Virus record (IMG/VR): IMGVR_UViG_3300047483_000537 | Location: 1-64,000 of that record | Strand: one strand, 5' to 3' | Length of the DNA stretch: 64,000 nt | Source of the DNA: a virus | Part shown: in pieces, positions 1-64,000 of the stretch | Numbering within the stretch: the first letter of the stretch is position 1 | Layout: the number at the start of each line of letters is the position of its first letter | Position numbers and translations under genes: made by a program | The notes under the pieces: generated by a model | The model's database searches: none | What the model was told of the DNA's origin: nothing | Seen by the model: only the letters and a program-made list of their open reading frames with translations

Positions 1-3
1 CAC

Positions 4-78
4 GGACATATAGCACAGCGGTAGTGCACGGTCTTCATACGGCCTAGGTCAGTAGTTCGAATCTACTTATGTCCACCA
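4..78 (+). tRNA. tRNA-Met (CAT)
   Basis: Full cloverleaf with a perfect 7-bp acceptor stem (GGACATA with TATGTCC), D-arm GCAC/GTGC, anticodon loop TTCATAC, T-loop TTCGAAT, discriminator A and an encoded CCA. CAT could be elongator Met or, if lysidine-modified, Ile2; the sequence does not settle which. The anticodon stem has one mismatch at its outer pair. Confidence 0.93.
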
Positions 79-89
79 CAAATATCCTG

Positions 90-120
90 CCCCCCAAATT
101 AAATATTTGGGGGGCTTTAT
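90..120 (+). terminator. Rho-independent terminator after tRNA-Met
   Basis: A 10-bp perfect inverted repeat (CCCCCCAAAT with ATTTGGGGGG, loop TAAAT) lies 12 nt after the tRNA CCA and is followed by CTTTAT. The T tract is weak. It separates the tRNA from the tail genes. Confidence 0.7.
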
Positions 121-148
121 GCTATTTATAAAATTATAGGTACCAACA

Positions 149-805
149 ATGAATATAGATTCCATAAGTAGTCTAATTTCTAGAATAGAAACGGACTTTG
201 GTTCCGAAAGTAAAATTTACGTAAAGCAAGATCGTGGAGAACCAGAATTAACTCTGAACTTACCAGAAAGTGAAAACTTTATAGGAACTATATATCCTAT
301 AGACATGCTTCATCCAGATGCATTCAAAAACATAACTCAAGCACCCAGCAACTACCTAGACAATAGACCTATTATTGTATATTCCAAAGGGTCACAGTTA
401 TATGATTTTTCAATACCACTGGAGTTTCAATTAAATACTCCGTACACTGGTAGACCCTTTATTCATACTAAATGGGATTGCTTTACTTTACTAAAAGATT
501 TCTATCAAAAAGAGCTCGGTATATCTATGCCAGATGTAAGCTATTTTGATGAGTGGTGGTCTAAAGGCAAAGACTTTTACATGGAAACCAGCGGCGTTGC
601 TGGATTTTATCCTACACTATCACTTAAAAAATACGATATTATTGCAATGCGAGTTAATTCGCATGTGTTTAATCATGCTGCAATTTATTTAGGTGAGAAC
701 AAAATCTTACACCACATGGGTGGAAAGTTTAGCTGTATCGAAGAAATAAGGCCTGCATACTTAAACATGCTATTTGGATACTTTAGACACAAAGATTTGG
801 TATAA
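149..805 (+). CDS. NlpC/P60 tail-tip peptidase (lambda K-like)
   Basis: Predicted cysteine peptidase of the NlpC/P60 superfamily. Such proteins sit in phage tail tips (lambda K type) and cut peptidoglycan cross-links during DNA entry or help tail assembly. The catalytic Cys is C111 in KWDCFTLLKDFY, the usual WDC context, followed by a GISMPD segment. The His position is in the NHAAIYLG stretch (H176), with HH at 188-189. Residues 1-95 are an N-terminal domain I cannot assign. At 218 aa it has roughly the size of the peptidase half of such proteins. It heads a run of tail genes and is followed 5 nt later by the next one. Family assignment is firm; the exact tail position is inferred. Confidence 0.85.
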   Translation: MNIDSISSLISRIETDFGSESKIYVKQDRGEPELTLNLPESENFIGTIYPIDMLHPDAFKNITQAPSNYLDNRPIIVYSKGSQLYDFSIPLEFQLNTPYTGRPFIHTKWDCFTLLKDFYQKELGISMPDVSYFDEWWSKGKDFYMETSGVAGFYPTLSLKKYDIIAMRVNSHVFNHAAIYLGENKILHHMGGKFSCIEEIRPAYLNMLFGYFRHKDLV

Positions 806-810
806 GTATT

Positions 811-2124
811 ATGGCTAAAACATTCTTTTCTGGTAAACACACAGACAATAATTTTTATACTGCTATATACTCAGGTACTAATGGTGCTGGCACAGAAGAC
901 TTACTTGCTAATCCATTAAACAGAATCAATGACGTACTATTCCATAGCAGTTTCTCCTATCTAAAATCAAACGTATCTTTTAGTGGTTCAATAAATCTAC
1001 CTAGTAGAGCCCCCACTTTTGTTAGTGGTAAAAAGAAAGGCCGAACCGTAGAAGTTCCTTCTTATGGTACTACAACATACCAAATCACATCAACAGATTA
1101 CACCAGTTCTGGGTTTCCGCCAATAGTGATACTTGTAGATACAACCAATAATGTAACTATATCCGGCACTGCACTAGTACAACAACAAAATGGTTCTACA
1201 GTTAGACAATTAACTGTTAGAGCAGAAGCAAGTGGAATATATGTTCAAGAATTTTACTTCGCCTATGGTTCTACTCTACCAGCCAAAACTTTTAATTACA
1301 AAGTTTATATATTAAAAGACCTTGCTGAAAAAACAGACGTAGGCAAACAACTATATATAAATGGTTCAAAGTTAACTGTTGCTGAAGGAAAGTTTAACAC
1401 AGATTTAGCTTATGTAAACTTAAAATCTGGTGCAGCAGCGGGCGGTACAACAACAAGCTATACTGAAACCACAAACCAATATTATGAGACAAGATTTGCT
1501 TTACGCAGATATTTAAAATATAGGCCAACTCAACCAGGTGGTGCAGTTACAGAAGTATCTTGGGATTCTTATATAAAATTTAATGGAAATATTGAAGGTG
1601 TATATGAATTAGTGCCAGGAGAAATTACCAGTTGGTATAATCCTGTAGACGGGTATACATATAAACGAGGTGATTTTGTAGAAACTTTGCTAGACTACAA
1701 TCACACCTGGAGAATGTATGCTTTAAACTCTAAGTCACAGTGGGTACTGATCAAAGAGACTATCCACGATAAAACTGTACTAGAAGCACTAGCAGATAGC
1801 GGTAGAGCAGCAATTCCTTATGGACCCTCAGCCGGATACTATCAAATGACTTCAAGTACTGGCAAATTTTTAGCAGTAGGAACTGTGGCCTCAAACTATA
1901 GCGGTAGTTATGTGCAGGCTTATAAAATTTATAGAAGTATGCCATATACACAAACAACTGGCAGAACAGGCGCGGCTTTTGTTAACGGAATAACTGTTAA
2001 CGTAGAGTCTGTGCCAGATAACACTTCTGCTGGCCTATCCTGGAACTTTGACGGGGTAAAAAACTCGTATGGAGAAGCAGCGGCTTTTCCAACAAATACG
2101 GTAATTGGAGTCAATTTACTATGA
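811..2124 (+). CDS. Putative tail-tip structural protein
   Basis: 437-aa protein rich in Ser, Thr, Gly, Tyr and Asn with few charged clusters, a composition typical of beta-rich phage tail or fibre proteins. No catalytic motif is visible. The N-terminus (MAKTFFSGKHTDNNFYTAIY) has no signal peptide. The gene starts 5 nt after the NlpC/P60 gene, and its TGA overlaps the ATG of the next gene, so co-translation of a tail operon is likely. I do not recognise the family; structural role is inferred from context and composition. Confidence 0.6.
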   Translation: MAKTFFSGKHTDNNFYTAIYSGTNGAGTEDLLANPLNRINDVLFHSSFSYLKSNVSFSGSINLPSRAPTFVSGKKKGRTVEVPSYGTTTYQITSTDYTSSGFPPIVILVDTTNNVTISGTALVQQQNGSTVRQLTVRAEASGIYVQEFYFAYGSTLPAKTFNYKVYILKDLAEKTDVGKQLYINGSKLTVAEGKFNTDLAYVNLKSGAAAGGTTTSYTETTNQYYETRFALRRYLKYRPTQPGGAVTEVSWDSYIKFNGNIEGVYELVPGEITSWYNPVDGYTYKRGDFVETLLDYNHTWRMYALNSKSQWVLIKETIHDKTVLEALADSGRAAIPYGPSAGYYQMTSSTGKFLAVGTVASNYSGSYVQAYKIYRSMPYTQTTGRTGAAFVNGITVNVESVPDNTSAGLSWNFDGVKNSYGEAAAFPTNTVIGVNLL

Positions 2125-2669
2125 GTTTTGTATCTTCTCCAAATAGATTCGTTATCAGAGACGCTAACTCTAATGTTAAGTTTGATACCGATGAGCCACA
2201 CCCTATTGTGTATGCCAGAACTCAGGGTTCGATTACTATTACTGCGCAACCAACAGCTACCACATTTACTTTTCCAACTGGAGAATCAAGTACTGGTACG
2301 GAAACCAGATACAACAGTGCTCCTATAATATCTAGTACTAATATTTATACGGCCCCTCCAGGCGTTGCTTTAGATTTTTGTATATCTTCAATTAGACTTA
2401 CTTCTTGTAATGTTACAGGAGCGGATGGAAGTTATTACTACTTTAAATTACCTTTAAATGTATGGCATTCAGCAAATGGCAGTGTTGTTGTAGACCAGTC
2501 AATAACACAGACAGGTAAGATACAAAGAGCTTCAGTAGCTACAATATATACTGTTGGAAACACCATACAGTTTTATTTTAAACGTAATGGATTTAATGAT
2601 GATGTTAATTTATTACATACGTACGTTTTTGATTACAACGTTCTTAGTTGTAAAATAAAACAAACCTAA
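2121..2669 (+). CDS. Putative tail structural protein
   Basis: 182 aa, again Ser/Thr/Tyr/Asn-rich with alternating hydrophobic residues suggesting a beta-sandwich. It begins MSFVSSPNRFVIRD and has no signal peptide or enzyme motif. Its ATG overlaps the previous stop (ATGA), and an AGGA-preceded gene follows 15 nt later. It probably works together with the upstream 437-aa protein at the tail tip. Function beyond that is unknown. Confidence 0.6.
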   Translation: MSFVSSPNRFVIRDANSNVKFDTDEPHPIVYARTQGSITITAQPTATTFTFPTGESSTGTETRYNSAPIISSTNIYTAPPGVALDFCISSIRLTSCNVTGADGSYYYFKLPLNVWHSANGSVVVDQSITQTGKIQRASVATIYTVGNTIQFYFKRNGFNDDVNLLHTYVFDYNVLSCKIKQT

Positions 2670-2684
2670 TTACTAGGAACATAA

Positions 2685-2990
2685 ATGATTCAAATAACTA
2701 AAATAGAGAATGATTTTATCAATCAGTATACTATTGCTACAGTAAACGTATACGAAACAACTTTAGGTGTACAGCGTCTTAAAGATACTTTTATTATTAC
2801 ATTAACAGGTATTTACGATATCAGTGACCCACAACTGTTAGATTTAATATATGCTAGACTACACAACATTGGCTACGAAGTTGTAGTACAAACTAGTGCT
2901 CCGGTTACACCAACCACACCATTAGATAGCTCTATTCAAGATAGTTTAGATGCAGCAGCTGCAGAAGCTTCTGACCAAGGAACCGTATAA
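2685..2990 (+). CDS. Small conserved-looking phage protein, unknown
   Basis: 101 aa with an AGGA ribosome binding site 7 nt before ATG. The N-terminal 80 residues look like a compact alpha/beta domain (MIQITKIENDFINQYTIATV...). The C-terminal 20 residues are low-complexity and acidic/Ala-rich. No family recognised. It lies between tail genes and the PP-loop ATPase cassette, so it may belong to either. Confidence 0.6.
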   Translation: MIQITKIENDFINQYTIATVNVYETTLGVQRLKDTFIITLTGIYDISDPQLLDLIYARLHNIGYEVVVQTSAPVTPTTPLDSSIQDSLDAAAAEASDQGTV

Positions 2991-2992
2991 TA

Positions 2993-3922
2993 ATGAAAAC
3001 GTACTTATTGCCATGTAGAAACGATTATAACAGTTTTTGGCATCCAATATGCAGTATGTATGGTGGAAATATACTAGACAGGACTAATACGTTATCTTTT
3101 GGTAACTTTAAGTACAAAACCTTAACTGCAATCCCAGAGATGAAACCGATGCCATATAGTTTTGCAGAACTAGCAGACATGCGCGGAGAACATTTGGGTG
3201 CACTGGCACAAAGCAAAAATTGCAGAATTAATTTAATGTGGAGTGGGGGAATAGACAGTACTGTAGCGGCAGTATCTTTTATGAAATCAAATTTAGCTAA
3301 AAAACACTTAGTTATCTTATTAAATAAAAATTCTATTGGCGAATATCCCCTATTTTTTAATGAGTTTATTAAAGACAAAGTAAAGTACGAGATAGTAGAT
3401 TCACCCAAGAATTTTATAAAATACGAAGATATTAATATAACTGGCGAGATAGGTGATCAACTATTTGGCAGTGCTATGTTTACTACAGCACACAGAGCTG
3501 AAAAACTATTCTCTGCTCCAGAAGCGTTCTTTTCAAAAGAGTTCTTGAATGTTATGGAACCACAGATAGTACATTCGCCATATGAGCTAAAACAAGTAAA
3601 AGATTACTTATGGTGGATGAATTTTTCTTTGAAATATCAAAACGTACAGTTAAGAATATACCCTAGTGTATTTATGCCGTATGGAGGAATTACTCACTTT
3701 TTTGATACTGAAGAATTTCAGCTATGGTCTATGAATAATCCCGACAATAAAATAAAAGATACTATGGCTAGCTATAAATGGCCAGCAAAAGACTACATAT
3801 TTGAATATACCCAAGATTCAGAATACAGAGACTTTAAGCTAAAAGTTGGTAGTTTAAAAATAGGCCCTATAAAATGTGCTATTGACGAAAACTTTAAGTA
3901 TGAGGTTTGCTATGTTAACTAA
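2993..3922 (+). CDS. Asparagine-synthetase-like PP-loop ATPase
   Basis: 309-aa protein with an ATP-pyrophosphatase PP-loop, SGGIDST at residues 84-90, and a second motif TGEIGDQLFGS at 150-160. The latter matches the GE.SDE(L)FGGY element of the asparagine synthetase synthetase domain. Such enzymes adenylate a carboxylate and transfer an amine or other nucleophile. The N-terminal 75 residues are short and lack the Cys-2 glutaminase (class II GATase) domain of AsnB, so ammonia or another nucleophile must come from elsewhere. The gene overlaps the next CDS by 11 nt and is followed by a cupin gene, suggesting a small modification pathway. Substrate unknown; enzyme class fairly sure. Confidence 0.78.
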   Translation: MKTYLLPCRNDYNSFWHPICSMYGGNILDRTNTLSFGNFKYKTLTAIPEMKPMPYSFAELADMRGEHLGALAQSKNCRINLMWSGGIDSTVAAVSFMKSNLAKKHLVILLNKNSIGEYPLFFNEFIKDKVKYEIVDSPKNFIKYEDINITGEIGDQLFGSAMFTTAHRAEKLFSAPEAFFSKEFLNVMEPQIVHSPYELKQVKDYLWWMNFSLKYQNVQLRIYPSVFMPYGGITHFFDTEEFQLWSMNNPDNKIKDTMASYKWPAKDYIFEYTQDSEYRDFKLKVGSLKIGPIKCAIDENFKYEVCYVN

Positions 3923-5051
3923 TTTAAATGAATTTTTATTATCTGCTAATTCTGACAACAGGCCCAGCAATGAAACTATATTAAGTAATATAAATCTACT
4001 AAGTGCAGAAGATTCAGAATATGCTGAAAAACTTACTCGTGAGTTAACTAATCTCTGTATAGTTAGACCATTGATAGTTAAATCTATTAAAATGGCTAAA
4101 ACTTTGGCTTGGCGAACTTACATAGATGATAATAATGTAAGCAAGACTAACAGTACAATGGCCAACGTAATAAAACTATTAGATAAGTCTGAAATAAATT
4201 TATGGACACTGGAGCTTTATGAAGAAGGTTCTCTAAATGTCCGCAATTTTGTACACAGAGTTAATGCCTTATCTGGATATAATAAAGTACCATATTTACA
4301 TATTCTATTAAAATCTTTAAATAAAAAGATTAATAGCACTAAAAAACTAAAAACCAAACAGGATGTAAAAAACTTATTTGACAATCCTGAGTTAGTACCA
4401 CAACTAGAAACTTGGATTGCTGCCGATGAAGTAAAAAGATATTCTGGCGAAACAGTAACTAATCCAAATATATACTCTTGGGTAGTTAAACAGTTTCCTT
4501 TAGATACACAAGCTATACAGTCTGCAGAAATTGGCTATGATTTAGGTGGTGGCTTTGCTACGCCCGGAATAAGTATACTGTTTAATAAACCAATGGTTTC
4601 ATTAGACGTAATTGACCCTAGCAATAATAGCGATGTAATACTAAGTGTGCCTGAACTTACAACATTAGCAGAGTATAGGGATTTACTAGCGCAACAACCA
4701 TACATCAGGTTCGATGTATTTGCTGACGACTTTCCAGACAATTATAATTCATATTTTATAACAAGTTTTGGTTTTGCCACTTCAACGGTTAGCTATACAG
4801 GTAACGAAACTGTAGCGGGAGCTGCCTGGGTAAATACTACTTATAATTCTATGAAACGTTTGGCTAATTTGATAGCAAAAAACAAAGATGTATACTTCTT
4901 GCTATATGGACGCCCAACAAACAGAATACACAGAAATAAAGTAATAGCAATGCGCTTTAATAACAGAGTAATGCAATCTGTAGAAATATACGAAGATAAC
5001 TATAGTACCAAAAACGATCATAGCTTTGGTATAACCCATGTGTTATTTTAA
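3912..5051 (+). CDS. Rossmann/methyltransferase-like protein
   Basis: 379 aa. The start is the ATG with GAGG six bases upstream; an earlier in-frame ATG has no such site. Residues 1-200 are helical and unassigned. From about 207 there is a Rossmann-type glycine loop (GYDLGGGFATPG, D210, GGG 212-214), then an acidic strand end (MVSLDVIDP, D232/D235), then FITSFGFATSTV. This order resembles motifs I, II and IV of class I SAM-dependent methyltransferases, but no diagnostic catalytic motif is visible, so another nucleotide-binding role is possible. It overlaps the PP-loop gene by 11 nt and precedes the cupin gene by 8 nt, which implies one transcript. Confidence 0.62.
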   Translation: MLTNLNEFLLSANSDNRPSNETILSNINLLSAEDSEYAEKLTRELTNLCIVRPLIVKSIKMAKTLAWRTYIDDNNVSKTNSTMANVIKLLDKSEINLWTLELYEEGSLNVRNFVHRVNALSGYNKVPYLHILLKSLNKKINSTKKLKTKQDVKNLFDNPELVPQLETWIAADEVKRYSGETVTNPNIYSWVVKQFPLDTQAIQSAEIGYDLGGGFATPGISILFNKPMVSLDVIDPSNNSDVILSVPELTTLAEYRDLLAQQPYIRFDVFADDFPDNYNSYFITSFGFATSTVSYTGNETVAGAAWVNTTYNSMKRLANLIAKNKDVYFLLYGRPTNRIHRNKVIAMRFNNRVMQSVEIYEDNYSTKNDHSFGITHVLF

Positions 5052-5059
5052 GGATTAAT

Positions 5060-5674
5060 ATGTTATTTTGTTCATTTTTTAATTCCGAAAAATCATCCAT
5101 TGTAGAATCAACTGACACAGACCTGTATCAATATAAAGCATATATTGGACCACACAGTATATCTACTAATCCAAAGTCTAGTTACTGGTATATTAACGAT
5201 GCCGTAGTCGGGTGTTTAACAGGCAATTACACTACCATTGAATCCGAAAAGTTATGTGTAGAAATTATTGGATATACTCCTGAAGATAGAACTTCTAGTT
5301 ATCACAGGTATACAGATTTACCGTATATTAATGGGTGCAGTTCAAAACAACTAATACCGCCTAATAGATTAGGTGATCCAACATGGCAGATGTTGTATAT
5401 ACCTGAAAATACTTCGGAACAAGCTCATCATATTCATGCTACTACAAGAGTTGTATACGTGGCTAAAGGTTTTGGATTCTCTCATGTTGGTAATAGTGAT
5501 AAGGTCACTACTACAGCACTGTATCCAGGACAAGTAATTATCCTAGATAAAATGGTTCCACATCATTTTAGTACTGAGAACGATAGTTTAATAGTTATAC
5601 CCTTACACGTATTTAGCTCTATTGGCGGCGCTGAACATAATCATCCTATGTTTAATGGCACTCATAGAGTGTAA
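5060..5674 (+). CDS. Cupin-fold protein
   Basis: 204 aa with a C-terminal cupin. Motif 1 is HHIHATTRVVYVAKGFG (H123, H124, H126) and motif 2 is LYPGQVIILDKMVPHHF (H168/H169). The His residues suit a single bound metal. The N-terminal 100 residues are unassigned. Cupins of this size act as dioxygenases, isomerases or ligand-binding proteins. AAGGA 6 nt before the ATG supports the start. Last gene of the PP-loop cassette; a promoter follows within 30 nt of its stop. Fold confident, reaction unknown. Confidence 0.75.
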   Translation: MLFCSFFNSEKSSIVESTDTDLYQYKAYIGPHSISTNPKSSYWYINDAVVGCLTGNYTTIESEKLCVEIIGYTPEDRTSSYHRYTDLPYINGCSSKQLIPPNRLGDPTWQMLYIPENTSEQAHHIHATTRVVYVAKGFGFSHVGNSDKVTTTALYPGQVIILDKMVPHHFSTENDSLIVIPLHVFSSIGGAEHNHPMFNGTHRV

Positions 5675-5698
5675 TCATATACCACAAAAAATTCAGAC

Positions 5699-5727
5699 TT
5701 GTTGTTTTAGTCAAAAGTCTGTATAAT
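5699..5727 (+). promoter_or_regulatory. Promoter P1 (TTGTTG-17-TATAAT)
   Basis: TTGTTG and TATAAT separated by 17 bp, with AC upstream of the -35 as in other + strand promoters here. A 7-bp inverted repeat (CAGACTT/AAGTCTG) spans the -35 and spacer. Its start site would fall about 5734, just before a long hairpin. Confidence 0.65.
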
Positions 5728-5740
5728 TAATGTTTTAGCG

Positions 5741-5802
5741 GCAAGAACAACAGTTCACCGACTAGTTCTAGAAAAATGAACTTGTTCTTGCTGTCTATTT
5801 TT
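5741..5802 (+). ncRNA. Hairpin between tandem promoters: short RNA or terminator
   Basis: GCAAGAACA and AGTTCA (5741-5757, 2-nt bulge) pair with TGAACT and TGTTCTTGC (5777-5791), a 15-bp stem with a 19-nt loop, followed by TGTCTATTTTT. Transcripts from P1 would start at its foot and could end here, giving an RNA of about 65 nt. The -35 of the next promoter lies in its right arm. Confidence 0.45.
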
Positions 5803-5810
5803 GATATAAT
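5782..5810 (+). promoter_or_regulatory. Promoter P2 upstream of Y RNA and rsr
   Basis: TTGTTC and TATAAT with 17-bp spacing; the -35 lies in the 3' arm of the preceding hairpin. It should drive the leader, the first Y RNA-like element and rsr. Confidence 0.65.
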
Positions 5811-5816
5811 ATATAC

Positions 5817-5995
5817 TTAAATTAAAGAGCTTAGTGTAGTGATTAGATTTCAGGTACTTCATAACTAAAGTACTCGTTAAATTCGTTAAATTCGCAACAT
5901 TCAGCAGGTCTTCGTTGCTCCTGCCTAAGTTTAAGGTAAGCGTTCTTTGATAAGTAAACGCTTCCAGCCCTGAGCTAGAGTGTTCTCTCTAGGTT
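5817..5995 (+). other. Structured leader upstream of the first Y RNA-like element
   Basis: No ORF. It holds several short inverted repeats: GTACTT/AAGTAC (5854-5873), GCAAC/GTTGC (5894-5918), overlapping GCAGG/CCTGC (5904-5924), AAGCGTT/AACGCTT (5938-5963) and CTAGAG/CTCTAG near 5975-5990. The second and third cannot form together. A direct repeat TTAAATTCG occurs twice at about 5877-5894. It may be an independent ncRNA or the rsr leader. Confidence 0.4.
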
Positions 5996-6142
5996 CTTTA
6001 ATTTAGGTATAGTGAAAGAAACAGTTACTTCAATTGATAATGACGTGGTCGGTGGTTCGAGTCCACCCCAAGGCGCAAGCCAAAGTAGCTCAGTTGGTAG
6101 AGCACGAAAATCTCTGTTTCGCCTAGTTCTTACTTATTAAAA
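5996..6142 (+). ncRNA. Y RNA-like (YrlA-type) RNA 1 with permuted tRNA-like module
   Basis: Three visible modules. A closing stem TTTAAT/ATTAAA flanks an internal loop whose 3' strand contains ACTTATT. A GAAACAG/CTGTTTC helix follows. Inside is a tRNA-like block in permuted order: a T-arm (GGTGG-TTCGAGT-CCACC, 6051-6067), a short GGC-GCAA-GCC hairpin in place of an acceptor stem, then a D-arm (GCTC-AGTTGGTA-GAGC, 6088-6103). This is the arrangement described for bacterial YrlA RNAs, which bind Rsr/Ro60 and mimic tRNA. It sits directly before the rsr ribosome binding site. Exact ends are inferred. Confidence 0.72.
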
Positions 6143-6151
6143 AGGAATCAA

Positions 6152-7462
6152 ATGTCTTCGATCAATCGCGTTGTGCGTAACCCTGTTTTCAATTCTGTTG
6201 GTACGCAAGTATCGCAAATTAGTGCAGAACGCCAGCTAAAGCGCGTAACCATGGCAGCAATGTTGTGGGAAAACCAGTTCTATATGGACGGCAAAACTCA
6301 CGCTGAGTTGGTCAAAGACCTTGTAGCTAAAGTCGCTCCTGAAAAGGTATCGGCTCTGGCTGAGGAAGCTCGTACTAAGTTTAAACTTCGTCACATTCCT
6401 CTGTTGCTTGCCCGCGAGTTAGCTCGAAACGGAAAACTGCAAGCACAAACCCTAACCAATGTTATTCAGCGTCCAGACGAAATGTCTGAATTTTTGAGTA
6501 TCTATTGGAAGGAAGGCAAAACTGCTGTCTCAAACCAAGTTAAAAAAGGCTTAGCGGCTTGTTTTAATAAGTTTTCAGAATACCAGCTTGCCAAATGGAA
6601 TAAGAATTCATCCGCAATTCGTTTGCGCGATGTAATGTTTATCTCCCACCCTAAACCGCAAAATGCCGAGCAAACAGCGTTGTTTCAACGCATTGCGGCT
6701 GATACACTTGAGACTCCTGACACATGGGAAACTCAATTATCTAGCGGCGCAGATAAGTGTGGTACGTTCTCCAGACTAATGTTGGAGAAAAAGCTAGGCG
6801 CTCTAGCTTTCTTGCGTAATCTGCGTAATATGCGCGACAGTGGTGTAGCGGATTCCCTTATCCGCAGTTATGCACAAACTGTTGACGTTAGTCGTGTCCT
6901 GCCTTTCCGCTATATTGCGGCGGCACGTATTGTTCCACAATACGAGGATATGCTAGAACAAATGATGTTCCGTAGCCTTGCTCAACATCAAAAAATTCCT
7001 GGAAAGACTGTTCTGTTGATCGACGTAAGTGGCTCAATGTTCGGTACCAGAATTTCCTCAAAATCAGATCTAGATCGCTTCGATGCGGCAGCTGCACTTG
7101 CTATGCTGTGCCGTGAAGTTTGTGAGGAAGTCGAGATTTATAGCTTTAGCAATAATGCTGTGCGCGTTGCACCTCGTCGTGGATTTGCTCTCCGCGAAGC
7201 TATTTCAAGCTCTCAAAGTCACGGTGGAACTGCTCTTGGCAATTCCATGAAGACTGTAGACAGCAACAGTTTGTACGACCGTTGTATTGTGTTTACTGAC
7301 GAGCAAAGCTATGATCGCCCAGGTGCTCCTCGTAACAAAGGCTACATTATCAATGTGGCTAGCTACGAAAATGGGGTTAACCACCAAGCATGGACTGAGA
7401 TTAATGGTTTCTCAGAGTCTGTAATTGATTACATCCAAGCGTTGGAGCAGGAAGCTGCTTAA
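6152..7462 (+). CDS. rsr: Rsr: Ro60 ortholog, TROVE-vWA RNA-binding ring protein
   Basis: 436 aa. The N-terminal 270 residues form the helical TROVE HEAT-repeat domain. It is followed by a von Willebrand A domain with the MIDAS motif DVSGS (D291, S293, S295), the GGTALG loop and FTDEQ. Known bacterial Rsr proteins bind Y RNAs and steer RNA degradation or maturation, for example with PNPase in Deinococcus. It is shorter than human Ro60 (about 538 aa) but both domains are complete. AAGGA lies 5 nt before ATG and overlaps the foot of Y RNA 1. Further Y RNA-like elements follow at once, so protein and RNA partners are encoded together. Codon use appears less AT-rich than in the tail genes upstream. 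Confidence 0.93.
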   Translation: MSSINRVVRNPVFNSVGTQVSQISAERQLKRVTMAAMLWENQFYMDGKTHAELVKDLVAKVAPEKVSALAEEARTKFKLRHIPLLLARELARNGKLQAQTLTNVIQRPDEMSEFLSIYWKEGKTAVSNQVKKGLAACFNKFSEYQLAKWNKNSSAIRLRDVMFISHPKPQNAEQTALFQRIAADTLETPDTWETQLSSGADKCGTFSRLMLEKKLGALAFLRNLRNMRDSGVADSLIRSYAQTVDVSRVLPFRYIAAARIVPQYEDMLEQMMFRSLAQHQKIPGKTVLLIDVSGSMFGTRISSKSDLDRFDAAAALAMLCREVCEEVEIYSFSNNAVRVAPRRGFALREAISSSQSHGGTALGNSMKTVDSNSLYDRCIVFTDEQSYDRPGAPRNKGYIINVASYENGVNHQAWTEINGFSESVIDYIQALEQEAA

Positions 7463-7524
7463 ATAACTATCTCACGACCCAAGCCTGTAGCCAGTCAGGT
7501 GTTAGAAAAGTGAGGCTCTAAGCT
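7463..7524 (+). other. Structured spacer after rsr
   Basis: Contains nested inverted repeats CTCAC/GTGAG and CCTG/CAGG, so it probably folds at the 3' end of the rsr mRNA. It lacks a T tract and the ACTTATT motif of the adjoining Y RNA-like elements. No ORF. Confidence 0.3.
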
Positions 7525-7623
7525 AAGGGCTTAGATTTGTTGATGGTGATAGAAACAGTTACTTCTTCTTATGGTGAAACTAACGAGCTGTTTCGACTTA
7601 TTCCTCAGCAAATCTAAGCCCTT
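7525..7623 (+). ncRNA. Y RNA-like RNA 2 (no tRNA-like module)
   Basis: A 19-bp outer stem (7525-7543 with 7605-7623, one G-U) encloses an internal loop with GGTGATAG on the 5' side and GACTTATTCC on the 3' side. A GAAACAG/CTGTTTC helix (7552-7558, 7588-7594) and a 29-nt cap follow. The 5' strand GATAGAAACAGTTACTTC closely matches RNA 1 (GAAAGAAACAGTTACTTC). The two-helix and internal-loop form resembles the Ro60-binding part of Y RNAs. No T-arm or D-arm is present, so this would be a minimal Y RNA. Confidence 0.62.
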
Positions 7624-7690
7624 TGCGCTTTTATCGGTTACTTCTAGACTTTTAATCTAACCAAATCGCCGATAATACTTATTCAAGGGC
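7618..7690 (+). ncRNA. Y RNA-like element 3 (short hairpin)
   Basis: GCCCTT (7618-7623) can pair with AAGGGC (7685-7690), and TTATCGG (7631-7637) with CCGATAA (7669-7675). The intervening 3' strand is TACTTATTC, again the ACTTATT motif, and GGTTACTTC recurs on the 5' side. Its lower stem shares GCCCTT with RNA 2, so the two folds exclude each other. It could be a processing signal or a degenerate Y RNA. Confidence 0.42.
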
Positions 7691-7701
7691 TGCTACTTAT
7701 T

Positions 7702-12384: not shown

Positions 12385-12827
12385 CACTACAAAATTTGGA
12401 GAGCGCTCTAGCTGGTGAATCTATGGCATATACAAAATATATGTACTTTGCCAAGATTGCTCGCGAAGACGGCTTTGAAGATGTTGCAAAACACTTTGAA
12501 CACACTGCTCAACAAGAGCTAAAACACGCTTGGGGACACCTTGAGCTGCTTATTGGTCGCCCAAGTACTAAAGTTTGCTTGGAAAAAGCCATTGAAGGCG
12601 AAACTTACGAATACACAGAAATGTATCCAGTATTTGAGGCTAAGGCTATTCGTGAGGGCAATTATTTGGCAGCGCAAGAAGCTAAAAATCAAGCTAACGA
12701 ATCACGTGAACACGCAGAAGATTTTATTGCTGTTTTAGCCAAAGCACAAAAACGCTTTGCAGCACTAAAGCGAGTAGAGCAGCGTCATGCAGAAGCATAT
12801 CAACAAGTTTGGGAGACAGTAAAATGA
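12375..12827 (+). CDS. Rubrerythrin-type diiron protein
   Basis: 150-aa four-helix protein with the ferritin-like diiron signature: an early Glu (LAGES), E-x-x-H in QQELKH, a second ExxE set in YEYTEMYPVFE and ESREH near the end. Rubrerythrins reduce hydrogen peroxide using electrons from rubredoxin. The usual C-terminal rubredoxin domain is absent from this chain, but a separate rubredoxin gene overlaps its stop, so the two parts are encoded as partners. Likely protects against oxidative stress during infection. Confidence 0.88.
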   Translation: MSVTLQNLESALAGESMAYTKYMYFAKIAREDGFEDVAKHFEHTAQQELKHAWGHLELLIGRPSTKVCLEKAIEGETYEYTEMYPVFEAKAIREGNYLAAQEAKNQANESREHAEDFIAVLAKAQKRFAALKRVEQRHAEAYQQVWETVK

Positions 12828-12958
12828 CATATATTTGTGTAGTATGTGACCATGTTCACGATGAGGCTACTGAAGGCGCTTGGGATACACTTCCAGACGA
12901 CTTTGAGTGTCCAGAGTGTGGAGTTGGCAAAGAAGATTACGTTGAGTTCGAGGACTAA
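12824..12958 (+). CDS. Rubredoxin
   Basis: 44 aa with the two Cys pairs of an Fe(Cys)4 site, CVVC (C5, C8) and CPEC (C29, C32), followed by GVGKEDYVEFED, the usual GxxKxxF/Y ending. Shorter than free bacterial rubredoxins (about 52 aa). The ATGA overlap with rubrerythrin implies translational coupling. It would be the electron donor to the rubrerythrin. Confidence 0.88.
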   Translation: MTYICVVCDHVHDEATEGAWDTLPDDFECPECGVGKEDYVEFED

Positions 12959-13378
12959 ATGTTAGACTGCTTAATCATCGGCGATTCGATTGCTGTTGGT
13001 GTTAGTGCCAAGCGTCCAGAGTGTATTTCGTACTCAAAGGGCGGAATTAACACTTGGCAGTGGAATAACAAATACCTAACTAAAAATCTATCTGCAAAAA
13101 CAGTAATTATTAGTTTAGGTAGTAATGACCACAAATATGTTAAAACTCGTCGTGAGTTGGAAAATATGCGTGAGTTAGTTCAAGCTGACAGAGTTTACTG
13201 GATTCTTCCACACGGTAACTTAAAAGGCAGCGAAATACCTATTGAACGTATTCAGCAATATGTAAACGAAGTTGCTGAAATGTACCAAGATGTGGTACTG
13301 CCAATTAGATACCCAACCAAAGATAATATCCATCCCAGTGATCGCGGATACAAAGATTTAGCAGAAAAAACGCGCTGA
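12959..13378 (+). CDS. SGNH/GDSL-family hydrolase
   Basis: 139 aa with the four blocks of the SGNH fold: GDSIAVG (Ser10 nucleophile), GGINT, SLGSND (oxyanion Asn) and DNIHPSDRGY (Asp and His). Members are esterases, lipases or carbohydrate acetyl-esterases. At 139 aa it is compact, and no signal peptide is present, so it probably acts in the cytoplasm or on a virion component. Its ATG directly follows the rubredoxin TAA. Confidence 0.82.
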   Translation: MLDCLIIGDSIAVGVSAKRPECISYSKGGINTWQWNNKYLTKNLSAKTVIISLGSNDHKYVKTRRELENMRELVQADRVYWILPHGNLKGSEIPIERIQQYVNEVAEMYQDVVLPIRYPTKDNIHPSDRGYKDLAEKTR

Positions 13379-13398
13379 TAGTTTAAACTCAATAAAAT

Positions 13399-13474
13399 CC
13401 GACCGTGGCCAAAAGGTTAAGGCAGCGTTCTCATAAAGCGTTGATTGCAGGTTCGAGTCCTGCCGGTTGGACCA
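13399..13474 (+). tRNA. tRNA-Met-like (CAT)
   Basis: Acceptor CCGACCG/CGGTTGG, a 3-bp D-stem (GCC/GGC), anticodon loop CTCATAA in stem GCGTT/AGCGT, T-arm GCAGG-TTCGAGT-CCTGC, discriminator A and encoded CCA. The second CAT tRNA in the window, so one of the two may be tRNA-Ile2. Confidence 0.9.
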
Positions 13475-13499
13475 TACCAAAATTTGGTATTGCTTTTTT
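13474..13499 (+). terminator. Terminator after tRNA-Met
   Basis: ATACCAAA (13474-13481) and TTTGGTAT (13483-13490) form an AT-rich hairpin followed by TGCTTTTTT. It overlaps the next promoter's -35. Confidence 0.6.
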
Positions 13500-13518
13500 G
13501 AGTCAAATGCTCTATAAT
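13490..13518 (+). promoter_or_regulatory. Promoter before the HNH gene
   Basis: TTGCTT and TATAAT with 17-bp spacing. The start site near 13525 excludes upstream in-frame starts that would run into the tRNA. Confidence 0.55.
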
Positions 13519-13545
13519 ATGTGTAATATAATTAATTTTACATAT

Positions 13546-14154
13546 ATGAAAAAACAAATAGCACTTATTGATGCTTTTGAAATATTTTACCCAAATGCAA
13601 AGAGCATATTGTTAAAATATTCAAAATCGTGTAAAAAACCTGAGCTATCCTTAGAGTTATTTATACAGATTATATCTAAAGATAGTTATAATCTTAAAGA
13701 GTTGGGACTATCTGCTGGGACTACGACTAAGTTACTAAAGGAACTATTCCCTGACAGGAATAGCAATAATAAACCTTGCACACATATTCTAGAACTTTCC
13801 GGAATGAAGCACTGTACTCACTGTAAAGAAACATTGCCTACAGAAGATTTTAGAAAAAATTCTGCAAGAAAAGATGGATATAATACATACTGTAAAAAAT
13901 GTCACCAAGAAACCACTACTAGCACACAAGCAGGTAGGCAATCTGAGTATAAATCTAACAGGATACAAAGGACCATGTCTTGGTCGGAACTAGAAGACAT
14001 AAAGGCTTTCTACAATAAGTGCCCTAGCGGATATCACGTGGACCACATAGTGCCACTAAATGGGCAGTTAGTATCAGGACTACACGTACTAGCTAATTTA
14101 CAGTATTTATCAGCAACCGAAAACTGCTCCAAAAATAATAAGTATATAGTATAG
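13546..14154 (+). CDS. HNH endonuclease, probably free-standing homing type
   Basis: 202 aa from the first ATG after the promoter. Two CxxC knuckles (C90/C93, C116/C119) form a likely zinc ribbon, and the HNH core is [12 protein letters not shown] (H164, H167), with NLQYL and KNNK near the C-terminus. The first 80 residues hold a probable DNA-binding helix-turn-helix ([17 protein letters not shown]). Similar genes in phages nick or cut cognate sites to spread themselves. It is bracketed by its own promoter and a strong terminator, as expected of a mobile insert; no interrupted host gene is visible. Confidence 0.85.
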
Positions 14155-14158
14155 ACCC

Positions 14159-14186
14159 AGCCCCTCGTCATGGAGGGGCTTTTTTG
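14159..14186 (+). terminator. Rho-independent terminator
   Basis: AGCCCCTC and GAGGGGCT form an 8-bp stem followed by TTTTTTG. It closes the HNH transcript. Confidence 0.88.
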
Positions 14187-14203
14187 TTTGTAGAAATATT
14201 CAC

Positions 14204-14232
14204 TTGAAATATTGATTACTTTCGGATATAAT
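14204..14232 (+). promoter_or_regulatory. Promoter (TTGAAA-17-TATAAT)
   Basis: Good sigma70-like match with AC before the -35. The start near 14239 favours the ATG at 14270 for the next gene. Confidence 0.68.
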
Positions 14233-14269
14233 TATTTTTTAACAACGCAACTCAACCTTTTAAAACACA

Positions 14270-14571
14270 TGAAAATTAATTTTGCTCAAGTTCCTGCTGA
14301 CGACGTAGATATGTTTGGCGACGATGGTCTTTTTGGCCCTGACCATAGTGGTAACTTTTACTACAACTTTGTTGAGTTTGGTACCAATCCTGGAGGCACT
14401 GAAGAAATTGCCGTCCAAGATGGTTGTGGCCGTTATATGCCTATTGCAGTTGAACACATTCCTAGTTTGATTGATGCACTACTTACTGCATACCGTATGC
14501 ATTTGACGCAAGAATCTGCTAAGAACGAACTAGACCTGATCACCAGCGATCACGAAATGTTTATTGACTAA
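14270..14571 (+). CDS. Hypothetical early protein
   Basis: 100 aa, acidic (MKINFAQVPADDVDMFGDDG...), no signal peptide or membrane segment. The longer reading frame upstream would start inside the promoter, so the ATG about 30 nt after the predicted transcription start is used. It is the first gene of a small operon of four. Function unknown. Confidence 0.62.
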
Positions 14572-14580
14572 GGAAATACA

Positions 14581-14967
14581 ATGGCTACAAAATCTAAAAC
14601 ACCAGCTACAGCCGCAGCAACTCCCGCAGGCGTTAGCCGCACACAAGCTAACCGTAAGCGTCGTCTAGAGCGCACACTTAAGGCACAGCCTAATAACAAG
14701 CAAGTACAGCTAGCGCTACTAGACACTGGTTCAAAGCGTAAAGCTCCCGTATCTCCTCAGTGGTCACACTCAGCAATTCGACTGGCTAAACTATTCAAAG
14801 AGTTTACTGGTCGCGCTCCCAAAGAATTGTTTAGTTCTAACCCTAAAGTGCAGCAAGCTGCTATGACTGTACCTAGTACCAGAGTCTTTGTAAATCTGCC
14901 ACAAGGCAAGGTTGATTTCTCTCTTGCAGCTCGTGCGTTTATGCGTAAAGGCAGTACATGGAACTAA
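14581..14967 (+). CDS. Basic protein, possibly nucleic-acid binding
   Basis: 128 aa with an Ala/Thr-rich N-terminus, then a strongly basic stretch (RTQANRKRRLERTLKAQ, about 20-36) and SPQWSHSAIRLAKLFKEFTG. AAGGA 6 nt before the ATG supports the start. The composition suggests DNA or RNA binding, but no domain is recognised. Confidence 0.62.
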   Translation: MATKSKTPATAAATPAGVSRTQANRKRRLERTLKAQPNNKQVQLALLDTGSKRKAPVSPQWSHSAIRLAKLFKEFTGRAPKELFSSNPKVQQAAMTVPSTRVFVNLPQGKVDFSLAARAFMRKGSTWN

Positions 14968-15233
14968 TTGGATACTACTTGCTGTTTGCATTTAGTATCT
15001 CGCTAACTGCCGCATTTTATTGGTTTATACCGCTGCTTCGAGAAGCACACGCACAAGGAATCTCAAATTCAATGACACAAAATCCCAAGCTGTCGTTTGT
15101 GGTGTATGTTTTAATTTCAGCAGTGGTTGCTCCGCTACTGATCTTTCCAATGTTTAGTAGTAATCTAGAGCAGCATTTTGTGGCAGGTTTGCGTAAAGAA
15201 ATGTTATCACCAGATCAAGAAAAACAGACTTGA
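14958..15233 (+). CDS. Two-span membrane protein
   Basis: 91 aa with two hydrophobic segments (YYLLFAFSISLTAAFYWFI and LSFVVYVLISAVVAPLLIF) separated by a polar loop. It overlaps the preceding gene by 10 nt. It could alter the host membrane; holin-like topology cannot be excluded, though it lies far from the lysis genes. Confidence 0.6.
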   Translation: MELIGYYLLFAFSISLTAAFYWFIPLLREAHAQGISNSMTQNPKLSFVVYVLISAVVAPLLIFPMFSSNLEQHFVAGLRKEMLSPDQEKQT

Positions 15234-15258
15234 GTCATGAGTCTAATCTCTGTATAAT
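15230..15258 (+). promoter_or_regulatory. Promoter (TTGAGT-17-TATAAT)
   Basis: The -35 overlaps the stop codon of the membrane-protein gene, and AC precedes it. The spacer includes half of a short AGACT/AGTCT inverted repeat. Confidence 0.65.
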
Positions 15259-15289
15259 ATAGGCTTAGATTGATACAAAAAGGCAAAAC

Positions 15290-15562
15290 ATGAAACTCGT
15301 AGAATTCAATTATACAAAAGCTGATGGCACTGCAAGTGCACGTGCAGTTATCGAAGTACTGCAACCCAACCAGCACTTCGAAGGTATTGACGTTAGTCAA
15401 ATGCCTGAAGATGACTTTGCTGAATTCACCCGCGAATATCGTGACTTGCTTGAACAGCAATATAATGCTAAAATAGCTGTTATGCAAAAATATGATTTGA
15501 AGCATAACTATCGTCGTTTTACTCCTGAAAAAATGACTGATGTAACCGCAACCCACATTTAA
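15290..15562 (+). CDS. Small hypothetical protein
   Basis: 90 aa: MKLVEFNYTKADGTASARAV suggests an SH3-like beta-hairpin start, as in phage WYL_2-type small proteins, but the match is weak. The rest is helical and charged. First gene after its own promoter. Confidence 0.55.
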   Translation: MKLVEFNYTKADGTASARAVIEVLQPNQHFEGIDVSQMPEDDFAEFTREYRDLLEQQYNAKIAVMQKYDLKHNYRRFTPEKMTDVTATHI

Positions 15563-15585
15563 ACAAAACATACTGAAAGAAAATT

Positions 15586-15951
15586 ATGGCTGGAACTTGG
15601 ACAGACGAACTTAAACAAGAAGTTATTGCAAAATACGAAGGCGCAGGCCCAACACCCGATAACTCAACTGAAATCATCAAAGACATTGCCGAAGAAATCG
15701 AAATGTCTCCTAACGGCGTGCGTATGGTGCTAGTGCAAGCTGGCGTATACGTTAAGAAAGACCCAGCTGCTGGTTCTACATCTAAGACTAAAACTACTGC
15801 AACTGGCGATAAGCCAGCTCGTGTTAGTAAAGAATCTGCGATTGCTGATTTGAAAGCTGCTATCGAAGATATGGGCAAGCCTGTTGACGAAGACATTTTG
15901 TCTAAATTGACTGGCAAAGCCGCAGTGTACTTCCTGAGCGTATTGAAGTAA
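15586..15951 (+). CDS. Putative DNA-binding regulator
   Basis: 121 aa. Residues 1-52 look like a helix-turn-helix (IKDIAEEIEMSPNGVRMVLVQAGVY), then a flexible Ser/Thr/Lys linker, then a helical C-terminal domain. The same type of HTH appears in two further proteins of this module. Followed by a terminator. Probably a transcriptional or DNA-packaging accessory; target unknown. Confidence 0.58.
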   Translation: MAGTWTDELKQEVIAKYEGAGPTPDNSTEIIKDIAEEIEMSPNGVRMVLVQAGVYVKKDPAAGSTSKTKTTATGDKPARVSKESAIADLKAAIEDMGKPVDEDILSKLTGKAAVYFLSVLK

Positions 15952-15956
15952 TTCCA

Positions 15957-15980
15957 GGCGGCTTTATGCCGCCTTTTTCT
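15957..15980 (+). terminator. Rho-independent terminator
   Basis: GGCGGC/GCCGCC stem with loop TTTAT and a TTTTT tail, 6 nt after the stop of the HTH gene. Confidence 0.88.
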
Positions 15981-15994
15981 ATTTAAGGACTAAT

Positions 15995-16621
15995 ATGGCA
16001 ACACGCAAGAAATCTGCTAGTGAAGAAGAATTGATGACAGACGCTAACATTAGCCGAGTCATTCGCCTACTTGAGCCTCAGGAAGAAGGTGTCAAACCTA
16101 TTACCAAGAAGGACGCTTGTCAGATTCTTGGTATGTCATACAACACTACCAGACTTGGTGCAATTATTGAAGAGTTTAAGCAAAAGCAAGCGCGTACTGC
16201 GCAACGCAAAGCTGAACTTCGTGGCAAGCCTGCTAGTCGTGAAGACGTTGTTTATATTATTTCAGAATACTTGAGCGGTGAAACTGTGGATGCTATTTCC
16301 AAGATGACATATCGTTCACCTACATTTATCAAGCGTATTCTAGAAGAAAACTCAGTGCCAATTCGTGTACCTGGAAGCAGCTACTTTAATCCTGAAATGG
16401 TTCCTGACGGTGCACAGCGTGATCGTTTTAAAATTGGTGAAGTTGTTTACTCTACCAAGTACGATTCGACTGCGCTAATTGAGTCTGAAAAACTAACAGA
16501 AAAGTACGGTTATATTTACCGCATCTTTTTGCTATCAGACAAGTGGCTTCAAAGTGCTTGGCAAGAACACTATGAGTTGGCTAGCTTACAACACCTTCGT
16601 GATCTAGGAGTACGAATATGA
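15995..16621 (+). CDS. Putative HTH DNA-binding protein
   Basis: 208 aa with two probable helix-turn-helix segments: about 36-62 (ITKKDACQILGMSYNTTRLGA) and about 88-118 (YLSGETVDAISKMTYRSPTFIKRILEE). A beta-rich C-terminal domain follows. AAGGA lies 7 nt before ATG. It overlaps the next gene by ATGA. The two HTHs suggest recognition of a bipartite DNA site. Role unknown; early or middle gene regulation is plausible. Confidence 0.58.
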   Translation: MATRKKSASEEELMTDANISRVIRLLEPQEEGVKPITKKDACQILGMSYNTTRLGAIIEEFKQKQARTAQRKAELRGKPASREDVVYIISEYLSGETVDAISKMTYRSPTFIKRILEENSVPIRVPGSSYFNPEMVPDGAQRDRFKIGEVVYSTKYDSTALIESEKLTEKYGYIYRIFLLSDKWLQSAWQEHYELASLQHLRDLGVRI

Positions 16622-16863
16622 GATACTGGATATACTGCGAGCCTGTAAACGAGAAATCCAGTGAAGCAGTATGGCAAGTATGGTCTGATTCGGCTATACT
16701 TGCCGACTACTGGACTCGTTGGTGTAACCTTATGCGAATAGCAGGACGGGAGTCTCAGATCTCAGAAAACAACTGTGTTACAGATTGGGCAGCTACACAT
16801 TGGGCGGAGCCGGCAACACACGAAAACCTGCAAAGAATTATATCGGCGCCAAAAGGCCAATAA
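16618..16863 (+). CDS. Trp-rich small protein, unknown
   Basis: 81 aa with nine Trp residues, an unusually high share (for example YWTRWCNLM and DWAATHWAEPA). No motif recognised. Its start overlaps the stop of the HTH gene, so it is probably translated with it. Confidence 0.58.
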   Translation: MRYWIYCEPVNEKSSEAVWQVWSDSAILADYWTRWCNLMRIAGRESQISENNCVTDWAATHWAEPATHENLQRIISAPKGQ

Positions 16864-16865
16864 TT

Positions 16866-17144
16866 ATGGATGAAAATATTTTATACAGCAAGATAATTGA
16901 AGAAAACATGGACAAAGGTTTTCAGGTTCGTCTTGCAGTTAACGACTTTCGCGAAGTCACGTATATTCAGCTTCGTAAGTTCTTTTTGAGCTATGAAGGT
17001 GACTGGGTTCCAAGTCGTGAAGGCATTAGTATTCCTGCTAGTACAGAAAATATTTATGCCATACTTGACGGACTATTTGAGATTTGTAGTGTAGCTGAAG
17101 GCGAAGAAATTATCAAACGCTATAGCGAGCGGCTAAAATCCTAA
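16866..17144 (+). CDS. PC4/p15-like single-strand DNA-binding coactivator
   Basis: 92 aa. The segment FQVRLAVNDFREVTYIQLRK, followed by FFLSYEGDWVPSREGISIP, matches the PC4/p15 fold: a beta-ridge, an IRxx-like strand, then a WxPSxxGISI hairpin and a C-terminal dimer helix. Such proteins bind single-stranded DNA and assist transcription or replication; phage T5 also encodes one. It sits directly before the ligase-replication module. Confidence 0.68.
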   Translation: MDENILYSKIIEENMDKGFQVRLAVNDFREVTYIQLRKFFLSYEGDWVPSREGISIPASTENIYAILDGLFEICSVAEGEEIIKRYSERLKS

Positions 17145-17145
17145 C

Positions 17146-17174
17146 TTGTTTCTGTGACCTTAAACTGTTATAAT
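17146..17174 (+). promoter_or_regulatory. Promoter for the ligase gene (TTGTTT-17-TATAAT)
   Basis: AC precedes the -35, and a perfect -10 lies 7 nt before the ATG of the ligase gene, so the transcript has almost no leader. Confidence 0.62.
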
Positions 17175-17181
17175 AATATCT

Positions 17182-18132
17182 ATGAACAAAATTACACAAT
17201 ATTTAGATTCGGCTTCAGCGGCTTATTATGCAGGCTCACCCTTCATCACAGATGCTCAGTTTGATGCGCTTGCTGATAGCGTAGGGTATTATGCAGTAGG
17301 CGCTAAGCAAAATTCCAAAACCGAGAAACATCTGTATCAGATGTATTCGCTACAAAAGTATTACGAAGATGAAGGTACCCAACCTCTCCAAGGTATTCGA
17401 TCTATTGCTACAAGCATTAAGCTTGATGGGGCAGCTCTTAGCTTGCTTTATGTTGATGGTAATCTTGTTCGAGTTCTTACCCGTGGCGACGGTGTAGAAG
17501 GTCAAATTGTTACTGACAAGTTCTTGGGCAATCCTATTGTTCCACAAACAGTACCATTTCAAGGCATTTATCAAATCACTGGCGAGATTGTAGCTCCTAT
17601 AAACATTGATAACGCTCGTAACTATGCTGCAGGTGCTCTTAACTTAAAAGATGTCGCCGAGTTCAAGTCGCGTGCACTCAGTTTCTTTGCTTATGGTGTA
17701 CAGCCTAGCCTACAAGATACATTTAATGCAGACTTAAATGAACTCCGTCTAGCTGGCTTTGGAGTAATCAATGAACCAGACTTGGACAAAATCTTTCCTT
17801 GTGATGGTGTTGTATTTCGTGTGAATGACAACCATGAGTTTTATGCCATGGGCTATACAGCCAAACATCCCAGAGGTGCATATGCTAAAAAAGAACGGGC
17901 AGCCCATGTTGAAACAAAACTACTTGCAGTTGAGTGGCAAGTCGGCAAGTCTGGCAAAGTTAGTCCAGTTGCTATTCTGGAGCCTGTTTATATTGGCGAT
18001 GCCCTCGTCAGTCGTGCTACTCTTAATAATCCTGGTTTTATTGAAATGCTAGACTTGCGTATTGGTGATACAGTTGCTGTTATTCGTGCTGGCGAAATTA
18101 TCCCTTGCATCCTACACAAAGTAGATGCTTAA
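17182..18132 (+). CDS. ligA: NAD+-dependent DNA ligase, N-terminal subunit (adenylation and OB domains)
   Basis: 316 aa. A shortened Ia-like segment (AYYAGSPFITDAQFDALAD) binds NAD+, the catalytic Lys is in SIKLDG (KxDG), and TRGDG, TGEIVAP and CDGVVFR follow. The C-terminal part (WQVGKSGKVSPVAILEPV ... RIGDTVAVIRAGEIIP) is the OB fold. It stops where bacterial LigA continues with zinc finger, HhH and BRCT domains; these are in the next gene. The ligase therefore works as two chains, as reported for T5-like phages. It seals nicks in replicated DNA. Confidence 0.92.
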   Translation: MNKITQYLDSASAAYYAGSPFITDAQFDALADSVGYYAVGAKQNSKTEKHLYQMYSLQKYYEDEGTQPLQGIRSIATSIKLDGAALSLLYVDGNLVRVLTRGDGVEGQIVTDKFLGNPIVPQTVPFQGIYQITGEIVAPINIDNARNYAAGALNLKDVAEFKSRALSFFAYGVQPSLQDTFNADLNELRLAGFGVINEPDLDKIFPCDGVVFRVNDNHEFYAMGYTAKHPRGAYAKKERAAHVETKLLAVEWQVGKSGKVSPVAILEPVYIGDALVSRATLNNPGFIEMLDLRIGDTVAVIRAGEIIPCILHKVDA

Positions 18133-18164
18133 ATTTTCCATGCTCGGGCAGCTGAAATTTACAC

Positions 18165-18193
18165 TTGTCCTTACAGTCCCAATCGGGTATAAT
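18165..18193 (+). promoter_or_regulatory. Promoter between the two ligase genes (TTGTCC-17-TATAAT)
   Basis: Perfect -10 and AC before the -35, about 25 nt upstream of the second subunit's ATG. It lets the two ligase halves be made independently. Confidence 0.65.
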
Positions 18194-18217
18194 ACTTATA
18201 TAAATTGATAAAGCAAC

Positions 18218-18985
18218 ATGAAGATCGAAATCCCAACAACCTGCCCCTGCTGTAGCTACAAACTTGAATTGGTCAACGATCAATTATTTTGTCGCAACAC
18301 GGCTTGCGGTGCTCAACTTACTAAAAAAGTTGAACACTTCTGCAAGACTCTAGGCATCAAAGGTATGGGGCCTAAGTCAGTTGAAAAGCTAGACTTGCAA
18401 GATTTGACTGAACTATTTTATCTTGATTTAGAAACAGTTTCGGAAGCCTTAGGTAGTGAAAAAACTGCCGCAAAACTACTTGATGAAATCGAACGCAGTA
18501 AGTCTGCTGATTTAGCCACAGTGTTGGCAAGTTTTTCGATTACCCTAGTTGGTCAAACGGCTTCTAAGAAAATTTGTGAAGTAGTTGACCATGTTGATGA
18601 AATCACTTATGAAACGTGCAAAGCCGCAGGTCTTGGTGACAAAGTTACTGAAAACCTGATTACTTGGCTAGAGACAGATTTCCCTGATTTACGAGAGTTT
18701 TTGCCGTTCTCTTTTAAATCCAATCGTAATTCCACTACAAGCAGTAATAATAATTCCAAGACTGTCTGTATCACTGGAAAGTTATCTTCTTACAAAAACA
18801 AAGCAGAAGCATATCAAGCTCTGGAAGCTGCTGGCTACAAAGCAGTAGAGTCTGTAACAAAAACCACAGACTATTTGGTTGATGAAGAAGATAAAGCTAG
18901 TACAAAACGCAAAAAAGCCGAATCACTTGGCATCCCAATTATTACAAACCTAAATACTTTCTTGAAAGAAACAAAAAATGACTGA
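18218..18985 (+). CDS. NAD+-dependent DNA ligase, C-terminal subunit (Zn finger, HhH, BRCT)
   Basis: 255 aa. The Cys4 zinc finger is CPCC (C9, C11/C12) and CRNTAC near 26-31. Helix-hairpin-helix repeats follow (LGIKGMGPKSVEKL, then two more), a Ser/Asn linker at about 168-181 and a BRCT domain (KTVCITGKLSSYKNK ... YLV). These are the distal domains of LigA. The 8-nt overlap with the next gene suggests shared translation. The short segment before the zinc finger shows no trace of the first subunit's sequence, so this is an established split and not a fresh frameshift. Confidence 0.9.
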   Translation: MKIEIPTTCPCCSYKLELVNDQLFCRNTACGAQLTKKVEHFCKTLGIKGMGPKSVEKLDLQDLTELFYLDLETVSEALGSEKTAAKLLDEIERSKSADLATVLASFSITLVGQTASKKICEVVDHVDEITYETCKAAGLGDKVTENLITWLETDFPDLREFLPFSFKSNRNSTTSSNNNSKTVCITGKLSSYKNKAEAYQALEAAGYKAVESVTKTTDYLVDEEDKASTKRKKAESLGIPIITNLNTFLKETKND

Positions 18986-19727
18986 AAAAGCTACTAAAAA
19001 CTGGTCCGATGAAGCCGTTGACCAACTGATGAGCATCGTTGGTTCACAAAGCCCCGTTAGCGTTGAGTCTGTTGAGCGTGCCGCTGAACAACTTGGTAAA
19101 ACTACTCGTAGTATCGCTTCTAAGCTGCGTCAACTAGACCGTGAAGTTGCTAGTCTTGCAAAAGAAAAAACATCTGCTTTTACTGCTGACGAAGGCGCTG
19201 ATCTCGCTGATTTCGTTGAAGCAAATGCAGGTAATCTGACTTACAAAGAAATTGCTGAAAGCTTTGCTGATGGTAAGTTCAGTGCAAAACAAATCCAAGG
19301 TAAATTGCTTGCTTTGGAACTGACTGGTTCTGTGAAGCCAGCTGAAAAAGTTGAAGTTGCTCGTACTTACACAGAAGCCGAAGAAGCTACTTTTGTTCGT
19401 ATGGCTGAAGCCGGTAGCTATATCGAAGATATTGCCGCTAAGTTGAACAAGACTGTTGCCTCAGTTCGTGGTAAGGCTTTGAGCCTGACACGCAAAGGTC
19501 AAATTGCTAAGATTCCAGCACAAAAAGAATCTCATGCTAAAGAGTCTATTGATCCTGTAACTGCATTGGGCGACAAAATCGCTACTATGACTGTTGCTGA
19601 AATTGCTGCAGCTGTTGACAAAACAGAGCGTGGTCTGCGTACATTGCTGACACGTCGTGGTATCAAAGTTGCCGATTATGACGGTGCTGCTAAGCGTGCC
19701 AAGGCCGAAGCTAAAGCTGCTGCTTAA
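18978..19727 (+). CDS. Triple HTH (Myb/SANT-like) DNA-binding protein
   Basis: 249 aa with three similar helical repeats: about 6-60 (WSDEAVDQLMSIV ... TTRSIASKLRQL), about 65-115 (FTADEGADLADFVEANAGNLTYKEIA...) and about 128-170 (YTEAEEATFVRMAEA ... TVASVRGKALSLTRKG). The tail is Ala/Lys-rich. Each repeat has the Trp/Tyr/Phe-acidic start and a final recognition helix typical of Myb/SANT-type folds. Likely binds phage DNA as a regulator or nucleoid-like protein. A strong terminator follows. Confidence 0.65.
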   Translation: MTEKATKNWSDEAVDQLMSIVGSQSPVSVESVERAAEQLGKTTRSIASKLRQLDREVASLAKEKTSAFTADEGADLADFVEANAGNLTYKEIAESFADGKFSAKQIQGKLLALELTGSVKPAEKVEVARTYTEAEEATFVRMAEAGSYIEDIAAKLNKTVASVRGKALSLTRKGQIAKIPAQKESHAKESIDPVTALGDKIATMTVAEIAAAVDKTERGLRTLLTRRGIKVADYDGAAKRAKAEAKAAA

Positions 19728-19742
19728 TTTGGTTTAACCTAT

Positions 19743-19777
19743 AGCCCGGGAGTCCCATAAAGCTCCCGGGCTTTTTC
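19743..19777 (+). terminator. Rho-independent terminator
   Basis: AGCCCGGGAG/CTCCCGGGCT, 10 bp, loop TCCCATAAAG, followed by TTTTTCTG. The strongest G+C hairpin of the early region. Confidence 0.92.
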
Positions 19778-19795
19778 TGTTTGGAGGTTCATAGT

Positions 19796-20095
19796 ATGAA
19801 AGTAACTATTACATACCATGACAACGAGTCTTTCACAATGGAAGAGGTTGTAAAACAAGCTGTACATAACTACGGCAAAGCAGCAAAAGTAGATGTTATG
19901 CCTGAATCCACTATGGCATACGATTATATCTATTTTGGGTTACAACAACTGTTAACCCATGAGCAACTTAGTTTGCTATACGACAGTGGAGCAACATATC
20001 AGCAAGACATTAAGAAACTACGCGATCAGGTAATGTACAAGATTACTGAAATCGTTGACCAAGTTATTATTGACAATGAATCGAAAGTAGGGTAA
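19796..20095 (+). CDS. Hypothetical protein before the helicase
   Basis: 99 aa. The ATG has GGAGG nine bases upstream, which decides it over a TTG 15 nt earlier. Acidic, mixed alpha/beta (MKVTITYHDNESFTMEEVVK...), no known motif. It ends 2 nt before the helicase start and may be a loader or accessory by position only. Confidence 0.6.
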   Translation: MKVTITYHDNESFTMEEVVKQAVHNYGKAAKVDVMPESTMAYDYIYFGLQQLLTHEQLSLLYDSGATYQQDIKKLRDQVMYKITEIVDQVIIDNESKVG

Positions 20096-20097
20096 TC

Positions 20098-21486
20098 TTG
20101 GATACTTCAGCAGTAGTCTTAAACAAATTATTAACAGAGCGAAACCTAGATATCTGGGCCAAACTCAAGTTGGTATTCTTAGACCCTGCGTACTCCTCCC
20201 TTTATAGCGTAATTAATAAGTACTATGATAAGTACAGCGCTATGCCGTCATTTGACGATCTTGAGCTAACCTTGAGGGAGGGTCCAGCGTCTAAGACATT
20301 GGCAACTCTCCGGTTAACCGAGGTGCCTGACGTTTCAGCAGAAGTTGCATTGGATGCACTAATCGACCAGTACACTCAGAGTGAAACGGTAAAATTATTG
20401 GATAAATTCGTAGATAAACTACCACTCTACGATACAAACGAAATAAAAGATAATTTAGCGACTATTGCGCTAACTATCGAAGAAAAAACACACACCTCTG
20501 AAAAAGTATTTACTATGGCTGACTTGATGATGTTCAGTCACCCAGAAGATTTGGAGAAAGAACGTGTTTATCTTGGACTTAACAACAGCTTTGACAGTGT
20601 GCTTGGCGGTGTTGCTCGCCAGGAACTTATATTACTTGGAGGCAAGAGGGGCTCTGGTAAATCTATTTCTTGTAGCAATCTGTTTATTAATCAGTACGAA
20701 TCTGGCAACTCAAGCATTTATTTCAGCATTGAAATGACTGCAAAAGAAACCATGGAACGTAACCTAGCCATCTTAGCAAATGTTAATCTCCAAAACTTAA
20801 AACAGCATAAACTAACAGACGACGAAGTATTGCGTGTAGTAAAAGCACGCGCTGGAATGTTTCAAGATGCAGACGAAACTGTTAGTGAGTTTCTACGACA
20901 TCGTGATAGATTCAAGTTTGAAGAATTATTAGTACGAAACTTTCAACTAAAAGCAGACAATCAAATGATTATTGTAGATGATCGTGACTTGACCCTAAGT
21001 AGCATCGACTTGCATATTGGCAAAGCCAAAGCAAAGTTTGGTGATAAACTAAAAGTTGCGGTTGTTGACTACTTAAACCAAATTGTACTAGAAGGTAACG
21101 ATCAATATGATTGGAAACCACAAATCGAAGTTTCAAAGAAACTCAAAAATCTTGCACGTAAGTACGAGATTGTTATGGTTAGTCCGTATCAGATCGACAA
21201 AGACGGAGAAGCCCGTTTTGCCAAAGGTATTTTGGATGCCGCAGATATCGCACTTACAATGGAAGCTCATGATAAAGAAACCAATGCGATTTCATTTGAA
21301 ACCACTAAAATCCGAGGCGGTAAAGAAATGGCGTTTACATGCCCGATTGACTGGGATACACTACGTATCTCGCCACAGAGTGTGGACAGGCCTGCTGCTA
21401 AAGAAACGATTAAAAAAGTAAAGAAATCCCAAGAAGAGGCAGCTCCAGTAAATGATACAGGAGCAGATTTGCCTTGGAACGCATAA
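20098..21486 (+). CDS. DnaB-like replicative helicase
   Basis: 462 aa with a TTG start preceded by TAGGG. The N-terminal 150 residues are a helical collar domain. The RecA-like SF4 core has Walker A GGKRGSGKS (181-189), YFSIEMTAKETMERN (H1a-like), a Walker B strand in KVAVVDYLNQI, VSPYQ and a final TTKIRGG arginine-finger segment. It unwinds DNA at the fork as a hexamer. The primase gene follows after 1 nt, so helicase and primase are separate, unlike T7. Confidence 0.88.
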   Translation: MDTSAVVLNKLLTERNLDIWAKLKLVFLDPAYSSLYSVINKYYDKYSAMPSFDDLELTLREGPASKTLATLRLTEVPDVSAEVALDALIDQYTQSETVKLLDKFVDKLPLYDTNEIKDNLATIALTIEEKTHTSEKVFTMADLMMFSHPEDLEKERVYLGLNNSFDSVLGGVARQELILLGGKRGSGKSISCSNLFINQYESGNSSIYFSIEMTAKETMERNLAILANVNLQNLKQHKLTDDEVLRVVKARAGMFQDADETVSEFLRHRDRFKFEELLVRNFQLKADNQMIIVDDRDLTLSSIDLHIGKAKAKFGDKLKVAVVDYLNQIVLEGNDQYDWKPQIEVSKKLKNLARKYEIVMVSPYQIDKDGEARFAKGILDAADIALTMEAHDKETNAISFETTKIRGGKEMAFTCPIDWDTLRISPQSVDRPAAKETIKKVKKSQEEAAPVNDTGADLPWNA

Positions 21487-21487
21487 T

Positions 21488-22342
21488 ATGTCAGACCCAG
21501 TACTAGAGCTAATTCAAAAGAACGGCCTGTCATATAATGTGTCGGGCCGTGACTATCTTATCAAATGTTTAAACCCAGAGCATCCTGACTCAAATCCCAG
21601 CTTTCGAGTTGACAGAGTTAGTGGTGTAGCACATTGCTTTGCTTGCGGGTTTAAAACCAACTTGTTTAAATTTTATGGGGTTTTTACAAATCCCGTGCCA
21701 ATGAAAATTGCGGCACTAAAAGAAAAGCTGGCAGCACTAAAAACATTTGGTCAAGACTTAGAACTTCCACAAGGTTACACGCCTTGGACAAAAACATTTC
21801 GTGGCGTTAGTCCTGCAACTCTTAAACATTTTGGTGCTTTTTACACAAATCAAGTAGAAAAGCTACAAGATCGTATTATTTTTCCTGTTAAAGATATTAC
21901 GCAAAAAACTGTTGTGTTTGTTGGTCGACACACAATGTCCAAAGGTAATCCCAGATACCTTAACTATCCTAGTGGTGTAAAGATTCCGCTTTATCCTGCA
22001 CACTTACCAAGCGGATATAGATCAATGGTTATCGTAGAAGGCTTATTTGATATGCTTAACCTATACGATAATGGTTGTGAAAATGTAGTCTGTGCTTTTG
22101 GTACTAACACACTACAAAACGATACAAAACAAAAACTATTGCCATTCCGTGCACAAGGTATTACACACATATATCTATTATTTGACGGAGACGAAGCAGG
22201 TCGTAGTGCTGCAAAACTTCTTAAGCCTTTGATTGAGGCTGAGGGATTTATTGTAGAAATAGTTGATTTGCCTGACGGTACAGACCCAGGCGAACTTGAT
22301 GCAGAAAATGTTCGGTCAATAGCCGAGTATGTAAATAAATAG
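21488..22342 (+). CDS. DNA primase (CHC2-type zinc finger and TOPRIM)
   Basis: 284 aa from the ATG next to the helicase stop. The zinc site is C27, H32, C50 and C53. The TOPRIM domain has VIVEGLFDMLNL (about 177-190) and LLFDGDEAGRSAAKL. It is much shorter than DnaG (about 580 aa) because it lacks the helicase-binding C-terminal domain. It makes RNA primers with the DnaB-like helicase encoded just upstream. Confidence 0.88.
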   Translation: MSDPVLELIQKNGLSYNVSGRDYLIKCLNPEHPDSNPSFRVDRVSGVAHCFACGFKTNLFKFYGVFTNPVPMKIAALKEKLAALKTFGQDLELPQGYTPWTKTFRGVSPATLKHFGAFYTNQVEKLQDRIIFPVKDITQKTVVFVGRHTMSKGNPRYLNYPSGVKIPLYPAHLPSGYRSMVIVEGLFDMLNLYDNGCENVVCAFGTNTLQNDTKQKLLPFRAQGITHIYLLFDGDEAGRSAAKLLKPLIEAEGFIVEIVDLPDGTDPGELDAENVRSIAEYVNK

Positions 22343-22344
22343 AC

Positions 22345-22373
22345 TTGAATAACTAGCTTAGATACGCTATAAT
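22345..22373 (+). promoter_or_regulatory. Promoter for DNA polymerase (TTGAAT-17-TATAAT)
   Basis: AGAC precedes the -35 and the -10 is perfect. It lies between primase and polymerase genes. Confidence 0.7.
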
Positions 22374-22394
22374 AAAGTATCACAAGGATTATAA

Positions 22395-24683
22395 ATGAAA
22401 ATTGCGCTAATTGATAAAGCACCCAACCGTACACGTTATAGTGACTATTTCGAGTTTGAATTCGATCACTATCATATGAGTTCAGTGCCTATTACAAAGC
22501 TACTAAAGAAAGATGTAGATTTGGAAGTAGATCTAACAGAATACGACTATGTTATTCTTGTTGGAGCAGAAGCTGCCAAAGAATATGCTAAAATTACATC
22601 AGTAACAAATATGGCTGGTCAGCTAGTAGACGATAAATTTATTGCTATTAGTAATCCGGCAATGCTTAGCTTTAAACCAGAAGGCAAGCCTGACTTTCAG
22701 CGTGCTTGTGACAAGATTCACAAGTATATCAAAGGCGAACTAAAACCGAAATCTACTGGCGACTATGCCGGTATTCAGGATACTGCTGAAGCAAAACGAT
22801 ATTTGCGTGAAATCCTTGAAAATGCTCAAGGCTACGTTGCGTGGGACACGGAAACAACTGCACTTTATCCACGTGATGGGTACGTGCTTGGCCTATCACT
22901 TACATACAAAACGCACCAAGGCAGATACATTGAAACTGATTGCCTAGACGATGTGTGCTTGGACTTGTTGCGTAAAATTGCCAAGCAATTCTACACAGTA
23001 TTTCACAACATGAAGTTTGACTTCAAGATGATTAAATACCATCTTGATATTGACTTTGATCGTACACGTGTACATGATACAATGGTCATGCACTATGTGC
23101 TTGACGAAACAGACTCACACGGTCTAAAACCATTAGCTCTAAAGTACACCGACTATGGTGACTACGACTCAGAGCTAGATGACTTTAAAAAGGAATACTG
23201 TGCACAGCATGGTATTCTACAAGACGATTTCACTTATGACCTTATCCCGTTTGACGTTATTAGTAAGTACGCTAGTATTGACACTGCGGTTACATTCGAC
23301 CTGTTCAATAAATTCTGGCCTATTGTTCAAGCGAACGAAAAACTACGCAAGGTTTATGAAGAAATCTTGATTCCTGGTACACTGTTCCTAATGGACATGG
23401 AAGAAGTTGGTATTCCTGTTAGCACAGAGCGTATGGCTGCTGCATCAAAGTATCTAGATTATGAAATCGAAGAAGCTAAAAAAGTAGTTTATGGCTTTGA
23501 GGCAGTTCAGCGTTTTGAAAAAGACACTGGCAAAATCTTTAATCCCAATTCAGTAATGCAGCTTCGCGTTGTGCTTTTTGACTACTTGGGCTTAAATCCA
23601 ACTGGCAAGAAAACAGCAACTGGAGCAGTGTCTACTGATGCGGAAGTATTGGGCGAGTTGTCGGATGAACACCCACTGCCAGCAGCTATTCTAAAGGTAC
23701 GACAGCTTGGAAAAATTCAGAACACCTATATTTCAAAGATTTTACCGGAAATTGACCGTGATGGTCGTATTCGTACAAATTTTAATCTTATCTTTACTAC
23801 TAGCGGTAGGCTTAGTAGTTCTGGGAAGTTCAACGCTCAGCAAATACCTCGCGACAATCCTATTATCAAAGGTTGCCTCAAGGCTCCAGCTGGCTATAAG
23901 ATTGTATCGCAAGACTTGACCACAGCCGAAATGTACTATGCGGCCGTATTGTCTGGTGATAAGAATCTACAAGAAGTTTTTAGCAGTGGCGGTGACTTTC
24001 ACTCAACGATTGCTAAAATGGTATTTAACTTGCCTGGCCCTGTGGACGAAGTTAAGAAGAAATACGGCAGTATGCGTCAGAGTGCTAAGGCTATTAGTTT
24101 TGGTATTTTGTACGGCTCAGGTGCTAACAAAGTATCGCAGACTGTTACTAAAGCAACTGGTGAAGACTATCCAGTTGAGCAGGCCCGTGATGATATTAAA
24201 CAATACTTTACAAAATTCAACAAGCTAAAGCGTTGGCTTGATGATCGCAAAAAATTCATTGAAACTAATGGTTACACATACTCATTCTTTGGTAGGAAAC
24301 GCAGACTACCTAATGTCTTTAGCTCGGATAAAGGCATTGCCGCTCACGAAGTCAGGTCAGGCATCAATGCCGAAGTACAAAGTCTCGCAAGTGACGTTAA
24401 CCTACTTGGAGCTATGCGAACAGCGAATGAGATTAAAGCAAAAGGTCTAGACGCTAATATCTTTATGTTGGTACATGACTCGGTGGTTGCGCTAGTAAAA
24501 GACGAAGATGTGGTGGAATACTGCGAGATCCTAAAGCGTAACACACAACACCAGTGGGGTTGTGAGATTCCAGGCACACCTATTGGTGTAGATCAAGATA
24601 TTGGCGATGACTATAGCTTTGGAGATTGGGAAAGCTTCTATGAATTTAATGGAGATACACTGGCCCGTGTTCAAGCTGGGTGA
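22395..24683 (+). CDS. Family A DNA polymerase with 3'-5' exonuclease
   Basis: 762 aa. Residues 1-130 are a non-conserved N-terminal domain. The proofreading exonuclease has ExoI DTETTALYP (D151, E153), HNMKFDFKMI and YASIDTAVTFDL. The polymerase has motif A in SQDLTTAEMYYAA, motif B in RQSAKAISFGILYGSG and motif C in MLVHDSVVAL. Motif A differs from the usual DYSQIELR: the Asp and Glu are kept but the Y-S-Q-I core is L-T-T-A. No 5' nuclease domain is present; a separate flap nuclease lies about 7 kb downstream. It is the replicative enzyme of the module. Confidence 0.93.
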   Translation: MKIALIDKAPNRTRYSDYFEFEFDHYHMSSVPITKLLKKDVDLEVDLTEYDYVILVGAEAAKEYAKITSVTNMAGQLVDDKFIAISNPAMLSFKPEGKPDFQRACDKIHKYIKGELKPKSTGDYAGIQDTAEAKRYLREILENAQGYVAWDTETTALYPRDGYVLGLSLTYKTHQGRYIETDCLDDVCLDLLRKIAKQFYTVFHNMKFDFKMIKYHLDIDFDRTRVHDTMVMHYVLDETDSHGLKPLALKYTDYGDYDSELDDFKKEYCAQHGILQDDFTYDLIPFDVISKYASIDTAVTFDLFNKFWPIVQANEKLRKVYEEILIPGTLFLMDMEEVGIPVSTERMAAASKYLDYEIEEAKKVVYGFEAVQRFEKDTGKIFNPNSVMQLRVVLFDYLGLNPTGKKTATGAVSTDAEVLGELSDEHPLPAAILKVRQLGKIQNTYISKILPEIDRDGRIRTNFNLIFTTSGRLSSSGKFNAQQIPRDNPIIKGCLKAPAGYKIVSQDLTTAEMYYAAVLSGDKNLQEVFSSGGDFHSTIAKMVFNLPGPVDEVKKKYGSMRQSAKAISFGILYGSGANKVSQTVTKATGEDYPVEQARDDIKQYFTKFNKLKRWLDDRKKFIETNGYTYSFFGRKRRLPNVFSSDKGIAAHEVRSGINAEVQSLASDVNLLGAMRTANEIKAKGLDANIFMLVHDSVVALVKDEDVVEYCEILKRNTQHQWGCEIPGTPIGVDQDIGDDYSFGDWESFYEFNGDTLARVQAG

Positions 24684-25176
24684 GAAACAGCCTGAACAGC
24701 GGGAAGGATTGGTGTTCTATTACAGCGAATATGCTGACAAGGATAATAACACTCCAGGCTTCTCGTTTAGAGTTGTAGACGATCAGAACGAAAAAGGGGC
24801 TACTTTAGGGTTGCGTAGGCTTAGGCTAAAATCAGACCCTAAAGTAAAGCTATTTCCTATTCGCACAGCAATTTACTTTGTGGCAGATTTGGTTAAGTTA
24901 GCCAAATCGACCACTTGGTTTATTGATAATAGCGGGCGAGTATTTCACTACGAAAAAAATACTCGCGCCAAACTGATTACAAAAAAGATCAAACAAGTTT
25001 TACCTGCGGCAGGGCTAGGGTGTGTCGTTGAGTTGGAAGGGTTGTCTACCAGATTCAAATCAATGCACAAGCCCAGTGAGTTTCAGCAATATGCCAGAGT
25101 TCTACAAACAGGTATGGCACACATTTTTTATGGATTCTGTGATAAAAAGTATCCAGATAGTTGGAGGATGGTGTAA
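24640..25176 (+). CDS. Hypothetical protein overlapping the polymerase end
   Basis: 178 aa if the ATG at 24640 is used; a second in-frame ATG 9 nt later is possible. It overlaps the polymerase gene by 44 nt in another frame. Basic, mixed alpha/beta (YYSEYADKDNNTPGFSFRVV...), no motif recognised. Its stop overlaps the helicase ATG, so it is translationally linked to the SF2 helicase. Position matches small D-region genes of T5-like phages. Confidence 0.6.
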   Translation: MNLMEIHWPVFKLGEKQPEQREGLVFYYSEYADKDNNTPGFSFRVVDDQNEKGATLGLRRLRLKSDPKVKLFPIRTAIYFVADLVKLAKSTTWFIDNSGRVFHYEKNTRAKLITKKIKQVLPAAGLGCVVELEGLSTRFKSMHKPSEFQQYARVLQTGMAHIFYGFCDKKYPDSWRMV

Positions 25177-26471
25177 TGCCAAAAGCAGTTATATCAAATC
25201 GCATTTATATGGATAACCCTGGTGTTGAACATACCAAGCACATTATCAAAGAGCTAACATATAAAATCAAAAAAGACACTGGTAGCAAACAATTTGCCAA
25301 GATTGAAACTATCAAGAACTATAAAGTGTTACCAAAAGGTATTCTATCAATCCCACAAGGACGACTAGACCTAATACCCGAAGGTTACGAAATAGTAGAT
25401 AAGCGAATAGTTGAAAACATACCTTTTCCAGACCCACTGTTTCCACTACGCCCAGAACAGCAAGTAGTATATGACCCAATCGACGATACTTGTTTCATCA
25501 ACGCACTGGTTGGATGGGGCAAAACATTCACCGCATTACACCTGGCACATAAGTTTGCTCAAAAAACTTTGGTTATCACGCACACGGCAGCTCTGCGAGA
25601 CCAGTGGTGTGAAGAAATCGAAGTCTTATTCGGGCACAAGCCCGGAGTTATTGGTGGTGGACGAGTTGACTACGCCGACCACTTTATTACAGTTGCCAAC
25701 ATACAAACCCTTGCTAAAATTGCTGGTGATTTATCTAAAGAGTTTGGGACTATTATCCTTGACGAAGCCCACCACTGTCCTGCCACTACATTTGCACAAA
25801 CAGTGGACGTTTTTCATGCCCGTTACAGGATTGCGCTAAGTGGCACAATGATTCGTAAAGACGGCAAGCATATACTATTCCAAGACTACTTTGGCCCATT
25901 AGTATACAAACCGTCACAGTCTAATACACTAACACCCACAGTGCACATTGTGCGTAGTGGCATTACACTCAAGCCTGGCGTACCTTGGGTAGATAAAATA
26001 ACTGACTTATGCGAGTCAGAAAACTACAGAGAATTTATAGCTAGTATAGCTAAGATGCACATAAAAAGCGGCCACTCAGTATTGGTTATTGCTGACCGAG
26101 TGGAATTTTTACACAAAGTGAAAGAATACATTGGCGAAGATTGCGCGGTTGTTACAGGCGACACAGAATACGAAGAACGACAACTTGTCAAACAACAAGT
26201 CCTTGACGGAAGCAAAAAAGCCATTTGTGGCTCAAGGCAAATCTTCTCAGAAGGCATTTCTATTAACGCACTCAGCTGTGTTATCTTAGCAGTACCAATG
26301 AGTAATGATAGTCTACTAGAACAAATTGTAGGGCGGGTACAGCGACTACACGAAGCTAAATTAGACCCGCTGGTTGTAGACATTAACTTTGCTGGTTATG
26401 CCGATAAAAAGCAAAACAACGATAGGCTTGCGCTTTACTTACGCAAGGGATGGCAGGTTATATCAGCATGA
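25176..26471 (+). CDS. SF2 DNA helicase (T5 D10 / UvsW-like)
   Basis: 431 aa from the ATG with GGAGG eight bases upstream. Motif I is GWGKTFTA (113-120), motif II DEAH (196-199), motif III ALSGT, and motif VI is in EQIVGRVQRLHE. The 90-residue N-terminal region may bind DNA. By resemblance to T5 D10 and T4 UvsW it would remodel forks and recombination intermediates. It follows the polymerase pair and ends just before a new promoter. Confidence 0.86.
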   Translation: MPKAVISNRIYMDNPGVEHTKHIIKELTYKIKKDTGSKQFAKIETIKNYKVLPKGILSIPQGRLDLIPEGYEIVDKRIVENIPFPDPLFPLRPEQQVVYDPIDDTCFINALVGWGKTFTALHLAHKFAQKTLVITHTAALRDQWCEEIEVLFGHKPGVIGGGRVDYADHFITVANIQTLAKIAGDLSKEFGTIILDEAHHCPATTFAQTVDVFHARYRIALSGTMIRKDGKHILFQDYFGPLVYKPSQSNTLTPTVHIVRSGITLKPGVPWVDKITDLCESENYREFIASIAKMHIKSGHSVLVIADRVEFLHKVKEYIGEDCAVVTGDTEYEERQLVKQQVLDGSKKAICGSRQIFSEGISINALSCVILAVPMSNDSLLEQIVGRVQRLHEAKLDPLVVDINFAGYADKKQNNDRLALYLRKGWQVISA

Positions 26472-26482
26472 TAAATTTTGAC

Positions 26483-26511
26483 TTGTCAGATAAAGCCTAC
26501 TATGTTATAAT
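26483..26511 (+). promoter_or_regulatory. Promoter (TTGTCA-17-TATAAT)
   Basis: GAC before the -35 and a perfect -10. Its start near 26518 excludes a TTG start at 26523 for the next gene and favours the ATG at 26532. Confidence 0.65.
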
Positions 26512-26531
26512 AGAATCTCATTTTGCAGATA

Positions 26532-26909
26532 ATGTCAATACTATTTTTTAATTTAGAATTGTTAGAGGCAAAATCACAATGTGATCCTACATTAATGTTA
26601 TCAATGATTAAGGCCCACTTCGATAAAAAACTAATACCTAAAAACAACAGAGACAAAACCGTACTCAAATCCCTAGTAGGCAACAGTTACTTATTGAATG
26701 TGGAACCCTTATTTAGCGACTCCGCAGATATTGTGTATAAAGCACAATACATAAGACTAGCAGGTAGACGTGATTACACAGCGTTTAAATTTTATTCTCA
26801 CAGACACTTAGACCTTTCATTCTTCAGTGACTTAGACCTAGACGCTATAAAACACAACCCACTGCTCAAAATCACAGACAACAAAATATATTTCAAATAC
26901 GAGAATTAA
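26532..26909 (+). CDS. Hypothetical protein
   Basis: 125 aa, mixed charge, no signal peptide or motif (MSILFFNLELLEAKSQCDPT...). It lies between the SF2 helicase and the ssDNA-binding protein, 3 nt before the latter. Unknown. Confidence 0.6.
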   Translation: MSILFFNLELLEAKSQCDPTLMLSMIKAHFDKKLIPKNNRDKTVLKSLVGNSYLLNVEPLFSDSADIVYKAQYIRLAGRRDYTAFKFYSHRHLDLSFFSDLDLDAIKHNPLLKITDNKIYFKYEN

Positions 26910-26912
26910 AAC

Positions 26913-27557
26913 ATGGCAATTTCATTTAAAAATACAAAAGGCAAAGCACAGTCTAACAAAGTTGATGCTTATGAGTACAAAGACGGTGAAAACACTGTTC
27001 GACTAATTGGCGGCGTGCTCCCACGTTACATTTACTGGGTTAAAGGCAGCAACAACAAAGACATTCCAATCGAGTGCTTGGCTTTTGATCGTGAAGCCGA
27101 AAAGTTCAACAATCTTGAAAAAGATCATGTTCCAGCCTTCTACCCAGAACTGAAGTGCTCTTGGAGCTACACAGTTAACTGTATCGACCCTAGAGACGGT
27201 AAAGTTAAAGCCTTGAACTTGAAAAAGAAACTGTTTGAACAGATTCTTAGTACCGCAGAAGACCTGGGCCTAGACCCTACAGATTACGACGAAGGTTTTG
27301 ATATTGTATTCAATCGTGTTAAAACCGGCCCATTGGCGTTCAACATCAGCTATGACTTGAAGCCATTGAAGTGCAAAAAGCGTGCTTTGTCTGAAGACGA
27401 GCGAGCTGCTGCCGATGCAGCTAAGTCTATTGACGAAAAATACCCACGCCCAACCGAAGCCGAAGTATTGGCACTGTTGGAGAAAATCAATTCTAATACT
27501 GAAGACGGCGATGTTGGCGATGATGCCGCTCAAGAAGCTGTTAAAGAACTAGGTTAA
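26913..27557 (+). CDS. Single-stranded DNA-binding protein (phage type)
   Basis: 214 aa. The N-terminal YEYKDGENTVRLIGGVLPRY and the alternating strands to about residue 165 suit an OB fold of gp32-like phage SSBs. The last 25 residues (NTEDGDVGDDAAQEAVKELG) are acidic, as in SSB tails that contact other replication proteins. The gene ends at a strong terminator. It would coat template strands for the polymerase and recombination enzymes. Assignment rests on composition and place rather than a strict motif. Confidence 0.68.
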   Translation: MAISFKNTKGKAQSNKVDAYEYKDGENTVRLIGGVLPRYIYWVKGSNNKDIPIECLAFDREAEKFNNLEKDHVPAFYPELKCSWSYTVNCIDPRDGKVKALNLKKKLFEQILSTAEDLGLDPTDYDEGFDIVFNRVKTGPLAFNISYDLKPLKCKKRALSEDERAAADAAKSIDEKYPRPTEAEVLALLEKINSNTEDGDVGDDAAQEAVKELG

Positions 27558-27564
27558 TAAACTC

Positions 27565-27602
27565 ATAGCCCGCTAATCTTAAAAGCTTAGCGGGCTATTT
27601 TG
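27565..27602 (+). terminator. Rho-independent terminator after SSB
   Basis: ATAGCCCGCTAA/TTAGCGGGCTAT, 12-bp perfect stem, then TTTTG. It isolates SSB from the recombination genes. Confidence 0.9.
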
Positions 27603-27613
27603 TCTAGTAAAAC

Positions 27614-28585
27614 ATGAAAATACTTTTTACAGCCGATGTTCACATTAAATTAGGTCAGAAAAATGTGCCAGTAGATTGGTCTAAAAACCGATTTGCTTTG
27701 TTCGTAGATCAGTTTGCTGAAATGCAAAACTCAGCAGACTTTGTAATTGTTGGTGGTGATATATTTGACCGACTACCAACAATGGATGAAGTAGAACTAT
27801 ACTTCGACTTTGTTGCTTCTATGAAAAAGCCCACGATTATCTTTGATGGTAATCACGAGGCAACTAAAAAAGCTCAGACTTTTTTAACTTATTTGAAAAA
27901 AGCTACTAATCGTTTAAATCCGCTTGTGCGTGTTGTTGATGATTACGAATACTTTGTTGGATTTGACTTAGATGTTATTCCTTACTGCAAACTAAAAGAT
28001 TTTGAAAAGAATCACGGCTCAACGGATTTTAAGGGACGTATTCTTTGCAGCCACTTTCGCGCGGAGATTCCTCCACACGTAAAGCCAGAAATTGACTTAG
28101 ATTTATTTAATCGCTGGGATGTTGTTTTAGCAGGTGACTTACATAGTTATGAAAACTCTCAGCGCAATATTCTTTATCCTGGCAGTCCTTATACTACTAG
28201 CTTTCATCGAAGCAGAGTCGATACTGGCGCTATTATCCTTGATGTTGATACTCTTAGTCATGAATGGAGAAAGTTCGACTTACCGCAGCTTATCAAGAAA
28301 ACGATCACTGCCGAAGAGGCCACCACCTCCGCCAATGCCACCTCCTTTGACCACACAATCTACGAAGTCGAAGGAGACATACAAGAACTTGGAGCACTTG
28401 AAGACTCCGCACTAATAGCCTCAAAAGTTATCAAGCGAGACACAGATTCGGCTCTTATTCTTGACCCAGAAATGAGCTTGGACGAAGAAGTCCGAGAATA
28501 CTTAACCTATATATTAGAACTTCCAGAAGCTACAGTCGATAAAGTTCTCAAGGAGATGCAAGATCATGCAGACAAACTTAACTAA
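27614..28585 (+). CDS. SbcD/Mre11-like recombination nuclease subunit
   Basis: 323 aa. Phosphoesterase motifs: ADVH (7-10), GGDIFD (47-52), DGNHEA (78-83), CSHFR (about 145) and AGDLHS (about 170), the metal ligands of Mre11/SbcD. The C-terminal 120 residues are the capping and Rad50-binding part. With the Rad50-like protein it forms an end-processing nuclease used in phage recombination and replication (T5 D12/D13, T4 gp47/gp46). A 20-nt overlap links it to glutaredoxin. Confidence 0.9.
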   Translation: MKILFTADVHIKLGQKNVPVDWSKNRFALFVDQFAEMQNSADFVIVGGDIFDRLPTMDEVELYFDFVASMKKPTIIFDGNHEATKKAQTFLTYLKKATNRLNPLVRVVDDYEYFVGFDLDVIPYCKLKDFEKNHGSTDFKGRILCSHFRAEIPPHVKPEIDLDLFNRWDVVLAGDLHSYENSQRNILYPGSPYTTSFHRSRVDTGAIILDVDTLSHEWRKFDLPQLIKKTITAEEATTSANATSFDHTIYEVEGDIQELGALEDSALIASKVIKRDTDSALILDPEMSLDEEVREYLTYILELPEATVDKVLKEMQDHADKLN

Positions 28586-28838
28586 AACAGCAGAAGTATG
28601 GTCTCAAACTAACTGCCCAGCGTGCACAGAAGCCAAAAGGTTACTAGAGCGTAGTGGGATAAAAATAGTTGAGAAAATGCTTGGCATTAATGGTTTTACC
28701 AAAAAAGACCTAATTGAAAAAGTCCCTGATGCTCGAAGCGTACCACAAATCTTTGTAGATGGTGAGCATATTGGTGGGCTAAACGAATTAAAACGAAAAT
28801 TAGCAAATGATAACAATAAAAACACTAGCATGGTCTAA
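28566..28838 (+). CDS. Glutaredoxin
   Basis: 90 aa with active site CPAC (C17, C20), the cis-Pro loop SVPQIFVDGEHIGG and a C-terminal helix. The thioredoxin fold is complete. The gene overlaps both Mre11-like (20 nt) and Rad50-like (32 nt) genes, so it is wedged within the nuclease operon. A natural use is to reduce the ribonucleotide reductase encoded downstream; redox control of the Rad50 zinc hook is a speculative alternative. Confidence 0.88.
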   Translation: MQTNLTKTAEVWSQTNCPACTEAKRLLERSGIKIVEKMLGINGFTKKDLIEKVPDARSVPQIFVDGEHIGGLNELKRKLANDNNKNTSMV

Positions 28839-30645
28839 CGCATTTAGTTACGGCTCAGACAACAAAATTGACTTTACTAATGCTCCGCTAACTCAACTTG
28901 TTGGCAAAAATGGACATGGAAAAAGTTCTATTGCTCTAGTGTTAGAAGAAGTTTTATTTAACAAGAACTCTAAGTCTATTAAAAAGGCAGACATTCTTAA
29001 CCGATATGTTAAAGATAAGGCTTATAGCATTAACCTAGTATTCGAGCGAGACGGTATAGAGTACACTATTGATACAAAGCGTGGTAGTACTCAAACTGTT
29101 AAACTTTACAAAAATGGTAATGATATTAGTGCCCATACTGCCACACAAACTTACAAAATAATTGAAGAAGTCCTAGGCTTTGATCATAAAACCTTTTCGC
29201 AGATTGTGTACCAAAGCAATGCTAGTAGTCTAGAGTTTTTAACGGCGCCTGATACTGCTCGTAAGAAGTTTCTTATTGAGATTTTAGATCTAGGTAGATA
29301 TACTCAGGCGCAGGAAGTTTTCAAAGAAACTGCTCAAGAGCTTGGCAAAGATATTACCACAGTACAGTCCCAGGTCAACACAGTAACAGCCTGGTTAGAC
29401 AAATACGAAAAAATGGATCTAACTCCGCAAGTTTTGCAGTCAGTAATTGCTGTAGATGCAGAGCAATTGGTAGAGCTAGATAAACTGGACAGCTCGATTA
29501 AAAACATCGAGACCACAAATAAAAAGATCACACAAAATAACACTTACAAGCAATTACAAGCTAAAATTAAACTATTTCCTATTCCTGAGAAACCAACTGA
29601 GGATACAAAGCCATTAGTATCCGAAGCAGGTAAGCTAAATACAGAATCAGTTGAGCTATCTAAAACTATTCGAGATTCACAAGCATTTGTTAAAAAGATT
29701 GGTGCTTTGCACGGAACGTGCCCAACTTGTTTGCAAGATATTGATGAAGCTAAAATTAGCGAATTGATTGAAGAACAGCAAAAGATTCAAGAGACCGCCA
29801 GTATTAGTAGTGCTAGAATTGCTGCTAGAATAAGTGAAATTGACGCTATACGTGCAGATATTACAAAACGTATGCAAGCCTGGGAGTCTGCTAGTAAATC
29901 GATGGAAGAGTGGGAAAAGTATCACTCACTGATTGACACAGATATTCAAGAAGACTTACTAGATAAAAATGAACTAGAGTCTAAGTTTATTGGGCTGCAA
30001 AAAGCAATAGCAACTCTAAAAGATACTATTGCCAGAGCTGAAAAACATAACCTAGCTGCCAGTGCTCATAATGCAAAAATCGATACTATTTCAAAGCAGA
30101 TAGTAGACATGAATGAAGAGTTGGAAACATACAGTGGTAAGCTGCATGAACTCTCAGAGCGAATGAGTATTATTAATGTTCTAACAAAGACATTTTCTAC
30201 TACTGGATTAGTGGCTTATAAGATTGAGTGTTTAGTAAAAGACTTAGAAGAAATAACAAATAAATATCTTGTAGATTTGAGTGACGGTAGATTTCAAATA
30301 TCGTTCAAGGTATCTACTAGCGATAAACTTAATGTCATTATTACTGATAATGGTAAGGATATCGAAATGTTGGCATTAAGTGGTGGCGAGCGTGCTAGAG
30401 TTAACGTAGCTACACTACTTGCAATTCGTAAGTTAATGCAAACTTTAAGTGCATCTAGAATTAACTTACTGATTCTAGACGAGACTGTAGAAGCTCTGGA
30501 CGTGGACGGAAAAGAGCGATTAATCGAAGTCTTATTAAAAGAAGAGCATCTGAATACGTTTCTAGTGTCTCACGGCTTTAGCCACCCACTACTTGAAAAA
30601 GTCAATGTAGTGAAAAACAATAATATATCTCAGATTGAATCATGA
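28807..30645 (+). CDS. SbcC/Rad50-like ATPase
   Basis: 612 aa. Walker A is GKNGHGKSS (33-41), the zinc-hook CPTC lies in the middle (about 302), flanked by coiled coils rich in Glu, Lys and Ile. The ABC signature ALSGGERARVNVA and Walker B LLILDETVEALD follow. The coiled coils are short next to E. coli SbcC (1048 aa), as in T5 D13 and T4 gp46. It forms the ATP-driven clamp partner of the Mre11-like nuclease. Confidence 0.92.
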   Translation: MITIKTLAWSNAFSYGSDNKIDFTNAPLTQLVGKNGHGKSSIALVLEEVLFNKNSKSIKKADILNRYVKDKAYSINLVFERDGIEYTIDTKRGSTQTVKLYKNGNDISAHTATQTYKIIEEVLGFDHKTFSQIVYQSNASSLEFLTAPDTARKKFLIEILDLGRYTQAQEVFKETAQELGKDITTVQSQVNTVTAWLDKYEKMDLTPQVLQSVIAVDAEQLVELDKLDSSIKNIETTNKKITQNNTYKQLQAKIKLFPIPEKPTEDTKPLVSEAGKLNTESVELSKTIRDSQAFVKKIGALHGTCPTCLQDIDEAKISELIEEQQKIQETASISSARIAARISEIDAIRADITKRMQAWESASKSMEEWEKYHSLIDTDIQEDLLDKNELESKFIGLQKAIATLKDTIARAEKHNLAASAHNAKIDTISKQIVDMNEELETYSGKLHELSERMSIINVLTKTFSTTGLVAYKIECLVKDLEEITNKYLVDLSDGRFQISFKVSTSDKLNVIITDNGKDIEMLALSGGERARVNVATLLAIRKLMQTLSASRINLLILDETVEALDVDGKERLIEVLLKEEHLNTFLVSHGFSHPLLEKVNVVKNNNISQIES

Positions 30646-30989
30646 TTAAAATTGAACAACTTAAAAGTGGCTGCACCGCCACTATTCAACGCAACGGTGT
30701 TAGACAACCAGTATACGTAGGTATGGTTGTAACTAAAGCGGAAGTAGATAGCTTAGAACTTGCTCAAGGTACATTGGTGTATACAATTGACGAAGAGCAA
30801 GTTGTAGAACTAAGTCAAGGGTCTCCCGTAGAAGTAACTATCAGCGATACGGTAGTTGCTACCGAAATTCCCAGCACTGAAGTCCAGGATACCATTACCA
30901 TGGAACTTACAAGTCAAGAAGACGAAGCTCCGAAGCCGGTAACAAAACCAGCAATTGTCAAGCCTGCGCCAAGAGCTAAAGCTAAGTAA
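30642..30989 (+). CDS. Hypothetical acidic protein with basic tail
   Basis: 115 aa. A beta-rich acidic body (MIKIEQLKSGCTATIQRNGV...) and a low-complexity Pro/Lys/Ala tail (KPVTKPAIVKPAPRAKAK). It overlaps both neighbours by 1-4 nt (ATGA and A of TAATGG). No family recognised. Confidence 0.58.
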   Translation: MIKIEQLKSGCTATIQRNGVRQPVYVGMVVTKAEVDSLELAQGTLVYTIDEEQVVELSQGSPVEVTISDTVVATEIPSTEVQDTITMELTSQEDEAPKPVTKPAIVKPAPRAKAK

Positions 30990-31447
30990 TGGTTGTTGAT
31001 GCTAGAGCCAAAGGAGCACGTACTGAAACTACAGTACGTGATCTTTTGAAGAAACACACAGGTTTAGGGTGGGAAAGAGTACCTGGCTCTGGTGCACTAG
31101 ATCCTAAACACTTGCTTAAAGGCGATCTCTATGTACCAGGACGCACTAATCTTTGGTGTGTGGAGGTAAAAGGATATGCTGAAGACCATTTAACTTCGCA
31201 GCTATTAACTTCTAAAAATCCACAACTTGTTGAGTTCTGGGAACAGACTTTGCGTCAAGGTAAGCAAGTAGATAAAAAACCACTACTAATATTTAAATTT
31301 AATCGTAGCAAAGTATTCGTAGCTTTTGACGATATGCCTAATAGTCAAAACTACCGTTGCGTATACTATAACCATGAAACGCATGAATTCTATGTGGCGC
31401 TCTTAGAAGATTGGTTAAAGTATGAGCAACCTGAATTTGTAACTTGA
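30989..31447 (+). CDS. PD-(D/E)xK nuclease, Holliday-junction resolvase-like
   Basis: 152 aa. The N-terminal RAKGARTETTVRDLLKK and WERVPGSG, then KGDLYVPG and WCVEVKGYAE, give the E...GD...ExK pattern of the restriction-like nuclease fold found in archaeal Hjc and phage resolvases. The GD (about 45) and EVK (about 59-61) residues would bind the metal. It lies directly after the Mre11/Rad50 genes, fitting removal of branched intermediates before packaging. Confidence 0.74.
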   Translation: MVVDARAKGARTETTVRDLLKKHTGLGWERVPGSGALDPKHLLKGDLYVPGRTNLWCVEVKGYAEDHLTSQLLTSKNPQLVEFWEQTLRQGKQVDKKPLLIFKFNRSKVFVAFDDMPNSQNYRCVYYNHETHEFYVALLEDWLKYEQPEFVT

Positions 31448-31472
31448 ATACTTATGTCTAATAGTGTATAAT
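31444..31472 (+). promoter_or_regulatory. Promoter for the flap nuclease gene (TTGAAT-17-TATAAT)
   Basis: AAC precedes the -35, which overlaps the resolvase stop codon. Same -35 as the polymerase promoter. Confidence 0.68.
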
Positions 31473-31498
31473 ATACACTTAACCACAGAAATATACAC

Positions 31499-32344
31499 AT
31501 GAGTATTACATTTAAACAAGCAGCCGCAACAAATAACACACTACTGGTAGTAGATGCACTAAACTTAGCTTTCCGCTATAAACACAGCGGTGCTACGGAT
31601 TTTGCCACAGACTATATCCGCACAATTGATAGCTTGAAAAAATCTTACAAAGCTTCGCACGTTATCGTTGCTTGCGATCAAGGGTCAAGTGCTTATCGTA
31701 AAGCTCTGAGTCCAGAATATAAGCAAAATCGTAAAGATAAACAAGAACAACAAACTGATGCTGAAAAAGCAGCTTTTGAATTATTCTTTGAAGATTTTCA
31801 GGCAACTATCAAACAGATCGAAGATACTACAAGCTATCCTGTTTTGCGCTTCCAAGGTGTAGAGGCTGACGATATTGCTGCATATATTGTGTCGCAAAAA
31901 TCTAATCTGAGCACAGACGACATTTGGCTTATCTCTAGTGACCGAGATTGGGACTTACTAATACAGCCAGGAGTTAGTCGCTTCAGTTACGTAACTCGCA
32001 AAGAAGTAACAATTGATAATTGGAACGATCACTATGACTTTGAACCGGAAGATTATATTTCTATTAAGTGTCTTACCGGCGATACTGGAGATAACGTTTT
32101 TGGTGTTCCCGGCATTGGCCCCAAGCGCGCTCAATCACTTGTTAGTGAGTACGGTAGTACCTATGACATTATTGCCAGTTTACCTATTGCTGGTAAATAC
32201 AAGTATATTCAAGAACTCAACAAGTGTAAAGACTTGTTGATGCTTAATTACCAACTAATGGACTTGGTCACACATTGTGAAGAAGCCATTGGAGCAGACA
32301 ATCTGCAAACAATCAACGAAACCTTAGAACTTTATTTAAAATGA
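31499..32344 (+). CDS. 5'-3' exonuclease / flap endonuclease
   Basis: 281 aa of the FEN-1/T5 D15/T4 RNase H type. LLVVDALNLAFRY holds the first metal Asp, VIVACDQGSSAYRK and GVEADDIAAYI the next acidic cluster, ISSDRDWDLL follows, and GDTGDNVFGVPGIGPKRA is the helix-hairpin-helix DNA clamp. It removes RNA primers and flaps, supplying the 5' nuclease absent from the family A polymerase. It overlaps dUTPase by ATGA. Confidence 0.92.
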   Translation: MSITFKQAAATNNTLLVVDALNLAFRYKHSGATDFATDYIRTIDSLKKSYKASHVIVACDQGSSAYRKALSPEYKQNRKDKQEQQTDAEKAAFELFFEDFQATIKQIEDTTSYPVLRFQGVEADDIAAYIVSQKSNLSTDDIWLISSDRDWDLLIQPGVSRFSYVTRKEVTIDNWNDHYDFEPEDYISIKCLTGDTGDNVFGVPGIGPKRAQSLVSEYGSTYDIIASLPIAGKYKYIQELNKCKDLLMLNYQLMDLVTHCEEAIGADNLQTINETLELYLK

Positions 32345-32814
32345 ACAACAGCGCATATCTCTCCTACGATCCTAATACAATGAACTATCGTAGCTATCCT
32401 AAAATTCAATGCCAAGTCCAGCCAGGAGCTAAGCTTCCAGAACGAGCTCATCCCACAGATGCAGGTGCTGATCTTTTTGCACTTGAAAGTTATGAAATTT
32501 ATCCTGGTGAACAAAAACTTGTGGATACGGGTATAGCGGTCAAAATTCCAGAGAACTTCGTAGGCCTTATTTATAATAGGAGTTCGCAAGGGAAAAAAGG
32601 TATTACAATCCCACACTCTGTTGGAGTCATTGATTCCGATTATCGTGGAAATTTAAAAGTTTTGCTAAAAAATATTTCGGAAGATCCTTACCTTGTTCAG
32701 GAAGGTGACCGAATCGCACAGCTAGTCATTCAACCAGTCCAGCTTGTGGACTTTGTAGATAGTTGGAATGACACAAAACGTGGTACTGGTGGATTCGGTT
32801 CCACTGGACAATAA
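32341..32814 (+). CDS. dut: dUTPase
   Basis: 157 aa with the five trimeric dUTPase motifs: PTDAGADLFA, NRSSQGKKGI, GVIDSDYRGNL, GDRIAQLVIQPV and RGTGGFGSTGQ. It converts dUTP to dUMP, which keeps uracil out of DNA and feeds dTMP synthesis. The gene sits between the flap nuclease and the ribonucleotide reductase. Confidence 0.95.
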   Translation: MNNSAYLSYDPNTMNYRSYPKIQCQVQPGAKLPERAHPTDAGADLFALESYEIYPGEQKLVDTGIAVKIPENFVGLIYNRSSQGKKGITIPHSVGVIDSDYRGNLKVLLKNISEDPYLVQEGDRIAQLVIQPVQLVDFVDSWNDTKRGTGGFGSTGQ

Positions 32815-32830
32815 ATAAGAAAGATCATTA

Positions 32831-34798
32831 ATGACAGCAGTTTCAACACGAGCACAAGTAATTACACGTCGTACGTACAATCGCCCTACATCAGACGACG
32901 GAAAACAATTTGAAACATGGGAAGAAACGGTAGCCCGCGTTATTGACCACCAACAGTGGTTATGGGAACGAGCAGTCGGACGCGACTTAAATGACGTAGA
33001 ATACGCAGAACTTTACGATCTTGAGCAACTGATGCTAGATCGCAAAGTTTTAATGAGCGGTCGCACACTTTGGCTTGGTGGAACTAATGTTGCCAAAACC
33101 CGTGAAGCATCCCAATTTAATTGCTCGTTTACACACGTTGAAACAATCTATGACGTAGTTGACGTCCTATGGCTGTTATTACAAGGTTGTGGTGTTGGCT
33201 TTAAGCCAATTGTTGGAACACTAAATGGTTTCTCAAAACCGATCAAAAATATTCGTGTAGTACGTAGTACTCGCACTGAAAAGGGCGGAAATGAGTATAA
33301 CACAGAAACATTTGATGAAGAAACAAAAGTCTGGACTATCCAGGTTGGAGACAGTGCAGAAGCTTGGGCAAAATCTATTGGAAAGTTGCTTGCGGGTAAG
33401 TATCCTGCTGATACTTTGGTACTTGATTTTAGCCAGCTACGACCAGCAGGTGAAAGGTTAAAAGGTTATGGATGGATTAGCTCTGGAGATTCGGCAATTA
33501 GTACTGCTTATACTGCTATCGCCAATATACTTAATGGGCGTGCTGATAGCTTGCTTACTCGCATGGACATTCTTGACATTGTTAATCATCTGGGTACCAT
33601 TCTATCTAGTCGCCGCAGTGCTGAAATCGCACTATTCGACTACGACCAACCGGAATGGGAAGAATTTGCCGTAGCCAAAAAAGATTGGTGGCTACATAAC
33701 AATGCACACCGTACACAATCCAATAACAGCTTGGTATTTAAAAAGAAACCACTAAAATCTGACCTAGAACGTATCTTTGGTATGATGGTTGAGGCGGGCG
33801 GAAGTGAGCCAGGATTTATCAATGAAGTTGAAGCATTACGTCGCGCTCCATGGTTCAAAGGTGCAAACCCTTGCGTGGAAATCTTACTTGGTAACAAAGC
33901 TTTTTGTAATCTTACCGAGACCGATATTGCTAAGTTCAAAGGGGACACAGCTGGTTTACATAACGCAATTAGACTTGCAGCCCGTGCAAACTATCGTCAA
34001 ACCTGCGTTAACTTGCAAGACGGAATTCTTCAAGAATCTTGGCATCTCAACAACTATTTCTTGCGTCTTTGCGGAGTTGGCTTAACTGGTATTGCTATGC
34101 GTCCAGATATGGGTGCTTATGATTACGAGTACTTGAAGCGTACCGCTACTGGAGCAGCTATCGGTATGAGTTTAGAACTAGGATTGCCAGCTCCTAAAAA
34201 TGTAACTTGTATCAAGCCATCAGGTACATTGTCAAAAATCATGGATACCACAGAAGGTGTTCACAAACCTCTAGGAAAGTACATTTTCAATAATGTTCAA
34301 TTTAGCAAGCATGACCCGGTGGTTGAAAAACTACGTGAAGCGGGTTACCGTGTTATTAATCATCCTGTTGATGATTCTGGAGTGCTTGTTACGTTTCCGG
34401 TAATGTGGGACGGAGTTCCGTTTGACAAAGTAGATGGTAAAGAAGTTAACATTGAATCAGCAGTTGTACAGCTTGAGCGCTATAAATTGCTACAAACATC
34501 CTGGAACCAGCAGAATACTTCGGTAACTATTAGTTACGATCCAAGTGAAGTACCTGCAATTATTGATTGGTTGCTAGACAACTGGGATTGTTATGTTGGT
34601 GTGAGTTTTATTTACCGCACAGACCCAACCAAGACTGCCAAAGACTTGGGTTATCTATACCTTCCACAAGAAGTTGTAACCGAGCAAGACTACAAAGAGT
34701 ATGTGCAAGAACTAAGTTTAGTAGACTTGAACAATACCAATAGTTTTGATGAAATCACAGACGCAGAGTGTGCCACAGGTGCATGCCCTATTAAATAA
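32831..34798 (+). CDS. nrdJ: Adenosylcobalamin-dependent ribonucleotide reductase, monomeric class II
   Basis: 655 aa of the Lactobacillus leichmannii RTPR type (739 aa). FNCSFTHVE carries the first redox Cys, NPCVEILLGNKAFCNLTE the thiyl-radical Cys with Asn and Glu plus the second redox Cys, and KPSGTLSKIM is the phosphate loop. The C-terminal ECATGACPIK has the CxxxxC pair that passes electrons to the active site. It makes deoxyribonucleotides without oxygen but needs host cobalamin. The glutaredoxin upstream may serve as reductant. No intein or frameshift seen. Confidence 0.92.
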   Translation: MTAVSTRAQVITRRTYNRPTSDDGKQFETWEETVARVIDHQQWLWERAVGRDLNDVEYAELYDLEQLMLDRKVLMSGRTLWLGGTNVAKTREASQFNCSFTHVETIYDVVDVLWLLLQGCGVGFKPIVGTLNGFSKPIKNIRVVRSTRTEKGGNEYNTETFDEETKVWTIQVGDSAEAWAKSIGKLLAGKYPADTLVLDFSQLRPAGERLKGYGWISSGDSAISTAYTAIANILNGRADSLLTRMDILDIVNHLGTILSSRRSAEIALFDYDQPEWEEFAVAKKDWWLHNNAHRTQSNNSLVFKKKPLKSDLERIFGMMVEAGGSEPGFINEVEALRRAPWFKGANPCVEILLGNKAFCNLTETDIAKFKGDTAGLHNAIRLAARANYRQTCVNLQDGILQESWHLNNYFLRLCGVGLTGIAMRPDMGAYDYEYLKRTATGAAIGMSLELGLPAPKNVTCIKPSGTLSKIMDTTEGVHKPLGKYIFNNVQFSKHDPVVEKLREAGYRVINHPVDDSGVLVTFPVMWDGVPFDKVDGKEVNIESAVVQLERYKLLQTSWNQQNTSVTISYDPSEVPAIIDWLLDNWDCYVGVSFIYRTDPTKTAKDLGYLYLPQEVVTEQDYKEYVQELSLVDLNNTNSFDEITDAECATGACPIK

Positions 34799-34811
34799 CC
34801 TTAAATAAAAT

Positions 34812-34997
34812 ATGAACGATCTAAAATTCAACCTATCCGATCTAACTCTTGACGAAGTAAATGCTATTTTAGCAGGCTTACAAGAATTGCCAGGTAAAAT
34901 TTGCAATCCAGTATCACAAAAGATTCGCCAACAGGCCGAAGCTCAGATACCAAAGCAAGAACCTTCAATGCAAGACTTAGCTCAACCAGCTGAGTAA
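34812..34997 (+). CDS. Small hypothetical protein
   Basis: 61 aa with a central helical region (LTLDEVNAILAGLQELP) and a Gln/Pro-rich tail. No motif. Last gene of the + strand block, directly before the bidirectional terminator. A similar LxxEVNxILxxLxELP pattern is common in small phage proteins of unknown role. Confidence 0.55.
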   Translation: MNDLKFNLSDLTLDEVNAILAGLQELPGKICNPVSQKIRQQAEAQIPKQEPSMQDLAQPAE

Positions 34998-35007
34998 TTA
35001 GCCAAAC

Positions 35008-35043
35008 AAAAAGCCCCTGTATAGCAATATACAGGGGCTTTTT
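35008..35043. terminator. Bidirectional terminator between convergent blocks
   Basis: AAGCCCCTGTATA (35011-35023) pairs over 13 bp with TATACAGGGGCTT (35028-35040), loop GCAA. An A tract precedes it and a T tract follows, so it works for both the + strand replication block and the - strand block. Confidence 0.93.
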
Positions 35044-35045
35044 GT

Positions 35046-35684
35046 TTACAGCGGTGTATCTTCTGTGCTATCTTCGTCATCAACGTTTTCGTAATCTACA
35101 ACGTCTTCTGGTGCTAGTTCGCTGAATACTAAAACTAATATATCACGATATGGTTGTTCTACAAGATGTAAATCTAACAAATAAGTATCTAAATGATTGT
35201 TTCGTAACAACTGAGCATGGTACATAAACTGACCAAAAGCATCCAGTGATTCTGAAATATTTTCGTTAGCATAATTTTCTAAAGTTTGTGCTGCAGCTTG
35301 CAGCATTACCTTGGGTACTTGAGATTTTGTAACTGTTAGCAATCTAATTGCTTTGGCTTCACGTGCTCGCATAATCTGGTTGCGTTTTGCAGTACTCCAA
35401 GAGTAACCACCGTCACCACCCCATAAGTCCCAAGCTACTCTGCCTTTACTTGGAAAACCTTCTTCACCACTGCGAAAACCAGTTGCTTGTTTGTCTGGCT
35501 CGTGTCGGCTAAAAAAGCTGTACATTCGTAATACAACGCTTTCTGATAGTGGCTCACGGTCTTTTAGTTGATTAGCACGAGCCAAACCAACAAGCGTACC
35601 GCCAGGCTGACCTTCGTCTTTCCACTTTAAAGCACGTTTGGCAGCACTTGCCATGCCCGTTGTTGGTTTGTATGTTTTTGCCAT
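35046..35684 (-). CDS. Conserved phage protein with WGGDGG motif
   Basis: 212 aa. The segment VGLARANQLKDREPLSESVV, followed by LRMYSFFSRHEPDK, and later SKGRVAWDLWGGDGGYSW resembles a motif widespread in phage genomes (RA..L..G..VS..T..RM..FF.RH..DK...WGGD.G..W). Its function is not established to my knowledge. The N-terminus is basic and the C-terminal 25 residues are acidic. It follows phoH by 9 nt on the same transcript. Confidence 0.65.
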   Translation of the reverse strand: MAKTYKPTTGMASAAKRALKWKDEGQPGGTLVGLARANQLKDREPLSESVVLRMYSFFSRHEPDKQATGFRSGEEGFPSKGRVAWDLWGGDGGYSWSTAKRNQIMRAREAKAIRLLTVTKSQVPKVMLQAAAQTLENYANENISESLDAFGQFMYHAQLLRNNHLDTYLLDLHLVEQPYRDILVLVFSELAPEDVVDYENVDDEDSTEDTPL

Positions 35685-35693
35685 ACTAGTCCT

Positions 35694-36452
35694 TTAATTA
35701 TTATAAGCTAAAATAACTTGCTTACACATTTGTGATCTAACAATATCTTCATCACGAAAACTAACGACACTAACTCCTTCAATATGTTGTAAACGCTTTA
35801 CAGCGTCCATAAGACCTGAATCTGAAATGTCTGTTTGTTTTGGATCTCCTGATAGGATTACTTTACAGTTTTTTCCGATGCGTGATAAGAGCATCTTGAA
35901 TTCTGTTTTGGTTAAGTTTTGGGCTTCGTCTACAAGAATAATACAATTCTCAAAACTAGCTCCACGCATAAACCCCAGCGGTTTAGGATCAATATCTTTA
36001 GCCCTCAAGGAATATTCATAAAAACCTTTGCCAAGTGCTTTAGTAAACACTTGGTCAAAAGGTTGTAGATATGGTGCATATTTCTCGTCCAGCTCTCCTG
36101 GCAAGAATCCCATACCGCGTCCTGTTTCTACGTTAGGACGTGTTAGAATAATTTTATTTACACGTTTGTAATACAGTTCTGCTGCAGCGTAACTAGCAGC
36201 TATATATGTTTTACCTGTACCGGCGCTGCCTATGCCAAAGATAATATCTGAATCTTCGATTGCATTTAGGTACTCGCTTTGAATGAAGTTTAGTGGCTGA
36301 ACTTCTTTAAACGTATAATTACGTTGAGGTATTGGTTCTGCAAACCCTTCCTCGTGCTCTTTACGCAGCCTGGCTTTTTCCTCATTAGATATGTGGTTGC
36401 CGGACTTTTTACTTGGAAATGTGCGATGTGTTTTACCACTATTTCTTGCCAT
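35694..36452 (-). CDS. phoH: PhoH-like ATPase
   Basis: 252 aa. Walker A is GSAGTGKT (75-82), followed by LTRPNVETGRGMGFLPGEL, Walker B ILVDEAQN and sensor-like LSGDPKQTD. PhoH-family ATPases resemble SF1 helicases and are often carried by phages; their role in infection is unsettled (RNA metabolism or phosphate stress). The N-terminal 45 residues are basic and variable. A good promoter lies 40 nt upstream. Confidence 0.9.
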   Translation of the reverse strand: MARNSGKTHRTFPSKKSGNHISNEEKARLRKEHEEGFAEPIPQRNYTFKEVQPLNFIQSEYLNAIEDSDIIFGIGSAGTGKTYIAASYAAAELYYKRVNKIILTRPNVETGRGMGFLPGELDEKYAPYLQPFDQVFTKALGKGFYEYSLRAKDIDPKPLGFMRGASFENCIILVDEAQNLTKTEFKMLLSRIGKNCKVILSGDPKQTDISDSGLMDAVKRLQHIEGVSVVSFRDEDIVRSQMCKQVILAYNN

Positions 36453-36493
36453 GAACTTCCTTATTTTTGGATAGACGTTGAAGTGAATATTAA

Positions 36494-36522
36494 ATTATAC
36501 CACCTCAACACCTTGTGGTCAA
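36494..36522 (-). promoter_or_regulatory. Promoter for phoH (TTGACC-17-TATAAT)
   Basis: On the minus strand TTGACC and TATAAT are 17 bp apart. Its -35 is closer to consensus than any + strand promoter here. Confidence 0.78.
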
Positions 36523-36530
36523 TATAAAAT

Positions 36531-36716
36531 TTACTTAGCCTGTTTGTCCGGTACTTTAGTACCTTCTAACTTCTTGTGTACTTTGACGTCTTTACAAACT
36601 TCCTTGACTTTTTTAGTTTTAGGATCGGTTTGCTCTACACAAACTTTCTTTGTTTCCGCAGCAAAAATGCTGGCGCCAAAGCAAGTTAATGCTACTGCTA
36701 AAATTATTGATTTCAT
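36531..36716 (-). CDS. Small exported basic protein
   Basis: 61 aa with a clear signal peptide (MKSIILAVALTCFGASIFAA, cut probable after AIFAA-like site at about 20) and a Lys-rich mature part of about 41 residues with two Cys (KKVCVEQT, KEVCKDVK). Probably periplasmic with a disulfide. It is the last gene of the exported-protein cluster and has no recognisable family. Confidence 0.62.
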   Translation of the reverse strand: MKSIILAVALTCFGASIFAAETKKVCVEQTDPKTKKVKEVCKDVKVHKKLEGTKVPDKQAK

Positions 36717-37172
36717 TTAAATCTCCGGTTGAGGTGCTGGTTGAGGTGCTGGCTTACCATTAATCATACGAACTTCCATTACTGCGGTACCGTTAAACCC
36801 TGCTGTAGTAGATAGTCCTGGTGAAAAAGTAGGCTCCTGTCTGGGAGGTACATAGCTGGTTTTTGCAGCTGCTGCGGCGTTATCTTGTGCTTGCTTCATT
36901 AATGCGATTGAAGCATCAACTTCTTCTTTACTGCCGCCTGCCAACATAATTCCCGATAACGTGCCTGTTAAAAATGTAGCAATTGGTACAATTAGTTCAA
37001 AAAACTTTTGATCAATAGGACTAATAGCATTTAGTGGTTGTGTTACAAAGATTAGGCTGTAAAGCACAACAAAAACAATTCCTGTTAGTGTAAGTGCCAA
37101 GCACACACCAATAAAGAATTTAAGACGAGCCATCAATTGCTCGTCTGTGTATAAGATAACATTATTTTGCAC
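36717..37172 (-). CDS. Two-span membrane protein
   Basis: 151 aa: hydrophobic segments at about 19-45 (FFIGVCLALTLTGIVFVVLY) and about 59-82 (ELIVPIATFLTGTLSGIMLAGG), then a soluble C-terminal half rich in Ala, Pro and Gln. The topology would suit a holin-like or inner-membrane accessory protein. It overlaps the upstream gene by 11 nt. Function unknown; the nearby lysis genes make a holin role worth considering. Confidence 0.6.
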   Translation of the reverse strand: MQNNVILYTDEQLMARLKFFIGVCLALTLTGIVFVVLYSLIFVTQPLNAISPIDQKFFELIVPIATFLTGTLSGIMLAGGSKEEVDASIALMKQAQDNAAAAAKTSYVPPRQEPTFSPGLSTTAGFNGTAVMEVRMINGKPAPQPAPQPEI

Positions 37173-37431
37173 AAGTAACTCCTGTGGTTGGTGTGGGTGT
37201 GGCTGCCGCTGGCGTTGCCTGAGGGTCTATACGTGGGTCTCGTTGACCTTTAAAAACGTGGTCTGGGCATGTGCGAGTTACATCACAGATAGGTCGCTTG
37301 CACTGAGGTGTATCCCAGTTTTCTGGATTTTGACATGGGTAACGAAAACGATCTCCACCAAAAAATGCAAGTGCAACTGGTAGTATTAATAATACTCCTA
37401 GCCACTTAAATAGTTTTAAATCTACATTCAT
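37162..37431 (-). CDS. Small membrane-anchored protein with Cys pairs
   Basis: 89 aa with an N-terminal hydrophobic anchor (WLGVLLILPVALAFFGG) and a periplasmic part with five Cys (YPCQN, QCKRPICD, RTCPD, VTCAK), followed by a Pro/Thr-rich tail. Disulfide-rich small domain likely. No family recognised. Confidence 0.6.
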   Translation of the reverse strand: MNVDLKLFKWLGVLLILPVALAFFGGDRFRYPCQNPENWDTPQCKRPICDVTRTCPDHVFKGQRDPRIDPQATPAAATPTPTTGVTCAK

Positions 37432-37432
37432 A

Positions 37433-37996
37433 TTATTTTCCTGCTAGTGGATTGTCGATTGCTTTTTGAATCTTATCATCAACACTTTTATTTAAGCGTT
37501 CTAGTTTTGTTTCTAAATCGCGCTTTAATTTGTCCATGTCATCTCTGTTACGATCTAAACTATTACGCAAGTCTTTTTGAGCTGTTTTTAAATCTTGATC
37601 AGTTTCTCGCTGAGCCTGCTTAACGCTTCGCTCTATTTGTTCGGTTACGCTCTCATTACGACGTAGATCAGTTTTAAGATCATTTTTTATATCGCGAGTA
37701 TAGTCACTGGTTTTTTGCGAGTTTTCTTCAATAACAGCTAACCGCTTGTCAAATTCACTAAGATCTGGAGCCGAGTATTCGGCAATCTTTTTCTTCATGC
37801 TCTGGTAGTCTTTGTAAACTTCAAAAGCACCGTATAGTCCGCCCAATGTAGAGCTAACAATTGTAAAAGCTACCATTAATTTAGCAGGAGTAAATTCATA
37901 TCCGCCAATACTAATAACGGTATCTTTACTAGCATATTTTTTAGCGGCTGCTTCTAGTTCAGCAACTTTTTTGTCTATATTTTTATCATCAGACAT
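37433..37996 (-). CDS. Membrane-anchored coiled-coil protein
   Basis: 187 aa: one hydrophobic segment at about 37-60 (AKLMVAFTIVSSTLGGLYGAF), then about 100 residues of charged heptad-like sequence (KRDLETKLERLNKSVDDKIQ) predicted as a long coiled coil. It could span the periplasm. It starts 8 nt after the upstream gene. Unknown; spanin or scaffold roles are possible from topology only. Confidence 0.62.
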   Translation of the reverse strand: MSDDKNIDKKVAELEAAAKKYASKDTVISIGGYEFTPAKLMVAFTIVSSTLGGLYGAFEVYKDYQSMKKKIAEYSAPDLSEFDKRLAVIEENSQKTSDYTRDIKNDLKTDLRRNESVTEQIERSVKQAQRETDQDLKTAQKDLRNSLDRNRDDMDKLKRDLETKLERLNKSVDDKIQKAIDNPLAGK

Positions 37997-38004
37997 TATA
38001 CCTC

Positions 38005-38415
38005 CTATTTGTTCTCAAATTTTAAATTTTTGAGATTTTCCAGCTCTCGCTCTAGTTTTTGAATTTCTATACGTTTTTTTCGCAGTTCCAACTGGTAAAG
38101 CTCATTACAATCTAGTCGATCTTTTGGAGCTCCTATTGGTATAGTAATTCTTCCGTAAACACCGACATTTCTGCTCGGATCATTTGTAGCAGTACTAACA
38201 ATAGTAGTATCTCTATTTATAACACCTACTACGCCAAACTCAACGTTAGTACTAGAACCTATAGCCATTGAGCAGTCAAGACCATTGGCACGAAAGCTAT
38301 CGGATTGATAACTACTGTACGAACCTGGTAGTGCTAAATTTAGTGAACCTGTTTGAGCATTTACTATTGAAGTTCCTAACAAGCAAATAAATAAGAGGTA
38401 CTTGTTAATATTCAT
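38005..38415 (-). CDS. Exported protein, unknown family
   Basis: 136 aa with a signal peptide (MNINKYLLFICLLGTSIVNA, cleavage about residue 20). A beta-rich middle (VEFGVVGVINRD ... VGVYGRITIPIG) is followed by DRLDCNELYQLELRKKRIEI and a coiled coil to the end. Two Cys (C49, C103) may form a disulfide. It overlaps the upstream gene by ATGA. Similar DCNxLYQLELRKKR proteins occur in other aquatic phages from memory, without a known role. Confidence 0.62.
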   Translation of the reverse strand: MNINKYLLFICLLGTSIVNAQTGSLNLALPGSYSSYQSDSFRANGLDCSMAIGSSTNVEFGVVGVINRDTTIVSTATNDPSRNVGVYGRITIPIGAPKDRLDCNELYQLELRKKRIEIQKLERELENLKNLKFENK

Positions 38416-38801
38416 GGTTTAACTTTTGAACAAATTTTACTAGCTATAAGGCTCTGTCTAGTGTTATTTCGAAACAGTCTAGATTCTGTACATATATACA
38501 CCACACGTTTAACATCTTGAGTTTTAACATATATATCTATATTTTTAGTCTCAAGATATTCTACACGTAAAATCTTGCTATCGGAACTAGCAAAAGTTAC
38601 AGGCCGCCAATCTTCATCAAATACACCAAGCTCATAGTAAGAAACCTCTTGTCGCTTGTTAAATAGTTCCATTTTTGTTTGCATTACTCCGTCTATAAAT
38701 GACGTCTCAAACTTAGGATAAGTAGGAGTGAACTGGTGAGCAGAAACCTGCCCACCAAATAAAAATAGTACAAACACTAATAAAGTGTAGTAAAAACGCA
38801 T
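38412..38801 (-). CDS. Exported chaperone-like beta-sandwich protein
   Basis: 129 aa with signal peptide MRFYYTLLVFVLFLFGGQVSA. The mature part (TKMELFNKRQEVSYYELGVFD, WRPVTFASS, KRVVYICTES) has the strand pattern of an Ig-like domain and loosely resembles the N-terminal domain of periplasmic pilus chaperones. It lies directly after a pilin-like exported protein gene, which adds weak support. Two Cys near the C-terminus may pair. Confidence 0.5.
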   Translation of the reverse strand: MRFYYTLLVFVLFLFGGQVSAHQFTPTYPKFETSFIDGVMQTKMELFNKRQEVSYYELGVFDEDWRPVTFASSDSKILRVEYLETKNIDIYVKTQDVKRVVYICTESRLFRNNTRQSLIASKICSKVKP

Positions 38802-38805
38802 TATA

Positions 38806-39303
38806 TTACAGAGCTATACACTCCGCTAACACTACAGCTCGATACTCTCCTGCAGGGAAAGATTTATCGTAGCCGTATTCTGCTTTTGATGTTGCGGCAA
38901 ACCAAACAGTACCTGGTACAGTTAAATTGATTTCGGTAATATTATTATATACGCGCTTGTTAGTGGTATAGGCTGACATAGCTGGATCTGTAACACGGCT
39001 TACAGTAACGGCACCTGCCCAATTTACAACATCCGTTAATCCTGGACTTGAAGTAAATGCATTTGGCGTTGTTATTGTTGCTTTGTAGTATCCTGCTTGA
39101 ACTACGTCATAGCGAATAACAGCTGGAGCACCACCGTCTACGGCGGCCGTGCTTAAGACATTTGGTGTAGGGTTACCATAAATACCTACTGTATCTGTGT
39201 TAATAACACATTTAGAAGATACAACTCCACGGATTGGCACTTCGGCTGAATTTACGCCGAATGAGATAGCTAGTGCCATTGCTAATAGTATCGATTTAAT
39301 CAT
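38806..39303 (-). CDS. Exported fimbrial-subunit-like protein
   Basis: 165 aa from the ATG with GAGG eight bases upstream; a longer frame overlaps the upstream gene without such a site. Signal peptide MIKSILLAMALAISFGVNSA. The mature domain begins EVPIRGVVSSKCVINTDTVG, runs through beta strands and ends YRAVVLAECIAL, so the first and last Cys (about C31 and C162) can close the fold as in pilin-like domains. Resemblance to fimbrial subunits is from pattern only. Coupled to the upstream gene by an 8-nt overlap. Confidence 0.52.
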   Translation of the reverse strand: MIKSILLAMALAISFGVNSAEVPIRGVVSSKCVINTDTVGIYGNPTPNVLSTAAVDGGAPAVIRYDVVQAGYYKATITTPNAFTSSPGLTDVVNWAGAVTVSRVTDPAMSAYTTNKRVYNNITEINLTVPGTVWFAATSKAEYGYDKSFPAGEYRAVVLAECIAL

Positions 39304-40150
39304 TTCTTGGTCCTCTGAGATTATATTGTGACTCAACCATTGTATTATGCAACTGCTGCTGGCTTAGATTTAGTCTTTGACTATTTCGGCTGTCGGGCAG
39401 AACTTTGTCCCTATACTTTATGGTTTCTTGATAAACACCACCAGGTAAAGCTACTGTGTATAGTTTAAAATCTGGTATATTATTTAGTGCTTCAAGTGCA
39501 GCGGCTTGAGCAGCTGCTTGTGCAGTTATCAAAGAGTTGCTGCTCTTATTGTCTTTAAGCTTCTTTTCTTTCGGCTCAGTTAATCCGAAACGACGATTTG
39601 TTTCTAGGGCTTCTTCACTATCATAGCTGTACTTAGCAAATTGTGGCAATGTGTCAGAGTTTAGTTCTGGTAATTTTGTTTGCGGTAATTTATAGTTTGG
39701 ACAACTTGTGTCAGTAACGGGCTCTAATTTACAAGTATCATACCTATACCCATAGCTTACAAAAGGGTCTGTGACACTGCCTTGTCCTTGAACAGTGATT
39801 TCTCCACGACCCCAGCTTGTAACCGGAATATTATCAACTGGTACTATTTTTGTTATAGTATTTCCAGGCCTTGCTGTCCAATCGTCCACACTACGAAAAA
39901 CATATCCGTTGCCATTTGTATGAAGGTTTTGTATACTAACCACCATTGGATCTTCTGTATTTTTAACAGTAGTATATCGGTAATTAACACTGTTTACTGT
40001 TAACCCTGTGTACTGTGGAAGTACTTTGGTCATAGTCCACGATAAACCAAAAGCGGCGGCATTTGAAGTTTTATCAGTAATAGTTTCAGAGTAAGAGTAG
40101 CAAGAGCAGAACCATAAGGCCACCACCACCAAGTAGTGTTTTAGTTTCAT
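39296..40150 (-). CDS. Exported protein, unknown
   Basis: 284 aa with a signal peptide (MKLKHYLVVVALWFCSCYSYS; Cys15/17 give no proper lipobox). The mature part has two Cys (C144, C153), a beta-rich first half and an Ala-rich helix (ITAQAAAQAAALEALNNIP). GGAGG lies 8 nt before the ATG. The first 55 nt are inside the preceding gene in another frame. Possible adaptor or secreted subunit of the cluster. Confidence 0.58.
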   Translation of the reverse strand: MKLKHYLVVVALWFCSCYSYSETITDKTSNAAAFGLSWTMTKVLPQYTGLTVNSVNYRYTTVKNTEDPMVVSIQNLHTNGNGYVFRSVDDWTARPGNTITKIVPVDNIPVTSWGRGEITVQGQGSVTDPFVSYGYRYDTCKLEPVTDTSCPNYKLPQTKLPELNSDTLPQFAKYSYDSEEALETNRRFGLTEPKEKKLKDNKSSNSLITAQAAAQAAALEALNNIPDFKLYTVALPGGVYQETIKYRDKVLPDSRNSQRLNLSQQQLHNTMVESQYNLRGPRND

Positions 40151-40631
40151 TGCTTATACCTCCACTGTTTGTTTTGGTACTTGGCTGTAGGCCTTCATTA
40201 GCCTTCCAAGCAGCACGTGCTTCCGAACCAATCGACCCGTCAAATGGACAAGGGGTACCTGCCATCATCATAGCATCAAACACTCGTCTGTCTTGGCATA
40301 GCGTGCTTACCGCAGCTACTTTCATACCCATGTCATAAAGTGTTTTTGATAATTTTAGTCGTTCACAATTAAGGTCCACTACTGTAGCACCAGCACTAAT
40401 ACCCAGGATTTGAGTTTGTACAGCACCGGCTACACCAACAGTACACAAGTCACTATTGGCTGTATTAATAGTAGGACTAATAGCGGATGCTGGTGGTGAT
40501 TTAATAGTGCTGTTACTATCGGATTTAGTAGTAACAGTGCTATTGGTATTTACTACTGCATCTTGAGCTAATACTCCACTTGCAAATAGTACTAGAAGTA
40601 GTATTGCTACAAAATATTTAAGTTGAAGCAA
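40086..40631 (-). CDS. Exported protein with C-terminal membrane tail
   Basis: 181 aa: signal peptide (MLQLKYFVAILLLVLFASGVLA), an Asn/Ser/Thr-rich linker, then a conserved-looking Cys domain (SDLCTVGVAGAVQ, CERLKLSKTLYDMGMKVAAV, LCQDRRVFDAMMMAGTPCP) and a C-terminal Gly4-Leu tail (GGGGLMVLLLLLLL) that probably anchors in a membrane. I recall the CERLKLS...MAGTPCP pattern from T4-like cyanophages and pelagiphages, where it has no assigned role. Overlaps the next gene by 65 nt. Confidence 0.65.
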   Translation of the reverse strand: MLQLKYFVAILLLVLFASGVLAQDAVVNTNSTVTTKSDSNSTIKSPPASAISPTINTANSDLCTVGVAGAVQTQILGISAGATVVDLNCERLKLSKTLYDMGMKVAAVSTLCQDRRVFDAMMMAGTPCPFDGSIGSEARAAWKANEGLQPSTKTNSGGISNETKTLLGGGGLMVLLLLLLL

Positions 40632-40632
40632 C

Positions 40633-41259
40633 TTATCCTCCTAGTACATGCAATGCATGTTCGTAGTGTTTTTTCCGATCTTCTAGGCCGATAGTGCCGC
40701 CATTAATGCGCTTAGTTAGCATTAGAATATCACCAGCATCTGCCCATTGATTTAGTTTATTGGTTTCCCAAAACCAGCAGGCTGATTGTGCTGCACCTTC
40801 AAATGTTTCCAAGTATTCTGCAGCTTCTTCTACACTAATACCTAGTGAGGCTGCAAACCAAGTGTAGTTATCCTTGCCAGTTAACTGAATTAGGCCTTTA
40901 CCTGCAAAACGCCAGCCATCACCGGATTCTGGAGGTCCGTTGCCCATGCGATTAGCATATACTAAGTTGGCAATTGCTTGTTGCTTGTTGGGCATTGTGG
41001 CATATTTCTGTGCCATTTCATCCGTGGGAAAATACTTGGGAAATATTTTTCGTAGCGTGACTGCTTTGTAGTTTAGATTTTCACGTAGCGCAGTAAAGTT
41101 TCCGGATTCGTGAGCACACTGTGCTACAAAAGCAGCAATACGACGCGGAGTGTTAATCTCGTAGTCTGGCAGTAATTGAGCTAACGCCTGATGCCACTGT
41201 TTGACATAAGGGTTTTTAGGGATCAATTGTTGCAATTGAGATAATGTTAGTTCTGTCAC
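40633..41259 (-). CDS. Endolysin, glycoside hydrolase family 19
   Basis: 208 aa. The chitinase-like catalytic domain has the general acid in AQCAHESGNF (E51) and a second Glu in ALRENLNY (E60), then YANRMGNGPPESGDGWRFAGKG and LIQLTGKDNY, typical of GH19 lysozymes of phages. It cleaves peptidoglycan glycan strands at lysis. No signal peptide, so it needs a holin. It is followed by the exported-protein cluster and preceded, with a 4-nt overlap, by the o-spanin gene. Confidence 0.92.
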   Translation of the reverse strand: MTELTLSQLQQLIPKNPYVKQWHQALAQLLPDYEINTPRRIAAFVAQCAHESGNFTALRENLNYKAVTLRKIFPKYFPTDEMAQKYATMPNKQQAIANLVYANRMGNGPPESGDGWRFAGKGLIQLTGKDNYTWFAASLGISVEEAAEYLETFEGAAQSACWFWETNKLNQWADAGDILMLTKRINGGTIGLEDRKKHYEHALHVLGG

Positions 41260-41522
41260 TTTAGTCCCTTATGGATAAGTTGTTGTTGTTGATACCACTG
41301 CTGCCAGGCTTCTAATTTAACTACACACTGATAGTATTGTGTATAGTTACGATTAATAATTTGAGCTACTTGACTCAACGTAGGGTTTTCTGCAAGAGCT
41401 TCAAGTTCTGGGCAAGGTTGCTGGCTTTGCAGACCTGGGGGCTCCGGCCACTTCTGGGTAACGGGTACAACTGTGGAGCACCCAGTTAAAAATAGTGTTA
41501 ATACTAGCAGTGCAATTTTCAT
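41256..41522 (-). CDS. Rz1-like outer-membrane spanin (lipoprotein)
   Basis: 88 aa with a lipoprotein signal (MKIALLVLTLFLTGCSTVVP; lipobox LTGC, Cys15) and a Pro-rich start of the mature chain (WPEPPG), as in o-spanins. It is overlapped by 4 nt by both neighbours. With the adjacent membrane coiled-coil protein it would bridge the envelope and fuse the membranes at the last step of lysis. Confidence 0.8.
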   Translation of the reverse strand: MKIALLVLTLFLTGCSTVVPVTQKWPEPPGLQSQQPCPELEALAENPTLSQVAQIINRNYTQYYQCVVKLEAWQQWYQQQQLIHKGLK

Positions 41523-41938
41523 TTAGGTGCCTTTGCTGCTAAGTTATGCGCTGTAACAAACTCAACAGGTATCTGACAGCCTGAGTCGTGTTTTGTTATT
41601 TCGCGGGTAATATATTCAACTGTGGCTTCACCACGTTGTTTTATAATCTGAGTTTTAGTAACTACACGCTCTTTTATAACTTCATTTACTTGTTGTGACT
41701 TTGCTTCTGCAACTTCAACTTTATGTTGCAAATCTTTGGCGGCTTGTTTCCATACACCATTAGCATATAACAGTCCAATTATAAAAATTATTACGCATGC
41801 CAGTATACCACTAACAATTTTGACAGGCAGTTGATATGTTTTTATAGGAACCAAATGCGATAAAAAATATCCGGAAAATCCAGCTATTAATAACAACCCC
41901 CACAACCAATGTGGAAAAATTTCTAAAATCCAAAACAT
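41519..41938 (-). CDS. Rz-like inner-membrane spanin
   Basis: 139 aa. Two to three N-terminal hydrophobic segments (WLWGLLLIAGFSGYFL, IVSGILACVIIFIIGLLY), then a periplasmic coiled coil (QHKVEVAEAKSQQVNEVIKE...). A classical Rz has a single span, so the extra one may add a holin-like function. Immediately upstream of the Rz1-like gene with an ATGA-type overlap. Confidence 0.7.
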   Translation of the reverse strand: MFWILEIFPHWLWGLLLIAGFSGYFLSHLVPIKTYQLPVKIVSGILACVIIFIIGLLYANGVWKQAAKDLQHKVEVAEAKSQQVNEVIKERVVTKTQIIKQRGEATVEYITREITKHDSGCQIPVEFVTAHNLAAKAPK

Positions 41939-41961
41939 TTATTTTGCCTTTGTAAATTTAA

Positions 41962-42720
41962 TTACGATTTTATTAATCGTATTACCCTCCAACTTACATC
42001 CAGCTCCCACCATTTTTCACCAAAATTGGGTCTGCCAGGAAACCGGTGATGATTATTATGCCAGCCTTCGCCCCACGAGAAAAAAGCCAATAAAGGATTA
42101 TTTCTACTATCGTCGGAGGTTGCATATCGTTGCATACCGTAAGTGTGTCCAAAAAAGTTAGCTGCAGCGCTGCCTAAAAAAACAAATGCCACTGGTACAA
42201 AGTGTCCAAAGATTACGCCGTTGAGTCCAAATAGCGCATACAAAGCCAGCACCCACACAATATGCAATGCTAAAAAATACTTGTGTAGTATGCGATAAAA
42301 CGGATCACGAAGCATTCTAAATACGGTTTTGCTGCGCGTTTTTTCGGAAGTTTTATAATTAAGCATCCACATATTTAGCGCACCGTTTTTAGGCGAATGA
42401 GGATCGCGGCTAGTATCAGAAAACTTATGATGATTGATGTGTTCAGCAACCCAGGAAATTGCACTACCAGTACCTGCCAAATGACCAAAAAACGCAAACA
42501 CGCGCTCTTTCCAAATAGACATTTTAAAACTATTGTGGGTAAGGTACCTGTGAAAAGTTACTGCAATACCTAAACATCCATATAAAAAGTAAAGCGCTAC
42601 TGCAAGTGCCCAATGTGCTGCAGAGCCTCCTTGGTACAAAGCGTACGCAAGCATTGCAGTAGAGATCGCCCCAACAATCCTAAACTTTACAGGGGTCATT
42701 GTAAAAAATGAATTAATCAT
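41962..42720 (-). CDS. Fatty-acid (acyl-CoA type) desaturase
   Basis: 252 aa, four hydrophobic segments and the three histidine boxes of membrane desaturases: HRYLTH (57-62), HINHH (94-98) and HNNHH (221-225). These bind the diiron centre that inserts a cis double bond, usually delta-9, in acyl chains. It is an unusual host-like metabolic gene for a phage and may alter membrane fluidity before lysis. It lies between the spanins and a cupin gene with an ATGA overlap to the latter. Start ATG has no strong ribosome binding site, consistent with coupling. Confidence 0.9.
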   Translation of the reverse strand: MINSFFTMTPVKFRIVGAISTAMLAYALYQGGSAAHWALAVALYFLYGCLGIAVTFHRYLTHNSFKMSIWKERVFAFFGHLAGTGSAISWVAEHINHHKFSDTSRDPHSPKNGALNMWMLNYKTSEKTRSKTVFRMLRDPFYRILHKYFLALHIVWVLALYALFGLNGVIFGHFVPVAFVFLGSAAANFFGHTYGMQRYATSDDSRNNPLLAFFSWGEGWHNNHHRFPGRPNFGEKWWELDVSWRVIRLIKS

Positions 42721-43400
42721 TTGGTTCTCTTTATAAGATGATCTCGAATCATATCTCTGGCTTGGGCTTTTGTTTCTGGAGTTTTGATATTTAACTTTTT
42801 TACTGCTGCTTGTCGACGAGCTAACTTTTCCTTGAACACAGCATCTACAACTGTCCAGACCATAGTGCGATTTTTACCATAAGGCGTATCTGCACTGTCT
42901 CCACGCTGTAAGTATTCAGAAAAGTTCATGGTCTGTGGAACTTTGTAGCAAACACCATTGTTTTGATTTTTGCAAGTTTCACAGATTGTGGTATGTGGTT
43001 TTACATAAAACCGCCAGTTAGCCTTGCGAAAGCCATGCATAAACAGTGTAGTAGTACCAAGGCTTACACCGGTAAGTCTGTGAGTCTGTTTGTAACTTAA
43101 ACGCGCAAAGTTCCACTTTTTTGTAGTACGTTGTTCCGTATAGTTAATACTTTCGGTATACTCACCTTGAAGTAGTAAACTAACACTATTCCAAGGATGG
43201 CTATGCTCGTCTTCACCATCAGGTTCTGAACTTTTAAAAATATGTATATAAGCGTTTGGTAAGTAGTCTAACCATCTTGGATTATCCATGCGATCGCGGT
43301 ATAAAAGATAGTATCTATGCCAGTAAACTTTCCCATAGGCATCAACAAGTGCCTCATGCCTGCCAAGTTTTTCAAGCAGCATTAATAAAAATTTAAGCAT
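42717..43400 (-). CDS. Cupin-like protein paired with the desaturase
   Basis: 227 aa. DEHSHPWNSVSLLLQGEYTE (about 63-82) is a cupin-like metal motif (HxHPW ... E). TTTLFMHGFRKANWRFY further on supplies another His, and a CETC / GVCYK Cys set (about 139-151) could bind zinc. Similar phage cupins are annotated without function. It is coupled to the desaturase by ATGA, so a joint role in lipid or envelope chemistry is possible. Confidence 0.66.
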   Translation of the reverse strand: MLKFLLMLLEKLGRHEALVDAYGKVYWHRYYLLYRDRMDNPRWLDYLPNAYIHIFKSSEPDGEDEHSHPWNSVSLLLQGEYTESINYTEQRTTKKWNFARLSYKQTHRLTGVSLGTTTLFMHGFRKANWRFYVKPHTTICETCKNQNNGVCYKVPQTMNFSEYLQRGDSADTPYGKNRTMVWTVVDAVFKEKLARRQAAVKKLNIKTPETKAQARDMIRDHLIKRTK

Positions 43401-43402
43401 AT

Positions 43403-43909
43403 TTATTCTAAAAACGCAAAACCATATACATTGTTAAAAGCAACAATTTCAATAGCAGAATTACTGGTTTGTAAGCAACCTGGAGTGGTCACTGCTTGAC
43501 CATTTACTGTGGCAGTACCGTCACATAAAAACAGTTTGCTGCCAACTGGAAAGGATTGTGAAGCTCCGGCAGCTATATTAATAGGCAGTACATTTGGCAA
43601 CTGTTTTTGATTAAAAACATAGTTAATACACCACCACTGTGTATTTCCTACTGCAGTAAATTTAAACTGCCCTTGTCTGATAGGGTTTAAGTTTTGACTG
43701 AACGTACCTGGCGGTCTATCAAGAACAGGCAAGTTATCTGTTATAGCTTCACCTATTAATAATCCTTTAGTGTATAAAGTAATATTAGCTGCTTCTGTAC
43801 GAGAACCAGTTTTGCTTGTTGTAACAAGAAATGAATACCCATCCAGACACTCTGCTTTATGCACTTTCCAATCAAATGCTTTGTAAACGGTGTATACAAT
43901 ATTAGACAT
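43403..43909 (-). CDS. Hypothetical beta-rich protein
   Basis: 168 aa, beta-rich with a C-terminal half that has cupin-like traits (NIAAGASQSFPVGSKLFLCDG, then AIEIVAFNNVYGFAFLE) but no His pair. No signal peptide. It is joined to the upstream gene by a one-base stop/start overlap. It may be a small virion or fibre-associated protein. Confidence 0.55.
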   Translation of the reverse strand: MSNIVYTVYKAFDWKVHKAECLDGYSFLVTTSKTGSRTEAANITLYTKGLLIGEAITDNLPVLDRPPGTFSQNLNPIRQGQFKFTAVGNTQWWCINYVFNQKQLPNVLPINIAAGASQSFPVGSKLFLCDGTATVNGQAVTTPGCLQTSNSAIEIVAFNNVYGFAFLE

Positions 43910-44211
43910 TACACGTCCGTTATAGTAAGATTAATTACACTAGAAGAATCATCTGGTTGAACAACTGCTGGAACTACTGTTGCAGCAACTGTGCCTGTTA
44001 TGCCTATACTAGGTACGACTACCGGCTGTGAAAGCTCTTGCCAGTAAGCGACGGGAGCATACATCTGGATAACTGCTTCAAGAGTTTCTCCTTCGTATGG
44101 CAACCTTGTTCCAATATGCATAGTTGGATGTCCCGTGGCAGAGTATACAACCTCCATGCAACGGGCTGTTGGATCGACTGAAATAATTTCGTATGTGTAT
44201 TCAATGCTCAT
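43909..44211 (-). CDS. Small tail-associated protein
   Basis: 100 aa starting MSIEYTYEIISVDPTARCME; the earlier in-frame ATG lies inside the adhesin gene and is less likely. The pattern (VDPTARCMEVVYSATGHPTM, YAPVAYWQEL) is typical of short proteins next to phage tail-fibre genes. The start overlaps the adhesin stop by 4 nt. Function unknown. Confidence 0.58.
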   Translation of the reverse strand: MSIEYTYEIISVDPTARCMEVVYSATGHPTMHIGTRLPYEGETLEAVIQMYAPVAYWQELSQPVVVPSIGITGTVAATVVPAVVQPDDSSSVINLTITDV

Positions 44212-45146
44212 GCAATTGCTCCTAAGCGTGTTCCTGTGGCAAGCCACGTAATGTTTGCGTTACCAGCTACGGCAGCACCTGCACCACCGCCACTGCCTCC
44301 AGCTGTTACTGGATAGCTTGGTCCAGCACCACTTGCACCAGCCGAGCCAGCTGCACCCCAACCGCCGCCAGCTCCACCAGCACCACCTTGATACTGAGAG
44401 TTAGGTGCAGCACCAGATTGGCCACCACTACCAGCTGCAGTAGTTGTTCCAGAGCCGCCTGCGGTAGCTGATCTAGATTGTGATCCATATGAGTTACCAG
44501 CAGGACCGCCTGTGGAACCAGTGCTGCCGCTGCGGCCACCGCCACCACCACCACCGCCCCAGCCGAATGAGGCCGGATTGTTTTTGTCACCAAGTTCGTA
44601 AACTTGGCCACCACCACCGCCACCGCCACCACCACCACCTATTGTTCCGTTGTTTCGTATTGCAACAGCCACAGAAGCAATCAATGCACGTCCACCAGTT
44701 GCACCGGCACCACCAACAGAACCTTGTGTCATACCTGCAGCACCGTTGCCGCCGAAACCACCCATACCAACGATAAATCCGTTGTTTACAAGTTCTACAC
44801 CATTAGGAAACGATCCGTTAATGGTCAGAGCTGTAGTTCCAGTATTACTACTACTAATATAAACACCACTGTTTATAGTAGCAACAACCTTAGTAGACTG
44901 ATTCCAGCCAGCATTTACTGCTAGTGTACGCAGGTTTGCCGCAGTTTGATTAGCGGATATAGTAAATGCAAATTGGTTGACTTTGCCATAACCACTTTGC
45001 ATTGAAATAGTGGTTGTAGGGTTTGAGACTCCCAAAAACAAAACACGAACCGCTGGATCGTTCATGCTGATTGCAGCAGTAGCAGAACGCCCCAGTTCAA
45101 CGTTGACCTGAGACAGCGAAATTGCACCGGATGCTGGTAATGCCAT
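44208..45146 (-). CDS. Glycine-rich receptor-binding adhesin (gp38-like)
   Basis: 312 aa. Residues 1-60 (MALPASGAISLSQVNVELGR...) form an attachment domain. From about 128 come glycine-rich runs (FVGMGGFGG type, a run of 11 Gly near 175, and two more), separated by variable segments. This is the layout of T4-like S16 gp38 adhesins, whose Gly runs form a polyglycine-II sandwich that displays hypervariable loops at the fibre tip. It lies next to the large S74 fibre and would set host range. Confidence 0.8.
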   Translation of the reverse strand: MALPASGAISLSQVNVELGRSATAAISMNDPAVRVLFLGVSNPTTTISMQSGYGKVNQFAFTISANQTAANLRTLAVNAGWNQSTKVVATINSGVYISSSNTGTTALTINGSFPNGVELVNNGFIVGMGGFGGNGAAGMTQGSVGGAGATGGRALIASVAVAIRNNGTIGGGGGGGGGGGQVYELGDKNNPASFGWGGGGGGGGRSGSTGSTGGPAGNSYGSQSRSATAGGSGTTTAAGSGGQSGAAPNSQYQGGAGGAGGGWGAAGSAGASGAGPSYPVTAGGSGGGAGAAVAGNANITWLATGTRLGAIA

Positions 45147-45169
45147 ATATAAATCCTTATAGCTTAAAT

Positions 45170-45192
45170 AAAAGCGGCACTAGGCCGCTTTT
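45170..45192. terminator. Hairpin terminator between fibre and adhesin genes
   Basis: AAAAGCGGC/GCCGCTTTT, 9 bp, loop ACTAG. It carries T tracts on both strands, and on the minus strand it lies between the 131-aa gene and the adhesin gene, so it may lower adhesin expression relative to fibre. Confidence 0.82.
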
Positions 45193-45196
45193 GTAA

Positions 45197-45592
45197 TTAG
45201 GCTGCGGGAGCCTCTGGTGCTGCGGGCACTTCTGCAACCGGTGCCCAAGGCATTGTGGTTGAGGTTAGTGCAGCTTTGGCTACTTCACGATCAAGTACCA
45301 GCTGAATATGTGCTTTGATACCTGGAATACGTGTTTCGTGAGCTTCAATCCACGCAATTACTTGCGCTTCTGTTAAACTAGCTAGTGGCACAAATCCCTC
45401 CGATTGAGGGTCGGGTACTGTGGTAGACTGAGGCAGTTCAAATGTTTGATCTGCTTCTGTACCTTTCATAGTCCACTCTACTTGTTTAACCGCATTTTCA
45501 ATGCCGTTAATGGTAGCTGTACGTAAACCAGTTACTTTGATTGTGAATGTTGCAGTAAAATCACTTGGTTGTGGTGCTGCTTCGATTGTCAT
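45197..45592 (-). CDS. Putative tail fibre assembly/chaperone protein
   Basis: 131 aa. A beta-rich N-terminal part (FTIKVTGLRTATINGIENAV), a helical middle (LTEAQVIAWIEAHE) and an Ala/Pro-rich end. It lies 2 nt downstream of the large fibre gene, the usual position of fibre assembly proteins. Similar small proteins with VxxLTExxVxxWIE are common beside fibre genes. Confidence 0.6.
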   Translation of the reverse strand: MTIEAAPQPSDFTATFTIKVTGLRTATINGIENAVKQVEWTMKGTEADQTFELPQSTTVPDPQSEGFVPLASLTEAQVIAWIEAHETRIPGIKAHIQLVLDREVAKAALTSTTMPWAPVAEVPAAPEAPAA

Positions 45593-45594
45593 GT

Positions 45595-48500
45595 TTATTC
45601 CTTGTTTAGGAGTTGTTCAATAAGTGATTCTAAGCGCTCAATACGAGCACGAAGTTCAACGTTGTCTTTGGCTAGCTCTACGGCTGAGGCGAGTGCTGCA
45701 TTACCATACGAAACGGATAATGTCTGCATGTCATCTTTGGCAGTCATAATTGCTTGTGGAAGCAATTGTTGAAATGACTGTGCACTAACACCAACTTGTG
45801 TACTATCTTCCTCATCTAAGCGATCATAAATACCAACTTTGACTTTGGCTAAACGAGCCACATAGTTCTCTGGCATTGAACGCCAGTTGGTTTTTAAACG
45901 CTCATCTGAATATGCAGTAATGTTTCCTGATGCAACAATCGAATTAGATATAGCACATTTGAAAACGCCGTTGTTGATGACAAGCAAACCGTGGTCGGTT
46001 AAGTTACCAGCAGCACCGCCAGCGTTGGGATGTGACCACGCCAAGCCATATAAACTACCCGTTGTTGTACCATCTGCAGGCAACTTGTAACTGTCACCCA
46101 TGGCAAACACGCCTTGATAACGTGTAGATGCATAAGCACCAACAATACCACAACCATAGTTGTCATCAATATAGAAGTTACCATTAGCACGGTTAGACCT
46201 GCCAGACAGCGCTACATAACAAGCAGCATGGTAGTTGTCGTTGTAGTAGCCGCGCAAAGACCAATAACCGCTGGCATCTGAACTCCACGTTGTCTGAACG
46301 TTGTAACCACTATCATCTTCGTTGCGATACAGCTTGGTGACGCCCGGGCGGTTTCCACTAGTACGTGCAGTTGCATAGCTTGTGTAGTTACCTGCGTGCA
46401 ACATTACGCTGTTATTTACGTACCAGTCTTGGTTTGTATAAAACGCCTTGTCGGAATAAACGTGCGTCCAACTACTATTCTGAGCACCAAAATTAACCCA
46501 ACCATAAGCGGTGGTAATCCGGAGCCCAGTGCCATCACCTTGACTTAGTTTTAAGTTGCTATTGGCTAGTTGCAGACTATTATTTATTACTACATCTGAA
46601 CCACCAGCATGACCACCAATAGTCATCAATAACGCTTCGCCGCCGTCGCCATTACCGTCGTTGTTAGCGTCAGTGGTTGGTGAGTTGTTGTAGAAGCGGA
46701 TACCAGAATAAGCAGCACCAATACGAATACCAGTGTGGTATCCAATAATCAAGTCAGAGTAGTGTGGATGTGACCAACCACCGTTGGCATAGTCCTTGCC
46801 CATTGAATAATGGCTAGAGCCAAAACTATGTCCGCCACCACCAGAAAGAAAGTTAGTTCTAAGATCACCAACTGTTCCGCCGCTTAAGGGTAGAGCATAT
46901 GAGCTGTAGTTACCTGCGTGTAATACTAAGTGTGAACTATCAGTTGCATAAAAGTTACCGTCAGCGTATACACTAACAACACCGCTAGTAGACGAGAAGC
47001 CAAATCTGTAATCACCACCATTAAACTGGTACCCGTGGTAACCAGCACCACCAGCCCAAGAGTTGTTGGTAATAGTATGACCTGAACCTCCCAGATTAAG
47101 GTTGATACTCCAAGTACCTGAAGCCCCACCACCTGTTAATGTGGGTGCCCAAGTATTGTAGTTATGATCAGTTAATATGCGTTTCCATGACATCCAAGAA
47201 CCAGCATCACCATTACGGCTACGGATCGAAAATTCGTGGCCACTATATTGACCATTGATCTGCATATCATAACCGCCAGCTGGCGCACTAAATAATGGGC
47301 CAGTCCATGGCGCATTATTAGAGTATGTAAACGATGAACGTAACCAACTACCGCCTAAGAAAGTATTCGCATCTGCTCCTGGCGAACCTGGCCAACCTGT
47401 ATAAGGGATTTGAACGTAATTGCTCCAATTACTTGCAGTCAATAAGCTCAGCTGATTAATAACATGAGACTTTGACGACTTGCGTGACCACCCATCACCA
47501 TTGCTGGTGATAAAAGAGTTGATTGTGGGGTTTTCGGTTTCGCCGGTGCTAAAGTTAACATGGTTGGCATAGATATATCCATTACCATCGCGCTGAACAA
47601 TGTGACTGCCAGTGACACCACTAGACCATGTTGGGAAATAACTAGTGTAGTTGTTTGCAGTTAAAACTTCCGACCAACCGTTCCAAACCCCTGTACTACT
47701 GCGCGATCTAATCGCCATTCTATTGGTAGGGTCTGTGTCCACCCAAATTTGAGCACCATAAACAGACGTGGTATTAGCCCACGACATACCAATAATATGT
47801 CCATCATTACCGCTTGGACCTGTTGCCAGAGTATGTATTAAGGAGTTTCCTGTGCCTGGCATTGCTGTAGCAGCATCACCACTAACAACAGTTGCAGCAT
47901 TTGGGCTATATAGGTTTGTTGTAGCTGTAGCAGCAACTGACCCTGCAGAACCAGTAATATTAATAGGCCAAGTGCCTGAAGCATTGCCCCCGGTTAGGGT
48001 TGGTGAATAGCTGTTATAATTACCGGCATGTAGAACTTGATTGCCTGCTTGCTGAAGTGCAACTAATGAATTAACTACACTACCTATGGATAATGCTTTA
48101 GTATTGCCTGAAACAAAACTAAAAGTACCACCACTACTGCCGCTTGACTGAAATTGAATATTTGTTGCAGAAACTGCTGGAGTAGCGGTTCCGTCGGTAT
48201 CATAACCAGCGCGAACCCATAAAGACTGTGTACCTGTAGATGTATTTATACGTAAACCAGTTGCAGCTCCAGTAGCAATGGTTAACTCGCCAGTTAATGT
48301 TCCGCCACTTAGTGGTAAATAACTGTGAGTATGGGATGCAGGTGGATATGTATAACTATCTTTGTTCCCTGCATGAATCAAAGCACGCTGGGCTGTGCCA
48401 TCATAAAAAGACCCACCACCATAGATATATGTGCTACCTGTGCCTTTGATATAAGTACCAAGACCGCTAGTGGCGTTGTAACCAACAGTATCTGACTGAC

Positions 48501-49452
48501 CAGCAAAGTTAATTACCGATCCAGTATTAATACTTAGGTTACCTGTTAATGTACCACCACTTAATGGAAGCGCATAACTGCTGATATTACTTGCGTGAAG
48601 TACAATACTGTTGTTAACACGTACATTCCACGAAACGTCATCAGAGCGGAAGTTAAAATACGCAGCATCTGAGGTTGTGTTAACGTATTCTAAAATTGAT
48701 GTTGAAATATTTGGGTTGTGAAATACAACACCAGATTTATTGGTAGCACCGCCTGCTCCGGCTACAATTTCCAAGTAACCGTCATGTGCTGCAATTACCG
48801 CATTAGGAGCACCTGCTGGAGATCCACCAACGGTAAGTGCACGACCGCCTACGTTAACAATTGTTCTACCTGTTAGTGTACCGCCGCTTAAGGGCAAGTA
48901 GTCGTGCGTGTGCGAAGTAGAGGCAGCGTAGCTACCAACGTTACCTGCATGAACCGCTACATTGCCGTTAATAAGTAAGTTCTGAGGAGCATTTGTATAG
49001 TTATAGTGAAATAACTCAAGGTTCTCAGTTGCAGAGTTGTGATAAAGTTCCCATGCACCGTCTAAATAAACACTACTTGAGACGCTAAGATTAGACGTAT
49101 TAACTTGCTCAGTTTGAGTACTATAAGCAGTAAGAATATTGAATGGTAAACTTACGTCGCCAGTTAAACTACCGCCAGCTAGGGGTAAATAACTTGTAGT
49201 GTTACTTAGTGGGGTAAAGCCCAAAGCACCTGTGACGTCACCAGAGCTTAGTGTAACCGCACCGGTACGAGTGTTAAAGCTAGCCACTCCTGCTGCGCTG
49301 CCACCTATTTCAACAACAGCATCTGTACCATTGTTTCTTTTTAAAAACAGCTTGCCATCAAAGGTGTTGATGGCAAGCTCGCCTAAGGCAAGGTCACTGG
49401 TTGTGGGTACACGACCAGTTACATTGCTGCGCTTTATTTTTATTTCTGCCAT
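45595..49452 (-). CDS. Large tail fibre with self-cleaving S74 chaperone domain
   Basis: 1285 aa. The N-terminus (MAEIKIKRSNVTGRVPTTSD ... GELAINTFDG) is a virion attachment module. The shaft has many copies of LHAGN...YALPLSGGTLTG-like repeats. The last 108 residues (YSDERLKTNWRSMP ... ending in a coiled coil) are the intramolecular chaperone/peptidase S74 domain, with catalytic Ser about 1182 that releases itself once the fibre has trimerised. It would bind host glycans or surface polymers. The coiled-coil end ERLESLIEQLL is typical. Confidence 0.92.
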   Translation of the reverse strand: MAEIKIKRSNVTGRVPTTSDLALGELAINTFDGKLFLKRNNGTDAVVEIGGSAAGVASFNTRTGAVTLSSGDVTGALGFTPLSNTTSYLPLAGGSLTGDVSLPFNILTAYSTQTEQVNTSNLSVSSSVYLDGAWELYHNSATENLELFHYNYTNAPQNLLINGNVAVHAGNVGSYAASTSHTHDYLPLSGGTLTGRTIVNVGGRALTVGGSPAGAPNAVIAAHDGYLEIVAGAGGATNKSGVVFHNPNISTSILEYVNTTSDAAYFNFRSDDVSWNVRVNNSIVLHASNISSYALPLSGGTLTGNLSINTGSVINFAGQSDTVGYNATSGLGTYIKGTGSTYIYGGGSFYDGTAQRALIHAGNKDSYTYPPASHTHSYLPLSGGTLTGELTIATGAATGLRINTSTGTQSLWVRAGYDTDGTATPAVSATNIQFQSSGSSGGTFSFVSGNTKALSIGSVVNSLVALQQAGNQVLHAGNYNSYSPTLTGGNASGTWPINITGSAGSVAATATTNLYSPNAATVVSGDAATAMPGTGNSLIHTLATGPSGNDGHIIGMSWANTTSVYGAQIWVDTDPTNRMAIRSRSSTGVWNGWSEVLTANNYTSYFPTWSSGVTGSHIVQRDGNGYIYANHVNFSTGETENPTINSFITSNGDGWSRKSSKSHVINQLSLLTASNWSNYVQIPYTGWPGSPGADANTFLGGSWLRSSFTYSNNAPWTGPLFSAPAGGYDMQINGQYSGHEFSIRSRNGDAGSWMSWKRILTDHNYNTWAPTLTGGGASGTWSINLNLGGSGHTITNNSWAGGAGYHGYQFNGGDYRFGFSSTSGVVSVYADGNFYATDSSHLVLHAGNYSSYALPLSGGTVGDLRTNFLSGGGGHSFGSSHYSMGKDYANGGWSHPHYSDLIIGYHTGIRIGAAYSGIRFYNNSPTTDANNDGNGDGGEALLMTIGGHAGGSDVVINNSLQLANSNLKLSQGDGTGLRITTAYGWVNFGAQNSSWTHVYSDKAFYTNQDWYVNNSVMLHAGNYTSYATARTSGNRPGVTKLYRNEDDSGYNVQTTWSSDASGYWSLRGYYNDNYHAACYVALSGRSNRANGNFYIDDNYGCGIVGAYASTRYQGVFAMGDSYKLPADGTTTGSLYGLAWSHPNAGGAAGNLTDHGLLVINNGVFKCAISNSIVASGNITAYSDERLKTNWRSMPENYVARLAKVKVGIYDRLDEEDSTQVGVSAQSFQQLLPQAIMTAKDDMQTLSVSYGNAALASAVELAKDNVELRARIERLESLIEQLLNKE

Positions 49453-49490
49453 ATGGCTACCTTTCGTGCTTATATAAGCAGGTGTCTATA

Positions 49491-50813
49491 TTAGTAAGTT
49501 CCGCCGTCTACTGCTGTAATTGATACTAAACCATTAACAACTGAAAAATTAGTGTTTACAAAACTTGCTAAACCTTTTACAATACTTGTTGCAATAGGTA
49601 TTGCGGTACTACCTGCTGCGGTAATTAAACCTTTTGCATTGACTGTGAAATTAGGTACAGTTACTGAGTCACCAAAACTTCCAACATTGCTGTTAACTGT
49701 TGCAAGAGTACCTACACCAGTTACGTTTGCACTACCGTCTAAACTAGCGGAAGTGTAGCTAATATCTCCAGTAATTGCAACGGTACGGCCAGTAGCCCAC
49801 TTAGTAGCTGTAGCAGCATTACCATTTAACGCACCATGTACTGTAGATACCACTAAGTCTTTGTTAAAGTTCCAACGGTCGTTAGCGCTTGTGTATGTTA
49901 AAGTTGCCCCTGCTCCAGCAACAGTTAAACCAGCACCTTCGGCAGCGGCAGCGTTAGCTGCATCTTTTGCTAGTGTAATATTAATATCTGCTACTGCAAC
50001 GGCTGTTGAGTTGACTGTTGTTGTAGTACCTTGTACTGTTAAGTTACCTGTGATAACAGCGTTACCGTCAACACTAATATTTGCGGCAGTAATGTCATCA
50101 GAAGTTAAGGTTCCGTTTACTGTAACATTGTTAAAAGTTACGTTGTCTGTTGTACCAACCGCTTGACCGATAGCAAAACTAACTTGATTATTTGTAACTG
50201 TGGTAGCAACACCAATACCACCGGCAAATGTTAGCGTATCTGTTCCAAGTGCAACAGCATCACTGCCTGTTCCACCAGCAATATTCAAGCTAGTTGAAAT
50301 AGAGGCTGTTGTAACGCCAGTCACTAAGCCTTTGGCATTTACAGTTACCACAGGGATTTGTGTTGTACTACCAAAAGTACCTACGTTGCTGTTAACTGTA
50401 GCCAATGTAATTGCTGTACTTAAATTCTGAGTACCATCAACACCGGTAAAAGTAGCAGTCGCATCACCAGTTAGTGCTAAACTACGTGCATTTAGCCATG
50501 CAGTAGCTGTTGAAGCATTACCAGTTACATCGCCGGTAATATCTAAGAAAACGCTGCCTGCATTGTCTCGACGAACAATAGTATTAGCAGTATTTAAATT
50601 TGTAGCTGCGTCAACTAAATCAGTATAACGCTTACCACCAATTACAACGTGATTAACTGCATTACCTGCAGTCTCGGTTCCCATACCAATGTATAAACGG
50701 TCGCCTCCGTTGGATCCGTTGTCAGCAAGTGCCGTATAAGCTAACTCACCAGCACCTAATACAGCTGGGTTACCACTAACCTCACTGCGCTTAATTCTTA
50801 AAATAGAAGCCAT
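49491..50813 (-). CDS. Tail fibre/structural protein with Gly-Asn-Thr repeats
   Basis: 440 aa. Its start (MASILRIKRSEVSGNPAVLG ... GELAYTALAD) resembles that of the 1285-aa fibre, suggesting a shared attachment site. The rest is Thr, Val, Ala and Asn-rich with repeats such as LATVNSNVG and VTVNAKGLVTG, pointing to a beta-helical or trimeric shaft. No enzyme domain is visible. It may form the proximal part of the fibre. Confidence 0.72.
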   Translation of the reverse strand: MASILRIKRSEVSGNPAVLGAGELAYTALADNGSNGGDRLYIGMGTETAGNAVNHVVIGGKRYTDLVDAATNLNTANTIVRRDNAGSVFLDITGDVTGNASTATAWLNARSLALTGDATATFTGVDGTQNLSTAITLATVNSNVGTFGSTTQIPVVTVNAKGLVTGVTTASISTSLNIAGGTGSDAVALGTDTLTFAGGIGVATTVTNNQVSFAIGQAVGTTDNVTFNNVTVNGTLTSDDITAANISVDGNAVITGNLTVQGTTTTVNSTAVAVADINITLAKDAANAAAAEGAGLTVAGAGATLTYTSANDRWNFNKDLVVSTVHGALNGNAATATKWATGRTVAITGDISYTSASLDGSANVTGVGTLATVNSNVGSFGDSVTVPNFTVNAKGLITAAGSTAIPIATSIVKGLASFVNTNFSVVNGLVSITAVDGGTY

Positions 50814-50824
50814 GTTCTTTTCCT

Positions 50825-51061
50825 TTAAAATTGTCCTGACTCAACAATTTGTTGGTCTAAGAGTGTGGTTGCGGTCCATTTTTGTGTTTGATTATTGTAT
50901 ACTAATAAGGACCCTTGACCTAGCTGAGCTAGATCTATATCTTGTAATTGTGCGAAGCTAGACGCACCTCTTGGGCCCAGTAGCCCAGTTACAACTGTTT
51001 GAGGACGTGAATCTTCAACAACAACTGTTTGACCTTGCTCAGTTACTACTACTCTGGTCAT
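50825..51061 (-). CDS. Small fibre-associated protein
   Basis: 78 aa; the N-terminal half is strand-rich (RVVVTEQGQTVVVEDSRP) and contains a short collagen-like GLLGPRGASS piece, the rest resembles QLQDIDLAQLGQGSLLVYNN found at the start of fibre proteins. Overlaps the upstream gene by ATGA. Possibly a fibre connector. Confidence 0.58.
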   Translation of the reverse strand: MTRVVVTEQGQTVVVEDSRPQTVVTGLLGPRGASSFAQLQDIDLAQLGQGSLLVYNNQTQKWTATTLLDQQIVESGQF

Positions 51062-51954
51062 CTTGTAACCTCCTGAACCAGTGTTAAGTTACCTGTTAAG
51101 AACGGAACAACTAAGCCTCCGGCTTCATAGAGTTCTAAGCTGTAAACAGCTGTTGCAAAATCAAAAGTTTGAGTAACTGCTGCAGGAATTGTAATAGTTA
51201 TAGAATTTAACTCTAAGTCTATGATAATATGACCACCTGGACCGCTAGTAGTGGAGTATATAACATCTTCGCTGTCAGAAGTCTCCCGTATCTGCATACG
51301 AGCACTATAACTAATTAAAGGCACTGGCTGATTGTACTCAACAACGCCACCATTTGTATAAGCAGTATATTGAAGACTATTTACTTGGTTGATTTCAATC
51401 TTGTTTGCTGCTGCAGCTTGTGCTGCGGCAACAGTTGCCTGATTAGCTGTAACTGCATTTTGCCAGGTCGTATAGGAATTATTTAAATTGTGCAATGTCG
51501 GCGCAAAGTTACTTGGCACTGGAGGGCTTATTTGTTGGCCACTTGACATTATTAGCTGATAAGTTGCTACTGGTGTTAAGTTTACCCAAGGTCTGATTGT
51601 TGGGGCGACAATTTGAGCATCTTGAATTTTCATTTCGTTCCAAATGTCAAGTTGCCCAAGATAAATCTCTTCTAGTTCTTGCACATCTATAAGTGTTGGT
51701 GCAACAGCACTATAAGCTGTAGACAAATAATATGTTTCACCTACATTATTAAGCTCTTTCATACCGCCAGCACCTACTACTCTAAACCTCCAACCTAATG
51801 GAAGGTTGTGGTTTACTGTGGTACTTATAACACAAGGAGCGCTTTTTTGAATAGCCTGAATTGGAACATAAACTTTTGTTTCTGATTCCCAACGATAGCT
51901 TTCTTGAAACGTACTGCCTTGGTAAATTTTATAATTTATTTTAGCTGGTTGCAT
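51058..51954 (-). CDS. Hypothetical tail protein
   Basis: 298 aa from the ATG with GAGG eight bases upstream, chosen over a GTG 9 nt earlier. No signal peptide. A helical middle (NAVTANQATVAAAQAAAANK) lies between two beta-rich parts; the C-terminal part (SARMQIRETSDSEDVIYSTT) resembles beta-sandwich tail proteins. Probably a baseplate or fibre-socket component by position. Confidence 0.58.
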   Translation of the reverse strand: MQPAKINYKIYQGSTFQESYRWESETKVYVPIQAIQKSAPCVISTTVNHNLPLGWRFRVVGAGGMKELNNVGETYYLSTAYSAVAPTLIDVQELEEIYLGQLDIWNEMKIQDAQIVAPTIRPWVNLTPVATYQLIMSSGQQISPPVPSNFAPTLHNLNNSYTTWQNAVTANQATVAAAQAAAANKIEINQVNSLQYTAYTNGGVVEYNQPVPLISYSARMQIRETSDSEDVIYSTTSGPGGHIIIDLELNSITITIPAAVTQTFDFATAVYSLELYEAGGLVVPFLTGNLTLVQEVTR

Positions 51955-51955
51955 T

Positions 51956-52297
51956 TTAACCACCTCTCTTTGTGGCAGATAGCTGCTTGAACTTTACTAC
52001 TTCTTGAGTTAAGGCCGCTACTTCAGTTCGTAGATGTTGGTTTTCTACAGTTAATTTTTGTAGTTCACTATTTAATGCTATTACTTCTGAATGTAGCCTA
52101 CCCAATTCAATGCTAAGCTTTGTATTTTGCTGACTCATACGCTCCAATTCTGTATGCATGAGCGTTATAATACTAGTCTCTGCTTCGGTACTTCGCCAAT
52201 TTTTTAATATTTTTTGCGCACCTATAAAAACAGCCATTACTGCGATTGCAATTAGGCTAATAGCTTGTAGGCTTTGCTCAAAACTAGATTCTAACAT
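51956..52297 (-). CDS. Membrane-anchored coiled-coil protein
   Basis: 113 aa: hydrophobic span at about 11-30 (AISLIAIAVMAVFIGAQKI), then a strong coiled coil (HTELERMSQQNTKLSIELGR ...) up to residue 105. Resembles membrane-anchored proteins near phage lysis or tail genes, but no family is assigned. First gene after its own promoter. Confidence 0.6.
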   Translation of the reverse strand: MLESSFEQSLQAISLIAIAVMAVFIGAQKILKNWRSTEAETSIITLMHTELERMSQQNTKLSIELGRLHSEVIALNSELQKLTVENQHLRTEVAALTQEVVKFKQLSATKRGG

Positions 52298-52422
52298 AAA
52301 CTAATTCTCCCCGTTTTATAGTGGATATAAACTACTTAGCCACTAACTTTATTTAACTGATTGTAATATAGCGCAATCCCTATTTGAACTTAAAAGTTGG
52401 GAGACTACAGACATTTTGGTAT

Positions 52423-52451
52423 ATTATAGCACAAGGGCATAGTAAAGTCAA
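52423..52451 (-). promoter_or_regulatory. Promoter (TTGACT-17-TATAAT)
   Basis: Minus-strand TTGACT and TATAAT with 17-bp spacing, directly downstream of a terminator. It would drive the fibre genes from 52297 leftward. Confidence 0.75.
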
Positions 52452-52454
52452 CAC

Positions 52455-52490
52455 AAAAAAATACCCACCTTTTATGGCGGGTATTTAATT
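52455..52490 (-). terminator. Terminator of the tape-measure/baseplate operon
   Basis: Stem AATACCC-A-CC/GG-C-GGGTATT with one A-C mismatch and, on the minus strand, a following T run. It sits 7 nt after the stop of the 237-aa tail gene. Confidence 0.78.
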
Positions 52491-52491
52491 T

Positions 52492-53205
52492 TTAAAACTC
52501 TTCTAAATCAACTGAACTAGTATACCTGGTGTATTGTGCGTAGCTAATCCCATTTAAATTAGTTAACTTACCATATATACTATACATTTGCTCTCGACTT
52601 TTGTCTACATCTTCGGGAAATGCTGACACAAAAACGCAGCCAAGCTTTCCTGTGTTTTTTAATATGTTAAAAAACTCATACTTGTCTGTATCCGTTAAAT
52701 ACTCAAGCGCAAATTGTAGTGTTTTGTTACGAGGTCCTGGCGTGGTATACAGATCTCCACTCTGTAGTCGTTCTGAGATACTAGTATCCGCATATCCAGC
52801 AGTAATTCCAAAAGGAATATTATGTTGAGGACTCCAATAGTTTCCGACAATAAATCTACTAACTTTTACACTTGTGCTAAAAGTTACAGTAAAGTTTGTC
52901 TGATTACTTAGTCCAGTTAGATACGCTACCACATACTTACCTCCACCATAAGCATTTTGTAAGTTTACACTAGAGCTTACAGTGGTCTCTATTACTGGTG
53001 CGAATCCAGCAACTGTCATTGTTATAGCAGAAGTATGTTCTGGTAAATAAGCTACTACTGCTACACTTCCTGAAACCGGTACAGTAGTTAAGGTAAAACT
53101 TGTACCTGTAGAAGTCTGCGATTTGTAGTCGTTAGTAGTTGGGTGTGCAGCTGAACCAGATACCTGTGTCAACTTGTTGCTATAAACTATCCTTAAATGT
53201 GCCAT
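52492..53205 (-). CDS. Tail protein, unknown
   Basis: 237 aa, beta-rich, no signal peptide (MAHLRIVYSNKLTQVSGSAA...). The C-terminal half (TPGPRNKTLQFALEYLTDTDKYEFFNI) resembles sequences in phage baseplate or minor tail proteins. Last gene of the operon that starts with the tape measure; 9 nt from the collagen-like protein. Structural role inferred. Confidence 0.6.
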   Translation of the reverse strand: MAHLRIVYSNKLTQVSGSAAHPTTNDYKSQTSTGTSFTLTTVPVSGSVAVVAYLPEHTSAITMTVAGFAPVIETTVSSSVNLQNAYGGGKYVVAYLTGLSNQTNFTVTFSTSVKVSRFIVGNYWSPQHNIPFGITAGYADTSISERLQSGDLYTTPGPRNKTLQFALEYLTDTDKYEFFNILKNTGKLGCVFVSAFPEDVDKSREQMYSIYGKLTNLNGISYAQYTRYTSSVDLEEF

Positions 53206-53214
53206 TGTACTCCT

Positions 53215-55068
53215 TTATACACTAATACTGATAAACTTGTTGGCAAAATCTATTCTAAATAATCCGTCAGTACTAGTTATATTTAGTCCGACATTAATAG
53301 TGCCTGCGTTGATTTGGTTTGCTTCTACGCTATTAATATATGTACTATTAAGTTTCTGTGTAGTACTTAATATTACGCTACCATCAGTGGCCCTAACCTC
53401 TAGGCCGTTAGAGTTTATTTTTGCTGCAGTTACAGACCCTGTTACCAATAAGTTGCCATCAATTACAGTACCTGGAGTTACCCACTGTTGCGTGCTTGCA
53501 TTATAAGTAATAGTATATACGTAAGTTGTGCCGTTAGTGAATGTAACTGTATCACCTTCTATAGGTGTAGTAGGTATACTACCAGAAGTTGCTGCAGCAA
53601 TCAGTTGATTAGCTCTAACTGCATAGCTTGCAGCTCCTGCTGAATTTGGGGACAAAGTGTAAGTATTGACATATATAGAGCTATTAGAAAATAACTGTCG
53701 ACTGCCTCTAGTACCGTTAGTACCGTTAGTACCGTTAGTGCCATTAGTGCCATTAGTGCCATTAGTACCATTAGTACCTGGAGTGCCTTGATCGCCTTTT
53801 TGTGCTAGTACTTTAGCTGTACTCCACTCAGTATTAGCTATAGTATCTGTAGTACTAGAGCTGGCAGCTGTAGCTTGTACTACCCAAATTACCGTTCCAT
53901 TACTAGCGTCAGGTATTGTTTGAGTCCAGCCACTAGGTATAGTTCCACTCAATACTGTTGTGGAAAAAGTATAAGTACTACTACCTGCAGTACTTAATGT
54001 TGGTGCTGTACTAGAATTATTATTGCGAGCATATAAAAATACACTTGCTGTGTTAATACCGTCAGTACCGTTAGTACCGTTAGTACCGTTAGTACCATTA
54101 CTACCGTTAGTACCATTACTACCGTTTTGTACTAACAATACTGGGCTAGCCCATTCTGTTGCAGCAATACTATCTGTTCCAGTAGTAGAACTAGCAGTAG
54201 CTATTGTAACGTACAAAGGATTACTTCCACTAGGAATACTTTTTGACCAGCTATTAGCTAAAGTAGCTGTTGTGATAACATTAGTAGAAAAACTATAGTC
54301 TACAGCGCCAGGGTTATCTGTGGGTGCTGCAGCAGATCGTTTATATGCATATACCAAAGCTGTACTAGATCCAGCACCTCCTGGAGTGCCGTCTATACCG
54401 TCTTGCGCAAAAAGTACCGGAGCTGACCATAAGGTATTAGAAAATTGATAGCTAAGCCCTATACCTGCGGCTAAAACTTGTGTAGTCCATAAGTATTTAC
54501 CAGCAGTTGACGAAGGTATATTTTGAGACCATCCGCTAGGCTGTCCAACTACTTGCGCAGAGTTGAAAGTATACGTGGAGTCGCCTGTAGTAGGTAATTC
54601 TGGTGCTTGGTTACTAGAGGTTCTTCTATATAGCACAACTTGAACGCTATTTATAGCATCTATACCATCTAAACCTTCTCGCAGAACTGGTATTGAAAGT
54701 ATTGCTTCGCTTTGATTTACCCCAATATTACTAGTAGTTTCTGATACAATTACTTTATATTGTACGACCGTACCGGTACCCAAAGCTGTTAAAAAAGCAC
54801 TGTCTAGGTTTAATACTAAAGGATTAGTTGTGCTTGTAATATTTGTAAAACTACTCGTATTACCGAATCTATAACTCCAGGAATATGCAGGAGTTATATA
54901 CCCTACAACATTGGCTGAAATAGTTATAGATGCAGGGGTAGGTACTAAAGCTTCTTTAGGTACTATAAGTGAAGTTGCTGCTCCGGAATCTAATGTAACA
55001 CTAGCTCCAGTTATCCTACTAGAAGATGCAAATAGTAGTTCGTTTCTATCGTTTAATAGTTGTGCCAT
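53215..55068 (-). CDS. Collagen-like tail fibre protein
   Basis: 617 aa. Several Fn3-like or repeated beta domains with a recurring pattern (YTFNSAQVVGQPSGWSQNIP / YSFSTNVITTATLANSWSKS / YTFSTTVLSGTIPSGWTQTI) are separated by two collagen-like runs of Gly-X-Asn/Asp triplets (about 314-336 and 428-454). The C-terminus ends in an unassigned domain. Collagen-like runs in phage proteins form triple-helical stalks. The gene shares one base with the baseplate gene before it. Confidence 0.78.
   Translation of the reverse strand: MAQLLNDRNELLFASSSRITGASVTLDSGAATSLIVPKEALVPTPASITISANVVGYITPAYSWSYRFGNTSSFTNITSTTNPLVLNLDSAFLTALGTGTVVQYKVIVSETTSNIGVNQSEAILSIPVLREGLDGIDAINSVQVVLYRRTSSNQAPELPTTGDSTYTFNSAQVVGQPSGWSQNIPSSTAGKYLWTTQVLAAGIGLSYQFSNTLWSAPVLFAQDGIDGTPGGAGSSTALVYAYKRSAAAPTDNPGAVDYSFSTNVITTATLANSWSKSIPSGSNPLYVTIATASSTTGTDSIAATEWASPVLLVQNGSNGTNGSNGTNGTNGTNGTDGINTASVFLYARNNNSSTAPTLSTAGSSTYTFSTTVLSGTIPSGWTQTIPDASNGTVIWVVQATAASSSTTDTIANTEWSTAKVLAQKGDQGTPGTNGTNGTNGTNGTNGTNGTNGTRGSRQLFSNSSIYVNTYTLSPNSAGAASYAVRANQLIAAATSGSIPTTPIEGDTVTFTNGTTYVYTITYNASTQQWVTPGTVIDGNLLVTGSVTAAKINSNGLEVRATDGSVILSTTQKLNSTYINSVEANQINAGTINVGLNITSTDGLFRIDFANKFISISV
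53710..53785 (-). repeat. 9-bp tandem repeats encoding Gly-Thr-Asn
   Basis: On the + strand the unit GTACCGTTA and variants (GTGCCATTA, GTACCATTA) repeats about eight times, encoding collagen-like GTN triplets on the minus strand. Prone to slippage in multiples of 9 bp, which would change stalk length without frameshift. Confidence 0.85.
54058..54126 (-). repeat. Second 9-bp tandem repeat tract, collagen-like
   Basis: About seven copies of GTACCGTTA and related units in the same gene, encoding GTN/GSN/GTD triplets. Same properties as the first tract. Confidence 0.85.

Positions 55069-64000: not shown

Follow-up and report, generated by a model that had tools for sequence, protein, structure and literature searches.

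A free-standing asparagine synthetase B-type PP-loop protein and its cupin partner, a candidate modification module of uncultured phages

The window analysed here comprises the first 64,000 nucleotides of a 96.6-kb viral contig (IMG/VR record IMGVR_UViG_3300047483_000537) and begins with its first base. Near its 5′ end, three ORFs encoding a PP-loop protein, a protein referred to here as ORF2, and a cupin lie on the plus strand in a single run with tail genes (Table 1). Their spacing is tight: 2 nt separate the 101-aa gene from the PP-loop gene, the PP-loop gene overlaps ORF2 by 11 nt if ORF2 starts at ATG 3912, and 8 nt lie between ORF2 and the cupin gene. This ATG, giving 379 aa, is preferred over GTG 3876 because it aligns with the starts of the homologues. 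An earlier note on this DNA had described three overlapping or adjacent genes at 2993-5674, foreign to ordinary tail machinery; the arrangement is borne out, and the foreign character of the set is supported. The PP-loop and cupin ORFs are not chance ORFs, as both proteins are conserved across very diverse phages.

Table 1. Genes of the tail module and of the adjoining PP-loop–cupin locus in the window.
Feature	Position	Strand	Evidence
NlpC/P60-type tail-tip protein (minor tail)	149..805	+	Pfam NLPC_P60 1.5e-7; PHROG_30 minor tail 5e-38
Tail-module protein, type unassigned	811..2124	+	Directly 5′ in the two closest relatives (L001/L002), 42-44% identity; no match in Pfam and PHROG searches
Tail-module protein	2121..2669	+	Same position in L001/L002, 47-49% identity
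Small 101-aa protein	2685..2990	+	Kept in L001/L002, 59-63% identity over 76-83 aa
PP-loop ATP-pyrophosphatase, predicted stand-alone synthetase domain (asparagine synthetase B superfamily), 309 aa	2993..3922	+	Motifs, AlphaFold2 (AF2) model, VIA
ORF2, 379 aa, conserved D-[LI]-GGG; possible methyltransferase; putative optional passenger	3912..5051	+	Homologues in L001, L002, L093
Phage-specific cupin, 204 aa, three invariant His; partner of the PP-loop gene	5060..5674	+	Pfam Cupin_2; column counts

The PP-loop protein carries the motifs SGGIDST and GEIGDQLFGS and a C-terminal K-x-K. A Pfam search returned no family above threshold and no significant Asn_synthase match. An AF2 model built from an alignment of 31 diverse relatives was confident (pLDDT 91.6, pTM 0.91). 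In Foldseek and VIA comparisons its best match was beta-lactam synthetase (VIA Z 13.9), followed by TsnB9 (Z 13.4), human asparagine synthetase ASNS (Z 12.8), E. coli AsnB (Z 12.4), and carbapenam synthetase (Z 11.9). The twelve top VIA matches (Z 11.5-13.9) all belong to the AsnB superfamily, after which scores drop to 9.9 for GMP synthetase and to about 8 for LarE and TilS (MesJ/TilS, 8.1). The model has the AsnB-superfamily synthetase-domain fold in the broad sense and aligns to the synthetase half of AsnB only, from residue 173 of the E. coli protein onward; the N-terminal Ntn glutaminase domain with its catalytic Cys is absent. The confident model thus portrays the protein as an AsnB-superfamily synthetase domain lacking the glutaminase half. 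This is what the earlier note had proposed, and the structural comparison that it had named as a check returned the fold it predicted.

Within an alignment of 134 PP-loop proteins, the SGGxDS columns are nearly invariant (first S in 130/134, both G and the D in 133/134, last S in 132/134). Outside this motif, Glu occupies the position of AsnB E348 in 114 of the 134 proteins, and a C-terminal Lys occupies the position of K449 in 126 of the 127 non-gap rows. Residue equivalence beyond the PP-loop is motif-based, because an HHalign comparison of the family with a single AsnB sequence aligned the PP-loop alone. As the SGGxDS residues and those at the E348 and K449 positions are kept, the ATP chemistry is probably intact. 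Neither the Glu nor the Tyr found at AsnB positions 352 and 357 is kept: Gln stands at the former in 114/134 proteins, and Asp, Ala or Ser at the latter in most. Both AsnB residues lie within SGEGSDEVFGGY, to which TGEIGDQLFGSA corresponds by motif in the PP-loop protein. The nitrile synthetase PesC has a Glu and, five residues away, a Tyr, both of which related amidating enzymes conserve; changing the Tyr to Phe abolished activity and changing the Glu to Ala reduced it (PMC13060819). The spacing of this pair equals that of the E352 and Y357 positions. The substrate site therefore seems, by motif comparison, to differ from those of known amidating relatives, and the substrate is perhaps no plain carboxylate, since the equivalents of two PesC residues that seem to handle the carboxylate are replaced.

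All 13 members of the first cupin alignment match Pfam Cupin_2, and C93, Q121, H124, H126 and R130 are each present in 88/88 sequences, with H168 in 87/88. The HxH of motif 1 and the His of motif 2 that mark metal cupins are both found, which agrees with the description of a two-motif metal cupin in the earlier note. This metal-site pattern is shared with the Cupin_2 metal cupins, from which the phage family differs in having Arg130, in all 88 sequences, in place of the motif-1 Glu ligand, and in two further conserved features, the extended stretch LPYINGC...GDP...EQ and the tail HPM.NGT at the C terminus. Three-histidine cupins lacking the motif-1 Glu are known. The closest solved structures were acireductone dioxygenases; all of these matches were sub-threshold, and assignment to that enzyme was rejected.

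Association of the two genes was assessed from both sides. Cupin-driven scans of viral contigs yielded 51 loci. In 38 of them the cupin and a PP-loop gene lie no more than 1.5 kb apart, and 41 have a PP-loop gene anywhere in the fetched stretch; some of the ten loci lacking the partner are truncated by contig ends. A PP-loop-driven scan found at least 526 relatives, the best 80 of which were kept, and exclusion of the L001 copy left 79 loci. Within this best-80 sample a cupin lies within 1.5 kb of the PP-loop gene in 36/79 loci or, after collapsing at 60% identity, in 23 of 50 lineages, while 25/79 loci have neither the cupin nor the third partner described below. Pooling both sets gave 37 cupin-paired lineages out of 68 (34 with both genes on the same strand, in both gene orders and with many 4-nt overlaps), a count biased toward cupins because the set was partly found through them; the PP-loop-driven scan provides the fairer figure. 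On a quick tree of the PP-loop proteins, cupin-linked rows are scattered, with at least seven changes on well-supported branches. It is well supported by this gene linkage that the AsnB-type ATP-pyrophosphatase and the cupin would function together in many phages, as a unit of two and not of three genes. The single three-gene cassette of the earlier note does not hold up: in the conserved-together comparison that it had suggested, the result is mixed: the PP-loop and cupin genes stay together widely, and ORF2 is rare and, outside the window, occurs without the cupin. At two of the ten loci without the usual partner (L038:4592-7524 and L049:5257-8185) the cupin stands beside a PP-loop gene of a different kind, PAPS-reductase-like by eye. 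Two ParB-like genes flank this gene, an arrangement that looks IbrA/IbrB-like, and terminase genes are next to it.

Homologues of ORF2 were found only in the contigs L001, L002 and L093, at 41-47% identity. The glycine-rich motif I, D-[LI]-GGG, is conserved in 4/4 known members, so the motif element of the earlier description of a DLGGG Rossmann-loop protein stands. The AF2 model, from an alignment of four sequences only, reached pLDDT 52, its best VIA match was RadA at Z 4.1, with the methyltransferases CgnL and CcbJ at 3.1-3.5, and the low-scoring matches were mixed, some being methyltransferases and others RecA-like. Pfam, a PDB profile search, AlphaFold2 and fold searches established no methyltransferase, and the methylation step once proposed for this locus goes back to one motif. 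A methyltransferase is possible. In the jumbo relatives L001 and L002, ORF2 lies beside a PP-loop gene with the cupin absent; in L093 it occurs with neither gene and adjoins a UDP-glucose-dehydrogenase-like gene. By its distribution ORF2 appears to be an optional passenger. The window (8555-9022) and L093 (3352-3828) also have in common a small protein that is RNase-H-like by eye.

A third protein family recurs at these loci. A protein of about 220 aa (200-250 aa) adjoins the PP-loop gene in 33/79 PP-loop-selected loci (best 80 of at least 526), the two genes generally overlapping by at least 4 nt, and 44 of 45 copies found adjoin a PP-loop or cupin gene. An hhalign comparison gave 96.6% for homology between its two branches, A8 and A9, and Pfam and PDB searches gave no meaningful match. 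The gene was not found in the window's record. In L001 and L002 it adjoins other, well-matching PP-loop paralogues, and the gene adjoining the 55-kb/156-kb PP-loop copies is a weak match to the family; a wide cupin profile found no cupin near these other copies in the fetched stretches. Profile comparisons lent no support to ORF2, or to the N-terminal extension of 568-aa PP-loop proteins, as a relative of the third partner.

By sequence search, the PP-loop and cupin pair recurs in dozens of unrelated uncultured phages and almost never in bacteria. Among 50,697 phage records there was no DNA match and no cupin or ORF2 match, and the sole PP-loop match was a distant one in the isolate Pseudomonas phage Cygsa01, where two PP-loop genes lie downstream of baseplate-wedge and hypothetical genes. 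These members (L058:6670-8819) are annotated as tRNA thiouridylase MnmA, probably wrongly. Beyond the MAG and single-cell records L022, L023 and L024, a search of about 485 further genomes from two classes found no cupin, and the PP-loop family was likewise found in none (one of the two PP-loop searches had no positive control). The PP-loop protein of L024, used as a query against plasmids, gave no match. The pair is not strictly viral, because L024, a contig of a Bacteroidia MAG, carries both genes; the cupin family is nearly phage-only. In the bacterial single-cell genome L022 (7950-8609) a cupin without a PP-loop gene lies by sulfotransferase-like and ATP-grasp-like genes. Four to five PP-loop paralogues are clustered in L172 and L167, in the former 5′ of a terminase gene.

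Upstream genes in 68 lineages match tail-fibre and terminase PHROGs about equally, and 23/80 loci (best 80 of at least 526) encode a Gly-rich fibre-like protein close to the PP-loop gene. Since terminase neighbours are about as frequent as fibre genes, the pair may be associated with late genes as a whole. Other lineages have neighbours that read, by sequence, as radical-SAM, desaturase-like, glycosyltransferase-like or acetyltransferase-like enzymes. The neighbourhood is late and structural, and a fibre substrate would not follow from the neighbourhood alone.

Several RNA features lie 3′ of the cupin in the window. A full-length, sub-threshold match to the Rfam YrlA (Y RNA-like) family at 6021-6133 (+; 30.8 bits, E 0.0024) is situated just 5′ of a TROVE/Ro60-type gene at 6152-7462 (+), and the two may represent a phage Ro60 and Y RNA pair. 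A permuted tmRNA gene at 9489-9754 (+; Rfam RF04321, 115.6 bits), with the tag ANDQVYALAA predicted by ARAGORN, is followed downstream by a ClpP-like gene, and the phage has a large tRNA set. A weak tRNA-Sec-like match at 10420-10507 (+), with 35.9 bits against a gathering score of 47, is absent from the ARAGORN output.

The chemistry class of the PP-loop and cupin pair is well supported. As a tentative best explanation, the pair could combine an ATP-dependent activating enzyme with a metal enzyme that together modify a virion protein, as a virion-maturation module. The PP-loop protein would adenylate a carboxylate (or amide) of the substrate with ATP and release PPi, as asparagine synthetase B does. 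The activated group would then be attacked by free ammonia or by the substrate's own amine, because the PP-loop protein has no glutaminase, to give an amide, an isopeptide or lactam, or a nitrile. The cupin, as a three-histidine metal enzyme, would oxidise or rearrange this product, or prepare the substrate. The likeliest target would be a virion protein encoded in the late operon that contains the pair, which in many lineages would mean a protein of the tail fibre or tail tip; more broadly worded, the target would be a surface molecule or a virion protein. The third protein of some phages (A8/A9) might serve as adaptor or substrate, and ORF2 as an optional extra tailoring enzyme. We infer the carboxylate adenylation, the order of the steps and the virion target; the mechanism is the most economical one.

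Since enzyme genes flank the pair in some lineages, a small-molecule target remains in consideration. AsnB-like proteins amidate sugar acids in O-antigen pathways, and the PP-loop protein could similarly amidate a sugar acid while the cupin acts as a sugar isomerase, altering the host surface or decorating the fibres. Genes read by sequence as UDP-glucose dehydrogenase-like, glycosyltransferase-like, radical-SAM and sulfotransferase-like in L005, L003 and L118 are in line with such a pathway, as are the cupin-fold isomerases of jumbo-phage sugar pathways (PMC7824862). However, in the large L098-type group the pair has only fibre-like genes on its two sides and no sugar enzymes close by, no NCBIfam sugar amidotransferase appeared among the matches of 16 members, and nothing glycan-related adjoins the pair in the window, so that a sugar substrate is rather doubtful. 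Cargo at a late-gene hot spot (counter-defence, superinfection exclusion or host interaction), whose position would be functionally meaningless, would suit the lineage-dependent neighbours, terminase genes included, and the tandem PP-loop copies of L172. We regard it as improbable, given that the genes are same-strand and often overlapping inside late operons, that PADLOC found no match to the three window proteins at E values up to 1, and that no defence genes were identified alongside.

Two further readings set the cupin aside or turn to nucleic acids. Viral 'asparagine synthase' genes have been reported as nitrogen auxiliary metabolic genes (PMC10465536, PMC13288924), and the AsnB-superfamily fold, together with some structural relatives in BFVD named asparagine synthase, would fit a PP-loop gene whose product supplies the host with asparagine or some other amide, beside an incidental cupin. 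This is very unlikely in the face of the strong linkage to one specific cupin, the absent glutaminase domain, the replaced E352 and Y357 equivalents, the lack of a significant Pfam Asn_synthase match, and the up to six PP-loop paralogues in one phage, mostly with a third-family neighbour. That the pair does not make asparagine is moderately supported, asparagine synthesis being disfavoured by the missing glutaminase, the altered substrate residues, the recurrent cupin partner and the structural-gene neighbourhood. Less likely still is modification of RNA or DNA by a TilS-, MnmA- or QueC-like enzyme, which the PP-loop fold, the many tRNAs and the tmRNA of the window, and weak NCBIfam and PHROG matches to TilS and QueC (E ~0.005-0.05, in one or two members) might suggest; the model matches AsnB-type synthetases (Z 11.5-13.9) better than MesJ/TilS (8.1), the QueC-type cysteine motif was not seen in the sequence, and the genes found upstream in other phages have no relation to tRNA.

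Among known systems, the synthetase domain of E. coli AsnB resembles the PP-loop protein in fold (Z 12.4), SGGxDS, the GE..D motif, and the Glu and Lys at the E348 and K449 positions; the phage protein differs in lacking the glutaminase, in the changes of Glu352 to Gln and Tyr357 to Asp, Ala or Ser, in its cupin pairing and in its near confinement to phages. Beta-lactam and carbapenam synthetases, structural matches at Z 13.9 and 11.9, activate a carboxylate by adenylation and rely on an internal amine instead of ammonia. They retain an N-terminal glutaminase-like domain, which the phage protein, at 10-15% identity, does not have. PesC, TsrC and AsnO are AsnB-superfamily enzymes that act on peptides; their conserved Glu-Tyr pair is apparently replaced here, by motif spacing, and a precursor peptide was not identified for the phage pair. 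PesC works beside oxidative enzymes, and asparagine synthetase-like enzymes modify peptides, as in the C-terminal nitrile of nitrilobacillins (PMC13060819). A search of open-access literature found no paper on the PP-loop and cupin pair, in agreement with the earlier note, which knew of no described phage system with these genes; as far as that literature shows, this is probably an undescribed phage modification system.

Virome surveys may well list such genes under nitrogen metabolism as 'asnB'. Modification of virion proteins by the pair, if true, would represent an undescribed phage chemistry, common to very different phages. A bolder and more doubtful version is a widespread virion-modification system in which an AsnB-type enzyme, a cupin and often the third protein place a new amide, crosslink or nitrile-type mark on tail proteins; if true, it would amount to RiPP-like tailoring acting on the virus particle. 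The PP-loop protein, the cupin and the third partner form an alignable set of families with which such systems may be found in isolates.
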